Assembly (NCBI RefSeq): GCF_000150955.2
Contig: NC_011669.1
Span: forward strand, 883,667-947,666
Direction: 5' to 3'
DNA from: Phaeodactylum tricornutum CCAP 1055/1
Taxonomy: Eukaryota > Bacillariophyta > Bacillariophyceae > Surirellales > Neidiaceae
DNA: 64,000 nt
In this document: piece by piece, positions 1 to 64,000 of the stretch
How positions within the stretch are numbered: the stretch's first letter is position 1
Layout: the number at the start of each line of letters is the position of its first letter
Made by a program: the position numbers and the translations under genes
The notes under the pieces: generated by a model
Databases searched by the model: none
Told to the model about the DNA's origin: nothing
The model's input: the letters and a program-made list of their open reading frames with translations, nothing else

Positions 1-2
1 TT

Positions 3-350
3 GGTGCGGATGCCGACCGTATTGTTGTAAAGCGCATCATTCTGACGGGATACCCTGTTCGTGTTCACAAACGCCATGCAACGGTTAAGTATATGTTTGG
101 CAATCCGGAAGATGTGAAGTGGTTCAAGCCTGCTGGTCTGTACACAAAGCATGGATTACAAGGCAACATTGTGGAAAGCGTTGGAGAGCATGGAACAATG
201 AAGTGCTTGTTTAACGCACCGGTTAAGCAGCACGATACTATCTGTCTGCCACTCTACAAACGGATCTACCCCAAGTTTGCCCAGGCAATTGGAGATCGAA
301 AAAAAGATGGAATGACCTATCGCGAGACATATACGCTTACTATTCGTTAA
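3..350 (+). CDS. TSR1: Pre-rRNA-processing protein TSR1, C-terminal fragment
   Basis: This is the last 115 codons of a gene whose 5' part lies off the left edge. It is open from base 3 and ends at TAA 348-350. The segment VVKRIILTGYPVRVHKR, then KYMFGNPEDVKWFKPAGLYTK, then GEHGTMKCLFNAPVKQHDT and LYKRIYPK follows the eukaryotic TSR1 C-terminus closely. The KYMF..EDV.WFKP block separates TSR1 from its paralogue BMS1. Known role of the family: a GTPase-like assembly factor (usually without GTPase activity) of late 40S ribosomal subunit maturation in nucleolus and cytoplasm. No intron is visible in this part. The assignment is secure from sequence pattern alone; the missing N-terminal domains cannot be judged here. 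Confidence 0.9.
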   Translation, partial: GADADRIVVKRIILTGYPVRVHKRHATVKYMFGNPEDVKWFKPAGLYTKHGLQGNIVESVGEHGTMKCLFNAPVKQHDTICLPLYKRIYPKFAQAIGDRKKDGMTYRETYTLTIR

Positions 351-2133
351 GTCCACTATAAAGCTTCAATTGACCACAATGAAGAATTTAATTCAAATCA
401 AGAGGGTCTTGCACTCATGCATTCTTGTACAGTTGCAAAAAAATCCTCCATAGTATACTCACCCACTACAAGCAATAAACTCATTGTGTGATGGTTAATT
501 TCAAGAGTGTGTAAAACAATCGCGCTATTCCGTGGAACGGGATTCAAAAAGATGGCATTTGTCCAAGGTCTTAATAACCAATGCGTGGTTCTTATTTGCA
601 AAAGGATATATGCTGTTGTCCACCAAAGCAGGTTCCAGCACACGGTGTATAGCCAACAGGTTGATATGCCTAAGCTGGACCCCAGAGAATCTTTACGGTA
701 CAGTAGTTGTCCCGCTAATGCATGGTCATGATTTTTTTCACCTTACATGGATATTGCAAATGTGAATCAAAACTATATACATGGAGTTAAGGAGGCACAC
801 ACAGAAATGTTGTCAGCCTTATTTTGTGGCCAGGTGGACTCATAATAAAGGAAGCGTTTATGCAATTGCTATGTTTCTGGAGTTGCATGTGATTCCTTTT
901 ACTTGTCAGTTAACAAGATCAAGGTAAAGTGCAATACAAGTGGAACGTAGGAGATACAATTGTGGTAACAAAAGGGGTACCACAAGCCACATGGTGGTAT
1001 TGAACAAGATCCTCATCTCACCATAGGTATTGTGCAAGGAACTTATGGTTCCGAAAGTATATGTGCATGTGAAAGAAAGGTTGCCTATTGAGCTTATGGC
1101 AGCTGTGGAAGATTGCAGATTGGATGGCATTTTTGTGGGATTGTTCACTGGCCTGAACAACAGATTGACTTGTTTGTAGAATGAATCACCCACTCATTGT
1201 TTTATAAGTTCATTGATCTAAATTGCATTCTGCACATAGGTCCTTGTATCCGCTGTCGAACCCAAGGGGAGCATTGTCAATCAGTTGAGTTTTACAGTCC
1301 CTAAGTCTCTTAGGTGTATTGTAGGTTGTTTGTCTCAATGCCCACCTTTTTTTTTGTTTACCACTCACTTGTCCTAACAGCAATCTGTCTCACGGTTGTG
1401 CTTTGGTAGTACTCCGTAACAAGGTCTTTGGCGGGTCACAAATTTGTGACGAATGTGCTTGAAGATTCGACGCATTCGACTTTGTGGCATTAATAATGTA
1501 AGCCAGTCTTTTTCAAAACTGTGTCATGAGACGTCATATTTTCAGGTTACATTTAACTAACAGTAAGTGATTACAATCTCGACAGAGATTTGAAAAATAA
1601 CGGTTTATATTTCAACGCGACACAGTAAATCTATCTTTTTTAAATTCTTGCGCCGATCCTTTCTGCAGTGAACGCGAGCGAAAAGAATTCCCGGCGCGCT
1701 CTCTGTCATAGCCAGTCAGTGCAGATCGGACTATATCTATTTGCTTCAAGCTATGGTACTATGTTGTCTTCAACAAGCGGAGACGCTCATCCTCCTGATC
1801 GACACTGCTAGCTACGTGTGTAGCATCTTTCCGCTTAGTCTATGAGGTTGTATGAATTGGCGCTATCGAAACTTATGATTGCGAGTAGCTGACGTTGACA
1901 GCTTATGGAATCTAAGGGTGGGATACATTCATACGGTCTCACAGTCAGTCGCAGTCTCTGAGATGTACGTGCATTGGCTGCCAATAATGTGCATCCAATA
2001 CCATCAACTAGAAAGTGAAGGATATTTCGTAGCACAGCCGACCCATATCTTTTTATTTGGTTTTTACGACACGGTGGCAGCACACAGACAAGTACTTTTA
2101 CATACACTCCATCCTTTGTCTAATAGCAGGATC
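351..2133. other. Gene-poor intergenic stretch of 1.8 kb
   Basis: This lies between the 3' ends of TSR1 and the FKBP gene. Short open frames exist on both strands (around 507-765, 906-1193 and 1879-2286), but none has a recognisable domain, a supporting splice structure or a convincing start. A copy of the 11-mer CTCACAGTCAG lies at 1938-1948 and a relative, CTAACAGTAAG, near 1557-1567. Around 1260 the string AAGGGGAGC followed by ATTGTC resembles a polypurine tract next to a terminal repeat, but nothing else supports an element. I see no tRNA. Confidence 0.5.
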
Positions 2134-2832
2134 TTAGCGCACACGCGTAGCTTGTACTTCAAGATAGAGATATTCACCAGGAACGTCTTTTCGAACTCCT
2201 TGGACACGCCGCATTTGTTGGCGTGGGCCATATCCATTGGGCAAAGGACCTGGCTTGCCATCCTCCAACCCCTCGACGTACGCTAGACTAGGCGGGATAA
2301 GAAGACGCCGTACGCCTCCTTCTTTCATTCCCCGTAAACCCTCGTCGACACCCGCAATCGCGTTGCCATCGCCTACTGTAAATATGAAGGGCACAGACTG
2401 GTTGCGTTCAGATGAATCCACAAAGTAGCCGTTCGACTTGCGTAAGATCCACTGCAAGTTGACCTTCGAACCTTGTTTGACTTCAGCACCACTTCCCTGA
2501 CGGATGTCCGCGTAAACGACGCCGGAATCGAGCTTGCGGTAGGCTTCCCGGGGGACTGGAGCGTCAGAATCCATTCCCGATAAGACGGCTGTGCCCTGAC
2601 GATATTCTTCCTTCAAATCTTTGGAGAGGCCGAATGCAGAACAAGGAAACATCAAAACAGATGTGGCAGTAGCCAGGAAAGAGCGGCGAGCTAATTCATG
2701 ATACGAAGAGTCCTCGTCAGAGGACGCCTTGGATAATCCTTCGACCGATCCGCACGATGTACGAGAAAGCGGTACAAAGCAATGGACAGACCAGCCTACA
2801 GAAGCCCAAAGGAGGATCGAAAGCCTCATCAT
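2134..2832 (-). CDS. FKBP-type peptidyl-prolyl isomerase, predicted thylakoid lumen
   Basis: This is a 232-residue protein with a three-part N-terminus. A hydrophobic signal peptide (residues 1-18) ends in VHC before FVPLS, the diatom plastid-entry pattern. A second signal at about 48-68 has twin arginines (ARRSFLATATS) and a hydrophobic stretch ending near CSAFG, which suggests Tat-dependent export to the thylakoid lumen. The FKBP fold fills residues 105-232: GVVYADIRQGSG, VNLQWIL, FIFTVGDGNAIAGVDEGL, GMKEGGVRRLLIPPSLAY and a closing YLEVQATRV. The family catalyses cis-trans isomerisation of prolyl bonds, and lumenal members assist photosystem assembly. The start is the first of two adjacent ATGs. 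The neighbouring divergent gene is a cyclophilin, so two different PPIase families sit head-to-head. Some FK506-contact residues differ from the canonical set, as is usual in lumenal FKBPs, so activity is not certain. Confidence 0.88.
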   Translation of the reverse strand: MMRLSILLWASVGWSVHCFVPLSRTSCGSVEGLSKASSDEDSSYHELARRSFLATATSVLMFPCSAFGLSKDLKEEYRQGTAVLSGMDSDAPVPREAYRKLDSGVVYADIRQGSGAEVKQGSKVNLQWILRKSNGYFVDSSERNQSVPFIFTVGDGNAIAGVDEGLRGMKEGGVRRLLIPPSLAYVEGLEDGKPGPLPNGYGPRQQMRRVQGVRKDVPGEYLYLEVQATRVR

Positions 2833-3181
2833 GTACGGGATAGTTTTTACGTGAGAACCGAAATGTTCCTGTGAGATTTCGTGTCAATTTACATTATTGA
2901 TTGTTTCTTGACGCCTAATCATGATCGCAAGTACTGGGAAACGGAGTCCAGTACTGCATGTTCACAACGAAAAAGCCTGGTGAAATATGAAAATCTGTCA
3001 GTGAGTAGGCATATATCCGGGTGCTCGCGACGCTCAATGGATTTCATGATGTTACGAGGAACAACAGTATATAAAATCGCGAATGATCGAGAGAAGCGGC
3101 AACAGACGGACTGGGTCTCTAACCAACATGCCACAATCCAGCAGTTTCTGCTCACCGTCGGCTACATTTTGAGTTGTTACC
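2833..3181. promoter_or_regulatory. Divergent promoter region, FKBP / cyclophilin
   Basis: These 349 bp separate the ATGs of two divergently read PPIase genes. I see no clear TATA box or copy of the CTGACTGTGAG motif. The last 10 bp before the cyclophilin ATG are AGTTGTTACC. Any shared regulation of the pair is inference from the arrangement only. Confidence 0.4.
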
Positions 3182-4081
3182 ATGTCGGCCCTTCACACAC
3201 TTGGACTGAAAAGTCTGAGGCTTTCTCCCCGAGCCAGAATGCCGCAGAGGCTACTGTCATCGACGAAAGAAGTTCCTTCATCTCCTTCGCCGCCCAACCC
3301 ATCCCCGAAAGCCTCCTCGTCATCCTTGCTATGGCAAGTGGCTACCGTTGCTGCGGTCGGAACAACCTTTTATGTTGTCGGAAACTATTTCAACGATCCA
3401 TCGTGGAGGTACGAGGGAGTTGGCGCAACGAAAACCACAGAACCAGCCAAACCTCAGTCAGATATCACATCTAGAGCATTCTTCGATGTCTCCATTGGCG
3501 GGAAGCCGGCTGGTCGGGTGGTCATGGGCCTGCACGGGAACGTTGTACCTCAAACAGTGAAAAATTTCGAGACTCTCTGTAGAGGAACGGAAACTATGGG
3601 AAATCTACGACTCGCCTACGAAGGCTCGACCTTTCATCGGATCATTCCAAATTTCATGATACAGGCTGGAGACTTCACGATGGTACGTATAGGCTGGCCT
3701 CCTTTACAATGAATCTACTTGTAAAGATTGGATGGAGTCTTAAAGCATCTCTTTCAGCATGATGGCACAGGTGGACGCTCCATTTATGGTACGGAATACG
3801 ACGGTCGCTTCGCGGACGAGAATTTTCAGCTCAAACACGTTGGACCCGGTATCCTAAGCATGGCAAATGCAGGGCGCAACACCAACGGGTCACAATTTTT
3901 TATTACGACCAAACGAACGCCCCATTTAGACGGACGGCATGTAGTTTTTGGAACGGTGGTAGATGGTTGGGATGTTGTGAAAAAAATCGAAGAGTTTGGC
4001 AGCTATTCCGGAAAGCCGTCTGAGAAAATTGTTATTACGAAAGCCGGCCTAATAGAAGACGACGGAGATCGTGATTCTTAA
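3182..4081 (+). CDS. Cyclophilin-type peptidyl-prolyl isomerase, membrane-anchored
   Basis: There are two exons, 3182-3682 and 3758-4081, with a 75-bp GT-AG intron (GTACGT...TTTCAG) at phase 0, giving 274 residues. The intron falls inside the signature GDFTM|HDGTGG. The N-terminal 30 residues are rich in Arg, Ser and Leu (a mitochondrial-like presequence), and a single hydrophobic segment follows at about 49-66 ([18 protein letters not shown]). The cyclophilin domain occupies 90-265: [61 protein letters not shown] and [15 protein letters not shown]. The catalytic FHRIIP arginine and the QFFITT substrate-site residues are present. A membrane-anchored organellar cyclophilin is the likeliest reading, with mitochondrion favoured over plastid because no Phe-type signal is seen. 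Its TAA shares two bases with the stop of the convergent USP gene. Confidence 0.9.
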
Positions 4082-5358
4082 ACTTCCCACTCTATAGTTT
4101 TTCTCATTAGAACATAATCTTTGGTATCGCCATCATCGTATTCTACCGAGTGCCGACCACTTTCGCTATCGTAGCCTATAACCCTGCCAGGGTAGAGCTT
4201 CCCTTTCGACCACAAAATGCGAAGACGACGGCCAATCAAAGAATTAGGATCGGACCAATTGATCAAATGCTTGTCTAGCTGTTGCATAATGGCAGTGAGC
4301 GTAGACGTTGTAGCTTCAAGGGAAGCATTGTTTTGATAAACCAGAAGAACCCCGCAAACAAAGGAGCCTTTGAGGGCCTTTTGGCTCTTAGAGCCCGCAA
4401 AGAGTTCCAATGCTGTTTTCGAACATATTTTCACGACTTTCTCATCGTCAATAAGATTCCACTGGTCACCTGCGCCCCGTAAAACCGCAACAACGTGACC
4501 CCCCTCGTTGTCCGGATCGTCTATGTCTTCAGTATCTGTGACATGAAGTATGCCTCCTGCCAAAACGAAGTCTTTGCTCGTACATATCGAAGATCGACCA
4601 AGCTCCAGCTTTTCAGGAATCTCAACTGTATGATACAAAGGCTCCAGCCGTCCATCATGGTACTCAAAACGCTCTAAATGTAAAATCCAAACTGATGGTA
4701 TTTTTTCAACGACAATGCGTCTCGTTGTTGTCCAACCGCGGCCCTTCAAATTGCAAGTATCAACATCGTCTCTGGAAACCACCGTCTCTGTAAACGCACC
4801 GGACCATGTATACGATCTCAGATCTTGCGGGGATAGTTTAGCTTCTAGACACTGGGTCAAAGTCGAATGTTTGGCTGGTAGTGAAAAGGGCACCGGCATA
4901 GGTCGAGAGTCAAGCGTTTTCAACCGCATGTTGACACTGTTTGGGTACAGCTCGTCGAGCTGATAGCCCGTGAGTTCGGAATGAATTTGACCACCGTCGA
5001 CTGTTAAATTCAGAATAGGTTGCAAATATACGGAGCTCGCCGGAGGTGCTTCACGAATGCTTTGTAGGAGCTTGGCAAGCGTTGAAGTGGCATCACCCAG
5101 ATCGCTAGAATTCACTCCTACTTTTGTTTCAATGATATCGTATGCGCTCGTCGGATCAACAGGCTCATCGTCTTCATCGTCGCCAAGCTTCTGAAAAAGT
5201 AATCCGAGATGTCGAAAATAATAGTCTGCTTGATCGGTCTGAGACAATCGAATTAAAACATCGCTTATTGGTTTCAAAGCATGACATAGAACCAACAGAG
5301 CAGTTGAAAGATGACATGAAACGCCACTTGCGTTAAAAATTCCTCGAACAGGAGCCAT
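4078..5358 (-). CDS. Ubiquitin-specific protease fused to a C-terminal Tudor-like domain
   Basis: This is a single-exon gene of 426 residues. The start is taken at the ATG giving [12 protein letters not shown]; the in-frame extension upstream lacks ATG. A degenerate USP Cys box ([19 protein letters not shown], Cys15) opens the protein at once. [13 protein letters not shown] (224-236) matches the USP 'LKRF' block, and the His box is [20 protein letters not shown] (His288), so Cys and His of the triad appear retained although the boxes are divergent. Residues 372-417 form a Tudor-like barrel: [28 protein letters not shown], then HSVEYDDGD, as in PDS5- and JMJD2-type methyl-readers. The combination suggests deubiquitination of a methylated or chromatin-bound substrate; that is inference. 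The first USP box sits only 7 residues from the start, so an unseen upstream exon is possible. Confidence 0.78.
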
Positions 5359-5807
5359 GTTGATATCCCCAGAAGACCTCGCTTTCCACAATGCGACTCG
5401 ATTTCATATTTTTTTGAATGTGACGCATACGCGTACCTCTCGTGTCGAGTTCCATGAAAATTTGCTTCGAGGACTGACTGCGCGATGTCGCCAGAGATTG
5501 AGCGAATCCAGCTGGTTTCTACCCATTTCTTTTTCATGTCATTCACATGTTTTTTCCCCTCTCCGTTCCGGTGGTTCGTCTCGAGTTTTATAGTTGGTTC
5601 GTGTAGATCCGGGACTGCTCCAACTTTCAAGGCAGGGGAAGTTCAGTCTTGGACGACCACAACTTTTCTGACTGTGAGATCACTACGTTCTAACTGACTG
5701 TGAGACTAGCTAGCTGAGCTAGTAACCACAAATATCGTAGCCTACTTCCACTTAATAAAGCATCGAAAAAGGGCTGAACTCGTAAACTAAACAATCCTGA
5801 TAAGTAC
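5359..5807. promoter_or_regulatory. Intergenic region with two CTGACTGTGAG copies
   Basis: This lies 5' of the USP-Tudor gene and 3' of the ankyrin gene. Exact copies of CTGACTGTGAG occur at 5668-5678 and 5694-5704, only 26 bp apart, about 310-345 bp upstream of the USP ATG. A palindromic AGCTAGCTGAGCTAG-like run follows at about 5708-5721. No gene is seen. Confidence 0.5.
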
Positions 5808-7995
5808 CTACTTCTTGGAAAAGGGAGGAGGTGGCATACCTATGGCTTGGAACAAGGCATTTTCTGTACCCTTCAAATCGGAGGCAGTGCCAGTTGCCTG
5901 CTTCGGCGGTTCGATAGATGGTGTTAAAGGCACTTCGTGCATGGTATCCTCACCGTCTTCCGCGGGAACATTTGAGTCATCTGGAGACGGGACGTATGAT
6001 TGGTTCTGACTACATGGGAAACCTGATCCTGCTTCGGCCACAGCGACTGGATTTCGAATTGCACTAGCCACAGCAGGTTTTGAGAAAAGATCGGCAGCAA
6101 TGTTTCCCGGGCCAGGTGCAACCAACGGAAAGTTTCCTGACTGAACTGATTGTGAGGGTCGAACAGTAGTTGTTCCCCCGGAGCCTTCAGTCACGATTGG
6201 TGCACCGCTGCCTTGTGCAAACGTTTCAGTGACTGAGGGTTCCGGTTTAGGGGCCCCAAAGATGTCGGCTGCCACCGTTGGGCTCGGTTTGGAAAACAAG
6301 GCTGACGCTGGACTTTGTTCCGACATGGATTGATGGAGATTTTGGGGCGATGGTATAGTGGACTGCTCAGCAGCAGGTCGATGGGCCTTATCAGGCGATG
6401 GCGTTGCAAAAACGTCGGCAGCCGAATTCGTGCTTGATACGCGGGCAATACCGTGACCACTAGGAGTCGAACCCATACTCGAAGATCGAGATGTTTGGGA
6501 CCAACCTGACACCTCCCGTTGAGAATTTTGAGCAGCGAGTGCACCGGGCTGTTGTCTGGAGGGTGGTGGTGGAAAGTTTGCCGTAACGGAACCAGTGGCG
6601 ACCGGAGAAGGTATATTTTGTGCGGATCCATTTGGTGTATTTGTAGAAATTAAACCCGCGCCAGACAGTGTTTCCTGATGAGAATACACAGAGGCATGCG
6701 AAAATTCTGAGTCTTGTCCCGTGACGGGGGCAGGAGCGAAATTCGTATAAGCGGGAATCGGCACCGACCCCGCGTTTGTAGCTCCATTGAAAGAATGGGG
6801 ATGAATACTCACGGGACCGTACGCAACGTAGCGGCCAGATCCCCGTTGCCGCATCGCGGAGGCTCCACCGGCAAATGGATTTGGACCGGCGTTCCCGTTC
6901 AGTGAAGACGGCGCCGAAGTTATTGCGTTTCCTGAGCTCATCGGCGGGGGCGGAGCATTGGAATATGCAGTGGTATCGTGTCCATACTTTTGCTGCAAAG
7001 ACTTGTCGGAACTTGATGAGTGGAAGCCGTCGGGTCGGATGAAACTTCGCCCACTCTGACTTGATGGTTTGTAGAAGGCGGCCGAGGATGATCCCGTTCG
7101 AGCATAGTCCGAGTTCCCCGATGAAGGGGGGCCGGGAATCGCCAATGGAGAGACTGTTGCAACTGATGGAGATGTCGTGCTCACAGCTGGCTGCGATGTT
7201 TGAGACGCCAATTGATGCCCCTGTCCAGGAGCTCCGGAAACGGTGCCCCCAGATTCAGGAGGGACTAGGGTAGAACCGTGCGGAGACACGCTCGAGTGTA
7301 CCGATGACGGTGATGTATAATGTGCCGATGGCGCAGTGGATGTTGCTGGGGGTCCAGTTACCAAGGAGGGTGGTGGTGCGTAGCGGGTCCCACCAGTGTT
7401 CGTCAACGACATGCCTCCGCCGCTCGTGGGGGCCATGGGGGGGTGGCGGCAGATGCGCATTCGAAATCTTTAGACCACCCATATCAATTCCTGGCGGCAA
7501 TCCAACACCTCCGTTGTCTAGAGCAGCTTGCGTTTCTTGTTGCAACTGCAGCGGCAGTAAAAACTGCCGCACCATATTTAAACTGGCAACATCGTACGGT
7601 GTTTGCCCAGAAGCGTTCTTTGCCAAGACTGAAGCCTGGTACTCTTGCAGCAGCATTTTTACAACCATCAACGTGGTCTCTTGATTGTTGGACATGACGG
7701 CACAGTGCAAAGGTGTGTTGCCGGACGCATCGACGACGTTCGGGTCGGCTCCCGGTTGGGACAAAATATGGCGTATCAAAGTAGGCAATGCGTACGTACA
7801 GGCAACGTGCAATGGCACCTGACCCTTGACAGCTACAACGATCGTTGCCACGCCGTACAGTTCACTGACACATTTAATGGCACCGTCTTCATCGAGTTTT
7901 TGGCAGCAGAAGACAAAGCGGGAGGCTGGGTCGGTCGGTGGTGGCGCAACCGTCTGAGAAAGTTTCTCAAATTGTTGCGTTGCCCAACCGAACAT
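5808..7995 (-). CDS. Ankyrin-repeat protein with long Pro/Ser/Gly-rich tail; apparent frameshift
   Basis: Two overlapping frames make one gene. From ATG 7995, about 180 residues hold two to three ankyrin repeats (GQVPLHVACTYALPTLIRHIL, then GNTPLHCAV, then GQTPYDVASL) and run to GLKISNAHLPPPP. The frame then changes at a run of seven G on the + strand (7437-7443). The other frame continues as MAPTSGGG... for roughly 540 residues to the stop at 5808. Composition is continuous across the junction, which argues for a one-base indel rather than two genes. The tail is low-complexity and carries recurring acidic-aromatic motifs (AADVFATPSP, AADIFGAPKP, AADLFSKPAV and a final ALFQAIG). These recall short endocytic-adaptor ligands, but that is only a resemblance. 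An intron across the junction was considered; no well-placed GT-AG pair was found. Function unknown, probably a scaffold. Confidence 0.65.
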
Positions 7996-8681
7996 GATCC
8001 TGTCTTCTCAAAATCACGGAGACAGAGGAATTGTCAATACAAGGTCGACCTCGTGAAAGAAACGAAAGTCCGCGGAGCGCCAAACGCGTCAACTACACAA
8101 AAAAGGATGAACAAGACAAAGAGATGCGTGGAAAACCCTTCTCGGTCATCGTTGCCGTTTCCGGCTACGAGCTTCGTTCACGTCAGGAGCTTGCACACCT
8201 GGTTTTCTGAACCCTGACTATATACCGTCTTTAAAAAATACCCGGATTGGAATGAGAGGACTACTATAAATTTGCGCGACGAAATTTTCTCGCATACATA
8301 CAACTGATATCGATATGTAAGGGAACGAGCTTAAGTGGATTTTTGAAACGGGAATTGAAGGTGAGAAACCGTGGTAGTCGTGCTCTGTTTCGTTCCCGTC
8401 CGTTTCACTCGTTACAAACAATCAGCCCCTGGCCTGGCCAGCGCTTAACCACTTATAGTATCTATGGCTACGGCGGCATGTATACGAGAACTCACAGTCA
8501 GCGAATAACGGTCCTCTCGAGCCCGCTCGCTGTAGCTGTCGTTATTTTTTTGCCAAAGGCAGCGCCCATTGTTGCAGACAACCAGACGGATACAAAGTGT
8601 TCGGCAAAAATACTGAGCCTGGTCTTTGCTTATCTACATCATTCTTTTGTTTCACAACAGTCAGTGGAATATCGAGCACCA
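7996..8681. promoter_or_regulatory. Divergent region, ankyrin gene / glycosyltransferase
   Basis: The frame of the glycosyltransferase stays open back to about 8343 but has no recognisable protein there. It contains an exact CTCACAGTCAG at 8491-8501, 181 bp before the chosen ATG. A polypyrimidine stretch ending TTTCACAACAG at 8657 looks like a 3' splice site, so a 5'-UTR intron is possible. Confidence 0.45.
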
Positions 8682-11003
8682 ATGGCCGCCGCCAACGTCA
8701 AAGAGGTATGGAAACCTGTGCGAAAATCCGTCCTGTACCTCATTGCGGCAGTCGCGCTTGCAATCTCGGCATCGACGGTTGGGGGTAACTCATTGCCGGC
8801 AGGTAGTAGAACGCAGGTCGAAGCCGTGGACGATGTCGGTACAAGTGCGCAAGATAATAGTCACTCCCGCCGCTTGCTAGGTTATCAACGAGTCACGGTT
8901 TACACAACAGCTCCGGAAGCCGATCAGGACAATCCGATTGCACGCAAACAGTTCGCCGACTTGATCGCCTCCCTGCCCACGGATGTGACAACCCTCGATG
9001 TTGTTGCCTTAAACTTAATGGAACAACGCCATTTTCTGGAGCAGAATTGTTACGGGAAAGAGGAGGACAACATGCCCGTAAAAATGAGCGCTCTGAAGCG
9101 TTTCGACGAACTGCGTACGCGTGGACAAGATCATCTCGCAACCGAAGTCTACAAGTGGTGCGCGTTGAAAACGAAACCCTACCTCTCTGACTCGGTGGCG
9201 TACATTGATTCATCCAGTCCATTGCTGATGCGACTGCAAGACTTTTTGTCGGACGTACAAAATGTGGTAGTCTTAGGAGACGATTATTTCCCCCACACTG
9301 CTCATGGCAGTCTGATTGTGTTGCGCGATAATCAACTCTACGTAGCGGAACAGATGATGAAAGTTCTTCTGGAAACTCCGGCGGAGCACTTGGAAGTAAA
9401 CCCTCTTCTTTTGCCGCAGCGCTTGTACGAAGCGGTGGCGTTCGCTTCCGCCAAAAAGCATCCTAAACCGGGCAAGGTGGGCGATTTCCTACTGTTGAAA
9501 GAGACATGCCGAATGGATCCCTTGAGGCGCCACAATGATGATGCAAAAGGCTGGACGGATACACAAACTCGTCGCCACGTACACCACTGCCCCGAACGTG
9601 CAGGCTTTTGCTGCTCAATTCACGACATATCTCGTAACCGTGTCGTCCTCATGAGTCGTCATCCTCTGTTGCCATTTCAAATTCTGTCCCAATCATTTTC
9701 TCGGCCTTACAACGCCGAAGCGGATCACTATGAAGAAGACGAGCTGCCCTACATCACCACAATCCAGGCTACTTTTCACGAGCGGCCTGCGGATATGCCC
9801 GAGACACCTAACTTTTACGCCTTGCTTGCCGCGAAAGATTGCTTGCCCGACAAAGAAGAATGCTCTAAGTGCTGCCGAAACCAGGCCGGTGCTACAAGGG
9901 AACTATGTGCCAAAGACTGCCCTTGCTATGCGAAGGCTCTCTGTTCGGATAAACCTCCACCAAAGCATGTTGCTCATACGTGGACTGTAACCCCACCGGC
10001 CTACACGCGCGATCCCAACCGTGTTGTTCCCCGTATCGTACACCAAACTTGGTTCGAAGACCTAGCCCAGGACAGGTACCCAAATATGAGCCGCATGGTC
10101 CAATCGTTCCGTAACTCTGGCTGGGAGTACAAATTCTACAACGACGATGACGCAGTTAATTTTTTGAGTACGCACTTTCCGCCGGAAGTGCGAGAAGCAT
10201 ACGAAGCTCTTCGCCCTGGTGCCTTTAAGGCCGATCTCTTTCGGTATTGTGTGCTGTTGATACACGGTGGTCTCTATGCTGACGTTGACATCATGTTGGA
10301 ATCGGCTTTGGATGCGGCCATTGGACCGGATGTAGGATTTATGGTTCCGACAGACGAGCCCGGCATGGCCACAAATCACCGGATGTGTCTATGGAATGGA
10401 ATGATCGCCGCCGCTCCAGGTCATCCGTATCTGGCGAAAGCCATCGAAACCGTCGTGAATCAAGTCCGAAACCGATTTACATCTGTTGATATTGATGCCA
10501 CCCTCTGCCCCAATCCGGAGCTCTCCATCTCGCACGCTTATGATACTCTCTTCACTGCAGGACCGTGCTTGCTGGGTGCCTCAATCAATCGAGTTCTGGG
10601 ACGGCATCCACAAAAATCCTTTACAGCTGGGGAAATTAACATTTTGGCTGATCGCCGACAATTAGAAGCCGGTACATCGTTTATTGTCGGAGACGGTGTT
10701 GCATTGGAGGCACGCGTGCCAGGAAGGAGTGTGATTTTGAAGCAGGACAAGTGGGATATGGGCGCGCATCGATTTACCTACGTGGAGCGCAACTTGGTTG
10801 TCTCGGCCACAGATCTGCAAGATTCAAATGATAGGGACACTCACAAAAAGAACAAAAAAACAGAGCATTACAGCACGACACACGCCAAGACGGGTATTTA
10901 TGGATTGGAAGGTCTGTACACAGACACACGTATTGCAAATGAAGATATTCGGATTATACTGGATGTTTCCAAGCAGGCTAGTGTCCCATCGTCTACGTCT
11001 TAG
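8682..11003 (+). CDS. OCH1-like glycosyltransferase (DXD sugar-binding family), type II membrane protein
   Basis: This is a 773-residue single-exon protein. The ATG at 8682 (MAAANVKEVWK) puts a signal-anchor (SVLYLIAAVALAISAS) at residues 16-31; upstream in-frame sequence contains a promoter-type motif and is left out. Residues about 30-430 are unassigned, and a Cys-rich patch (CLPDKEECSKCC ... CAKDCPC) follows near 385-420. The catalytic domain at about 445-600 has PRIVHQTWFE, WEYKFYNDDD, GAFKADLFRYCVLLIHGGLYADVDI (with the DXD acidic motif) and NGMIAAAPGHPYL. This is the Gly_transf_sug/OCH1 pattern. Known members add hexoses to glycans or inositol-phospho-lipids in the Golgi. The donor and acceptor cannot be inferred. 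The long N-terminal luminal region may be a second, unrecognised domain. Confidence 0.85.
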   Translation: MAAANVKEVWKPVRKSVLYLIAAVALAISASTVGGNSLPAGSRTQVEAVDDVGTSAQDNSHSRRLLGYQRVTVYTTAPEADQDNPIARKQFADLIASLPTDVTTLDVVALNLMEQRHFLEQNCYGKEEDNMPVKMSALKRFDELRTRGQDHLATEVYKWCALKTKPYLSDSVAYIDSSSPLLMRLQDFLSDVQNVVVLGDDYFPHTAHGSLIVLRDNQLYVAEQMMKVLLETPAEHLEVNPLLLPQRLYEAVAFASAKKHPKPGKVGDFLLLKETCRMDPLRRHNDDAKGWTDTQTRRHVHHCPERAGFCCSIHDISRNRVVLMSRHPLLPFQILSQSFSRPYNAEADHYEEDELPYITTIQATFHERPADMPETPNFYALLAAKDCLPDKEECSKCCRNQAGATRELCAKDCPCYAKALCSDKPPPKHVAHTWTVTPPAYTRDPNRVVPRIVHQTWFEDLAQDRYPNMSRMVQSFRNSGWEYKFYNDDDAVNFLSTHFPPEVREAYEALRPGAFKADLFRYCVLLIHGGLYADVDIMLESALDAAIGPDVGFMVPTDEPGMATNHRMCLWNGMIAAAPGHPYLAKAIETVVNQVRNRFTSVDIDATLCPNPELSISHAYDTLFTAGPCLLGASINRVLGRHPQKSFTAGEINILADRRQLEAGTSFIVGDGVALEARVPGRSVILKQDKWDMGAHRFTYVERNLVVSATDLQDSNDRDTHKKNKKTEHYSTTHAKTGIYGLEGLYTDTRIANEDIRIILDVSKQASVPSSTS

Positions 11004-11088
11004 ATCATTGACTGTAAATTGTTTAGATGCTTTGATTCCATATGATTCTTATTAATCGTGTATCGATAGCGTTTAGCAAAGCCACTCT

Positions 11089-13114
11089 TTAGCTTTCAGA
11101 GGGCTCTTTCAATAGAACAGAATGACGTCTCTTCTTGAAACAACGGCCCTCGTCAGAGGTTCCATCCGAGCTGCCTGTCTCGGATTCATTGTAGGTACCG
11201 TCAGAGTATCCAGAGCTCGCGCCACTTCCAGACGTTCCTTCTGTGGATGAAAAATCCGTTGCAGAGATGGACGCATCACTTCCACTCACGATTGCAGATT
11301 TGTCGTGTTTGTCTACAAACAATCGACTCATGGGAGCAAAACGAGTCAATGGATTTCCCACAGCTTTTCTGTATGTTGACGACGACTGTGGGGCATTGTA
11401 GCACAAATACGAGCCTGGTTGTGTCGCTTGCTGCGTCCCTTCAACCATAATACTTGACTTTATCTGGGTAGCAGGGGAAGGTCTGGGTTCTTCTTCTGGG
11501 TTTTGATTTTGAAATGTATGTAGATAGTTGTTTACCTCATTTCTCATCATCAGACCATAATGTTCTTTGACAATGGTATCCAGTCCAGATGTATCAATTT
11601 TGCTCACATCGTCCGTTGACGGATGAAGGTATGCTGAATGCTGGCTCATGGCAAGTGCCGACTCTTGTGCAAACATTGCATATGAATCGGCGCTGAATAA
11701 AGCCATTGTGTCGAGATTCGTGACTTTAGGCTCAATGTCATTGTTAGCCTTTGGCGAAAGCGTTCCACATGGAACGACTGTCTCCTCCTGAGCTTGTAGT
11801 GGCAGCGATAGGTTGCTATTGTCTTCTAAATCTTTTCCGAGAAAGCGATGTAAATCATCAAAAGATCGGCTTGTAAAAGGGGGAGAATACTGCGGTGCTG
11901 TATGCATGGCTACTTCAGGAAAGCATTCCTTCCCAGTTACTCTAGATCCCTCCTCTTTGGTAACACTGTCAAAGACCGAGAGAAAGTCAGTAAATTCTGG
12001 CAAGGAGTGCGGGCCACTAGAATTGGCTGTTGCGGGTATCTCCGTGGCAATACTTTGCGATCTTTGACATGGCTTCGAGACTGTCAGAGAAGCAGTTGGT
12101 GTAGGTAGTACTTGCAGAGGCCATGCATATGGCATAGGAATTGTTTTCTTCAAAGCCGGGTCCATCAAGTCTTTTGGTCCAGCAGTGGCCAACGACTCAT
12201 TTGTTTGCTGCAACGCGTGGAGATACGACAAGTGCAACTGCTTAGTGTGATCGGCTGTCTCTAAAGGAGAATCTGCGTTTTCAAGAGCAGGGCAAGCAGA
12301 AGGATTGCTTCCATATGACGGGAGCTGATATGGGATTATACCGGGGGGAATCAAAGGAGCAAGCCCTCTGAATGTGGGTATAACGCTTCCGGTATGAGAA
12401 GGGTATTTCTGACCAGAATGAAGCAAATTGACAAATATAGAGAAATGAGACCATTTCAAATCACAAAGTATGTTTTGTTTGGGTGTATTCACTCACCTTC
12501 GAGAGCTCAATCCCCGGAACGACAGCCTTGTAGAACTCATCTTCCGCGTCCTTCAATTGTTTATCAGATTGAGCTTGGTCGTCTTCTGAGACATCCACAA
12601 CACCTGTGCGCTTCAAAAGATATATCATTTTGCCGATCCCTTTGCCAGCGTATTTTTTTGATATCCGCATAGGAGCACAATGCAGTTTCTGGCCTAGGAA
12701 AGCGCGCAACGTAGTTCCATTTTCGCAGTCTTTTATTCGACCTTTTTGGAACAAATCAATCAATACGTCGGCGTACGTTTCCTCTTCAGAAATCCATTTT
12801 CCACTACGGAATCTCTTCCCTTCGAATACGGCTGGGATGCGACTTGCTTTGGGTAAGCGGTAATGGTGACGTCCTAGGGTTTTCTGGAATGCAGCATGGG
12901 TTGAACTCTCTGGCTGGTTGTAGCAGTAAATCGACGATGGGAAGCTGGTCAACAATGCTGATGAGTTTTGGGGCTGGGCAATTGCTGGGAGCTGCGGCTG
13001 CGGATATCTCTGTATGTGCGAAAGAGCTGTGGCGCGATTAATGGAATCTGAAGTTCCTCGCTTTGAGGCCAGCGGCTTTGGTGCTAAAGTCCAGCTTGAC
13101 GAGGATCCACTCAT
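11089..13114 (-). CDS. Putative transcription factor with stramenopile-type DNA-binding-like domain
   Basis: There are two exons, 12497-13114 and 11089-12408, with an 88-bp intron (GTGAGT...GGTCAG) at phase 0, giving 645 residues. The only conserved block is at 105-166: GKWISEEETYADVLIDLF, GTTLRAFLGQKLHCAPMRISKK, GIGKMIYL. I recall this W..EE..YA..LI / GTTLR.FL...L.C.PMRI.KK pattern as a repeated family in diatom and oomycete genomes, with a Myb-like start. The rest is disordered and rich in Ser, Gln and Pro. The C-terminal 60 residues combine an acidic Ser/Gly run (STEGTSGSGASSGYSDGTYN) with a basic end (CFKKRRHSVLLKE) that could be a nuclear signal. A regulatory DNA-binding role is inference; no targets can be named. 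Confidence 0.72.
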
Positions 13115-14572
13115 TTGGCTGCTGCAGGATTTTTTTGATACAGATATCTAGCGTTGATATCCGTGTCTCAAGATCGCTCTCCCCTATGAGGTCGGTAAAA
13201 CGGATCACTTGGTGAAAAACTGAGAGTTGGGTGTTTGACTGGCGATGCGATGGCCTTCCATCGAAACAGTCTTTGGGTTGCTTTTGGCTCACAGCAATGG
13301 GTTTCTCGTAGTTTGGCAGGTTAAATCAGACGAATGTTCGTTCACGGCCTTTCCGCTACCCAGGGATCAAGCAGATGGCTTTCCAATCTGCTTAGGTATT
13401 TAGTAGTGATACTTTGCAGCTGCCTAGAAAGAGAAGATTGCTCCGCGAAGACGAATAGATATATCCATTTCTTTCTCCTATTGGTCTTACACTGTCATAT
13501 ATAATCTACTCAGTGTCTCTCTTCCCATAATATTTTTGAGTATATTTTGTCCGACAGTAACGTTGACGTTGGATCTTGCCTTGTCAGAACTAACAAATGT
13601 AAGCAGATGGCAGTTGTCCGAACCTTTCTGACCGTGTTGAATCTTCGCATAAATATATATTTTCGTAGTTGGGAGCTCCAAGAACGTGTTTCTCCATTGC
13701 TTACAAAAATTGTCAACTTACTAGCAATACCGAACACGCTCATTACACTATGTGAGTAAGCTTTTACATAGAAATAAAAACCCAACCATATATTATTATT
13801 AATGCAGATATCATACCAGCATTTCAAGCCTATGTTTGAGAGTGACGATATGGGTAAAGCTGACAATTTCATTCTCCACGTGATGTGGAAATGGAAATAA
13901 TCACCTGAATTATCACGTGGTATCTGTATTCGACGAATAGAAATAAGTAGATTTCTTGGAACCGCCTCAGATACCTGTGTCACAGTCAGCTGTGAGAATA
14001 GAGTGAAATCCTCCCTAAGCAAAAGCGAAACATCCGCAAATGAAACCGACTGCAAATAGTTGCCGTTGCGAAATACTATATTAGCAAGGAAAGCGTACAG
14101 ATCATTGCACTCTCATCTCACATTCAACTCATTTTTACGGCTCTGTCAAACAAGTTTTGATCCATTTGGGGCAACGCTTTCCGTTGTGTTTTTTGCGATG
14201 GACCTCTTCTAGATACAATAGCAACGCCCCGCGTCTCGATGTTCACAGTCACAGAGAAATTACGAAATGGTCTTTTCAATTCACCGGTCTCTGCTTGTAA
14301 AATTAAACTTTCTTTATTGTTTAAAACTTAAAACTTTGTATAGATGGTGGTTGACAGTAAAACATGTCGTGACTGGTAATAAGTATCATAATCTGTTTTG
14401 CTTGTTCTACATTTCAGGGCCTTGAATTTTACCCATTTCAAAGTCAACGGTATTCATCAGAGAATCTATCAAATTCCAAACGCCGACCCGCAACATTTGC
14501 CTTTGCTTCGTGTGATGAGATTTATGGTGCGTGCTTGATCAGCTGCATTTGACCCTCAAACCGACGTTCAAG
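13115..14572. promoter_or_regulatory. 1.46-kb divergent region with paired G-boxes
   Basis: This separates the putative transcription factor (-) and the HAD phosphatase (+). It is AT-rich around 13490-13820. Two CACGTG G-boxes sit in an inverted repeat, CCACGTGAT at 13876-13884 and ATCACGTGG at 13912-13920. A near-palindrome TCACAGTCAGCTGTGA is at 13980-13995, and TTCACAGTCACAG at 14242-14254. A 181-codon open frame on the minus strand (13510-14055) has no domain and is not accepted as a gene. Confidence 0.5.
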
Positions 14573-15399
14573 ATGACCGCAGAGACTCCAATCACGACGC
14601 TTATCTTTGATGTTGACGATACTTTATACGACGTATCAACCGGATTTACGGACCATCGAAATGGCGAGGCAGCACAACGTTTCATGATGGAATATCTAAA
14701 CTTTCCTGATCTGGAATCTGCCAAAAAGATTCGTGACCAATACTTTGAAAAGTACCATGCTACGGCCAAAGCTTTGACAATTGCGGAGCAGGACGGAGCC
14801 TTCCCTCCACCTGACCCGACCAAGCCTACAAAGGTGCCACGATTTGATCCGAAGGATCTAGCCGACTATTGGACGTCAAATCTTGATTTTCGACTATTGG
14901 GTGGGAAGAAAATTAAGCTGTTACAAGATCTAGAAAGCTGCGGACTCAAATTGGTCGCTTTTTCCAATGGCCCCCGTAGGTATGTGAAACGAGTTTTAGT
15001 TGAGCTAGGTTTGTTTAATGTCTTCGGTGACGAGCGTCTCTACGCTGTTGATGACGTGCTACCCTTTTGCAAGCCCGAAAAGGAGGCCTTCGAAAAAATA
15101 TTTGCTGACGTCGGAGTCAGAGCCGATGAATGTGTAATGATTGAAGACAGCATGAAAAACATAAACGCGCCAACGAATTAGGGATGAAAACTGTTCTCGT
15201 GATCGGCAAGGGCAGAATGAAGAATTGCAAGAGGTCAGGGGCCATTTGTGTGGAAGATACGGGAGAATCGACCAATACTCGTGACGCTCCTGATATGGAC
15301 GATCCTGCCGTTGATTTCGTCGTCGAAACTGTAGATGAACTGCGGCAGAAAATCCCCGGCTTATGGGCATCTCCAGCAATCTTTATGCCTACAGAATAG
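14573..15399 (+). CDS. HAD-family pyrimidine 5'-nucleotidase-like phosphatase, frameshifted
   Basis: The ATG at 14573 starts MTAETPITTLIFDVDDTLYD, the nucleophile motif (DVDDT) of SDT1/PHM8-type HAD phosphatases. Motif II is LVAFSNGPRRYVKRVL, motif III is in FCKPEKEAF, and motif IV begins ECVMIEDSMKNINA. There the frame breaks: TAG at 15179-15181 ends the first frame, while the next frame reads ANELGMKTVLVIGKGRM, the natural continuation of the family, and runs to 15399. One missing base near 15167-15169 (in CGCGCC) explains it. With it the protein would be about 275 residues, the family's usual size. The known role is dephosphorylation of nucleoside or sugar monophosphates in the cytosol. 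Whether the shift is real, strain-specific or an assembly error cannot be told here. Confidence 0.8.
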
Positions 15400-15464
15400 T
15401 ACCACCCAAAATTGCATAGACAAGTACTATACTTGATGGTAGAGCTAGACTCAAATAGCGCTCT

Positions 15465-16757
15465 CTATTCTTGCAACGACCTTCGAATCGCTTCAGCAAT
15501 CATATCTTCTTCCGTCATCTCCTCGTCGTTTGGATGTGCATTCACTGGGCCCTGGCTCAACTGAGAGTGCGCACCTGCCTGCTGGCCAGATTGGCTGCCT
15601 TGTAGACCGAATCCAGCGCCCGAAGCAGCATTGCCTTGCTGTTGCATCATTGCTTCCAATTGACGCTGCATAGTAGGATCGTTGAGCATTTGTGAAAGTT
15701 GGTTGGCCATGTCTGGATTGGTTGCCAACTGTTCCATAGCCTGCTGCATCATAGGGTTATTCGCGAACCGGGGGTCACTACGCATCATGCTTTGTAGCAT
15801 TGGGTTCTTTTGAACAAAGAGCTTTTAAGTAAGCAACGGGTTTTCAGAAACGTTGACTTCAATATTGGCACTCACCTGTAGCATATCCTGCAACGCAGCG
15901 GGATTTGACATCAGGTTTTGGACCGCAGTTCGCATGCCGGGCGATCCCATACCCGGTATTTCAGAAGGAAGTAGTCCTGGTGTGATCCCCGTTTCAGGAG
16001 CAGGTAGAGCTGCCGCTTGATTGGTGGCTGTTTTGGCATCTCGCACAGCAGCCTCGACTGTGGTCTTGGCCGCCGTCAACTTTGGCCACGCGTCAGCGTC
16101 TGCCTGCATGATGTAAACTTCTTCACCATTCTCAACAGTCATTGAGAATCCGCACGCCTTCAATGCTGCGTCACCTCCGCTTCGTCCTCCTAAACGCCTC
16201 TGAAACGAAGGGTTTTGCTTCTTAACCCGTCGGTACTTGTCTTCCATAGGGTTGTTAACGATATTGCTCAAAATCTTTCCGAGGGTCGTGACCGCCATCT
16301 CATAGTCATTTAAAGAAGCAGATAACCGAAGCGTTTGTAGCGAATCCGTTAGAGGGTCAGTTGGAACCCTGGCAGCGGGCGGCGCTTCCATACTTGGTCG
16401 AGCGGTCGCTACACTAGGAACGGGGGGTCGGCCTCCAGCTACTACTGGCATCGAGGACTCAGTGTCAATGCCAGTAGTTTTCGGCGCTGTCTTAGCAAGA
16501 TTGATCGGCCTTCCCATGCAATGGAGAACGCTTCCTTCTTCCAACTTAAATTCCGATACGGCATTTTTGGAATCGTCATCGGCAATGAGACGGCCTCTGA
16601 ATATCAGCTTCAACGACGATTTCGGAATCTTCGTCGTTTCACTTACTTTGTTCCTCAACTCGGTGACTATAATCACTTTGGGAATCTTCAATGGTACTCT
16701 AGGTGCACCCTGATCAGCAGTTATTGTAAGATGCAACGTTAACGTCTCTTCCGCCAT
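15465..16757 (-). CDS. Ubiquilin-like shuttle protein: UBL, PUB, STI1-like repeats, UIM
   Basis: There are two exons, 15876-16757 and 15465-15806, with a 69-bp intron (GTGAGT...CAAAAG) at phase 0, giving 407 residues. The start MAEETLTLHL is the first ATG; the upstream frame has none. Domains: ubiquitin-like, residues 5-85 (SSLKLIFRGRLIADDDSK); PUB, about 150-222 (LGKILSNIVNNPMEDKYRRVK, NPSFQRRLGG, LKACGFSM); Met/Asn/Pro-rich STI1-like repeats, about 265-355 (NLMSNPAALQDML, NPMLQSMMRSDPRF, LATNPDMANQL); and a ubiquitin-interacting motif at the very end, 393-407 (EEDMIAEAIRRSLQE). Known functions are proteasome docking (UBL), p97/VCP tail binding (PUB), client or chaperone binding (STI1) and ubiquitin binding (UIM). 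The usual C-terminal UBA of ubiquilins is replaced by a UIM. Cytosolic or nuclear. Confidence 0.85.
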
Positions 16758-16941
16758 GGTTAAAAAAAATTTAAGTTGTCTCAAATGCAACCACTGTTAC
16801 TGTTCTTGAGAGAAGCCGAACGAAGCGAATTGATTTGAGTCGAACGAGTCGAGTCAAATTCCGATTAAGTTAGCAGACGGAAACCAAACACGTGCATAGT
16901 CTAGAAAGTTCAGCAGTTCAGCAAAATCAATTAATGTTATA

Positions 16942-18871
16942 CTAGACATGATCCCAAGGATCAGACTCGTCAAATTCGGAGGTTGCGTCGTCCAGTAGCT
17001 TGTCATGCGGCAGCATTTCCAAAGACGTTCGAAATGATTTTGCGTTTGATGCCAGCCCCAAATTCGTAGCTTTGCTCGTATACACACATGCATAGTTCTG
17101 CACGTAGAACGCGAATCGAGAATCCTGGTATCCAGCATTAAACATTGCCCCCCATACAGGATGGAAAGAAGAGTGCCACTGATCTGCAAGATCCGACAAC
17201 TTCGCTTTAATCATTGCGTCTTCTGTCGTAAGCTTTTGCAAGGTCGTGAGGGAATCGGCGTCGCTGAAGTCGTTCGCCCGGCGAACGTCCTCTCCAAAAT
17301 TATCTATTTCCTCACGAAGTTTTCGCAAGCCCGTTATTTTTCGCAAAATTGGTAGCTTTTCCGCAAAGGTCCTCATTTCTTCCTCAAGTTCAGGCATAAT
17401 GAAAGCCGATCTCCATCCAAGCGTACGTTTTGAACGCAAGACATCGGAATACAAATGATCACCGACATACAGAATTTCTTCGCCAGCTTCGATTTCTAAC
17501 ATAGCCTGCAAGTGCAACCAATTTCCACCTTGGAACGTTTTGCCTTTGTCCAAAAATTTGGCCGCGCCGTTTGGTCCCAACGCGTCAATTTCGTATACAC
17601 CGTCCGTATTGCGCAAAGAGCCGTTTTGTGGATTAACACGGAAGAGGTTGAGATATGGATCTAGCATGTATGCTGGCTTGCACGATCCCACAATGACCAA
17701 GTCGAAAAGTTCCAACCACTCGTTTTTCTTCTGGTCTTCGTCACTTAAACACTTGCCATGGTAAAGATAGTTCATTGCAGTCGACGTGTATTCCCAGTAC
17801 GAATTAGTGAGCAAAAAAACCTTGACACCTGCTTCCTTGTACCGTCGAAGCATGGGTATAAGTCCTTTGTCTTGTACAATGTACTTTTCGGGATCGCTGT
17901 GTACGACGTCCTTGATTACACCATCTCGGTGGCAAAGATCCACACATTCTCTTATTTGCTTGTAGATTTCTTCGTATGTCTTGAAATCAAGAAACTCGTA
18001 CTCCCCTTTATCTTTTAGATTGATCAAAGAAGCAAACAAGTGGGCATCCACGAACTGAAATAAAGTATCTACAATGCAGCATTGAAAAAACATGAGATAC
18101 GAATATCGCGAATCGCATTCTATCTTCCGCAGAAGCAAATCAGTCATTTTCGTAAACATGTATACGCCTTTACATACCCATATTGACAAAGCTCTTTTCC
18201 GAAAAACTCATAACTTTGTTAAAAGTACGTGAGTACAGTAATTTGCGGGTTGTCGACGACATGCGATCAAAGCCGTGGTGCGCCACCCGGACATACTTGT
18301 GGCGATCAATCTTGAGGAAGTTTCCCCGCTGAGTATCTATTATGAGACCACGAGCCCAATACCTGTGGTCATACTCAAATTCCAACACTTCCTTAGGGTA
18401 GCCCATATTGTATACAAGTTTAGCTTTGGCCCCATCAAAGGCAAGTTGATCAAAAGCTGGTTCTTTGTATTGGGCGAGAGTATAGTCCATGTCGAAGCCA
18501 ACAGCCTTAACGCCATCCATTTTGAGTTCGCGATTGCAGAATACGTCATTCGGACTCACCCTACGCTTGTTCGGGAGTTTTTGGACGTGCTCGAGAACAT
18601 TCGGGTCCAGGCCACACGCCGATAATAACTCTGAATAGCGATTAGGGGTTGTATTTCCATTGGGGGTTGCATTTTGGAGATACTCTTTCTTATCTTCCTG
18701 CTTGTCAATCTCGTAGGAAACTTCTTCCCCGGTACCACACATTGTTGTCGATGGTCTTAGTTTACTGAGTGAATGAAACACTATCCGATTTCGAGAAAAA
18801 TGAGGCGCCGAGAAGGCCACGATTCGACTGAAGTGATAGCTTGCCATGACGATGTGAAGCGACAATTTCAT
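16942..18871 (-). CDS. HAD 5'-nucleotidase of the cN-II/NT5DC family
   Basis: There are two exons, 18178-18871 and 16942-18068, joined by a 109-bp intron (GTATGT...TTGTAG) in phase 1, giving 606 residues. The first AG of two candidates is chosen because it alone keeps frame (NM|DTLFQFVDAHLF). Motif I is GFDMDYTLAQY (Asp127, Asp129), motif II is VKVFLLTNS, and motif IV is ILYVGDHLYSDVLRSKRTLGWR. These are the signature blocks of cytosolic IMP/GMP-specific 5'-nucleotidase and its NT5DC relatives, which hydrolyse purine nucleotides. The N-terminus (MKLSLHIVMASYHFSRIVAFSAPHF) carries an AFSAP-like site after a weakly hydrophobic segment, so plastid entry is possible although the signal is poor. 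It lies 184 bp downstream of the UBL-PUB gene on the same strand. Confidence 0.88.
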
Positions 18872-19284
18872 TTTCGGAGGAAAGATTCTTTCGGTAAACT
18901 GTTACTTTGGACACAATGAACCAGATTGAAAGGAGCGCGTATCTTCAATCGCACAGCAACGGCAACAATGTTGTCGAGCACTACCCACTGTCAGGCTAGA
19001 GGAACAGGGATGACTGTGATTGGCAGAATTGCGATGTATTTCTTCCTGTCACTGTCGAGATTCGGGTTTGCAAATCCGTGCGTTCCCTTTTTAATAGGAC
19101 ATATGATTCATATTACATTATAGGGTTTTCCTGAAAACAATTCGGGCTAGAAATGTCTGAGACATATCCATACACTATCAGCTTCACGGCGTGTCGAGTT
19201 GACTGTGAGAGCCCAAACAGGCGAGGACGCCTGACTGTGAGCAAAGATTCTAAGTTGCGGTCAAATAGGTCTTCGGTTTGCAAG
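18872..19284. promoter_or_regulatory. Divergent promoter, 5'-nucleotidase / M23 peptidase
   Basis: TTGACTGTGAG at 19199-19209 and CTGACTGTGAG at 19231-19241 lie 32 bp apart, ending 75 and 43 bp before the chosen ATG of the M23 gene. They fall inside a stretch that stays open in the M23 frame from an ATG at 19153. Because this motif is otherwise non-coding in the window, the downstream ATG is preferred. Confidence 0.5.
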
Positions 19285-20370
19285 ATGGGCCGCAAAAGTA
19301 ACAAGTCGAGGAGAACAACGAGAAAACCGGTAAAATCCAGTTCTTCTTGTTGGAATTTTCTACCCGACGCTGGACCAGGTTGCCACATTGCACGCCATGA
19401 CACATTCTGTTCCTCGCCAACGTCTTGGGTCATTGAATGGGAAACGGTGGACCCGGCCGACTTCTCCGATGAAGACAACGAAGTTCCAGATGTAGCTGTT
19501 GATCCTGAAGAAAGAACGCTTTCTTTGTGTAATATTCGAGACAAACATGTGGTTGCCTATTTAACGGTATTCGACACAGTACTCCGAGGAGCCGATGGCA
19601 GAGAACTAGAGAGGGGCAGAACGGTGAACAACCAAGGCGTCTCCCAGTCGTGCACTACTCTCATTGTGCTATGCCCACCTTTTACATTTGCTCATCTCTG
19701 CTATTTAGATATCTCAAATGAGGGCGAAATGCTGGAAAACTTAAAAATTGAAAGCGACGTACAAGAATGGAAAAAGCACCCCAATCCATCGGACACGCAC
19801 TTGACATCGGTATCGTTTCCTTTCCGTTTGGAAGGAGGCCCATATTTATGTACGCAAGGAGAAGGTGGACAACTTACGCATTTTTTTGCGGGCAACCAAC
19901 ACGCCCTCGACTTTCGATGCCCGGTCGGAACGCCACTATTGGCGGTGGGACATGGCACGGTAATTGATGTGAAGGACACGAATGCGAAAATTACTGGGGT
20001 AGCCGTGTCGAATTTGTTCGAGTGGAATTCTGTACTACTCGAGCTTGACGGTTCATCAAAAGAAGGTAAAGGGGATCCACTCTTTGTAGAATATGTACAC
20101 ATTCAAGGTGCCTCCGTTCAAGTTGGTGACAAGGTAAAACGCGGTCAGGTGATTGCCACTAGTGGAACCGTTGGATTCAGCCCCGAGCCGCACTTGCATT
20201 TTTGCGCATACCGGAGCCCCGACATGAGCGCACCTACCGTCCGTGTATATTTTCATTCTACTAGAGATCCGCAGGAGACGTTCCTTCCACGAGCGGGGCA
20301 ATACTACGATACCAACGGCCTCGTTGAACAAGACGGTGATACCGCAACGAACGACGACGTCGGTTCCTAG
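19285..20370 (+). CDS. M23 (LytM-type) metallopeptidase domain protein
   Basis: This is a 361-residue protein with a basic N-terminus (MGRKSNKSRRTTRKPVK). An earlier in-frame ATG at 19153 would add 44 residues but would place two promoter-type motifs in coding sequence. The C-terminal half has the M23 zinc-site pattern: HALDFRCPVGTPLLAVGHGTV (the H...D ligands), YVHIQGASVQVGDKVKRGQVIATSG, and PHLHFCAYR with the HxH motif. Bacterial members cut peptidoglycan cross-bridges; eukaryotic copies are rarer and usually of bacterial origin. No signal peptide or plastid signal is seen from the chosen start, so a cytosolic or nuclear protein is implied, which is odd for this family. The N-terminal 170 residues, including CWNFLPDAGPGCHIARHD, are unassigned. 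Confidence 0.8.
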   Translation: MGRKSNKSRRTTRKPVKSSSSCWNFLPDAGPGCHIARHDTFCSSPTSWVIEWETVDPADFSDEDNEVPDVAVDPEERTLSLCNIRDKHVVAYLTVFDTVLRGADGRELERGRTVNNQGVSQSCTTLIVLCPPFTFAHLCYLDISNEGEMLENLKIESDVQEWKKHPNPSDTHLTSVSFPFRLEGGPYLCTQGEGGQLTHFFAGNQHALDFRCPVGTPLLAVGHGTVIDVKDTNAKITGVAVSNLFEWNSVLLELDGSSKEGKGDPLFVEYVHIQGASVQVGDKVKRGQVIATSGTVGFSPEPHLHFCAYRSPDMSAPTVRVYFHSTRDPQETFLPRAGQYYDTNGLVEQDGDTATNDDVGS

Positions 20371-20784
20371 GAACGCTGTAAATCTTGCTTCGTCCCGAGC
20401 AAATGTTTTGATCGGACTAAAAGAAGACTTACCATGCTTATACTATTTTTAATTTTTAACCTGAGCGACCGAGACAGTTTACTGTTAGTTTTACTACTGA
20501 TAGTGAATGATAATAAAGCAACACGACAACCTCCGAACGACGGCGGACGGGCGATCGCGAACGGATGAGGGCCAGATGATGACGCAGAGACCTTCGTTCT
20601 CGGTTTTGAGGATGAATTCGAGATGGTTTTGGCAGGGAACAAGAACCATAGTCTGGCAAACGAGTAGACCTTGACGGCTTACAAGAATCACTGCAACCAT
20701 TTAAAGACCCATAAGGACACTAGCTGCACATCGTCTCTCCAGCGTTGTGTTGTGTGTTTCTTAGGCTCGCATTTGATAGCCAGA
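20371..20784. promoter_or_regulatory. Intergenic region upstream of SHMT
   Basis: This holds no gene. Around 20475-20510 lies GACAGTTTACTGTTAGTTTTAC, an inexact cluster related to the ACTGT motif seen elsewhere, with a partial inverted repeat. The SHMT frame is open upstream of its ATG but without a start codon. Confidence 0.35.
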
Positions 20785-22311
20785 ATGGGATCATACACAG
20801 TAAGATTGATAGCAACTTGGCCTATAATTCTTTTGCTTTTGCTATCAATTTTTGAAAGTGTGAGAGCATTTTCACTCACGACACATCCTCGAGGAGGCTC
20901 CCAGCTACATATTTCTATGCAAGATGCCAAAACTAAACGAATAGAAAGATCGATGGAAGATTTCGATCCTGAAATCGCGCGTATGATCGGGTCTGAGGAA
21001 CGTCGTCAAAGAGTTGGTCTGGAACTGATTGCTTCGGAGAATTTTGCAAGTAAGGCAGTTCGCCAGGTTCTGGGTAGCTGCTTGACCAACAAATACAGTG
21101 AAGGAAATGTTGGACGTCGCTACTATGGTGGAAACGCGTTCATCGATCAAATAGAAACTCTTTGTATGAAACGTGCCTTAGACCTCTACGAGCTAGACAC
21201 AGAAGAATGGGGTGTCAACGTTCAACCCTACTCAGGTTCTCCTGCCAATTTTGCCGTATACACGGCTCTTTTGAACCCCCACGATCGCATTATGGGTCTT
21301 GATTTACCGTCAGGTGGTCATTTAACCCATGGTTTTCAAACACCAAAGAAAAAAGTGTCGGCTACGAGCGTTTACTTTGAAAGCATGCCATACGTGGTGT
21401 CTGCGGATACGGGTTTAGTAAATTACGATGATATGGAAAAGAGAGCAAAGATGTTCCTGCCGAAATTGTTGATTGCAGGAGGCTCTGCGTATCCAAGAGA
21501 ATGGGATTATTCTCGAATGCGTCAAATCGCTGACTCGGTCGGAGCCAAGCTCATGGTCGACATGGCCCATATTTCCGGCCTCGTTGCCGGTAAGGTAGCC
21601 GAGAGCCCTTTTCCGTATGCTGATGTGGTCACTAGCACAACGCATAAAACATTGCGAGGGCCAAGATCAGGAATGATCTTTGCTCGTCGCGAATACATAG
21701 ATGCTGTCAATTCCGCAGTCTTCCCGTCACTACAAGGAGGACCACATAATCAGCAAATCGGAGCACTTGCTGTTGCTTTGAAAGAAGCTACCGAACCAGA
21801 CTTTTTGAAGTACACCAAAGACGTAATTGCTAACGCCAAGGCCCTTGCTGCGGGTTTAGAGAAAAGAGGACACGTATTGGCAACTGGAGGGACCGACAAT
21901 CATCTCATGCTCTGGAACGTTCGTCAACTTGGTCTGACCGGTTCCAAGGTGGAAAAAGTGTTAGATCTGGCTAGTATCACAACGAACAAAAACAGCATAC
22001 CAGGAGACACGTCGGCTCTTAATCCAGGAGGCGTCCGTCTCGGTACTCCCGCTTTGACTTCCCGTGGAATGAGTGAGAACGACTTTGAAAAAGTTGCAGA
22101 ATTTTTGCACCGAGGCAGTGAAATTGCTCTCAAGGCAGAGCATGTTGCTGAGTTGGAATTGGATCGTGACAATGGTCAGTCAAAGGTGTTACTGAAGCAT
22201 TTTGTAGCAGTGCTTGAGCTGGACCGAGACGTCAGAAACCAAATCGATGATCTACGGAAAGATGTGGAAAACTTTGCTTCCCAATTTGAAATGCCCGGTA
22301 GCGATCTATAA
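20785..22311 (+). CDS. SHMT: Serine hydroxymethyltransferase, predicted plastid form
   Basis: This is a 508-residue single-exon protein. The ATG at 20785 opens a clear signal peptide ([13 protein letters not shown]) cut at [14 protein letters not shown], the diatom plastid-entry pattern. The enzyme body begins near residue 45: [12 protein letters not shown]-type block ([19 protein letters not shown]), [59 protein letters not shown], and the PLP-lysine segment [21 protein letters not shown] interconverts serine plus tetrahydrofolate with glycine plus methylene-tetrahydrofolate using PLP. In the plastid this would feed thymidylate, formyl-Met and one-carbon needs. All key blocks are intact and length is normal for the family plus targeting sequence. 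Confidence 0.93.
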
Positions 22312-22369
22312 TTCAACGCCTAATTGCAGAAAACCATCTAAATGTAGGTTTGTTTTACGATAGTATCCT

Positions 22370-25104
22370 TTAGGCCCCGCAGCTTAGACACATATCTTCT
22401 TCGTCCTCCGTGGTTAGCCCCTGTGTGCCCTTCATGGCGGTCGCCCCTGGTGGCGGTGGCGTAACCATGTTGCTTGAATTTTCCTTGTCCACCAGCTTGA
22501 CCTCCTTCATCTTGTTCGAGACGAGTTGTTCTTGGTCAACGGTAAACTTGATTGCGTCGGCCTTGGGGCGCGTACGCAAGTAGTACATTCCTGTCTTGAG
22601 CCCTTTCTGCCAGGCGTAGAAGTGCATTGAAGTCAGTTTCTTCGAGTTAGGGTCGGCAATGTGCACATTCAAGCTTTGGCTTTGGCAGATGTAAGGAGCG
22701 CGATCCGCTGCCATATCCAAAATCGCACGTTGTGGGATTTCCCACACGGTCTTGAAAATCTCGCGAATCTCCACCGGAATCTCGGGGACATTCTGGATAG
22801 ATCCATTCTCGGCAATGATTCGGTTGCGGACGTTTTCAGTCCAGATGCCGCGAGCCGTCAGCTCACGCAACAAGTGCTTGTTAACAACGGTAAATTCGCC
22901 AGCTAGCACGCGTCGGTTGTACATGTTGGATGTAAAGGGCTCAGTCGATTCGTTATTTCCAAGGATTTGGGCGGTCGACGCCGTTGGCATGGGAGCTACC
23001 AACAGTGAATTGCGGATACCGTGTTCCGCAATCTTTGCCTTGAGGCTGGCCCAGTCCCATCGGTTGCTGGGCTGTACGTTCCAAAGATCAAATTGAAGCT
23101 GTCCTTTGCTCGATGGAGACCCAGGGTAAGACTCGTAGTGGCCGTCCACTGCCGCCAAATCACAACTGGCAGTACAGGCTCCAAAATAGATGGTCTCAAA
23201 GATATCTGTGTTGAGTTTACGAGCTTCTGGAGAATCGAAAGGAATTCGCAGCATTTGGAAACAGTCCGCCAAGCCTTGGACGCCGATTCCAATTGGGCGA
23301 TGGCGCATATTGGAGCTTCAAAAATGGAGTAGGTGGGAAAGGTGAGCGTGGGTGACTTCCGTGTTCGTCGCACGTTAAAAAAGAATTCGCACGTACCGCC
23401 TCGCTTCCTCGATGGGGTAAAAATTTCGGTCAATAATGCGATTGAGATTCTTGGTCACGACTCCACTGACTTCACGGAGCTTCTCAAAATCAAACGACCC
23501 ACCCTGACCATATTGGCCGGGTACCACCAGTTTGCTTAACGAAATGGACGCCAAGTTGCAAACGGCCGCCTCGTCCGGTGCGGTGTATTCGACAATTTCG
23601 GTACACAGGTTTGAGCACTTGATGGTACCCAGATTTTGCTGGTTTGACTTGCGGTTACAGTGATCCTTGAAGAGCATGTACGGCGTTCCCGTCTCGACTT
23701 GGGAGTCAAGAATGGCAAACCACAGCTGCTGCGCCTTGATGGTTTGTCGGACTTTGCCTTCTCGTTCGTAGCGTTCGTACAGGGCTTCAAACTCGTCGCC
23801 GAAACAATCGGCGAGACCGGGGCACTCGTTGGGGCATAACAAGGACCAGGTGCCGTTGTCCTTGACGCGCTTCATGAAGAGATCCGGCACCCACATGGCG
23901 AAGAACAAATCGCGCGCGCGATCACTTTCGTTCCCGTGGTTTTTGCGCAGATCCAAAAAGGCAAAGACGTCCGCGTGCCAGGGTTCCAAGTAAATGGCGA
24001 TGGATCCCTTGCGTTTGCCACCGCCCTGGTCGACGTACCGCGCCGTATTGTTAAAGACACGGAGCATGGGTACGATGCCGTTGGAGGAGCCGTTAGTGCC
24101 GCGAATGTAGCTCTGGCTGGCCCGAACGTTATGAATGGCGAGGCCAATACCTCCAGCATACTTGGAAATGACGGCGCAGTTCTTGAGCGTATCGTAGATG
24201 CCGTCGATGGAGTCTTCCTTCATTGTCATGAGAAAGCAGGAACTCATCTGTGGCATGTTGGTGCCGGCGTTGAAGAGCGTGGGGGTGGCGTGCGTAAAGT
24301 ATCGCTCCGACAGAAAGTTGTAGGTCTCAATGACCCGAGGGATATCGTCTCCGTGGATACCGACGGACACACGCATGAGCATAAGCTGCGGGCGCTCGGC
24401 AATCTTGCCATCGACCTTGAGCAAGTAGGACTTTTCGAGCGTTTTGAACCCGAAGTAGTCGTACTCGAAATCACGCGCGTGTACAATGGCGCCGTCGAGT
24501 TCGTCCTTGTGCTTTTGCACAATCTGATACACTTCTTCGGAAATCAGAGAGGCGGGTTCACCCGTTTTGGGGTGTTTGTAATTGTAAAAGACTTCGACGA
24601 GATCGGAGAAACGAGCAATCGTCATTTTGTGCAAGTTGGAAACCGAAACGCGCGCCGCCAGGATGGAATAATCGGGATGCTGGGTAGCGAACGAAGCAGC
24701 GGTCTGTGCCGCGAGTCTGTAAAAGCAAGAAATGCCCGCGGTAAGAACCGTTCACCCGTTCCGGTACCCACTGATTCTCGCGTGGAGATTTGCGATACAG
24801 GAATTACTTACTCATCGAGTTCCGAGGTCGTCACACCCGGGTAGACACCCTGAATCACTTTCTGGGAAATAATCACCGGATCCACATGCTAAAAGAAAAC
24901 GACCGTACACACATGCGGTGAGAGGACGTCGGAACGTGTCGACGTCGCGGCAGAGCCGCACCAATGCCTTTCAGGGTCACTCCGAGGAGCGTGGCAACCT
25001 ACCTTGGCGTCCAATCCGTAGCAGAGCTTGGAAACGCGGCTTGTGATCTTGTCAAAGTGCACAGACTCGCGTCTGCCGTTGCGTTTGAGCACATACATCG
25101 ACAT
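22370..25104 (-). CDS. RNR1: Ribonucleoside-diphosphate reductase large subunit (class I)
   Basis: There are four exons: 25003-25104, 24812-24888, 23397-24716 and 22370-23315. The introns of 114, 95 and 81 bp all have GT-AG ends and phases that fit, giving 814 residues. The start [20 protein letters not shown] begins the ATP-cone allosteric domain. Catalytic blocks: [19 protein letters not shown] (first redox Cys), the radical site [10 protein letters not shown] (N-x-C-x-E), AVCNLASI (second redox Cys), [14 protein letters not shown] and [14 protein letters not shown]. The tail ends CLSCGA, the swinging-arm dithiol that is recharged by thioredoxin or glutaredoxin. It reduces NDPs to dNDPs with the R2 subunit in the cytosol. 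The gene is head-to-head with a RAD51-like gene. A pyrimidine tract ending CCCAG directly before the ATG could be the end of a 5'-UTR intron. Confidence 0.95.
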
Positions 25105-25716
25105 GCTGGGAAACAAAGGAAGGAACAAAACAATAGAATAAGAACAAAGTGATCAATCGACGGTATCGACAAAATCCCGACCGTCAGTGGGGACGAACAA
25201 ATGTGGCGTGCGGTTGTGAGGAATGACAGGAATACTGGGCTAGCTGGCTCGGCGCGAAAAAGTTGCTTCCAGCGGCGCGCGCGTCGCTGTCGAGCTACCC
25301 GCAAGGCAGTGCCGGCTATTGGGCGGTACGGTTTAAACCAAGGATAACTCTGGCGCCACAAGCCCGCCCAGCCCCAGTCGATTAATACTAGGACAGTCCG
25401 ATATTTCAATACTTATTAAACTGATGGACCTTTGAAACAACGCGCCATCCTGGTGCCTTGTGAATGATGTGCATAGAGTAAAAGAGTCTGAGACGGCAAT
25501 TATCGCTCCCACCATGAGGATGATTCGAAACGCAACGTCCAAACAACAACGGTTCCAAAATAGACTAATTTCCCCCTTTTTGCTTGCTTGCTGTTAGTTC
25601 GATGTATTTCGAGCTAATTGCGGATAGACCGTCATTGTAATTCACGTTTGGACTACGTTTTTGTTGTATATTCATCCCCACCCGTGGCAACTGATTAACG
25701 GGACTAATTGCCAAGG
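25105..25716. promoter_or_regulatory. Divergent promoter RNR1 / XRCC3-like with E2F-type site
   Basis: This 612-bp region separates two DNA-metabolism genes read in opposite directions. CGGCGCGAAAA at 25250-25260 (TTTTCGCGCCG on the other strand) fits the E2F consensus TTTSSCGC and lies about 150 bp from the RNR1 ATG. A GC-rich patch, GGCGCGCGCGTCGC, follows at about 25274. E2F control of RNR genes is known in plants and animals; its action here is inference. Confidence 0.5.
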
Positions 25717-26856
25717 ATGAGTACTGGCACTTCGCCGAAGGCTCCAATCTACAATCAATACAAGCGCAAGGCCCCGTTTTCGTCCTGTTCGAAAGGATCG
25801 GCTTCTGCGGACACCTTTCCAATACGGCAAGAACAATCCGCTTCCCGAATTCCTCTCACAGAGATACGGAACCAGTATGCTTCTACCTCCACTAACCGTA
25901 GACAGAGACGATTGTCAATCCCCAATGCCATTTCGGTCCAATCTCCCCTGCTCCCCTCTCCCACAACTGCCTTGCAGCTGCTACAACGGCATCAGCAACG
26001 AACGCACACCCTCAGATTAATACCGAACGGTTTGGAATCCTGGTTGTCCTTGGCCCGGCCCGGCATTTACGAACTCGTGGGGGAGGCCGGAACCGGCAAA
26101 TCACAAACCGCCCTTAGCGTGTGCGTCCAAGCAGCTTCCTCGACGACAGGCCCCTCCCGAGAACCACCGTTGATTGCCGCACCCACCACCGGCACTGACG
26201 TCTCTTTGCATCTGATCCCGTGTCGTGCAATATACATTTCTCTCAAGGCTCAAAACAATGTCGTACAAATCGTCAAACGACTGGAACAAATGGTCCTCTC
26301 CCGGCAGGAACAACGACCGGCGTCCACACCTGACCAAATGAAGGCTCCTACCAGATCTCCCCCTTGCACTATTTTGCAGCGCATTCTGACACGCGCAGCG
26401 TGGAACGCAGAACAACTCACGCAGGTATTGGACGAATTGCCAGTCTTGCTAAAATCCGGCACCGTCCGTGTGCTCGTCTTGGATTCCATTGCCGACATGT
26501 TCCGCACCAGTGAGGACACGGACGGCACTCGTTCGCAACAATCGTCACACCACCATGCGGCTCGCTCGGCCATTTTGTTTGGACTCGCGGCGCGTCTCAA
26601 AAAACTGTCGGACGTCTTTGATGTCCCCGTACTCGTCATCAATCAAGTGGCCCTGTCCGGAGTCTGGACCAAGCCCGCCCTGGGTTTATCTTGGGCGCAC
26701 TGTATCGACGTACGGTACATTCTAACCCGACAGGAACGCGGCGGAGACGCGGGTGTCGTCTTTGGACGCCGCGTCACGTTGGACGCGTCGTCCAGCCATG
26801 CAACCGGACAGCACAAGGCCTTTTTTATACGTGCTGATGGAGTTGTTGCCGGGTAA
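25717..26856 (+). CDS. RAD51-family recombinase paralogue, XRCC3-like
   Basis: This is a 379-residue single-exon protein starting MSTGTSPKAPIYN. The N-terminal 90 residues are basic and disordered. The RecA core has Walker A GEAGTGKSQTAL (122-133), YISLKAQNN at the position of the XRCC3 'YI.TE' strand, Walker B VRVLVLDSIADMF (about 250), and VLVINQVALSGVWTKPALGLSWAHCIDVRYIL. The PALG..WA...R segment is typical of XRCC3 and its plant orthologues rather than RAD51 itself. RAD51 paralogues act as loaders or remodelers of RAD51 filaments in homologous recombination and DNA cross-link repair in the nucleus. The RAD51 polymerisation motif and helix-hairpin-helix are not apparent. It shares its upstream region with RNR1. 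Orthology to XRCC3 versus another paralogue is a judgement without alignment. Confidence 0.78.
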   Translation: MSTGTSPKAPIYNQYKRKAPFSSCSKGSASADTFPIRQEQSASRIPLTEIRNQYASTSTNRRQRRLSIPNAISVQSPLLPSPTTALQLLQRHQQRTHTLRLIPNGLESWLSLARPGIYELVGEAGTGKSQTALSVCVQAASSTTGPSREPPLIAAPTTGTDVSLHLIPCRAIYISLKAQNNVVQIVKRLEQMVLSRQEQRPASTPDQMKAPTRSPPCTILQRILTRAAWNAEQLTQVLDELPVLLKSGTVRVLVLDSIADMFRTSEDTDGTRSQQSSHHHAARSAILFGLAARLKKLSDVFDVPVLVINQVALSGVWTKPALGLSWAHCIDVRYILTRQERGGDAGVVFGRRVTLDASSSHATGQHKAFFIRADGVVAG

Positions 26857-27099
26857 CCGTTCCGGAGACAACGCGTCGTTGTGCACATACTACACGATAA
26901 TTTTGACTATATTCCAAGGATTCCAGTAGCTATTTATTTCTTCCACTACTTGAATCCTGACCTGTTTGCCAACACAAAGCGGACATACTTCACTTTCTGT
27001 GTCCGTACTTTTCTCTCCGTTATCATTAATGCTTTTTCGTTCCCACACACACATGCACCATCCAATACTGATTATCCAATGTTCCACGTCATCCTAGTC

Positions 27100-28560
27100 T
27101 CACGAAACCGACATGCCCCGCAACTTACCCGCACGAATCGAGGCGGCCGCCGGCGTTTTCTCGAGTACCCAGTTGCCCATCATGCAGCAGCAATCTTCCT
27201 CCACCTTGATGGATGCCAAGCTACTCCGTTTATAGACTAAGGACTTGGCCGAGGCCATCGAGTTCCGCGAAGCGACACTACCGTTGGAGGTCGCCCTCGG
27301 CACAGTTGTGGGTTCCAATCCTTTGCCGTGCGCTACGCCAGGTACCACAATCTTGGCGTGCGCCGCCGAATCCACCATTGGATTGTCCTTGACCTGTTTA
27401 ATCCCACCTTCGTCGGCCATCAGCGTCATGACGAAACGCTTAGGGCGGAACGTACGAATCACGTTGGAAATGAGGGCCTTGTACGATCCCACCTTTTGGT
27501 TCGTTTCGAAGCTGGCGTAGGACGAACCAGACTCGGGAGTAATATGAATGGTCGAGTACGAGCGGAATAAGACAGCATTCATGGAATACCCGCAGGGTTC
27601 AAAGGCGCGTGGGTCGATAATCGCACCGGGGCAGAGCGAACGAATCCCAGAAACGGAGGTCTGCTCTTCCGAGATGCGCTTGACGGCATCGTCCTTGGTT
27701 TCCCCGTCGAGATGTTGTTCATACTGATCGTAGTAAAAAAGCTGCGTAACATTTTCGTCAATGTCAAACATCATAATGTTAAGCACGCGATCCGTGTCGA
27801 TATCCAGAGCTTTGGCCCGAATCGTCTGATCAGCCACAAAAACGAACCAGTGATCACCCGTTACCGGACCGAGCGTATATCCGCTGCCGTCGAGACGTTC
27901 ACAAAGATTGCGGTGTCCGTAGAGGTAGTCTAACTCTTGATGAAAGGACTGGTGTGGAAAGGCTTGATCGCCGGGAAAATTAAAGTTTTTGCGACTGTAC
28001 CCAACCCAATCGATTTCCAATCCCAACTTGCGTCCCAAATCAATCAAGGTTGCAATGCAACGCAACAAGGTCGTGGTACCGCAGGTTTTGAGCACGAGCA
28101 TGTAGGGGTAGATAAAGAGGGAGGATTCGGAAAGCACGTAGGCGTCCAAATACTGGTTGGAGATGGACGAGAGAATCGTGCACCGCGCGCGGGCGCAGAC
28201 GACATCGAGATCGCTGCGATCGAGGCGGCGGAGTCCGGTTCGCAGAATGGGAGCGTTCGAAGAGGACGTGCCCGACAATTCGCCCATGCTGAGATCGGTG
28301 TGTTCGTCGCTGTCCCGACGAAAGACGACTTCTAACGTCTTTTCGGGTCCTTCAAACATGCCAGTGTAGTCTCGATCGAGGAGATTGCCGGATTCGTCGT
28401 CGGAGTGGACGGGTTCGTGCACGGGAGAATCGTGTCGCCACGGCACATCTTCCGACTCGATTCGGACCTTGGTCGTCTTGTGCCCGCCAACGACCTGAGG
28501 AACTCCTTCTGCACTGCCATTGCTGGAGGAGTCGCTGCAATCCGGTGGCAGCGGAGACAT
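27100..28560 (-). CDS. SAMDC: S-adenosylmethionine decarboxylase proenzyme
   Basis: This is a 486-residue single-exon protein. Residues 69-76 (FEGPEKTL) begin the eukaryotic AdoMetDC fold. The self-processing site is YVLSESSLFIYPYMLVLKTCGTT (141 onward), where family knowledge places cleavage between Glu145 and Ser146 to make the pyruvoyl group. Further conserved blocks are GDQAFPHQSFHQEL, DHWFVFVAD, FEPCGYSMNAV and STIHITPESGSSYASFE. It decarboxylates AdoMet to supply aminopropyl groups for spermidine and the long-chain polyamines used in diatom silica formation. The first 65 residues are extra compared with animal enzymes. The C-terminal 100 residues after MADEGGIKQ are Ser-rich with CCCMMGNWVLEK, also an extension. 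It is convergent with the XRCC3-like gene and divergent from CbbX. Confidence 0.93.
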   Translation of the reverse strand: MSPLPPDCSDSSSNGSAEGVPQVVGGHKTTKVRIESEDVPWRHDSPVHEPVHSDDESGNLLDRDYTGMFEGPEKTLEVVFRRDSDEHTDLSMGELSGTSSSNAPILRTGLRRLDRSDLDVVCARARCTILSSISNQYLDAYVLSESSLFIYPYMLVLKTCGTTTLLRCIATLIDLGRKLGLEIDWVGYSRKNFNFPGDQAFPHQSFHQELDYLYGHRNLCERLDGSGYTLGPVTGDHWFVFVADQTIRAKALDIDTDRVLNIMMFDIDENVTQLFYYDQYEQHLDGETKDDAVKRISEEQTSVSGIRSLCPGAIIDPRAFEPCGYSMNAVLFRSYSTIHITPESGSSYASFETNQKVGSYKALISNVIRTFRPKRFVMTLMADEGGIKQVKDNPMVDSAAHAKIVVPGVAHGKGLEPTTVPRATSNGSVASRNSMASAKSLVYKRSSLASIKVEEDCCCMMGNWVLEKTPAAASIRAGKLRGMSVS

Positions 28561-29728
28561 GACAAAGTCAAAAGAGAAGTGTCTACTAGCTAGAAAGCAA
28601 TACTAGAATGGGCCTGCTAGGATGGATAGCTCTTGGCTTGGCCCGGCACTGCCAAGACAATTGGGACAACGAAGATAACCTTCGGAACGGACTGCATCAG
28701 AAGCAAAATTAAAAGGCGTGAGAACAAGTCAACTTCCGAAATCTCTATTCTGCATATTACAGCGTCTCGAACGGAAGTAATTTGCGGTAAGCACAATGTG
28801 GTCGGAACTTACAGGCATTCACCTTGCTCCTAACGAGAAGCCGCTCTGTTAAACGCGGTCCGAACGATTTTGTGGATGGCAAAGAAGGCAACCCAAGGGT
28901 ATTGCGAGAGTTACAGTTAATAACGCTCTGATGATGAATGTGGATGTGCGGGTGATGTACTATTGGTGTGTGACCCGCTCGTGTGGCAAGGAGAGCCGAC
29001 CGCTTTGCGTAGGTGTTGATGGTCACGGTGTGAGAATATATATACCTCTAGCCCGCAAGAGCTCGTATGAAGAGAGCCAAACGCTTGCGTTCGCGTTCGT
29101 GTGTAAGGGCGCTGACTGACTGTGACTGACTGTCGCTTTGGCGGAAACTCTCCGGATGACGGTGCACATTCGTGTGTACGAGAAAGTCTCTTTGGTCGAA
29201 TGTGTCGCTTTCGTGTCCGGGAAGGATTCTATTCATATTTATTTCGGGAATTCCAAAGACCCCGATTACCTACTACGGTCAGACGTTTGTGTATGAGGAC
29301 AGACGTGTCTGTATCCGGCACACGGCAGCTGACGTATGGAACGGTGTGTCGTAGGCAGGAATCGGATGTTTTGATTGGTTTGCTTCGAATGTCGGCTGCA
29401 CAACGAGTGGCACCACGCGGAACGCACCCGTCGAAAGATCCCGATTCCCTTCGCACGCATACGTCATAGACGGTGGTGGCTGTAGGGGGCTGTTGGCAAC
29501 GCAAAACACGACAGCGTCTTAGAAAAAACTCCGCTTGTTTTGGGACCGCAGCCGTAATAAATACACTACGGTACGCGATCCACCGCAGCACGCACTACCA
29601 GCCGACCAGACGCGTACGGGTGTTCAATCGCCGTGTTGTTTGTTGGTCTGTCGCACGGGTCCGTTTCAACACTGTATTCCTCGTGTGCTTTTTTAATTTC
29701 GTGTCGGCAAGCATCCAAAATTATCACG
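28561..29728. promoter_or_regulatory. 1.17-kb divergent region, SAMDC / CbbX
   Basis: No coding potential is accepted. At 29112-29134 the run CTGACTGACTGTGACTGACTGT is a short direct repeat containing TGACTGTGAC, a relative of the CTGACTGTGAG motif. A TATA-like ATATATATA lies at about 29035-29043, roughly 690 bp from the CbbX ATG, so it may serve an unseen 5' exon or nothing. TTTGGCGG at about 29137 is a weak E2F-like match. Confidence 0.4.
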
Positions 29729-31589
29729 ATGAAGTTTGCAACGGCTGTCACGATCTTATCTTTGGCTACGGCTTCAGCCTTTGTCCCTACTACAATCTCC
29801 ACTAGTAGGGTGAGTGTTATCTATAACTGTGTCTATGTCTGTGTCGTTGTTGTGGTAAACGGACGCTGTTCGAAGTAAAATTCGAGTTTGACTGTAAGGA
29901 AAGGTGTCAAAGTCCTGAATAGGCGCTTCGTATACCGTATATGGATCGATCTTTTTGGGCAATTTAGGATCGTAACACTAAGGCAATTGGTGTTTCACCG
30001 TGAATCATACATGCGGCTCACAGTGCATTTCTTTCTGGCTGCGCGTTAGGCGACTTGTCTGTACTCGGGTGTTCCGGGAGGATGGACTCCGGGCAGTGGC
30101 GGTGGAGGTGGCTGGGACGACAACAGTAGTAGCGGCGGCGGTACCGGCTGGGGTGCTCCAGCCGCCCCCGCTCCGGCACCGGCGGCTCCTTCCGGTTGGG
30201 GAGCTCCGCCGGCACCGGCTCCTGCACCGGCCAACGGCGGCTGGGGCGCTCCCATGGGAGGCGCCGCACCGGCCGACAATGGCTGGGGCGGAGGTGGAAT
30301 GGGTGCGGCGGCGCCGGCCGTGGCGCCTCCGGCACCGGCTCCCGCCAGTAACGAAGGTAACGCCAATCCCTTCGGTACCAAGTCGCTGGATTGGGGTGGC
30401 AACGATAACGATCCTAGCTCAAAAACGGTGCGTCTGCGTGATCGTCTCAATGAAGTGGATACGGAGCGCCGTAAGAACGAAGAGGAAGCCGCTAATCGTG
30501 AACGCGCGGCCGAAATTCGGAAGGAAGAACGTCAGAAGAAGATTGACTACATGAACAACATGCCCGATAGTCAACCCGCTGGTACCGGTAAGTGGTGTGA
30601 CGTGGAACAGAACACAACGTCGGAGACTGTGGCTCTTGAGGCACTTTATTGACTCACTGTCCATTACTTGTCGTGTCATTTTCTTTGCAGTGGAGGAATT
30701 CATGTTCAAGGAAGGTGTCCAGGATCAGCTCGACAAGCTGGATCGCGAACTCGTTGGTCTTGTCCCCGTCAAGAAGCGCGTCAAGGAAATTGCTTCCCTC
30801 CTGGTCCTAGATAAGATGCGCCGCAAACTTGGATTCGAAACCGCCGTACCCTCCCTGCATATGTGTTTCACGGGTGCTCCCGGAACCGGAAAGACTACGG
30901 TCGCTGTTCGTATGGGACAGATCCTGGCCAAGATGGGTTACTCTCGTAAGGGTCACGTTGTCCTTGCCACGCGTGACGATCTCGTCGGACAATATGTCGG
31001 TCACACCGCCCCCAAGACCAAGGAAATGATCAAGAAGGCCATGGGTGGAGTGCTCCTGGTTGATGAAGCTTACTACCTCTACAATGCTGCCAACGATCGT
31101 GATTATGGTCAGGAGTCCATCGAAATTCTTCTCAACGTCATGGAAAATCAGCAAGAAGATTTGGTTGTGGCGCTCGCCGGATACAAGGACCGCATGGACA
31201 AATTCTTCTCCTACATTCCAGGTATGATGTCTCGTATCGGAAACCACATTGACTTCCCCAACTACAGCGCGGACGAATTGGTGCAAATTGCCTCCGTCAT
31301 GGCCAGGGAATTGGAGTACGATATTGACGATAACGCCTACCCAGTCTTCAAGGCTTACATCGAGAAACGCATGACCCTGCCTTTCTTCTCCAACGCCCGT
31401 ACTGTCCGCAATGCCATGGATCGCGCTCGGATGAATTCCGCAATCCGAACGTTCGAACGTTTCGCAATCAACGGAGAAAATGGTGGTATCTGCACGGTAT
31501 CGGACTTGAAGAAGATTCAGGCTGACGACTTCCAAGTGTTGCTTGATGATATCAACAACGCCGATGTTTCCAAGCGTATCTTTTCTTAA
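29729..31589 (+). CDS. cbbX: Nuclear-encoded Rubisco activase CbbX (AAA+), plastid
   Basis: There are three exons, 29729-29809, 30050-30587 and 30691-31589, with introns of 240 and 103 bp (phases 0 and 1), giving 505 residues. Exon 1 codes only a signal peptide with MKFATAVTILSLATASAFVPTT, a textbook ASAFVP plastid-entry motif. Exon 2 starts with about 85 residues of GWGAP/APAPA low complexity, then a charged coiled coil (RNEVDTERRKNEEE type). Exon 3 holds the AAA+ core: FTGAPGTGKTTVAVRMG (Walker A 268-275), LVGQYVGHTAPKTKEM (pore loop), GVLLVDEAYYLY (Walker B), VVALAGYKDRMDKFF, and NARTVRNAMDRAR. CbbX pulls the large-subunit tail of red-type Rubisco to release inhibitory sugar phosphates. 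Red-lineage plastid genomes also encode a CbbX, and nuclear and plastid forms are thought to work together. The Gly/Ala/Pro/Trp insert is unlike the plastid form. Confidence 0.93.
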
Positions 31590-31775
31590 ATCGTATAACT
31601 GCCGGGTATTAGCTACATTGATTATGCCGCCTTTTTGTTTCGCGTGACGACTCTATCAGGTACATTCGGTTGGTCAATGAGTCCTTCCATTTCGCGCAAA
31701 ATGGAAAGATACGAGCTAATTCAGATCCAAGCTGTAGATACCAGTCGCGAAACTGTTTCTTAAATTTGTACACTG

Positions 31776-34700
31776 TCAGAGACTGCGTCGACCGCGTTTC
31801 TTCTTTTGCGTCTCGGGTCGAAAGTGTCCTTTTGCACGGCCTCGATTCATACGCTGCACGCTGCTTTGGATTCGCTGGAACACATTTTTCTTGGGCGTCG
31901 TCGGCTTGATAGAATCAGTCTTTTCTTTCACCTTTTTGGTTTGGCCTTGATCCAGCATGGCGTCCCAGCGATCTAAGTACATTTTGCGCTTTCGGTTGGA
32001 TTCTTTCTTGTCCATTTGTTGGATAAGGTTCTCGCGGCCGCGGTCATGTTGGCGAGTTGCAACATCGTTGCCTTCGTCATCCCACCTTCCTACTCGCTGG
32101 TTCCCCAAAAGCGCATAGTCCTCACTTTTTGTAACCGCCCCAGCCCTGGGCGTCCACGCCTTGGTCTCGGAGCGCGGACCCATCATGACTTCCACCTTTT
32201 CACGGCCTTCACCACGATCAAGCACGATGCGAGTCCGCGGTTTCTCCAACGCCTTTTTCTGGACAGCATGTGGACTTTCGGATTCTGTCATATTTATTGT
32301 CCTAAACGCTTTTTCTTCGTTTTCGGACGAGGAAGAAACGTCGGCGAATGACGTCTTGGCCTCCGACTTAATAACCGGCAGAGAAATCCTTGCGGAACTG
32401 GTGCTGTCGTTCTGGTCTTGTACGGAAGAATCGTCGCTGGGTGAGGACTCTTCCGACGAGGATTCTTCGCCTTGATCCGGAAGTGCAATGGCAGGTTTCA
32501 TCATTGGTGATTGTCCGAGCTGAATGTTGCCTCCGTATCTTTCCCGCTGGGATTTCGAGGAAACTACCACTTTCGACGGATCCGGACTCCTACGGCTAAA
32601 TTGCTTTACTGACGAGCGTTGAATCTCAAAGCCAAAATCCGGAGCTGTGATTGGCGTTGGCAGTAGTTCGGCGCTGTCAGTTTTCTTGCCTGGGGCTGAA
32701 AAGGATGTTTCATTCCGTTGTTTCTCCAACAAGTCTCCATTCTCATTTTGTTCCTGCTTTCGCAGATTTGGTGGAAAAGAAGCCACCGTACCATTCGAGT
32801 TCTCCTCCACTCTATTAACCTTCCTTTTCTGTTCCAAAGCCGCTGTACTTTCATGGCAAAGCGACTTGCTAGTGATTGTGATTAAAGATGTCGATGCGCT
32901 TGCTTGTAATTCTGTTAAACTGTCCGCGCGGGCGCGAGCTTTGGCTCTGCCAAGTTCTTGCGCTTCCTTGGCCGACATTGGAGGTGTTGGAAACTCAAGT
33001 TTAACTTCTTCGCGACAGTAGAACAGCAAGTAGGCATCTCTTTGTCGAAGGACTGTTTGTTCCGATACAGCTTCGACGAAAGAGTCGTCCATGTGAAACC
33101 ATTGTGATTTGCTACCACCACCTGGCTTGCGAACATACGCCGTGTAATGTCCAGAACTAGCACTACCTCCTACATGGATCACAATTCCGGTCAAGGAATA
33201 CCCACAGGAGCGACCATCACTCAAAGGAAGCTTCAGCTGGGCTGGAAACTCGATAGATTTCGATATCTTTTGTCCTCCTCCCCCATTGCCGAAGCTCCCG
33301 AAGCCAACACTAAATTTTAGTCTACCGCTGTATGTGAATCGCTTTAATTGAATGCAAAGAGACAAAGGTGGTCGAAATACAGTCAACTGCTTTGTAGCAC
33401 AAACATATTTTTTGCAGCCCGAACACTTCCACTGATTCTGAGAGTCTAAGGTTTCCTTGCGAGTAAACTCGTGCAAAGCCTGAGCAACTGAGTTGCACGC
33501 CTTGCGACTGACTTCCAGAGACAAGTTTAGTAAGGGATCGTACGTGTTGCTGCGATTGTTACAGGATGTGCAGCGAACTTGACTTCGGAAATATCCACCA
33601 AATATTCTATGTATGAAAGTCGTCTCATCTAGGCGAGGAATTGGCAATCGATCACGCCATCCACTTGCATTCTGGTTGATTCCCGCTTCTTTCAGCTCAC
33701 CGTCGTTCATGGCATCTAGCAAATGCACCAAAAACTCATGTGCATCTTCTTGTCGACCGGGTCGAAACTTGTACCCTTTCCGACTACCGCAGGAACCAAG
33801 AGTTGGCACTGCTTGGACAATGGCACGAGGAGCCAATGAACTTCCAGAGTGTGTGGTACCACCATCAATGCCGTGTACTTGAGAAAAGAGGGAGCGCAAG
33901 ATAAATGTTACCTTCCTTCCTTGACTGGTCTTTCTTTTTTCACCATGTTTTGATTCATGAGATAATATTGAAAGCAAGGATTGGCAGAATGGTGGTAGGT
34001 AGGCGAGGCACTGTACAGTGCTATTCAGAAAGCACGTATTACCCAGATTGACAAAGCCTTTCGGATAAGACAAATTGACATTTGTGGGGATCCATTTGAA
34101 AGACTCTAGTACCTTCCGCTCATCACAAAGCCCTCGTTGCGGTAAATTGAGTTCTCCATCTGTCGAATTCGCACGAGGCCGACATCCAAGTTTGTCGCGA
34201 ACGGCATCTTCCACGGACATCCCCGACAGCTGGCCTTGCGATTGCCCAGAAAGTGACTGTACATCCAAGTTCTTCTGACGCAGCTCCTTTACTACGTTGT
34301 TGGTGTGATGCTCGCCATGCAGGATTTTTGGAGATTTCTGAGAGGAGTCGCCTTTGAGCTGACTACCAGAATCGGATTGTTTTTCTCTGTTGCTGTCCGG
34401 GTATAGAATGTCGTTCAAACTCACGTTCGTCGCGACGAATTCAGGGAGCCCTTTTTCAATCTTTTCTTGGGGAGGAACGATGAAGGTGTCGAGCAGCTCC
34501 TTTTGAAATCTGTAAAGTTTTCTTCCATTCCGTTCGGGGTAAACAAATTGGATTGCAGCGATGGAACGCTTTTGGGAACCGAAGCCATCCACTGCTGTAG
34601 GGAGAGAAGATGAATTGACGCTGCGACTCTTGTCAAATGATGGTGGTGCACCATCCCCCTTCGAATGTTTGTTCGTACTGGTAGCTCTTTGCTGGTCCTG

Positions 34701-34787
34701 GAAGGAATCATTAGTAAGCCTGGAATGTTCTTCCATCTGGCGGCGTTGTTCCCGACGTCGTTTCTTGGCATTCCTTTTCTTGCTCAT
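31776..34787 (-). CDS. USP36/42-like ubiquitin-specific protease
   Basis: This is a 1003-residue single-exon protein. The basic N-terminus (MSKKRNAKKRRREQRRQ) looks nucleolar. The catalytic domain spans 243-570: Cys box GFVNLGNTCFLNSTVQCL (Cys252), QEDAHEFLVHLLDAM, a zinc-binding pair CTSC (406-409) and CSGC (455-458), LCIQLKRFTYSG, and His box GGSASSGHYTAYVRK (His547). The order and spacing match USP36/USP42/Ubp10-type enzymes. The C-terminal tail has acidic and Ser-rich patches and then DRWDAMLDQGQTKKVKEK near the end followed by a basic stretch, as in USP36. Known USP36 substrates include histone H2B and nucleolar proteins of ribosome biogenesis, which fits a nucleolar role here by analogy. 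Confidence 0.92.
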   Translation of the reverse strand: MSKKRNAKKRRREQRRQMEEHSRLTNDSFQDQQRATSTNKHSKGDGAPPSFDKSRSVNSSSLPTAVDGFGSQKRSIAAIQFVYPERNGRKLYRFQKELLDTFIVPPQEKIEKGLPEFVATNVSLNDILYPDSNREKQSDSGSQLKGDSSQKSPKILHGEHHTNNVVKELRQKNLDVQSLSGQSQGQLSGMSVEDAVRDKLGCRPRANSTDGELNLPQRGLCDERKVLESFKWIPTNVNLSYPKGFVNLGNTCFLNSTVQCLAYLPPFCQSLLSILSHESKHGEKRKTSQGRKVTFILRSLFSQVHGIDGGTTHSGSSLAPRAIVQAVPTLGSCGSRKGYKFRPGRQEDAHEFLVHLLDAMNDGELKEAGINQNASGWRDRLPIPRLDETTFIHRIFGGYFRSQVRCTSCNNRSNTYDPLLNLSLEVSRKACNSVAQALHEFTRKETLDSQNQWKCSGCKKYVCATKQLTVFRPPLSLCIQLKRFTYSGRLKFSVGFGSFGNGGGGQKISKSIEFPAQLKLPLSDGRSCGYSLTGIVIHVGGSASSGHYTAYVRKPGGGSKSQWFHMDDSFVEAVSEQTVLRQRDAYLLFYCREEVKLEFPTPPMSAKEAQELGRAKARARADSLTELQASASTSLITITSKSLCHESTAALEQKRKVNRVEENSNGTVASFPPNLRKQEQNENGDLLEKQRNETSFSAPGKKTDSAELLPTPITAPDFGFEIQRSSVKQFSRRSPDPSKVVVSSKSQRERYGGNIQLGQSPMMKPAIALPDQGEESSSEESSPSDDSSVQDQNDSTSSARISLPVIKSEAKTSFADVSSSSENEEKAFRTINMTESESPHAVQKKALEKPRTRIVLDRGEGREKVEVMMGPRSETKAWTPRAGAVTKSEDYALLGNQRVGRWDDEGNDVATRQHDRGRENLIQQMDKKESNRKRKMYLDRWDAMLDQGQTKKVKEKTDSIKPTTPKKNVFQRIQSSVQRMNRGRAKGHFRPETQKKKRGRRSL

Positions 34788-35642
34788 TTTTTACTTCCGT
34801 CTCTAGCAGGTATCTGCATGTAGACATAAAGTCTCAGCGCCTGGCTGCTCCTAACTTGTATTCGGCGGAAAAAGAGCAGGATCGCTCTGGGAAAGACACT
34901 CTTCTTTTGTGTCTCCGCAAGAAAGAATCACGTTCTAACATTAAACGTTTTGCTCGTCGTTGTGCGTTACTGCTAGTTAGTGGTTCCGGTGGTTTCCGTA
35001 TGGCATCATGAGGTTTTTGGTTCTAAACTGCTACTAGACGACGTTTCATTGGATGGTCTAATGAACTTTTGCCTCTAGATTTACCGCTAACACACTGCCA
35101 GTAAAAAACCTACGTGTCGTGAATGAAACTTTAAGACACGACCCAATCCATGTCTATTATTCACTGTCGGAAACGTTGTTATATCGCAAACTGCTCACGA
35201 TATGCGTGAAGTCGATTAGCGAATTGCGAAACATTACTACACGAAACACAATTTACCGCGACCTTAGGTAGAATAGGCGAGGCAGCAAGTACCTCTTCAC
35301 ATCAAACAATTTCGATGTCCACTCCTCTCACGACTTGTCAAACCGGTGCAAAACCGATGCCAGTCCTTTATTCACAGTCAATGCCAATGTCTTTTTTCAC
35401 AAGGCATCATTTCATTTGTGCCCGAAAGTTATGTTCATTGACTGTAAGTATGGCAAAAGAGATCGATTTTGATGTGTTTTCCTTCACAAAACAGTTTCAA
35501 GTCCAATGTCTCATGCGACGTAAATAATGTCATTAACAATTCCTCTTGTAGGTCATTCGGTCATTACACTGACTTCAAAGAACTAACAGTAAGCACAAGG
35601 GGGGAAGAAACAGCTCACCCTCAAACAACTGTAATTTTGACC
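34788..35642. promoter_or_regulatory. 855-bp divergent region, USP36-like / GlcNAc-transferase-like
   Basis: There is no accepted gene. It contains TTGACTGTAAG at 35438-35448 and AACTAACAGTAAG at 35581-35593, the latter about 50 bp before the glycosyltransferase ATG, both relatives of the ACTGT motif family in this window. TTCACTGTCGG is near 35160. Confidence 0.4.
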
Positions 35643-37450
35643 ATGGCAGCAATGTCGGGTCCCCGAATATTCGTTGGCAAGGAGTCACATCCTGTCACCA
35701 CCCCAGCTGTTCGCTCACGCGGACCAGTCACTCCAGTTGAAAATGGTGATGGCACAATATTCGTATCGATTCCGTCCTATCGAGGTACGTTCTGGATCGT
35801 GGAGTCCATCGCTGTCCTCGTTCACGCAAACCTCTCTAACCAAGATCTCTGCGTCTTTTCCTAGACGGGGAACGTTGCGGAGAGACTCTGAAAGCCCTTT
35901 TTGAAAACGCAAAGAATCCTGATAAGATTTTTGTGGGATTAGTGGAACAAAACAACGCAGAAGATAAATTTTGTATGGAACAGTACTGCAGTTCATACGG
36001 TAAGTCCAAATTAATAACTGTCGAAAACCTTTTTCGATTTCTTTGAAATAAAGCTTATGATGATCTCCTTTCAGGTGTTCAAACAATCAAGCGAAACAAA
36101 ATTCGGGAAGATATGTTCAAAGTTGTCGCTGAGAAGCGCCGGGGGGATTGCCCACGCTTTGATCAAATCGGCTACGTTGCATACCACAATATCAATGCAA
36201 AGGGTCCTATGTTGGCCCGAAGCTTGGCACGTAAAGTTTTGGGTAACGAAGAATTTTGTATGCAAATTGATGCCCACACGGACTTCGCAAAGGACTGGGA
36301 CGAAATTTTACGTGACCAGTGGAAAAGAACGAAAAACGAATTTGGAATCCTGTCAACTGTTCCACCACCGAAGTCAGCAAAGGCTGACTATTCACCTGGA
36401 GGATCAGAAGAAAACGATGTTCCCCGCCAGTGTATGGTAAAATTTCGCGACAATGGCTTTCCGGTATGTTTCTGTCAACGGAAAAAGTTGTATTGAGATT
36501 CCTAATTGATCAATTGCTGACTGGTGTGTCCTTCCTTAGGATTACGAATCGCCTGCTGATGGTCGAGCGTTGGAACTGACGGAGCCACTTTTGTCCTTAG
36601 GATGGTCTGCTGCTTTCTCATTTGCCAAGTGCCATCTGGAAGAGACTACGCCATATGATCCATTTTCTTACTATGCCATGCCCGTCGAACAGTTCTCTCG
36701 ATACGCTCGTTTCTGGACAAGAGGGTAAGTTTACACCCGACCCCCTCGAACACCTACAGATCGATCTAAATGTTACCATTTATGCTTTTCAGATATGACA
36801 CGTATACGCCTACAAAAAATGTGGTGTTTCACGACTTCGAATTGCAGGCGAACGGTCATGGCAACAATGAGTGGTTTAAGCGTCAAAGAGATCGCTTTCG
36901 TAAGATGGCAATCAAGCGAGCGAAGACACTAATTCATGCCACATATCCGAAGCCGACGGATGTAGAGCTGGCGAATATGGGGATATATGGCCTCGGTAAA
37001 CGTCGAACATTGGAACAGCTGGCTGACTTTGCGAATATCGATTTTACCATACCACGTGGGAATACGGGTGCAAGTTTGAAATGTTCAGATCTTGAATGGG
37101 TGGCGTATGATGCATCTATTTCCCCGGTGGAAAATTTATACGACAAACCCGATAATCTTGAGTCTCAGCCCGAGTATCCGAGGCGTACAAAGCTTGTCTA
37201 TTATGAGCAAGTAGAAGAGCCGTTACCTCTGCCGGAAATGACAACATCAACAAATATTCGACCTCACGAGCAGGTAGTCGATACGTTTGAGAATGTATCT
37301 GAAACGAATACCAACTTGCCGTCAGCCTCCTTAATTTTTGTTCTCTGGACCTTTGGTTTGATTGTGTGGTGTGCCATGTTTGCCAGCACTGGATCCAAAG
37401 CGCAACGGCCCGCACGAAGAAAGAAGGCAGCAATGGCAAAAGATGTCTAA
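35643..37450 (+). CDS. GlcNAc-transferase-like glycosyltransferase (GT60/PF11397 type) with C-terminal membrane segment
   Basis: There are five exons, 35643-35784, 35865-35999, 36075-36463, 36540-36724 and 36793-37450. The introns of 80, 75, 76 and 68 bp are all GT-AG with matching phases, giving 502 residues. The start MAAMSGPRIFVGKES is the ATG just after a TAACAGTAAG motif. The domain begins TIFVSIPSYRDGERCGETLKALF and continues KIFVGLVEQN, GPMLARSLA, FCMQIDAHTDFAKDWDEIL, SLGWSAAFSFAK and YDTYTPTKNVVFHDF. This is the pattern of the family that includes the Skp1 GlcNAc transferase of Dictyostelium. The DAH segment takes the place of DXD. A hydrophobic stretch (LIFVLWTFGLIVWCAMFAST) lies 43-24 residues from the C-terminus with a basic tail after it, suggesting tail anchoring with a cytosolic catalytic domain. 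That would suit a cytoplasmic acceptor, but this is inference. Confidence 0.85.
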
Positions 37451-37592
37451 GAAAATCTGCGCAACTAGTCTTTCAACGCAGTAAAGGAGTGGGTCCTGGC
37501 AGTTAGTAGCATCCATGATTACGTATCTCCTTTGGTAAAATTAGGATATTAAGAAATCGTGATTAAGGAAACTCGTCTTTGTTCAAGTCAAT

Positions 37593-40188
37593 TTACTCTA
37601 TCTCCTGTTTCTTCAGTAGCCTGTCCCAATTTTTTACTGTCCAAGGGAATCCCACTCTTGCATCGGGTGGCAGAAGAGGACCTACTCTCTCCCAAACTCC
37701 CGCCTTCCCGCTGGCTCCCAGATTTCGGCAACGACTGTAGTATCCTCCATGAGCTCTGAAGACATCTTTTTGTCCACATTTGATCGGTCCGCCACATTTC
37801 AGCTTGTCGTAGAAGCTCCCAGGGATGATTCGAAAATCCAGTGATACTCTGGTTTGTAAAGTTTTATTGTCTGTTGTCCAGTGCGTACAAATTGCACCAG
37901 CAAAGTGCTTTAGGTAGCCTAATTACTCGAGTTGAACAGAAAGAAATTGAGCTTCAAGCGAAAATCTATGTAAGGCCAAAGAAAGGACACTCACCGTAGT
38001 CTCCTTCAATTGGATGCCAATCTTCGCTTCCGGGACGACTTTCGAGAAACAATGCAGATGTACCGCCAATTGGTGTCAATGGAACATACATATTTATACT
38101 GCATGGATGGTGGCCATATGAAACATCTGCATGGGGGCCGATGCTAAACTCATTTGGTCGCACTACTCGTATACAAGGAAAAGCTTGGTAATAGAATTCG
38201 TCGCAGTATCCCATTTCGCAAACCGCTGGAGCGCACACTTCACGAACAAACTTATCATAGATAAGATGAAAGCTAGTGAATGATTTGGTCAGCTGGCAAA
38301 AAAAGTTGGCTTTCTCTTTGGACATTGCATGAAAATTGGAAAGGTCAAATGTATCTAAGAGCCCACCGCATTTCAACAGCGACAAGCGAAGGGGATATTT
38401 GGCCGTATCAAAACCAAAACTGCCTTCTGTGCCGAAGCTCAGCTTGAACTGCGCCACAACATCATCGAAATGGTTGAGTCCTGACGCTTGACGAATAGCC
38501 TCGAGCGTTTCTGATCGTCGGTTGGTAGCCTTCCGAATGTGAGGTTCAATCGAGAGGCGTATGTCCAGAGGAAAAGGATCATATGGTATCGTTACTGAAT
38601 TTTTTGTGGCCTTAGCAACGGTTGAGCCAAACCAGTGGTGTTCTTCAAGCTGGGCCTTTCCCTGATAGTTTCCCGTATCGGACTGTATCTTGGAAATGAT
38701 GTCCGTCGTGCTCTGGCCCTTATAGTAGGGTATTCGTTGAAAGCAGCCTGAATTCACGGGATAGAGAAAAAAATCCGCTTGTTTTTCCGCGTCGACATCA
38801 TTCGCAAAACCATGTACAACCAGATCTATTCCGTGCTGATGCATGAAGGATTCAGTTACAATCAAAGGGCACGGGCACACCACGAAATCCACTTCTCCAA
38901 TTGATCTAACCAAAGTCTTCCGGTCGATCTGGGAAATGATGGGCGGGCGCTTGTATACCGAAGCATCGTCATCACCTGTCACACCAATTATGACACGGTT
39001 TCCTAGTTTGGCACAATGTCGGATGGCTTCCAAGTGCCCGACATGAAAGAGGTCAAAGATGCCGTCCATGTAAACAGTTCGTTGAGGTCGAGGCCTCGAT
39101 TTAATCGGTGCTGGATTAGCTTCCTCCCTGTACTGATCTTCCTTTTCAGTCTGCTCTTTCAAATAATGAAACAACTGATCTCGTCCATGTAGTGTATGTC
39201 GTCGTTCCTTGCGCGACGAAGGTTGCATCGGCAAATAGTGCAAATCCTGTAAGGGAACTTTGGTACCACATTGCCACACTCCACCAGCTTTGGTATGAGG
39301 GAATAGATTCCCATCGTCCTCTACCAAGTGATTATTGTATAAATCCTTCGGGGCCCGGTGACTCTCACTTTGATAGTAAACATTAAAGCAGTCCAAACCA
39401 AATGCACGTTTCAACAATACAACTGGTGCCCTCGGGCCTTTGATTCCCGTCAATGGTCCAAACTTCAGGTCTAGTGTAAGAGGAAAGAGTTCACTCTCTC
39501 GATATGCTTCTTTCGGCCACAGCTCTATAGCTTTTCTCGAGCTGAAGTGCCACAACGGGAAAAGTGGAGTTCTTTCCTTTTGCGAAAAACAGGATTCCTG
39601 GATCGTACCCGTAATGCCTTCGACGTAATTCTTTGGTTGGGGTTGTCCATTCTTTTTGACGCCAAGTACTTTGGATAGGTCGGAGAGCGTATCGTATCGG
39701 CGCAGTTGAAACAAGTCAATATACACATTATTCATACGACACGGTCTAATCCGATCGCCTCCTTCCCAAGCTCGTCGCTGATACATGTAGAGCTGATCTC
39801 CAAGAAACATGTGTAAATTGAGCGACACTCTTTCGTAGTCTCCATCGTAGTCGACGATCGCAATATCGATGTCGTCATCACAAAAAAGTATACTGTGTTG
39901 GCGAACAGCACCAAGCAGGGATCCTCCTGTTACGATGTAGTCGACGTCGAGTCGATTTAAGGCAGAAACTACGTCTCGAAAGGTTTGATACAAGGCGTCA
40001 ACCTCTTTTCTGCTCAATAGTGTCGGTTTCGGGCCTAGCTTGGGGACGGGTTGAGAAGGCAAATTGTCCATCAAAGAACCGTGAACTTTTGTTTGATCAA
40101 TTACCGTAGACAAATCATGTTTCGAGATGTTGACAGTGAACGACATTCGACGTTCCATGAGGAGCGAATTTTGGTGGCTGGATCCCAT
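37593..40188 (-). CDS. Three-domain fusion: LicD transferase, CTP:phosphocholine/ethanolamine cytidylyltransferase, 2OG-Fe(II) dioxygenase
   Basis: There are two exons, 37995-40188 and 37593-37918, with a 76-bp intron (GTGAGT...AATTAG, phase 1), giving 839 residues. Reading through the donor would stop after 8 codons and lose the end of the last domain. Domain 1 (about 58-280) is LicD/fukutin-like: TGGSLLGAVR (87-96), CDDDIDIAI (103-111), ELFPL...FGPL, and a closing FG.DC.NVYY. Domain 2 (370-505) is a cytidylyltransferase: VYMDGIFDLFHVGHLEAIR with HVGH 382-385, VYKRPP, IDLVVHG, GQSTTDIISKI. Domain 3 (about 620-790) is dioxygenase-like: GPHADVSYG (His686, Asp688) in exon 1, and HWTTDNKTLQTRVSLDFR (His744, Arg755) in exon 2. 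No signal peptide is seen. The likely chemistry is making CDP-choline or CDP-ethanolamine, transferring the phospho-base to a glycan or polyol, and hydroxylating; the substrate is unknown. Confidence 0.85.
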
Positions 40189-40413
40189 ATGCGGTCTCGA
40201 GTCACAAAAGATTTCTCATTTTCAAATTTACCAAATTTATTACCTTGGCAAGTTTTGGTTCGACGATTCTCAGCGTGGATAACTTTTTCGCGTGAAAGGA
40301 ATGAAAGTTGGCCCCATTTTGTGCAGCTACCGCAATCGCAATCACGAAGCTTGTAGCCATGTCATTCACATTGTAACTTCACAACCTGTTAGTCTTACTT
40401 GATTCAACTGTGA

Positions 40414-41724
40414 ATGCAGCGGCTTTGGAACATCGCTTCTACTACGCTATTTCATATCCAGACACGGCCTCACTTCAAATTTCGGTTGTGGAGCAGCATG
40501 TCGTCTTGTAGAAAACCGAACGAGATCGAGATTGATGGATCCAAAGGCGAAGGTGGAGGTCAGATTCTACGGAACTCCATCTCCTACGCTACAATCTTGC
40601 GAAAACCGATCCGCATTACGAAAATCCGTTCTAATCGATCAAAACCAGGTCTGAAAGCCCAGCACGTGGCTTCTTTGCAACTTCCAACCAGAATCTGCGG
40701 CGTTGTGCTAAAGGGGGATGCTATCGACTCACAGATCATTCAATATGAGCCAGGAAAACCAAGGATAACAACAAGCCAGCTTGAGCAGATTAACTTGACG
40801 AGCAACATTGAAACTGCCGGTTCCATTTGTCTTTTGATTCAGGCTGCCCTCCCTTGTGCATTAATGGGTTCTGCTGTTCCTATTAGTTTGACACTCCGCG
40901 GCGGTACCAACGCAACAATGGCACCACAATACGACTACTGGGAACGGGTATTCTGGCCGACGCTGCGGGATCTCTTTCAACTGCAACCAAACCAAGTAGA
41001 GGCAACTGTTGTTCGTCGAGGCTATTTCCCCAAAGGTGGCGGTTTAGTTCGAATTCGTGTTTTGCCCATTTGTGAAGCTTTACCACCGATTTCTATGACA
41101 GAGCGAGGACAAGTTGTAGAAATTTCAATTCGAGCGTTTCACGCTGGTAAGCTTCCAATACATTTGGCGAAGCAAATGGCATCGGCTGCCCAACATTTTT
41201 TGCAGCCACGTTTTCCAAATACACCTGTGTACACAGAGGTTGTCACGGAGAAAGAAGCAGTTGGAAGTGGGTTAGGAATAATTATTGTTGCGACCACAAA
41301 TACGGGGTGCCGCTTGGCTGGATCAGCCCTGATGGAACGTCAGCAAAAGGCATTTGATGTGGGTGTTCGGGCAGCTACCGAACTCTGGTCCACCATTCAA
41401 GACGGTGGGTGTGTGGACGAGTGGCTCCAAGACCAGCTCATTCTTTTCATGGCATTGGCGCGTGGCGAGTCCAAAATCCTAACCGGATCATTGACTCTAC
41501 ACACTCAATCAGCCATTGAGATTGCCAAAGTCGTAGCCTGCGCTGAGTTTGAGGTGACGCGTATATTGGACGAGGGAGACGACATAGTGGCTAAGACTGT
41601 CACAAATTGTCGCTACGGTGAAGCTGGGCGCATACCAGGTAAACACATCATTCGTTGCAGGGGAATTGGTTTCTCAAGTTATTGCACCCCAGAAGAAATC
41701 ACGCAGAGCGATATGAAGGTATAG
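40414..41724 (+). CDS. RTCA: RNA 3'-terminal phosphate cyclase
   Basis: This is a 436-residue single-exon protein. The block EIDGSKGEGGGQILRNSISYATI, then RSNRSKPGLKAQHVASLQL, LRGGTNATMAPQYDYWERVF, VVRRGYFPKGGG, and CVDEWLQDQLILFMALARG with LTLHTQSAIEIAK all match eukaryotic RTCA rather than the inactive paralogue RCL1. The enzyme converts RNA 3'-phosphates to 2',3'-cyclic phosphates using ATP. The first 28 residues (MQRLWNIASTTLFHIQTRPHFKF...) are an extension; they could be a mitochondrial presequence, or translation may begin at the second ATG (40498, MSSCRKPNEIEIDG). It is read away from the LicD fusion gene with 225 bp between the ATGs. Confidence 0.93.
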   Translation: MQRLWNIASTTLFHIQTRPHFKFRLWSSMSSCRKPNEIEIDGSKGEGGGQILRNSISYATILRKPIRITKIRSNRSKPGLKAQHVASLQLPTRICGVVLKGDAIDSQIIQYEPGKPRITTSQLEQINLTSNIETAGSICLLIQAALPCALMGSAVPISLTLRGGTNATMAPQYDYWERVFWPTLRDLFQLQPNQVEATVVRRGYFPKGGGLVRIRVLPICEALPPISMTERGQVVEISIRAFHAGKLPIHLAKQMASAAQHFLQPRFPNTPVYTEVVTEKEAVGSGLGIIIVATTNTGCRLAGSALMERQQKAFDVGVRAATELWSTIQDGGCVDEWLQDQLILFMALARGESKILTGSLTLHTQSAIEIAKVVACAEFEVTRILDEGDDIVAKTVTNCRYGEAGRIPGKHIIRCRGIGFSSYCTPEEITQSDMKV

Positions 41725-42113
41725 AGGACCAATAGATAGTATTGCTTTGATGCGAATTTGTTTAGAACTACAATTTGTTTGGTGGCTGTTGCGAGAATGT
41801 TACATAACATAGTTTGAAAAAGGTAAAAATGACACAGGGTTTTTCTACAAGAAAGAAGGCACCCGGAGTCGGGGTTTCAGCTCGAGGAAACGTCAGTCCG
41901 GTAGTCGGGTCATACGGCGTACGCCTAGAACAAAGAGGAAGGCTCATTGTCAGTCTGACACACGTGACACACGCACAACGAATGTTACACGAGCTACTAG
42001 AGTAGAAGGTCCTTCGTTGTTTCTCACATCATCAATATCGCACATATCAACGAGCATCCGCTGTTTGAACATATCAGACAGCCTTCTCCATTCCTACTTC
42101 GGTATTCGTCAAC
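41725..42113. other. Intergenic RTCA to ZDS
   Basis: This is 389 bp between two same-strand genes. A CACGTG lies at about 41960 in GACACACGTGACACACG. A 60-codon open frame here has no similarity I recognise and is not accepted. Confidence 0.35.
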
Positions 42114-43889
42114 ATGAGGTTGTTGTTTGCTTCTGCTTTGCTCTGCTGCACGGTTAATGCGTTTACTCCAGCATCGCTAGTACAGTCGTCGTCGTCCCTA
42201 AGCATCAAACCTGCGTTCGCTGCCTTGCGAAGCACCGTCACGGACGCCGATTTTACCTCGGAAGGTGCCAAGTCGCAGGTCGGAAACCAATCTTTCCTCA
42301 ACCAAAATCTCATGGCTCGCGCTCGGAATGGACCCGGCAAGAAGAATCGAGAAAGCCTGAGTATTGGTATCGTCGGTGCTGGTTTAGCCGGCATGGTAGC
42401 TGCGATGGATCTGGCAGACGCCGGGCACAAGGTTGAAATGTTTGAAGTACGTCCCTATGTCGGTGGCAAAGTCAGCTCCTGGCTCGACAAGGACGGTAAT
42501 CACATTGAAATGGGTCTGCATGTGTTCTTTGGATGCTACTACAATCTGTTCGGTATCATGAAACGCACCGGTAGCTTTGACGAAAAATTGCGCATTAAAG
42601 AACATCTCCACACATTCGTTAACGAAGGAGGCAAACTAGGCGCCTTGGATTTCCGATTCCCTATTGGCGCCCCTGTTAGTGGCCTACAAGCCTTCGCCCG
42701 TACCGAACAGCTTGGAGTGGAAGACAAATTTCACAACGCGGTTCGTCTCGGTACCTCGCCTATTGTCCGCGCTCTCGTTGATTTTGATGGTGGTATGGAT
42801 ATGGTTCGCGAGCTGGATGACATCACATTTACAGAATGGTTTACAGCAATGGGAGGTAGCCGTGGTAGCTTGGATCGCATGTGGGACGCGATTGCCTACG
42901 CTTTGGGATTTTTGGATTGCGATAGTATAAGTGCCCGATGCATGCTGACTATTTTTATGTTGTTCGCAATCCGAACAGAGGCCAGTGTCTTGCGAATGCT
43001 GGACGGTAGTCCGCAGACGGGTCTGCATGATCCCATTATCAAATACCTGGAAGACCGTAACGTCAAGATCAATCTTAGCAGCCCATGCCGCGACATTGTG
43101 CACGATATTGATCCCGACACTGGCCTGCCGACTCGAGTCAAGGGCATTAAGGTTGGAGCAAGGGAAGAATTTCGTGAATTCGACGTTGTTATTGCTGCGA
43201 CCGATGTACCGGGAATCAAAAAGCTCCTACCAGAAAGTTTCCGAAAGTATGATGAGTTTGACAAAATCTACAATTTGGACACAGTGCCGATCGCGACCGT
43301 CCAAGTGCGCTTTGATGGTTGGGTGACGGAAATGCAGGACGAAGCTCGTATGATGGATGTGTCGGGGGACCAGAGCAACGGAAAGGGCGCCGGTATCGAC
43401 AACCTTCTTTACAGTGTCGACACCGAATTCTCGTGCTTTGCCGACTTGGCTCTGACCAGTCCAGGGGATTACTACAAGCCGAGTGAAGGAAGTCTAATTC
43501 AGGCGGTATTTGACGAACGTGCTTTCACTCGGTCCAATGAACAACTCGTAGACGACTGTATCAAACAGCTTCACAACATTTTTCCATCGTCGCGCAAGCT
43601 CAAATGTACTTGGTCCTCGGTTGTCAAATTGGGACAGAGCTTGTACCGTGAAAAGCCCGGCCAGGATAAGTTTCGCCCCGCTCAGGCCACTCCAATTTCA
43701 AACTTTTTCATGTGCGGCTCTTACACATACCAAGATTATTTGGACTCGATGGAAGGTGCCACCCGATCTGGGCTCATGGTGGCCGACGAAATTATTGCCC
43801 GGGCCGATGGTCCTGAAGGCCTGAAAGCGCAAGCGAAAGAGGAAAGCGGCTCGCCGTTTTTTGCAAGGGAGAAAGAAGTCGTTGCGTAG
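42114..43889 (+). CDS. ZDS: Zeta-carotene desaturase
   Basis: This is a 591-residue single-exon protein. The first 16 residues (MRLLFASALLCCTVNA) are a signal peptide cut before FTPASLV, the diatom plastid-entry motif. The FAD dinucleotide-binding motif is SIGIVGAGLAGMVAAMDLADAG (about 83-104), and EMFEVRPYVGGKVSSW follows. ZDS-specific blocks include NHIEMGLHVFFGCYYNLF, LDFRFPIGAP, WDAIAYALGFLDCDSISARCML, and the C-terminal FFMCGSYTYQDYLDSMEGATRSG. It desaturates zeta-carotene via neurosporene to lycopene at plastid membranes, upstream of fucoxanthin and diadinoxanthin. The match to ZDS over phytoene desaturase rests on the GLHVFFGCY and DCDSISARC blocks. The acidic tail after the FAD domain (KAQAKEESGSPFFAREKEV) is an extension. 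Confidence 0.94.
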   Translation: MRLLFASALLCCTVNAFTPASLVQSSSSLSIKPAFAALRSTVTDADFTSEGAKSQVGNQSFLNQNLMARARNGPGKKNRESLSIGIVGAGLAGMVAAMDLADAGHKVEMFEVRPYVGGKVSSWLDKDGNHIEMGLHVFFGCYYNLFGIMKRTGSFDEKLRIKEHLHTFVNEGGKLGALDFRFPIGAPVSGLQAFARTEQLGVEDKFHNAVRLGTSPIVRALVDFDGGMDMVRELDDITFTEWFTAMGGSRGSLDRMWDAIAYALGFLDCDSISARCMLTIFMLFAIRTEASVLRMLDGSPQTGLHDPIIKYLEDRNVKINLSSPCRDIVHDIDPDTGLPTRVKGIKVGAREEFREFDVVIAATDVPGIKKLLPESFRKYDEFDKIYNLDTVPIATVQVRFDGWVTEMQDEARMMDVSGDQSNGKGAGIDNLLYSVDTEFSCFADLALTSPGDYYKPSEGSLIQAVFDERAFTRSNEQLVDDCIKQLHNIFPSSRKLKCTWSSVVKLGQSLYREKPGQDKFRPAQATPISNFFMCGSYTYQDYLDSMEGATRSGLMVADEIIARADGPEGLKAQAKEESGSPFFAREKEVVA

Positions 43890-44522
43890 TAACAACATGT
43901 AAATGCTGACGTATATCGTCGTTCTTGTCGGTATGGGTTAGAACTAAAATTCTGTGACTCGGGATACTTCACAATCGCTCCTCTAGTCCACCCCGGAATT
44001 ACATAGACAGATTGCGGATGTGAGTCGGTGTCTGTACTGTCTAAATTCGTGTTTGCCAGTGATCATATCTAGTTCACAATTATGCTACTGTTCGCGGCAC
44101 TGACGCGGGGAGACCAGATGGTCGACGTGGGCGGAAACATCGAAAACCATATACTGGGATACTTCTATTGATGTCACACATTCCTAATTCCTATACGCAC
44201 CACATACATTACCAAAAACGAGGTAGAAAGACCGTAGACAAAGTATCGTGCCCTCACTCACCGGAATCTACATCCAATATCCGTTTTCGCAAATTTGGTT
44301 CGAACGAGAAAATGCACTTTGTTTGGAATCGTCCGCGTCATCGCGATACCCCGAATATATCTTGGTAGGTTTGGCTCTAGCTACCTTGTAAAGCTGCTGG
44401 AAAGAGCGACTTTAACAAGGTCCAACCACCAACGAGGGTTTTTTTTTCACAATCCATATTGGTTGGTTGTCGGAGCCGGTGTACCTTCAACCGCAGTTGT
44501 CCCTTCAGAACAGCTATCTATC
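43890..44522. other. Intergenic ZDS to elongase
   Basis: This is 633 bp with no accepted gene. The elongase frame is open back to 44295 but codes nothing recognisable. No copy of the CTGACTGTGAG motif is seen. Confidence 0.35.
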
Positions 44523-45734
44523 ATGTGTGGTCCCACAGATACAGTGGTCGTTCGTGTAGAAGAGCGTGGCGCTCAAGCACCGTCGGCGGCCGACTCCGTG
44601 AACAAACCGGCTATGGCACACAATTTATCCGAGGCCGATGCCAACGGCATTTTAAGCAAATCGATGGATCCACCCGTGCCCTCTCTTGCAGCTCGCTACA
44701 CTTGTGCATCAATCTTAGTAGGTGTCTTCGCAGTGTGGGGAAAATACACTTTTGTGGACGAAGCAAAGGTCCCTGGAGGTGGCAGGGTCGAGTTGCACAA
44801 CTGGAAGGTTCCCGCAGCGTTGACTACCTTTTATCTGGTGAGTTTGCCCTTGCTTCGATGGTTTTCCAACAAGTTTTTACTTCCAAATGTGGATGTGAAA
44901 ATTTTACTACGGGAGGCTATGATTCTCTACAATGCGGGACAAGTTGTGTTGAACGCATGGATGGTATACCGCTTCGTGGATGCGGTCATGTTTCGTGGAC
45001 ATCCCTTTGTCGGCGGACCGGTTGATTTGGTGGATACGGGAGCGACTTTTGCAATATGGGTGCACTACTGCGACAAGTACTTAGAGTTTCTCGATACGTA
45101 CTTTATGGTTCTGCGGGGAAAGATGGATCAGGTAAGTTCCGTAGAAGAGCCAATGTTGAGGCATGAACGCAGGACATGCCGGCGATTTACCGATACCAGG
45201 TGTTTCTTATCTTCTCATTTGCTTTGCTTGTAGGTCTCATTTCTGCACGTCTATCATCATACGTCGATATCTTGGGCCTGGTGGTTTGGGTTGAAGCTCC
45301 ATCCCGGCGGTGATGGGTACTTTGGCGCTTTGCTCAACTCATGGATTCATGTCATGATGTATTCATACTACACGTTCAGTCTGCTGAAAGTTCACTGCCC
45401 TTGGAAGCGGTACTTAACGCAGGCACAGCTGCTACAATTTACTACGGTTCTTCTGTATTCCTTCTGGAGTATGAATCGAATGCCCCCCGGCAGCAATTGG
45501 GGCCATTACGCGGCGCATTGCATCCAAGACTTTGAAATGATTAGCCTCTTTTTACTGTTTCTGCACTTTTACCGTAAAGCCTACAGTCAGAAGCAGAAGG
45601 ATGCGGCCCTGAAGAAGCAAGCATTGCTGAAAGCTTTGGAACCAGAGACAGACTCCAGCGCGGACGCCGTCGCTGAACAAGCTTCGATTTCCTCGATCAG
45701 CTCGGACGAGGATCGGGATGACCGGTCTTCGTAG
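44523..45734 (+). CDS. ELO-family polyunsaturated fatty acid elongase, C20 (delta-5) type
   Basis: There are two exons, 44523-45131 and 45234-45734, with a 102-bp intron (GTAAGT...TTGTAG, phase 0), giving 369 residues. The His box FLHVYHH (His208-His212) begins exon 2. Other ELO blocks are KYLEFLDTYFMVLRGKMDQ, NSWIHVMMYSYY and TQAQLLQFTTVLLY. Several membrane helices are evident from residue 60 on. Similarity in recalled pattern is strongest to the Thalassiosira delta-5 elongase, which extends EPA to DPA on the way to DHA. The enzyme would perform the condensing step (3-ketoacyl-CoA synthase) in the ER. A 45-residue hydrophilic N-terminus and an acidic Ser-rich C-terminus flank the core. Substrate length specificity is inferred, not shown. 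Confidence 0.9.
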
Positions 45735-45932
45735 CGTCGAAAAGGAACAGAGCACTATATTACAGAGCAAGCCGACCATCGCCAGCACTACGACAATTTG
45801 TCACAATATGAACTTTCTAAAGCCGATTTACATAGACTTTTGAAAAAGAACTGCTAAAGAAGTCCCTATAGTCATGTTTTTCCCTAAGATATGAGCTGCC
45901 AGTACCTTGTCGACAGCTAGCTGCATAACGCA

Positions 45933-47177
45933 TCACTTCGTTTGCCAAGCCGGAGGAACGTACGGATTCTTTTGAACTGAATCGCCGTTTAAGCTACCGT
46001 CGTCCTTCTGATACGTACCAAAAAACCGGTCCACATGGTAAAAGAATTTTTGGTAGTAGTGCTTCCCAACTCTGTGGTGGTAATGGTGCCGGCGGCTACC
46101 GGTAGCAAGTCCGAAGGGTACCACATTCTGAGGAGTCCAGGGGAAGTCAAAGCCGCTGTGTAATTCGGTCAACAGAAAAGTGATGATAATGTTGTAAATA
46201 CTCCGAGCGAACGGGTGGACGCTTAGCAGGTTTAGTGCGACAATCGAGAAGCCTACTTCCAGCACTTCTTCGGCAATGGATAGACGCACAATTTCGGCTG
46301 CTCGAACCTCTTGGGTCTTGTGATGCTTGGTGTGAATTGTGCGATATAAGAAAGGAATTTTGTGCATGAGGAAGTGGCCAACAAAAAACATGAGATCGTA
46401 GAAAAACAGCCCACCAGCGACACCTCCAAGGATTTGCATTGTTGTCGGCGCCGCAAACGCCCCAATGCGACGGAATCGTCGAGGTGATAGAATATCCCAC
46501 GTCAGCAAAGGTAGAGCATATACCCAAAACTCGCACATCCAAGCTCCGTAATTCCACTTGGACTGTTGTGTTTCTAAATTGGGTCGAACACCTTCTATAC
46601 TCACGTCGACGCCGTTTAAAGCGCGCTTTTCCATCATACGGCGATGTTTGTCGGCTTCGTAACGATCTTGTAAACGGTATTTTTTCCACGGATGGATCCT
46701 GCCCTGACGGTCCGCCCTCCGCACAGCACGGTCACCGTAGCCGAAAAAATGGATGTACACACTAAAGCAGGTGATCGCAAGGACCCACTCATAGCTGTCG
46801 GTACGAAAAATGCGCGCTACCAAGTGGGGAGAAGTGGTCAAGAATGTCCATAGATGCACCAGTTGAATATCGATGGCACTGCGGTATGTAATCAAGGTCG
46901 AGAAGAATGTCAATGCTGCGGCTCTCCAAAAGGAGACTTCACTGTTTTGAATCTTGCTTTTCACTGAGGAGGCAAAACTTCGTCCACTCGAAGCCATTTT
47001 TTGCATAGGTGATCTATTTGAAAGAGGCATCGAGCTTGCATACAGCTCACTTCGTACAATCCTCTTGCAAAACCCGGAATGGTGTCCAGGAGCAAGTCGG
47101 GTTTGCATTGGAACGAAGGAAAAGGCAACCCATGGAAGTGTTCCCAGAAAAACAAGAAACTTCACGCAAAGCTTCAT
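45933..47177 (-). CDS. Fatty acid hydroxylase / sterol desaturase superfamily protein, predicted plastid
   Basis: This is a 414-residue single-exon protein. The start is placed at MKLCVKFLVFLGTLPW, which gives a signal peptide cut at VAFS|FVPMQ-type sequence; an earlier ATG at 47291 adds 38 residues that would bury the signal. The diiron His motifs of PF04116 are present: HFLMH (about 292-296), HTKHH, and RRHHYHH near the end, within several hydrophobic helices (LGGVAGGLFFYDLMFFVG). The family oxidises C-H bonds of lipids, sterols or carotenoids. A plastid location would exclude the usual ER sterol C4/C5 roles. It lies 4-5 kb from the carotenoid gene ZDS and next to (convergent with) the PUFA elongase. 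Substrate unknown; plastid glycerolipid or xanthophyll are candidates by location only. Confidence 0.83.
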   Translation of the reverse strand: MKLCVKFLVFLGTLPWVAFSFVPMQTRLAPGHHSGFCKRIVRSELYASSMPLSNRSPMQKMASSGRSFASSVKSKIQNSEVSFWRAAALTFFSTLITYRSAIDIQLVHLWTFLTTSPHLVARIFRTDSYEWVLAITCFSVYIHFFGYGDRAVRRADRQGRIHPWKKYRLQDRYEADKHRRMMEKRALNGVDVSIEGVRPNLETQQSKWNYGAWMCEFWVYALPLLTWDILSPRRFRRIGAFAAPTTMQILGGVAGGLFFYDLMFFVGHFLMHKIPFLYRTIHTKHHKTQEVRAAEIVRLSIAEEVLEVGFSIVALNLLSVHPFARSIYNIIITFLLTELHSGFDFPWTPQNVVPFGLATGSRRHHYHHRVGKHYYQKFFYHVDRFFGTYQKDDGSLNGDSVQKNPYVPPAWQTK

Positions 47178-47725
47178 CGTACACAATGTGGGAAGGTCTG
47201 CTACTGATGTGACAAAGAGTTTTGATGGGTGTTTCACGTCTTCAAAATCCAGGCTGGCATTCAGGAGTCCGACGTCGATGATGATGTGCATGTTCGTTGA
47301 TTCCGCCGAAGATCACGGTACTGACAGTGACAGTGAATACTTCAAAAAGCCGATCACACGACCGTCCAAGGACATTTTAATTCAAAGACTCTTTAAAATG
47401 CAAAAAAATTGATTTGAAACAGCGGAAGATGAACTTACTCACAGGAACAATCAATTTTTTCAGGTCCAGGTCAGGTTGTGTGAGTTGACTACCTAGTCCA
47501 CCTAGTAGTCGGAGACAGTAACACCAAGGGACCACAAAAACAAAAGTAATACCAGTGCAATGTTGCGAAATACAATGCGTTGCAGCAGCTTTAAAATGCA
47601 TAACCTAGGGCGGCTGTTAGGTAAGATTGCAGTAACAAGTAGACACTTAGGTTTTTGGCTGCGATCAACTTCGTAATTAGAACGCATTGCATCTTCCATC
47701 AAGCTCGTCAGACAATTAGATGCAA
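47178..47725. other. Intergenic, upstream of the hydroxylase
   Basis: This is 548 bp. A 75-codon open frame on the minus strand (47502-47729) has a hydrophobic C-terminal segment but no domain and overlaps the end of the SUMO-ligase gene; it is not accepted. Confidence 0.35.
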
Positions 47726-50532
47726 TCAATCGATCTCGATAACGTCCGTCTCGTCCACTAGTTTCGCAACTTTGATTGACTTGTCGTTATCCACTTCATC
47801 CTGAACTGGCCGCTTTTTGCCACTGTGTCTAGCTCTTTTCTCATCCAGAAGACGATAGATTCCCGTTGAAGAAAACTCTATGCGATCTCGGCCGTGGATG
47901 CTTCATTTCTGTATCGCTGCAACGCGGCTAGCGTAAACTCACACACTTCGAGCTCATCATATGGCACAAACAACTCGCATGAAGCACAACGCCAACGGCT
48001 GCCCGTGACTCTTTGATTTGCATCCAAGTATGTCTTCAAATCAAAACACTGTGGTGAATACAAATCGAGTTATAAGAATTGTAGAATACTACGAAGAAGG
48101 CAGACCATCTAGTCACATACCTGCCAGTGTTTGCATGACCTTCCTCTAACAGGAGAGTTCATTAAAGCCTTGGAAATAGGGCAAGTCAAGCTGAAAACAA
48201 ACTTGCCTACTTCTTCTACCTTCTCACCATCGCTCCCATCAATAATGTGCATCTGTCCAGATGCTCTTTGAATGGCTCGCTGCATCCCTTCTTTTACAGT
48301 GACTCGGTTCAGTAGCCCGTTATTTGGGTTTCGTATCGTGGAGAATATCGAATCGGCAGATTCATATCTGCAAAACCCCACCATTAAGATAAACGGTTCT
48401 TCATCATAGCAACATATCTCAATCGAAACATTCGGGTCAGACATAGATACATGTTCAGTCAAGTCTAACTGCGTGCATTGATTCTTCCATAGAGACTTAT
48501 CATGACTCTGCTGCTGCCTTTGAGCCAATCGCAGTGGCTTTCCGTTAAGTTGCAGAAAAGTTCCCTTAGGCCATAAGTGGCAATCAGCTCGATTTTTTGA
48601 GGTCCTTGATAAGGGAAGAGCGCGTAACATTAATCCCCAATCTCCCTTCTTCCATTTCAAAGCACCCTGGCGAGGTTTTCCCCACATTTCGGGCTGAATT
48701 TTTCTGATGAATTCTTGGTACATAGGTGTGTTGAGATTGATTCTCAAGGATGATCCTGTTTTAGTTGCATCTGTGCTGCCTGCAGGCACCGTCAACGTGC
48801 ATCTGCAAGGCCCCGCGAAAGTAAAAAAAGGATCCCATTTTTTCAGTCGGACCGGTAGGCTTTTGGATATGCTTGTTGGTAAGGGATCCAGTTTGAGTTT
48901 CAAGTTTATTTCCCCTCTTTCAGACAAAGACCCTGAAAACGTTGGACTTCTGTCAGCGGCCATTTTGACTGTTACTGCATGACTTGGAACGCCGGAATTG
49001 ATCCAAACATCGTTCACCAGCGGCTTTCTATTGGATTGAAAAATCGAGTTCGCGTCTTGTCTCACTCTTTCTTGCTTAGAGCGTTGTTCATTGTAAAAAT
49101 TAGCTGTCACATCCTTCTGGGATATGGCGTCATCCATTCTTTCATTCAAATGCGATTCGCGATTCCTGGTTTGTCGATCAAATGTATCGTTCGATGCGCT
49201 CCTTTCGACTTCAAAAGATCTCCGTTTCGGCGGTTCCCATCGTAGAGACAGATCTCTTTGAGGTCGTTGAATTCCTTTACTAGAAAGTTTACTAGATGAG
49301 CCGGATTCATCCAAATCCACCTTGTGTTTGGGGTTCTGTACGTTCTTCGCTGTGACAGTACTGCTAGAGACAAGCACGCCAATGTTTTGGCCTCCCTTTT
49401 CTGCCAACGTAGGACGTTGTTCTTTGTCCGAATCACGTGATGCCAACCTACATGTATTGTCCAAGAGCACTGAAGAAGGACCACCGCTGGTAGCGCGCTT
49501 ACTTGTTGTTTCTGGAATGAACGGAGGTAGGCTGGTACGACATGAATGTTTGGAAGTCTGAACGGGGCTTGCTGGTCTCGTCGCTTCGTCCCCTGTTGCT
49601 ATCGGATCTACCCTTAAAGCTGACCCCGGCAGATGAAGAGATTCATTTTCCAGATGTTCAGATCTCGGTTTACCATCAGTTTGTATTCTTGCAGAAGATT
49701 CATGTAGAGGTTTCGGTGCGTCATTATTTGGTACAGCAGAGGGATAATTTGCCTCGACCACTTCATGATGTGCACCATTCCGGCCTGCAGATATCTTCTT
49801 TGAAAGGGGCTCGCCCCATCTCGTTGATGATTTCTTGGCTACAACGGCGATGTTTACGTCAGAAGGTGCCTTTTCCGACGACGTTGTAGCCAACAGTCCC
49901 GACCCAGAACTGGAGGTGGTGGCTTTCGTCGTAGATGGAACATTTGTAGCAGCAACGGGGCCATCAAGTATCGCCGGCGCTGATTTTTCCCCACTACTTC
50001 TCAAATCAGAAGGGCTCGCAGCTCTCGAAGTTGTGATCCCACCGTTCAAAGTACTCTTGGATCGCCCCCCGGAAGGTGAGTGTAGTCCGGTATCGATGGA
50101 CGCCTTGGACGACGCGCCCGCAACCGCCACGGCGATTCCGTTTGTTGATTTCGTTTCGACATCTGTATCCGATTGCTCACTATCGTTTTCAGATGGAGTG
50201 TTTCGCGCATTAAGAGCAATGAGTTCTTTATCTATCCGACTCAGTAAGTCATACGCCTTCGTCAGTGCTGCTCGCCGTTTTGCCGGCGGTACTTCGTTTC
50301 TGGAAGCGTCTTTTAGCAGTGTTTCTAGAACGAATTCCATTTTAGCAGCCGGATCGTTCGTCTTTGGTTTTGTTTTCAGATCATCCCAATGTGGACCCAC
50401 TAGCAAACTGACAGTGTGTCTATCAAGCGACTCGCAATCTCGTTTCCTTTTCGAAAGAATCCGAGAGAGTGGTTCTCGTTCATCATCTATTCGTTTTCCT
50501 TTCTTAGTTTGTTGTGACGTTTCGCTTGCCAT
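47726..50532 (-). CDS. PIAS/Siz-type SUMO E3 ligase with SP-RING; apparent 3' frameshift
   Basis: Exon 1 is 48121-50532 and exon 2 runs from 48048, joined by a 72-bp intron (GTATGT...CCACAG, phase 0). The start MASETSQQTKKGK is the first ATG. The first 500 residues are Ser-rich and disordered. A PINIT-like region follows (FTFAGPCRCTLTVPAG, then LRINLNTPMYQEF). The SP-RING is split by the intron: CPISKALMNSPVRGRSCKHWQ (Cys784, His802), then CFDLKTYL and WRCASC. PIAS proteins move SUMO from the E2 to nuclear targets. After QRYRNEASTAEIA the frame stops at 47878, but a second frame goes on DRIEFSSTGIYRLLDEKRA, a PIAS-like continuation, to a stop at 47726. It ends DVIEID, the usual SUMO-interacting motif. 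One missing base near 47881-47892 explains this. Confidence 0.8.
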
Positions 50533-50968
50533 GGCTACCTTCACATCAGAGGGTCCATCTGACACAGTACAATGAGAAAAATGAAACTTTCAATGGTGCC
50601 TAGAAAACGGCCGTCCACAGGTTACACCATATGCCAAAAGTCCCGAAAAGGCGAGCAACGAGCACAATCGAAACAACACGCTGTTAGAGACGACGGCAAA
50701 GAACGAGCGCGAAACGCTACGAGCTCGGACGAGGGACGGTCGTAAAATATTAGGATTCGAGAAAACCGTCTTGAAAATGACTTCGTCGATCACATGTCCG
50801 TGAGGACACGAAACAGATTCGTTTTCGGATCTACCGAGTTCTATCGACGGAACTCACACATGGACTTCACTTCGTTGGGATCAACAACCCTTTTCGTGGT
50901 CAATAACTCTTCCGTTAGTCTAACAAGACGAGTGGCCAAGTGGGTGTATTTTGATCGTGAAGCGGCAC
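50533..50968. promoter_or_regulatory. Divergent region, SUMO ligase / aldo-keto reductase
   Basis: This is 436 bp without a gene. The frame of each neighbour extends into it but lacks ATG. No recurring motif is seen. Confidence 0.35.
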
Positions 50969-52036
50969 ATGGTTCGCATTAACAAGCAATCTCGACGGCG
51001 TCTGTTCGAAGAAAATTTCTCTCTCAGGCAACCTGCCGCTTTGAGTCGCCACTTTCTGAATCTCGGGATCTTGATCCTCGTTGGAACTGCCGTCTCTCTG
51101 TATTTCTATCTTTTGAATCAGGAAGAGCGAGAAACTAGGCATAGTATGATGGCGGCCGCTCATTCTGCTGCACGTATCACAGCAAGCAACAAACCGTTCC
51201 TTCTGTACGGCACGGCCTGGAAGAAGGAACGTACCGCCGAACTTGTTTCCCAAGCAGTTCACAGCGGATTCCGCTTTATCGACACTGCCTGCCAACCAAA
51301 GCATTACAACGAAGCGGGTGTGGGTGATGGATGGAAAAGTGCCGCGGAAGAACTCAAACTGCAGCGGTCGGACTTCTTCCTACAGACGAAGTACACGCCT
51401 TTCGGCGGGCAAGATCCACAAAACATCCCGTATGATCCGGATTCGCCTTTAGATGCACAAGTGAAGGCTTCGCTTGAAGTTTCTCTGAAAAACCTCCAAT
51501 CTTCTTATTTGGATTCCTTGGTACTTCACTCGCCCCTAAATGACTTCGAAGATACAATGACAGTCTGGCAAACAATGGAATCGTTCGTGGACGACGGGAA
51601 GGTTCTCCGTCTTGGAATCAGCAACTGCTACGATTTTGAGACGTTTCAAAATCTTTACCAAAAAGCGAGAATTAAACCCAGTGTATTGCAGAATCGCTTT
51701 TACGAAGATTCAAATTTTGACACCGAGCTACGGGCTTTTTGCAAAAATCATTCCATCTGGTACCAATCGTTCTGGACGCTTACAGCGAATCGCCACGCTC
51801 TTGCTACTACTGACGCGAAGACTCTTGCGGAACAAAAGGGTCTCTCTCCACAAACGCTTTTGTATGCGTTTCTGATGAGCTTGGGATACGGAACGCCTCT
51901 GTCGGGAACCACCAACCTCGGTCACATGGTTGAGGACGTCGCCGTAATGGAGCGGATGCAGGCAGGAGAGGTTTTCTTTGAAGATGAGACAGAGCTTCGC
52001 GACTTTGCTAAGATCCTGGGCATGCCCGACTTGTAG
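50969..52036 (+). CDS. Aldo/keto reductase with N-terminal membrane anchor
   Basis: This is a 355-residue single-exon protein. After a basic start (MVRINKQSRRRLFEE) a single hydrophobic helix (LGILILVGTAVSLYFYLL) at about 31-48 suggests type II anchoring. The AKR barrel follows: FLLYGTAWKKE, GFRFIDTACQPKHYNEAGVG (Asp and Tyr of the catalytic tetrad), FFLQTKYTPFGG (Lys), LDSLVLHSPL (His), GKVLRLGISNCYDF and SVLQNRFYED. All four catalytic residues appear present. It would reduce aldehydes or ketones with NADPH at a membrane. The substrate cannot be inferred. The last 7 bases of coding sequence belong to the first unit of a diverged tandem repeat that continues downstream. Confidence 0.88.
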   Translation: MVRINKQSRRRLFEENFSLRQPAALSRHFLNLGILILVGTAVSLYFYLLNQEERETRHSMMAAAHSAARITASNKPFLLYGTAWKKERTAELVSQAVHSGFRFIDTACQPKHYNEAGVGDGWKSAAEELKLQRSDFFLQTKYTPFGGQDPQNIPYDPDSPLDAQVKASLEVSLKNLQSSYLDSLVLHSPLNDFEDTMTVWQTMESFVDDGKVLRLGISNCYDFETFQNLYQKARIKPSVLQNRFYEDSNFDTELRAFCKNHSIWYQSFWTLTANRHALATTDAKTLAEQKGLSPQTLLYAFLMSLGYGTPLSGTTNLGHMVEDVAVMERMQAGEVFFEDETELRDFAKILGMPDL

Positions 52037-52238
52037 GGATTGGAAGTCTTAAACACGAACTCTATTCCTTACCTTTCTTTACGCCGCTATCCTCGTCTTG
52101 TCAGCTTTTACTTTAGTCATTGGACACAGAGAAACCTTGTAGGGATTGGGTGTCTGTAACGCGGACTCTGTTCCTTAGTTTTCTTTTCGTCGGCGTCGTG
52201 ATCTTGCCAGTTTTTAATTGTTGGACGCAGAGAAAACC
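52031..52238. repeat. Diverged tandem duplication of about 105 bp at the 3' end of the aldo/keto reductase gene
   Basis: Unit 1 (52031-52136) begins TTGTAGGGATTGG, including the stop codon, and unit 2 (52137-52238) begins with the same 13 bases. Both continue with TCT..AA(C)..CG(A/G)ACTCT(A/G)TTCCTTA, then a CTTTTCTTT-like stretch, TCTTG(T/C)CAG and TTGGAC(A/G)CAGAGAAA. Many substitutions separate the units, so the duplication is old. Confidence 0.75.
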
Positions 52239-52717
52239 GTGCAAAGCTAACCTTTAAGGTTGTCCACAGTCTTGAGAGTCTGCGGCGAATAGCTTTCGCT
52301 ACCTGCTAGTTTGCCACGGTCGACTGAGATTAAATGTCGTCGGACCCTATTTTACAGCAAGGAACGAAATAAATATGTCTTAGGAAACGCTTGGATTTTG
52401 AAATTTAGGCTAAATTCAGAGAACTGACTCAGTCTCTCTATCTGAAATTGTGTGCCTTCGACCTTTTTTTGGTTGCTTTCGGAATATCAACTCCTCCTAT
52501 CAGGCCTTTGCACACCACGCAAAAGGAAAAGCACCCATTCGCTGCCATCTTGGTTGTGAATTGTGGGTAAATAATTGTTGCGCTAATCTCTATTTTGCTT
52601 TTATAACAGGAGACAAGGAATTTCTCCTTTTGGATAGTCATCGACCGTACATGGCTATATATTCCATTGTTTTCAATCACAGGAATAGCTACGTCGTGAT
52701 CTGGCCTTTAGTCTACG
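52239..52717. other. Intergenic upstream of DUF1350 gene
   Basis: No gene is accepted. A 103-codon open frame at 52450-52761 overlaps the next gene's start and has no domain. Confidence 0.35.
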
Positions 52718-54118
52718 ATGATCATTCCAAGACGATCAACAACGTCTGCTTCGGCGAGTGATAAAAAAATTTTATTTCCAAAATCATTACTGCTTTTCGC
52801 GAAGGCTCCGATACTGCTGCTGAATTTTGTTCAAATGACTGCTGCCTTTTCTTCGGTGGCTGTCGCTGCTGGTCGGGAAGGCTTTCGCTTTCAACTTCTG
52901 AATGATCGGCATCGACAATCACAACTATTCTCTTCTGCTTCATCAGAAGATCTCGTGTCACAAGAAAGCAAGGATAGAGTAGTCCGAGTATTCGGAAACT
53001 GGGAAGAGTTACACGGGAATTTTTTGCTGAGGCCTCCTATTGAAACTGGGCCTCCACGAGCGTTAATTCATTTCTTAGGAGGTGCGATCGTGGGAAAGGC
53101 CCCTCACATAAGCTACCGATATTTGCTGGAAAGTTTGGCCAAGAAAGGTTACATGGTGGTTGCAACACCATACGATCTATCATTCGATTATTTAACAACG
53201 TGTGATACAATATTGTCACGGTTCGAAATGGTAGCCGCCACGCTGGCCCGACAATACGGCGCATTACCGGTCGTTGGACTTGGACACTCGTGTGGAAGCG
53301 TCTTGCAACTTCTCATTACGAGTCTCTTTCCTGATACGCCGAGGGGTGCAAACGCACTTATCTCATTCAACAATAAACCCGTAACCGAAGCAATCCCGGT
53401 ATTTGAGGAGGTTGTTGCACCGTTTTTTACCTATGTTGCAGCTCGAAACGCGACACGGTCCAGTGGAAGCGAAATATTATCCGTTGGTCTTCAGCTCGCC
53501 AAGTCAGCCACTGTTGGGGAGGTTCCGTCAGATCATTTGCTGAGCCGAGCAGCTCAACTTTTGGCACCACCAGGTTTCGAAGCATTTGCAAAAGATGCTA
53601 CTGTCAGCGTACCATTGGCCCTCCGTGATGCCTTTGAATCTTTGGTGCAACCGTCAACCAACGCTTTGTCACAGGCAGGCTTGGTACCTCTAAGCTACGA
53701 GTTTCTGGAGACGTTGGAACAGATTCCACTCCTGATCGACGAGGTGGCGGATGGAGCTCGTGATTTTGTTCCTCCGCCTGCCGAAGTAAAAGCGGCTGCA
53801 CGTCGAGCATATCGCGCTCGACGGACACTAATTGTCAAGTACACGGAAGATCCGTTGGATGAATCGGATGAAATCGAGGACCTACTACAGGTTGCTGGTC
53901 AAGTTATTCGAATGAAAAGACCGATGGTTCAAATTGATGTGCAAAGGCGAGATCTACCGGGTGGGCATGCTGCACCACTCCTGGCGCCGCCACTAGATTT
54001 GGCAGAACGGGCCGAAACGTTGTTGGGAGCCGATGCGGCCAAAGAGCAACTTTTCTACTCCCAGGCGGATCAAACAGTTGAAGTCCTAGCGAAATGGCTG
54101 GAAGAGTCCAACTTGTAA
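52718..54118 (+). CDS. DUF1350 alpha/beta-hydrolase-like protein, predicted plastid
   Basis: This is a 466-residue single-exon protein. The N-terminus has a basic, Ser-rich lead and then a hydrophobic stretch (SLLLFAKAPILLLNF) ending QMTAAFSSV, an AAF-type plastid-entry site. The domain starts about 100: WEELHGNFLLRPP, PRALIHFLGGAIVGKAPHISYR, KKGYMVVATPYDLSFDY, then the nucleophile elbow GLGHSCGSVLQLL (Ser of G-H-S-C-G) and ISFNNKPVTEAIPVFEEVV. This is the DUF1350 pattern found in cyanobacteria and plastids. The function of the family is not established; a serine hydrolase activity is implied by the elbow. The C-terminal GGHAAPLLAPP could supply the catalytic His. Confidence 0.85.
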   Translation: MIIPRRSTTSASASDKKILFPKSLLLFAKAPILLLNFVQMTAAFSSVAVAAGREGFRFQLLNDRHRQSQLFSSASSEDLVSQESKDRVVRVFGNWEELHGNFLLRPPIETGPPRALIHFLGGAIVGKAPHISYRYLLESLAKKGYMVVATPYDLSFDYLTTCDTILSRFEMVAATLARQYGALPVVGLGHSCGSVLQLLITSLFPDTPRGANALISFNNKPVTEAIPVFEEVVAPFFTYVAARNATRSSGSEILSVGLQLAKSATVGEVPSDHLLSRAAQLLAPPGFEAFAKDATVSVPLALRDAFESLVQPSTNALSQAGLVPLSYEFLETLEQIPLLIDEVADGARDFVPPPAEVKAAARRAYRARRTLIVKYTEDPLDESDEIEDLLQVAGQVIRMKRPMVQIDVQRRDLPGGHAAPLLAPPLDLAERAETLLGADAAKEQLFYSQADQTVEVLAKWLEESNL

Positions 54119-54622
54119 AGAAATGATTGATTTTGAGTTCACCGTCTAACAGTAAGAACTAGCCATCATACTGGTGGCCTCAAGTTACTGCGCTTTCATG
54201 TCGGATGGCAACCCACAAATTTCCATGGAATTACAAAGAGAGAGTCGCAAGTCTAATATTTCTATAGCTACGACATCATCAGGATTCTGAGTTACGGGTA
54301 TATTCAATTATAACTAACTGAAATTTTGCTTCTGATTCGTTATTTGATGATTGGGGAACCGGTAAAAAATACCCTAGATCTCGGAAGGACTTTCCACAAA
54401 TGTAAACCAGATGGCTGAGAGGAGTTTCTGTTTGGAAATTTACTAGCGATGCGAGCCTTCGGGTCACGTGAAGGCGATTCACTCTCAGCTCAGCGTTGCC
54501 TATGCAAATCCATCCACCAAAATTTACTACCAAACAGAGCTCTCCCCGTTTCCGGTTTTCCAGTATGTTGATTGCAGCTGCGTCGCTAGAGTAGTACGCC
54601 AAGCCAAGAAACGTATCCTAGG
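54119..54622. other. Intergenic upstream of the Cys-rich membrane protein
   Basis: CTAACAGTAAG occurs at 54146-54156 and a palindromic TCACGTGA at about 54466-54473, 150 bp before the next ATG. No gene is seen. Confidence 0.35.
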
Positions 54623-56041
54623 ATGAATTCTAACACCGATCTGGACGTCGCCTTATCCTTTACGAGCGAACCTTCTGCACTTACCGTGAGTGAGATTTCG
54701 GATTTCTCAATTTACAGTCAAGCGGAGAACGATACCGGAACCACTTCAGTGCCCGAGCGCGCAGCCCAACCATTAGACACGAACAGCGAATTTCATGTCA
54801 ACGATTATTTGACAAGCAAAATACCGGGGGATGGGGATTCGCAAATTAAAACAACACACATTTCGGATGAGCTCAAATCTCAGGTAAAGAAGGAAACGCA
54901 AGACGCGGCTGACATTCCTATCCCAACAATGTTAAGAAGAGCCGATACGACCCCTGGTGCATTCCACCAGCCAGGGATAGGGTCGGATAGAACTGCTTAT
55001 CCGAGCACAAGAGATGAAGAAGCCCCTCAAGATCTTTCTTTTGCGGGAGAACATCTCGTGTCAGCAACATTGGTTGCCGATCAACATACTGGAGAATTTG
55101 TCGTTGCGAAGCCAGTCAGCTGGCAAAAGCGACCAAGTATTTTGCTTCTTGTGGCAGTGATACTTCTACTGACATTGACCGCAGGGTTGTCAACAGGACT
55201 TACCAAGCGGGCGGATGAAGATGATGAGATCGATATCGCTCAGGAATCATTTAGTGACGTGCCCAGTGAATTCTACAATATTTCTTCGTTCGATCGTCAG
55301 GCATCATTTGTGGTAGCTTGGGGGGAAAATTCAACATGTGCTAAATCGCTGGCATCTCCAGCTGTCGAGATCTATTGTAATGGAGCAGCTGTGTTGGTGA
55401 TTGATGACACGCAGCAAGCTTCTTGCAGCCGGCAAAGTAGTACAGCGATGACTTGCGTTTTACAAAAGGCTGCTGTTGAGGCCACGGTCATTTTTAGCTG
55501 TGGTGGCAATGCCGAAGCTCATGACCTTGCAGCAATTAGTCTCGTATCAGCAACTGTATTCAATGACTGCAGTAGCAGACTCGATCACGACGACATTGGA
55601 TTTGCAATTTTTGGTGGAGAGGCGATACAGTACTCCAGTCATGGAGAGTTTTGCCGTGATTATCAAAACAGCAACATTTGGATTATTGAAAATTCAGATA
55701 GATGTGGCGTGAACAAGAAGGAAACTTTCCTTGATTCACATATACAGACCGAGGAAGACGGCACCATCCGTTCGGTAAATCAAGTGTATTGCTACGCAAC
55801 AAAATATTGTGAAGATCGAAGATCATGCGTTGATAATTTGTGCCAAGCTACTGGAGAGTGTACAAACCTTGCCGTCGACACAATTCAGCAAGACATTTCA
55901 ACGGAGATCACTGATCCACGTTGCTCTTTTGCTCCAGGAGCTGGACCTACGCTTGATGTTATGCGCAGCGTTGTAGGCAACCGCTGGGGAAATCGGGACG
56001 ATTTTCTGCACCGAAGCTCAAGGGACAGTAAAGAGTTGTAG
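54623..56041 (+). CDS. Single-pass type II membrane protein with Cys-rich external domain, unknown
   Basis: This is 472 residues, single exon. Residues 1-170 are hydrophilic and acidic with ATLVADQHTGEFVVAKPV just before the membrane. One strong helix (SILLLVAVILLLTLTAGLSTGL) lies at about 174-195, preceded by basic residues, so the N-terminus should be cytosolic. The outer part carries about 18 Cys, including ENSTCAKS, VEIYCNG, CSRQSS, FSCGG, FCRDY, YCYATKYCEDRRSC and LCQATGEC, suggesting disulphide-bonded modules. N-glycosylation sequons occur near the start of this part (NISS, NSTC). The cytosolic-TM layout resembles diatom LRR receptor-like proteins, but no leucine-rich repeat is present. 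I do not recognise the family. Confidence 0.7.
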   Translation: MNSNTDLDVALSFTSEPSALTVSEISDFSIYSQAENDTGTTSVPERAAQPLDTNSEFHVNDYLTSKIPGDGDSQIKTTHISDELKSQVKKETQDAADIPIPTMLRRADTTPGAFHQPGIGSDRTAYPSTRDEEAPQDLSFAGEHLVSATLVADQHTGEFVVAKPVSWQKRPSILLLVAVILLLTLTAGLSTGLTKRADEDDEIDIAQESFSDVPSEFYNISSFDRQASFVVAWGENSTCAKSLASPAVEIYCNGAAVLVIDDTQQASCSRQSSTAMTCVLQKAAVEATVIFSCGGNAEAHDLAAISLVSATVFNDCSSRLDHDDIGFAIFGGEAIQYSSHGEFCRDYQNSNIWIIENSDRCGVNKKETFLDSHIQTEEDGTIRSVNQVYCYATKYCEDRRSCVDNLCQATGECTNLAVDTIQQDISTEITDPRCSFAPGAGPTLDVMRSVVGNRWGNRDDFLHRSSRDSKEL

Positions 56042-56635
56042 TAGATTCCTAGTCATTCTTAATAGACAAAATAGGTAGTGTAAAGGACATCAATTTTTTA
56101 TTCATGCGGATGGTGAGTTGAAGTTGTTTGTTCATGTTTTGTGGTATATCATTTGAAATTATAGGTAGCAACACTTACATTATGTTAGTAATCTTCGCCG
56201 ACTGAAAATTTTGACCGAGCATTCTTATTGGGAGCCATGTTGTAGCCGAGACCTCAACTAACTGTAAAAGTAAACAGGACTGCCAACTTTGATGTTTCCT
56301 CCGCAAGCAGAGCCTACAGCGACTTTCCTTACCGTTCATCCAGCCACAGACGATCAATTCCTTGCGATCTAGTCCATTCGTGAATAACCATTCGTGTCTA
56401 GAACTCCCTTCGCAGGAAATCTAGAGAGATCAACCGCCAGCAAGATTAGGTATAGAGTTTGTGAACTCTCTGTCGAGGGCAACTTCCAGCTCATTGTCAG
56501 TCAATCCAAGGTACAGACAGATCCAAAAGAAAAACAGAGAAACGACGCGCCCCGTATAACCGAACGTATCACCCTTTGCACGTACTAAACAAAAGCAAGC
56601 TGCATTGATACCGACATCGAGCGGCTGGCGAGGAA
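56042..56635. other. Intergenic upstream of the lumenal KOW-like gene
   Basis: This is 594 bp. AACTAACTGTAAAAG at 56256-56270 belongs to the ACTGT motif family. No gene is seen. Confidence 0.35.
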
Positions 56636-57669
56636 ATGAAGAGAAGCGCTAATTTCATGGATTGGCATCCTGCGTTTGCATGCCAGAAAAGAATGATGTG
56701 TACTTGTTTACAGTTCGCTCTTTTGTTAATAGCATGCTCTATTCCCGAGAGTTACTGCTTCCATCAATTCTCGTATCGAAAGATTTTGATGCCACTTTTT
56801 GTGCATAACAGTCGGAGAGACTTTGTTTTGAAGAGCCCGCCCGTTGCAATCGGAACCCTTTGGTTGACGAACGCGCCATCTCCCGCAAATGCTATGATCA
56901 ACTTTCCAGATTTGTCAAAAACCATGACTGCGCAAGGCCCTGTAAACAGGAGGGTCGGGGGGCTGGCATCAAAAATTCGAAACATTGGCAGTGTCATGGT
57001 AAGTTTCGGACTCTTTCAAATACACATTTCTTTTTACGCTCTAACTCCTCTTTGATGCTTTTGCAGGACGAACTCCAGCGCGATTTAATGCAAGAGCGCT
57101 GGGATCTTGTTGAATCATATCCGGCTCAACTTCGATCGTTTGTCCCAGTATTTACCACGTACACGGACTCTGCTTTTCCGTCGGATGCACCAACCGACAA
57201 AGGACTTCGAGTTGCTCTCAGATATGAGGTCGGTCGTTTCTTTGCCTCTGTGGAACGCTTCAAACAAGCCGCTTCTCGCCAGGCGTTAGATGAGGCGTAC
57301 CTCGCGTACTCGGAAATGGCTTTACATTTTGATCGATACTTACGGGTAGGTGGACTCTATACATACTATGACGACAGTATCTCCACTGAACCATACTTTC
57401 AAGGCATTGCTGATGATGCATTAGTATACTCTGATCCTAAAACAGACCCCCCTTTTGTCCGGGACTTGGTAATCTTGGTTCGTGGTCCCGAGAAAGGGAA
57501 AACTGGAATCATTATTGGAATGTATTCGGATGGTACAAATAAATCTGTCATCAAACTTGATCGGTACAAAGGAATGAGGGAAATCCGCGTTGTAGCAAAC
57601 GACTGGGTTGCTAAGCGGCTTGGTGAGCAAGACCCCGACGACGTATTTCTGATTCCCCGAAAGGCATAG
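56636..57669 (+). CDS. Predicted thylakoid-lumen protein with KOW-like C-terminal segment
   Basis: There are two exons, 56636-56998 and 57067-57669, with a 68-bp intron (GTAAGT...TTGCAG, phase 0), giving 321 residues. A signal peptide (LQFALLLIACSI) ends ESYC before FHQF. A second signal has NSRRDFVLKSPPV with twin Arg60-61 and ends PANA86, pointing to the thylakoid lumen. A shorter start at Met20 (56693) would make a neater signal peptide. Residues 90-230 are helical and charged (DELQRDLMQERWDLVESYPAQLRSFVPVFTTY, split here as two runs), reminiscent of PsbQ-like four-helix proteins, but this is weak. The last 60 residues contain LVILVRGPEKGKTGIIIG, a KOW-type turn, which is unexpected in a lumenal protein. 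Function unknown. Confidence 0.75.
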
Positions 57670-58384
57670 ACGAGTGTGCTGCATAGTAGCGTTTTTGATA
57701 TTATAGATTCTTCCAGAAAAATTCGCATTTCAGAGTTACAAAGATTTGTTTTGTCCTGATTTCATATTAAAGGTCTCTCCATTGGTAGGCTGATACTCAT
57801 ACTATGACGGATTATTTTAGTATGCGTGTTGCGCGTTTCGTTTATGGAGTTACTGGCCTTTATCCTTGGACCAACGCTTTGCCACAAGCGTTTTCGACTT
57901 CCGCCTACACTTTTGAATCTTCTATCTTCGCTCTCCTGTATGTTATAAACTACAATATCCTCGCCAAATATAGTAGAATTAATAGCAACACAATCTCAGA
58001 CAACTAGGGACTCCTTACCGGTAGGGCCGAAAGAAAGTTTGGAAAATCTCTCCAAAGATTTAACTCGCAGAAGAATTTGCCCTGACCCGCCTGAATATAG
58101 GCATGGGAAAGGTACCGGGCAGGCTATCAATAAGACTGGTACCAAGTGTGCTTTCAAAATCAACCGGTGCTAATCTAATGAGCTGTTTCTAACGATATAC
58201 ACGATGCAGTTGGCGGGAAGCTGAACTGCGAACATTGGCTGCAGAACGCTCAATATCTTGTCAGCCTTAAAGGACCATCCGGAGAACAAAATTCCTGACC
58301 GTAAAAAAAGGGAAGTAAACAGAAGCTCAATGTCGTCGGGAAAGGAAAGAGCAAGGCAAAGCATGACGATAAGTGAAGAAGAAC
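57670..58384. other. Intergenic between convergent genes
   Basis: This is 715 bp between two 3' ends. A 67-codon open frame at 57804 has no domain. I see nothing else. Confidence 0.4.
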
Positions 58385-59330
58385 CTAAAGACCTGCGGCC
58401 AGGCGCTCGTTGACCCAGCTCTCACGATTGACCAAAATGTGACCACCAAGATCGGCGGGCAGCTTGTCTTTCGACAGACCAAATTTTTCGAGCCGTCCAA
58501 GCAATTTCTCTTGCGAACCTGAATGAACGCTGATGCGCTTACGAAGCTTTTCGCCTAGAAAGTATTTGATGATTGGTATAACAATGGCGGCGAACATTGG
58601 GGGCTGGCAGATGTGAAGAGCTGAGAGGCGTGTTGGTATTGCGCCCTTGATAGATGTTGTAACGATTCTTATAAGCCCACGGTCGAATTGGGAATACTTG
58701 GCGTTCTGTGGCCAACCAAGAACCACCACACCTTGCCGCTGTGTATTTTCATCTTCAATCGCAGCGTGAAAAATGTACCAAAAGACACGACCGAGAGAAT
58801 CTCGACTGTACTTTGTTCGATCTTGCCGAGCTACGTCAAAAAAGATAATAGACCGCCCCTCTGGATCTTTTTCTTTCATAAGGCTAATGATTCCAATGCG
58901 TATCGTTTCCTTATCGTCTCTAACAGCGCCTATCAAAGTAAGGGGCTCGAACGCTTTCTCAGGCCCGAAGACTTCCACCCGTTTGTCCCAGTAGTGCGCA
59001 TACCGCTCTGCTGCTAACTGTGCAACCAAAAGTTAGACACAATGAAACATCTGGAGCAATTTGACTGCATTGAACGCTTGCGTGCGTTACCTTAGCTTGA
59101 AAGACTTCACATCGCAGAAACATAAGCTTGAAGTCGTCTGTAAGTAGTTCGGGACATTTCTCTTCGGCCTGCATCAAACATATCTTTTCTTGATCCGGAA
59201 CTCGTTTTAATTCGTCCTCGAATTCGACACGTTTCCGAGCAATGAGCTCCGGTGTTTCCACAGGATGAAGTTGTCCGTAAACATCAGGCAGCAAACCCTT
59301 TAGATGGGCCTCGGTTGAGCAGCCAACCAT
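58385..59330 (-). CDS. Sec14-like CRAL-TRIO domain protein
   Basis: There are two exons, 59091-59330 and 58385-59017, with a 73-bp intron (GTAACG...GCACAG, phase 0), giving 290 residues. After the short N-terminal helices (TDDFKLMFLRCEVFQAKLAAERYAHY, spread over the splice) comes the lipid-binding fold: RSIIFFDVARQDRTKY, RVFWYIFHAAIEDENTQRQG, GVVVLGWPQN, RLSALHICQPPMFAAIVIP, and a closing LPADLGGHI. The last block matches the Sec14 LP..~GG motif. Such proteins move or present phosphatidylinositol, phosphatidylcholine or tocopherol-like lipids between membranes. Which lipid is bound cannot be read from sequence. It is cytosolic; no targeting signal is seen. Confidence 0.85.
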
Positions 59331-59753
59331 AACAGTGTTCGAAACTCGTAAATTTGGACTCTATCTAGCTGGGTCTCTCCACCTTTTGTATGCATGAGCG
59401 AATCCTTTGTGTCAGGGTTGATCTCGGTACCAGTGTTGTTCCGGCCGACGGCTCCTTGACTAACTGTGAATTCTTTCACAGTTCTGCTCACGCGATATCT
59501 GTGATGCTCATGCTCAAAATGACGAGATTTATCAGAAGCGCAAAAAGTACACGCGCCTGTATTTTTTGACTCGATCGCATTGTCGTTGTTTTCGTCTTTA
59601 TGGTAGGCGCCTTTCTGATTCTGAAATTCGACCGTAAACTCCTTTGTTAGGATGTCTCGACAGTGGGCCCGAACTTATCACATTTGATAAACCCAAGTGG
59701 TAAAACCGCCAAGGTACAATCTCTAACCAAGACGCTGGCGCTCACTTGAAAGC
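59331..59753. promoter_or_regulatory. Divergent promoter, Sec14-like / sulfotransferase, with perfect inverted repeat
   Basis: AACTGTGAA at 59462-59470 and TTCACAGTT at 59475-59483 are exact reverse complements separated by 4 bp. They combine two copies of the ACTGTGA core found elsewhere in this window. They lie about 130 bp from one ATG and 270 bp from the other. Confidence 0.5.
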
Positions 59754-61982
59754 ATGATGTCGGAGGACAAAAGGAGCCGTGATGCACCGTCAGATCTTTC
59801 CGAGGGCGGTGTTACTGCTTCTCACAGTATTGAGTCGCTGGAGCCGAGAAACTCCCTGACCGGCGCCATGTTCCTTTATTGGGTTGTCCCAGTTCTATTG
59901 TTTGCAGTTTTCAGTCGACTGACGGTAGACACAAACGTTGGCACTGTCAAAACGAAACCTTTAAAGTCGATTCCTATCCAGCTCGATCAGGACTATATCG
60001 ATTCGACACCATCGGTCAGGCCGACCCAAGCACCCATCCCAGTTCGGCAAGCCGATAATCCTTCCTTACCATCCCGGTGGCCCACATCGTACCGCGCAAC
60101 AATAGAGAAAATTGAACGTCGTCGTCCACACTGGAAAAACAAGCCCACTTTGTCTCCGTCTGCTCAGCCTTCGGCAGCCGACAGCAAAAAATTGGAGGAC
60201 ACCGTTACTTCCTCACCGCTGCCTAATGGTCGCAACGCTGGTGGCCGTCCTCGGGGCCGGGCATCGGACCCGAACCGTCTCATGATCATCGAAAAGATTG
60301 ATGCAATGAGACAGGACGTTGTAGATGACCCTGCCGATATTTACAAGGCGATTGAATTTGCGGACGCCTTGCGTTTCTACGATCTACAGTACCGGGAAGG
60401 TGGTACTTATGAAACGGAAGCAATTGACACTTACAACAAAGTAGTTGGTCTTGTGGTAGCCAAACGGAATAAGCTGGTTGCTGCAAATCAACCGACCAAT
60501 GTTTCCTTGAATGGTTCGCGAACGAAGTCCGTGAGCGACGAAGTCACTCTGGACTATGCCTCAAAGAGCGCTGACGGCCTCGTTTGTGCTGTATACACGG
60601 CGCTTGGGAAAGTCTACTACATGGCCAACATGTTTGAACGAGCGGCGAAGAGTTACACGGAATGTCTAGAAATTGCACCAAGCTACTTGGATGCGGTTAA
60701 CGCACGCGCGTCAACGAACATTATCTTGGGCAAGTACGCTGAGGCTGGTGCCGATTTTTTGAAAGTCGTTCGGGAGGATGAACAACGATTGTTTCCAGAT
60801 TCTTTCTCCGGAATTGCTCGTGTACTCGAAGCACAAGAGGATGCGATTCCTGGAGGGTGGGGGCCAGTAGTTGAGTTGCTGGATCAATTAATTCCTTCTT
60901 TTGAAGCACAATGGGCGTCTGCCCCGCCCCAGACAAAGCAAATTTTCGGGAATGGTCTCAATCGATTCCATCATTCGCTCTTCACCTATCACGACAAGAA
61001 GACGAAAGCATATTCCGAGGCATGGCATCATCTCACCGAAGCATACCAGTACAAAATGGCAAATTTACCTGTTTGGCAGTCAGGGCAAGAGTCGACAAAA
61101 TCATTCCAGACCAAGCAAATTTTCAAGCCAGGATTCTGGTCCCCGGGAGTAGGCAGCGAGACCGAGACGCCAATCTTCATCATTGGCTTTGTCCGCAGTG
61201 GGTCAACTCTTCTCGAACGAATATTGGACGCCCATCCAAAAATTGTTGGCACCGGCGAAAATTCTGTCTTTAACGGACGCCTTGACGATATTCGCAATAA
61301 GATTGTTCAAGTCAGTATGGGTGGGCGGCGCGAGCAGCTGGGGGAAGTCACTAGACGGCTGGCGGAAGAAGTCGTCGATGGCATGCGAAAGCGTTGGCGA
61401 ATTTTGCAAGCTACCACAGAAACGAGCGGAGTTAGAGACGACATCCCACTGCGATTTGTGGATAAAATGCTCACCAACTACTATAATGTCGGCTTCATTC
61501 ATCTACTGTATCCAAAAGCCTTGATACTTCACGTTTACCGCAATCCAATGGATACGATCTTTTCGGCTTACAAGCATGAATTTCCGAGCGGTACGTTGGA
61601 CTACACATCCGACTTTGACGCTCTAGCCGAGCTTTATCACTCGTACCGTGACATTATCGACCATTGGGACGACGCTCTGCCGGGACGCGTAACACACGTC
61701 CGCTACGAGGACATGGTTCAAGATATGCCCGGTATGGCAAGGGCGATCATCGATGCCACCGGTTTGCCCTGGGATGACAGCGTTCTGCAATTCCACAAGC
61801 AGAAGCACGCAGTCAATACTTTATCCACCACACAGGTGCGCAAGGGAATCTATAAGGACAGTTTGAAATCATGGGCGAAGTACGAGAATGAGCTTCAGCC
61901 AATGGTACAACTGATTGGCGGGCGTGTCCACTTCAATATAAAAGCAACGCTGCAACCTGTTCCGACTAAGGAGGAGTTGTGA
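59754..61982 (+). CDS. Membrane-anchored TPR-sulfotransferase
   Basis: This is a 742-residue single-exon protein. A signal-anchor (GAMFLYWVVPVLLFAVFS) at about 37-54 makes it type II, with the rest in the Golgi lumen. A Pro/Ser-rich stem follows. TPR-like helices lie at about 190-340 (ALGKVYYMANMFERAAKSYTECLEIAPSY and the following repeat, read as two runs). The sulfotransferase domain starts PIFIIGFVRSGSTLLERIL (5'-phosphosulfate loop), GTGENSVF, RFVDKMLTNYYNVGFI, and HVYRNPMDTIFSAY (3'-phosphate site with Arg). It would transfer sulfate from PAPS to a glycan or tyrosine; TPR plus sulfotransferase is also seen in bacterial and algal proteins resembling tyrosylprotein sulfotransferases. A Golgi role in sulfated cell-surface polymers is inference. 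Confidence 0.88.
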   Translation: MMSEDKRSRDAPSDLSEGGVTASHSIESLEPRNSLTGAMFLYWVVPVLLFAVFSRLTVDTNVGTVKTKPLKSIPIQLDQDYIDSTPSVRPTQAPIPVRQADNPSLPSRWPTSYRATIEKIERRRPHWKNKPTLSPSAQPSAADSKKLEDTVTSSPLPNGRNAGGRPRGRASDPNRLMIIEKIDAMRQDVVDDPADIYKAIEFADALRFYDLQYREGGTYETEAIDTYNKVVGLVVAKRNKLVAANQPTNVSLNGSRTKSVSDEVTLDYASKSADGLVCAVYTALGKVYYMANMFERAAKSYTECLEIAPSYLDAVNARASTNIILGKYAEAGADFLKVVREDEQRLFPDSFSGIARVLEAQEDAIPGGWGPVVELLDQLIPSFEAQWASAPPQTKQIFGNGLNRFHHSLFTYHDKKTKAYSEAWHHLTEAYQYKMANLPVWQSGQESTKSFQTKQIFKPGFWSPGVGSETETPIFIIGFVRSGSTLLERILDAHPKIVGTGENSVFNGRLDDIRNKIVQVSMGGRREQLGEVTRRLAEEVVDGMRKRWRILQATTETSGVRDDIPLRFVDKMLTNYYNVGFIHLLYPKALILHVYRNPMDTIFSAYKHEFPSGTLDYTSDFDALAELYHSYRDIIDHWDDALPGRVTHVRYEDMVQDMPGMARAIIDATGLPWDDSVLQFHKQKHAVNTLSTTQVRKGIYKDSLKSWAKYENELQPMVQLIGGRVHFNIKATLQPVPTKEEL

Positions 61983-62858
61983 TTAAAAAATTGCATTTTC
62001 CGGCTACTGTTGAAGCCAAGTCGTCGCCATGTCTATTGACCGTGAATAAAGAAATGTGTCCCAACACTATGAGCTAGATTAGATTATTCACTGTCAAAGC
62101 GGTGTCGACCTAAAGCAACCACTCATCTACCTGCTATCGTGTTCTAGCTCATTCTGCTACCTCCACTGAGTAAAACGTCACTCTTGGTTCGCAACGAGGT
62201 GCCTTTTTTGCGTATTCAATCCTTGCCGTTTTACTTGCAAACGACAGGACGTCATTCCGTGAAAAGGAACTTCCCCGTCCTCTCCTAGGGGTCTGTTTGA
62301 CTCGATCCTCCACCATTACCTTGCCCAGATCCTCTATCCAGCACGAGACGGCACACAAGGATCAGCTGCTCTCTGTCACGCGAATGATTGAAACGCACGA
62401 CACCTCTCCTATGCAGCGTTACCCAGGCATCGTCTAGTTATGCATTCGATTAGAAAAAAGCTCTACAAGCCCGAAACTATTGCAGTCACGTAACGAAGTA
62501 CCAAAAGTGTGAGAAAAAGGTTTGCCTGCAACGATACATTCCAAAAGACCGAGTGACACGTACCTGGACAATTCGTCTGGCCGGATCACTACGATTGCCA
62601 GCAAAAAATTGGTAGAAAAAAGGTGAGGCAAAGATCTGGCAGGTTGAACGAAGTTTTCTTACGGTACATTTCCCAACAAAGGCAACTGACTCCGCAACAA
62701 CAAAGATCCTCAATTGGCAAGTATGCCGAAATAAAAACTTACTCCCATGCAGAAACCGCCTGTCGAGAAAAGGATCGAGAGACGGGGTAAGATTAATACC
62801 AGAATCGCACGAGAGTAGAGCATCCGAGTCTGACACCTTCGTAGAATTCTACGGTGTC
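61983..62858. other. Intergenic, 876 bp
   Basis: TTCACTGTC lies near 62088 and TTGACCGTGAATAAAG near 62037. Open frames on the minus strand at 62149-62358 and 62486-62836 have no domain, and I do not accept them. Confidence 0.4.
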
Positions 62859-63050
62859 CTAGTACGACTGGAACGTACATTTGCGGGCGGGATGGATCGA
62901 CGGATCGGAGGCCACCATGGGGTTATCGAGGCCCGTTTCTCCGAGGAATGGAGTAGACGCAAGCTGCACAGGCTGGGCCGGACGGATAAACGCGACGGCC
63001 GCTCCGAGGAGTACGACGAGCAAAAGACCAAAAAACGTAGGGCTCTTCAT
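62859..63050 (-). CDS. Small plastid-directed protein, unknown
   Basis: This is a 63-residue open frame. Residues 1-20 (MKSPTFFGLLLVVLLGAAVA) form a clean signal peptide followed directly by FIRPAQPVQ, the Phe-type plastid-entry motif. The mature part is only about 43 residues: FLGETGLDNPMVASDPSIHP, then ARKCTFQSY. No membrane helix remains after cleavage, so a small soluble stromal or periplastid protein, or a subunit of a photosynthetic complex, is possible. A copy of CTCACAGTCAG lies 146 bp upstream. I do not recognise the family. Its reality rests on the strong targeting signal; a longer spliced form cannot be excluded. Confidence 0.6.
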   Translation of the reverse strand: MKSPTFFGLLLVVLLGAAVAFIRPAQPVQLASTPFLGETGLDNPMVASDPSIHPARKCTFQSY

Positions 63051-63459
63051 GGTGTTGGATGATTTGTGTGTGTTTCTTTTTTACTGCATTCGTACCTCCC
63101 AAAAGAACACCGATGCCGTGATGATACTGCCTGCCTACCTCTCTTTTACAGTTAGCAGCTTCGCCGACGTCAGTACATCAACCGACGGCTTGTGTCTCAC
63201 AGTCAGCGTTGGGTCAGCATAGGATAGAATGTCGCAGTCAATCCAGGACTGCCTACTTATCAGGGACGGGATTGAATTCCTGTCCGTGTCGAGACATAAT
63301 TCAAAATCAGGCCACTTCACATTCTTTATAGCAAATTAATTCGCATCAAACGAATCTGTATCAAGCAGGTCAACCCCCAAACAACCAAAGAAAAGTGCGT
63401 TCGGTTCAGAGAATAACCAAAGTCGATCGACGCCATACCTTGGACAAGCATCTTCGACC
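63051..63459. promoter_or_regulatory. Divergent region with CTCACAGTCAG
   Basis: An exact motif copy lies at 63196-63206 and a related TTACAGTTAG at about 63147-63156. The region separates the small plastid-directed gene from the last gene of the window. Confidence 0.45.
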
Positions 63460-64000
63460 ATGAAGAGAATCCACGGAGCCCATAGCCGTCCGGGAACGAA
63501 GCCTCTGTCGATGGATACTACGCTCGACGATGCCGATGTCTACACGGTCTCGTCGAATGTCGATCCCGCTTTTTCCTTGTCCTCGTCGGTGCCCCAAACG
63601 CGGACCCTTGACTCCACGAGATCAGAGCGGATTGGTAGGAGCCGGAAACAACCATCGGCTTCAATGACTCAGGGAAGGAAACCTCTGTCGATGGATACTA
63701 CGCTCGATGATGCCGATGTCTACACGGTCTCGTCGAATGTCGATCCCGCTTTTTCCTTGTCCTCGTCGGTGCCCCAAACGCGGACCCTTGACTCCACGAG
63801 ATCAGAGCGGATTGGCAGGAGCCGGAAACAACCATCGACTTCAATGACTCAGATAAAATGTAAAGCAAGCTTTGAAAGACAGTACGATCTTACTCCGCTT
63901 GGTCTTACAACGGATGCCGGAGCTTCCTCTAGATTTTCCCTCGATCCGTGGGAGAACGATTCGGAAAGCAAAAAAATGGTAAAAGAACAGACTAGCACAT
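63460..64000 (+). CDS. Hypothetical protein with internal 60-residue duplication, 3' partial
   Basis: This is open from ATG 63460 (MKRIHGAHSRPGTKPLSMD) through the right edge without a stop. Residues 12-71 and 72-131 are two nearly identical copies of a 60-residue unit beginning GTKPLSMDTTLDDADVYTV and ending KQPSASMTQ. The remainder begins IKCKASFERQYDLTPLGL. It is hydrophilic, Ser/Thr/Asp/Arg-rich and probably disordered. No domain is recognised. The open frame through both repeats, a repeat length divisible by three and mostly silent differences support it being coding. The gene continues beyond the window. Confidence 0.6.
   Translation, partial: MKRIHGAHSRPGTKPLSMDTTLDDADVYTVSSNVDPAFSLSSSVPQTRTLDSTRSERIGRSRKQPSASMTQGRKPLSMDTTLDDADVYTVSSNVDPAFSLSSSVPQTRTLDSTRSERIGRSRKQPSTSMTQIKCKASFERQYDLTPLGLTTDAGASSRFSLDPWENDSESKKMVKEQTST
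63492..63851 (+). repeat. Near-perfect 180-bp tandem duplication
   Basis: Units 63492-63671 and 63672-63851 abut and differ at five positions by my reading (about 97% identical). The length is 60 codons and the reading frame of the enclosing gene is kept. Confidence 0.9.

What the first reader, a model, noticed from the sequence alone, without database searches (positions are those of the whole stretch)
37593..40188. One polypeptide combines LicD transferase, cytidylyltransferase and 2OG-Fe(II) dioxygenase
The sequence shows three recognisable enzyme domains in series: LicD/fukutin-like (GGSLLGAVR...DDDID), CCT/ECT-like (HVGH ... STTDII) and a dioxygenase with HxD in exon 1 and the distal His and Arg in exon 2. 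Family knowledge says CCT makes CDP-choline or CDP-ethanolamine, LicD proteins attach phosphocholine or ribitol-phosphate type groups to glycans, and 2OG enzymes hydroxylate. One chain could therefore activate, transfer and oxidise a head group. I know of no described enzyme with this order. It may define an undescribed surface-glycan or lipid decoration system in diatoms.
Basis: partly seen in the sequence, partly recalled or inferred. Interest (0 to 1): 0.85.

Follow-up and report, generated by a model that had tools for sequence, protein, structure and literature searches.

The report
Three-enzyme fusion protein of diatoms
This diatom gene really does encode one chain with three enzyme parts (a nucleotide-activating enzyme, a transferase of the fukutin/LicD type and an oxygen-using hydroxylase), with its active sites kept in related algae, so it probably builds, attaches and modifies a chemical tag, but what the tag and its target are is unknown.

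The parts
37995..40188 (-). exon 1 (residues 1-731 and the first base of codon 732)
   Evidence: open frame 40215..37966; donor TACG|GTGAGT
37919..37994 (-). predicted 76-nt GT-AG intron; position probably shared with relatives
   Evidence: 12 of 19 partial homologous gene models lose similarity at residues 732-735
37593..37918 (-). exon 2, including stop codon
39349..40026 (-). LicD/FKRP-like transferase module, residues about 55-280
39865..39879 (-). DDDID acidic motif, residues 104-108
   Evidence: tested LicD positions intact in 69 of 70 full-length homologues
38674..39081 (-). cytidylyltransferase-like module, residues about 370-505
39034..39045 (-). HVGH motif, residues 382-385
   Evidence: tested CTP-domain positions intact in 70 of 70
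38725..38727 (-). Tyr488, in the place of the Arg of the RTEGIST motif
   Evidence: Tyr in 120 of 120 rows with a residue there, window protein included; Arg kept in L001 (ECT-like) and L002 of the same genome
38389..38646 (-). helical segment, residues about 515-600, part of the C-terminal module
   Evidence: shared with stand-alone relatives such as P0194; helical in the models of homologues
37995..38388 (-). 2OG-Fe(II) dioxygenase core, exon 1 part (residues 601-731), with H686 at 38131-38133 and D688 at 38125-38127
37803..37918 (-). 2OG-Fe(II) dioxygenase core, exon 2 part, with His744 at 37881-37883 and Arg755 at 37848-37850
   Evidence: H, D, H, R intact in 67 of 70 full-length homologues

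Best explanation
A soluble trifunctional tag-building enzyme. (1) The ECT-like domain joins a small phospho-compound (phosphoethanolamine- or phosphocholine-like, or a small polyol phosphate) to CMP from CTP. (2) The LicD/FKRP-like domain uses that CDP-activated donor to transfer the phospho-head-group to a hydroxyl of a sugar, glycan or polyol. (3) The StrG/TIGR04324-like 2OG-Fe(II) domain hydroxylates (or otherwise oxidises) the sugar acceptor, the head group or the product. Shown: one open chain, three folds (on homologue models), conserved catalytic residues, conserved order. Inferred: that all three act in one pathway, the nucleotide, the order of reactions and the sugar or glycan target. 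Unknown: head group and acceptor.
Against: The Arg of RTEGIST is Tyr in the whole family, so the nucleotidyl transfer may use another nucleotide or work differently. pTM of the whole chain is 0.47: the model does not show that the active sites face each other. No LicD-like gene was found by the home-made profile in the 20 bacterial loci. P0095 and P0284 lack the CTP domain, although skipped exons cannot be excluded. No substrate, transcript or assay evidence for this gene.
Confidence: 0.48

Rival explanations
1. The middle domain makes a nucleotide-activated sugar (HldE-like: sugar-1-phosphate plus ATP or CTP) and the LicD domain transfers a sugar phosphate; the 2OG domain acts on the sugar.
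For: Best NCBIfam hit of the middle domain is rfaE_dom_II (3.4e-13); PHROG heptose adenylyltransferase in 43 of 43. The RTEGIST Arg is also missing in the 7 HldE-like neighbours of bacterial TIGR04324 genes that were aligned; all 8 such neighbours carry a sugar-kinase domain, and a GmhA-like isomerase group recurs in 7 loci (one scanned).
Against: Much closer to ECT than to HldC in the PDB profile search (170 vs 43 bits), and the domain tree splits it from the HldE-like group; the rfaE_dom_II score is far below its cut-off (49.6 vs 181.5 bits).
Confidence: 0.22
2. The middle domain is a non-catalytic or regulatory remnant; the LicD domain uses CDP-choline or CDP-ethanolamine from the cell's ordinary enzymes and the 2OG domain hydroxylates the product.
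For: Invariant Arg-to-Tyr change; a separate ECT-like gene (L001, 1.9e-72 to human ECT over both halves) in the genome; P0095 and P0284 have LicD and C-terminal modules without it.
Against: The tested positions (D375, D379, H382, H385, K413, T494) are intact in 70 of 70 and it is the best conserved of the three domains (64%), which a remnant would not be expected to be.
Confidence: 0.15
3. Phosphonate tailoring: the middle domain makes a CMP-phosphonate, as in Fom1, the LicD domain attaches it and the 2OG domain hydroxylates it.
Against: ECT and CCT score far higher.
Confidence: 0.07
4. Gene-model artefact: two neighbouring genes read as one.
For: Exon 2 depends on a predicted intron; no cDNA of this species was seen. 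P0001 (99% identical) departs from the frame near residue 698.
Against: Same order in 101 of 332 proteins, among them transcripts of other species; exon 1 alone already carries LicD, CTP and the HxD of the third domain in one open frame.
Confidence: 0.02

Closest known systems
Ethanolamine-phosphate cytidylyltransferase (human PCYT2, 3elb/4xsv) and choline-phosphate cytidylyltransferase
   Different: single domain here instead of ECT's tandem; RTEGIST Arg is Tyr; fused between two other enzymes
Fukutin-related protein (FKRP, 6kaj series) and the LicD family (PF04991)
   Different: 20% identity, below Pfam's cut-off in this species; no N-terminal hydrophobic segment; carries its own activating domain. 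That FKRP is a Golgi protein is recalled
TIGR04324 'sporadic carbohydrate cluster 2OG-Fe(II) oxygenase' and proteins annotated StrG (Symbiodinium P0194, P0197)
   Same: related module with HxD, distal His and Arg; bacterial members lie in carbohydrate gene neighbourhoods
   Different: far below the TIGR04324 cut-off of 150 bits; fused to LicD and CTP domains; extra helical N-terminal part
PtlH, EctD, MysH and other phytanoyl-CoA hydroxylase-like dioxygenases
   Different: 11-18% identity; no sequence hit in the PDB
ISPD with FKTN/FKRP (CDP-ribitol synthesis and ribitol-phosphate transfer; PMC4873967, seen only as listing and start of abstract)
   Same: logic: a cytidylyltransferase feeds LicD-family transferases
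   Different: separate proteins; a different cytidylyltransferase family and no dioxygenase in the pathway (both recalled)

Membership tests
LicD / FKRP-type transferase | Pfam LicD score over cut-off | tested here: inconclusive
   20.1 bits vs 22.6 for the window protein; 43 of 43 homologues match at E<=1, best 5e-9; some carry PF04991 as a precomputed domain
LicD / FKRP-type transferase | FKRP-like fold with GGSLLG and DDDxD motifs | tested here: met
LicD / FKRP-type transferase | transfer of a phospho-group from a CDP-activated donor | not testable with these tools
   needs enzyme assay
CTP_transf_like (CCT/ECT group) | PF01467 over cut-off and HxGH motif | tested here: met
   54.4 bits vs 21; first His in all 119 and second His in all 120 rows with a residue there
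CTP_transf_like (CCT/ECT group) | Arg of the RTEGIST signature | tested here: not met
   Tyr in 120 of 120 rows with a residue there; kept in L001 and L002 of the same genome. That this Arg defines the group is recalled knowledge
CTP_transf_like (CCT/ECT group) | CTP and phosphoethanolamine or phosphocholine as substrates | not testable with these tools
   needs enzyme assay
2OG-Fe(II) dioxygenase, PhyH-like | jelly-roll fold of the family | tested here: met
2OG-Fe(II) dioxygenase, PhyH-like | HxD...H iron triad and 2OG-binding Arg | tested here: met
   67 of 70 intact; the 3 exceptions each have a gap at one of the positions. Spatial convergence not measured
TIGR04324 SpoChoClust_2 | score over the 150-bit cut-off | tested here: not met
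   best 1.3e-6 among 44 modules; 17 bits for P0125: a relative, not a member
TIGR04324 SpoChoClust_2 | location in a carbohydrate gene cluster | tested here: inconclusive
   eukaryotic gene; seen for bacterial members and one phage relative only
HldE-type adenylyltransferase (rfaE_dom_II) | score over cut-off | tested here: not met
   49.6 bits vs 181.5

The most novel reading that the evidence does not exclude
A new trifunctional enzyme family of ochrophyte algae: one soluble chain makes its own nucleotide-activated head group, attaches it through a LicD/FKRP-type domain and hydroxylates it or its acceptor, producing an undescribed phospho-modified, hydroxylated polyol or glycan in diatoms. 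This would be a LicD-type reaction outside the secretory route, whose donor is made and used in the same molecule.
Probability: 0.4. Interest if true: 0.8.

Novelty: new variant of a known kind. Interest (0 to 1): 0.63.

Why it matters
LicD-family transferases and their activating enzymes decorate glycans from bacteria to the human dystroglycan pathway, usually as separate proteins (recalled). A conserved fusion of activation, transfer and oxidation in diatoms is a direct, testable lead to an unknown metabolite or glycan modification in organisms that carry a large share of ocean photosynthesis. A search with the LicD part finds no second such gene in this genome (divergent or intron-split genes could be missed), so one knock-out could test the whole pathway. 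It also gives a functional handle on the StrG/TIGR04324 oxygenases, for which no characterised member turned up here.

Tried and rejected
The six-frame Pfam LicD search of the own genome found nothing at E<=0.001, because the window protein itself scores below the cut-off; a protein query finds only this gene. Viral-contig scans with the full family and with the diatom 2OG domain alone gave no relatives; the broader alignment A3 gave 18 viral loci, several nearly identical. Bacterial genome scans: A3 none, A4 three. PDB sequence search with the dioxygenase profile gave only chance-level hits. Literature: ten searches, of which 9, 15, 16 and 90 returned nothing; only listings and abstract starts were seen and no paper was opened. 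I first took L002 for a CDP-alcohol phosphotransferase fusion; Pfam does not support that, so it is dropped. The full-length VIA listing was filled mostly by cytidylyltransferases, hence the separate dioxygenase model. Rows dropped before the active-site count: 50 of the 120 listed homologues that do not cover all three domains to 80%. The control hit (L097) is of the same HldE-like kind and lies about 23 kb from that genome's own TIGR04324 gene, so it may belong to its cluster; it is still counted as a control hit. Of 28 genomes over the TIGR04324 cut-off among 385 searched, neighbourhoods were fetched for 19, plus 1 below the cut-off (G101), 20 in all; four stretches were cut short by contig ends. 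The LicD test there used a profile of the algal domain and, for the 20 test loci only, a motif; a divergent LicD could be missed. PEP_mutase was sought too late to follow up.

Full report
What is there. The window lies in a 27.45-Mb assembly of 88 contigs, which by size and contig count agrees with Phaeodactylum tricornutum (recalled, not told by a tool). On the minus strand an open frame starts at the ATG at 40188 and continues through 37995, then a 76-nt GT-AG intron, then 37918..37593 with the stop codon. Of 15 donor/acceptor pairs tried, two give products over 800 aa (839 and 841); the 839-aa one uses the donor that by eye fits the consensus better. Homologues continue through residue 732; of 19 gene models that stop inside the third domain, 12 lose similarity at residues 732-735, 4 at 728-729 and 3 earlier.

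Conservation. One search found 204 homologues, of which 120 are listed; only the 7998 candidates sharing most words were scored. Of the 120, 70 cover more than 80% of each domain. Among these 70 the tested LicD positions are intact in 69, the CTP-domain positions in 70 and the dioxygenase positions in 67. Mean identity to the window protein is 59, 64 and 58% for the three domains, 40-49% for linker, helical segment and tail, and 18% for the first 50 residues (21 rows). With home-made profiles 101 of all 332 collected proteins show the full order. The 332 come from one full-length search and two single-domain searches of short proteins, so the ratio is not a frequency; most of the others look like pieces, which was not proved row by row. 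Two lack the CTP domain: P0095 (cytochrome b5, LicD, 2OG) and P0284 (LicD and the start of the C-terminal module); skipped exons cannot be excluded. Named holders are diatoms (Nitzschia, Cylindrotheca, Thalassiosira, Skeletonema, Epithemia), Triparma (Bolidophyceae) and a transcript labelled Paraphysomonas (Chrysophyceae; contamination not excluded); a LicD fragment is labelled Ectocarpus (same caution).

Context of the relatives. Eighteen viral loci carry a related dioxygenase; in L020 it lies among NAD-epimerases, a GDP-mannose dehydratase, a glycosyltransferase and a CTP_transf_like gene; the others were judged by eye. Of three bacterial loci found by scan, L034 has a GDP-mannose dehydratase-like gene, a GHMP kinase, a SIS-domain isomerase and a CTP_transf_3 gene nearby. 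Among 385 genomes of the class of G003, 63 have a TIGR04324 match and 28 exceed the cut-off. In 20 neighbourhoods, 8 hold a CTP_transf_like gene, and all 8 are HldE-like, with nucleotidyltransferase and sugar-kinase domains; 1 of 20 control stretches from the same genomes does. With a profile of the algal LicD domain no match at E<=1e-3 was found in the 40 stretches. So the oxygenase family belongs to sugar or glycan pathways that contain nucleotide activation, but the LicD link is seen only in the algae.

Location. By Kyte-Doolittle hydropathy the window protein has no segment above 1.6, and the first 60 residues exceed that in 1 of 70 full-length homologues, marginally; 26 of 70 have a peak above 1.6 somewhere, 24 of them inside the cytidylyltransferase fold. 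No dedicated signal-peptide or targeting predictor was available. The simplest reading is a soluble, cytosolic enzyme, which speaks against a Golgi surface-glycan system of the FKRP kind.

Mechanism. See best explanation. Shown: one open chain, folds on homologue models, conserved sites and order. Inferred: common pathway, CTP, order of steps, sugar or glycan connection. Not known: head group and acceptor.

Novelty. Each domain belongs to a known superfamily; the combination does not appear in the listings of the papers searched (open-access text only, listings and abstract starts seen). It is therefore a new variant, a new multidomain architecture, and not a new fold or a new kind of system.

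Searches were made to recheck statements: the junction claim was softened from 'exactly' to counts, the sugar-kinase fusion was extended from one scanned gene to all eight, the identity of L001 was tested, and a PEP_mutase search was added, which is not specific.

Noticed in passing
L010 (G000:C22:308251-308769): A paralogue of the dioxygenase module in the same genome (38% identity) whose HxD and distal His are replaced, by eye: probably a pseudoenzyme.
   Followed up: partly
L014:1384-3402 (G000:C2): Another dioxygenase of this type (37% identity), triad present by eye, in one open frame with a long repetitive N-terminal half; no Pfam model matches it.
   Followed up: partly
L002:1462-2733 (G000:C4): A cytidylyltransferase domain fused to a hydrophobic N-terminal half without Pfam match; nearest paralogue of the middle domain in this genome (36% identity).
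   Followed up: partly
P0095: A relative with cytochrome b5, LicD and dioxygenase but no cytidylyltransferase domain.
   Followed up: partly
window 36047-37450 (+): Convergent neighbour is a GlcNAc transferase of PF11397 with a hydrophobic segment near its C-terminus, by eye; no evidence that it is linked.
   Followed up: partly
window 59727-61982 (+) and 8256-11003 (+): TPR plus sulfotransferase protein, and a DXD glycosyltransferase.
   Followed up: no
L069-L088: Bacterial TIGR04324 oxygenase genes recur beside an HldE-like nucleotidyltransferase/sugar-kinase gene (8 of 20), and a GmhA-like group recurs in 7 loci (one scanned): a lead to the substrate of that family.
   Followed up: partly
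G000:C2:1227228-1227986 and G000:C15:170011-170445: Two PEP_mutase (PF13714) matches in this genome; whether either is a phosphonate-forming enzyme was not looked into.
   Followed up: no
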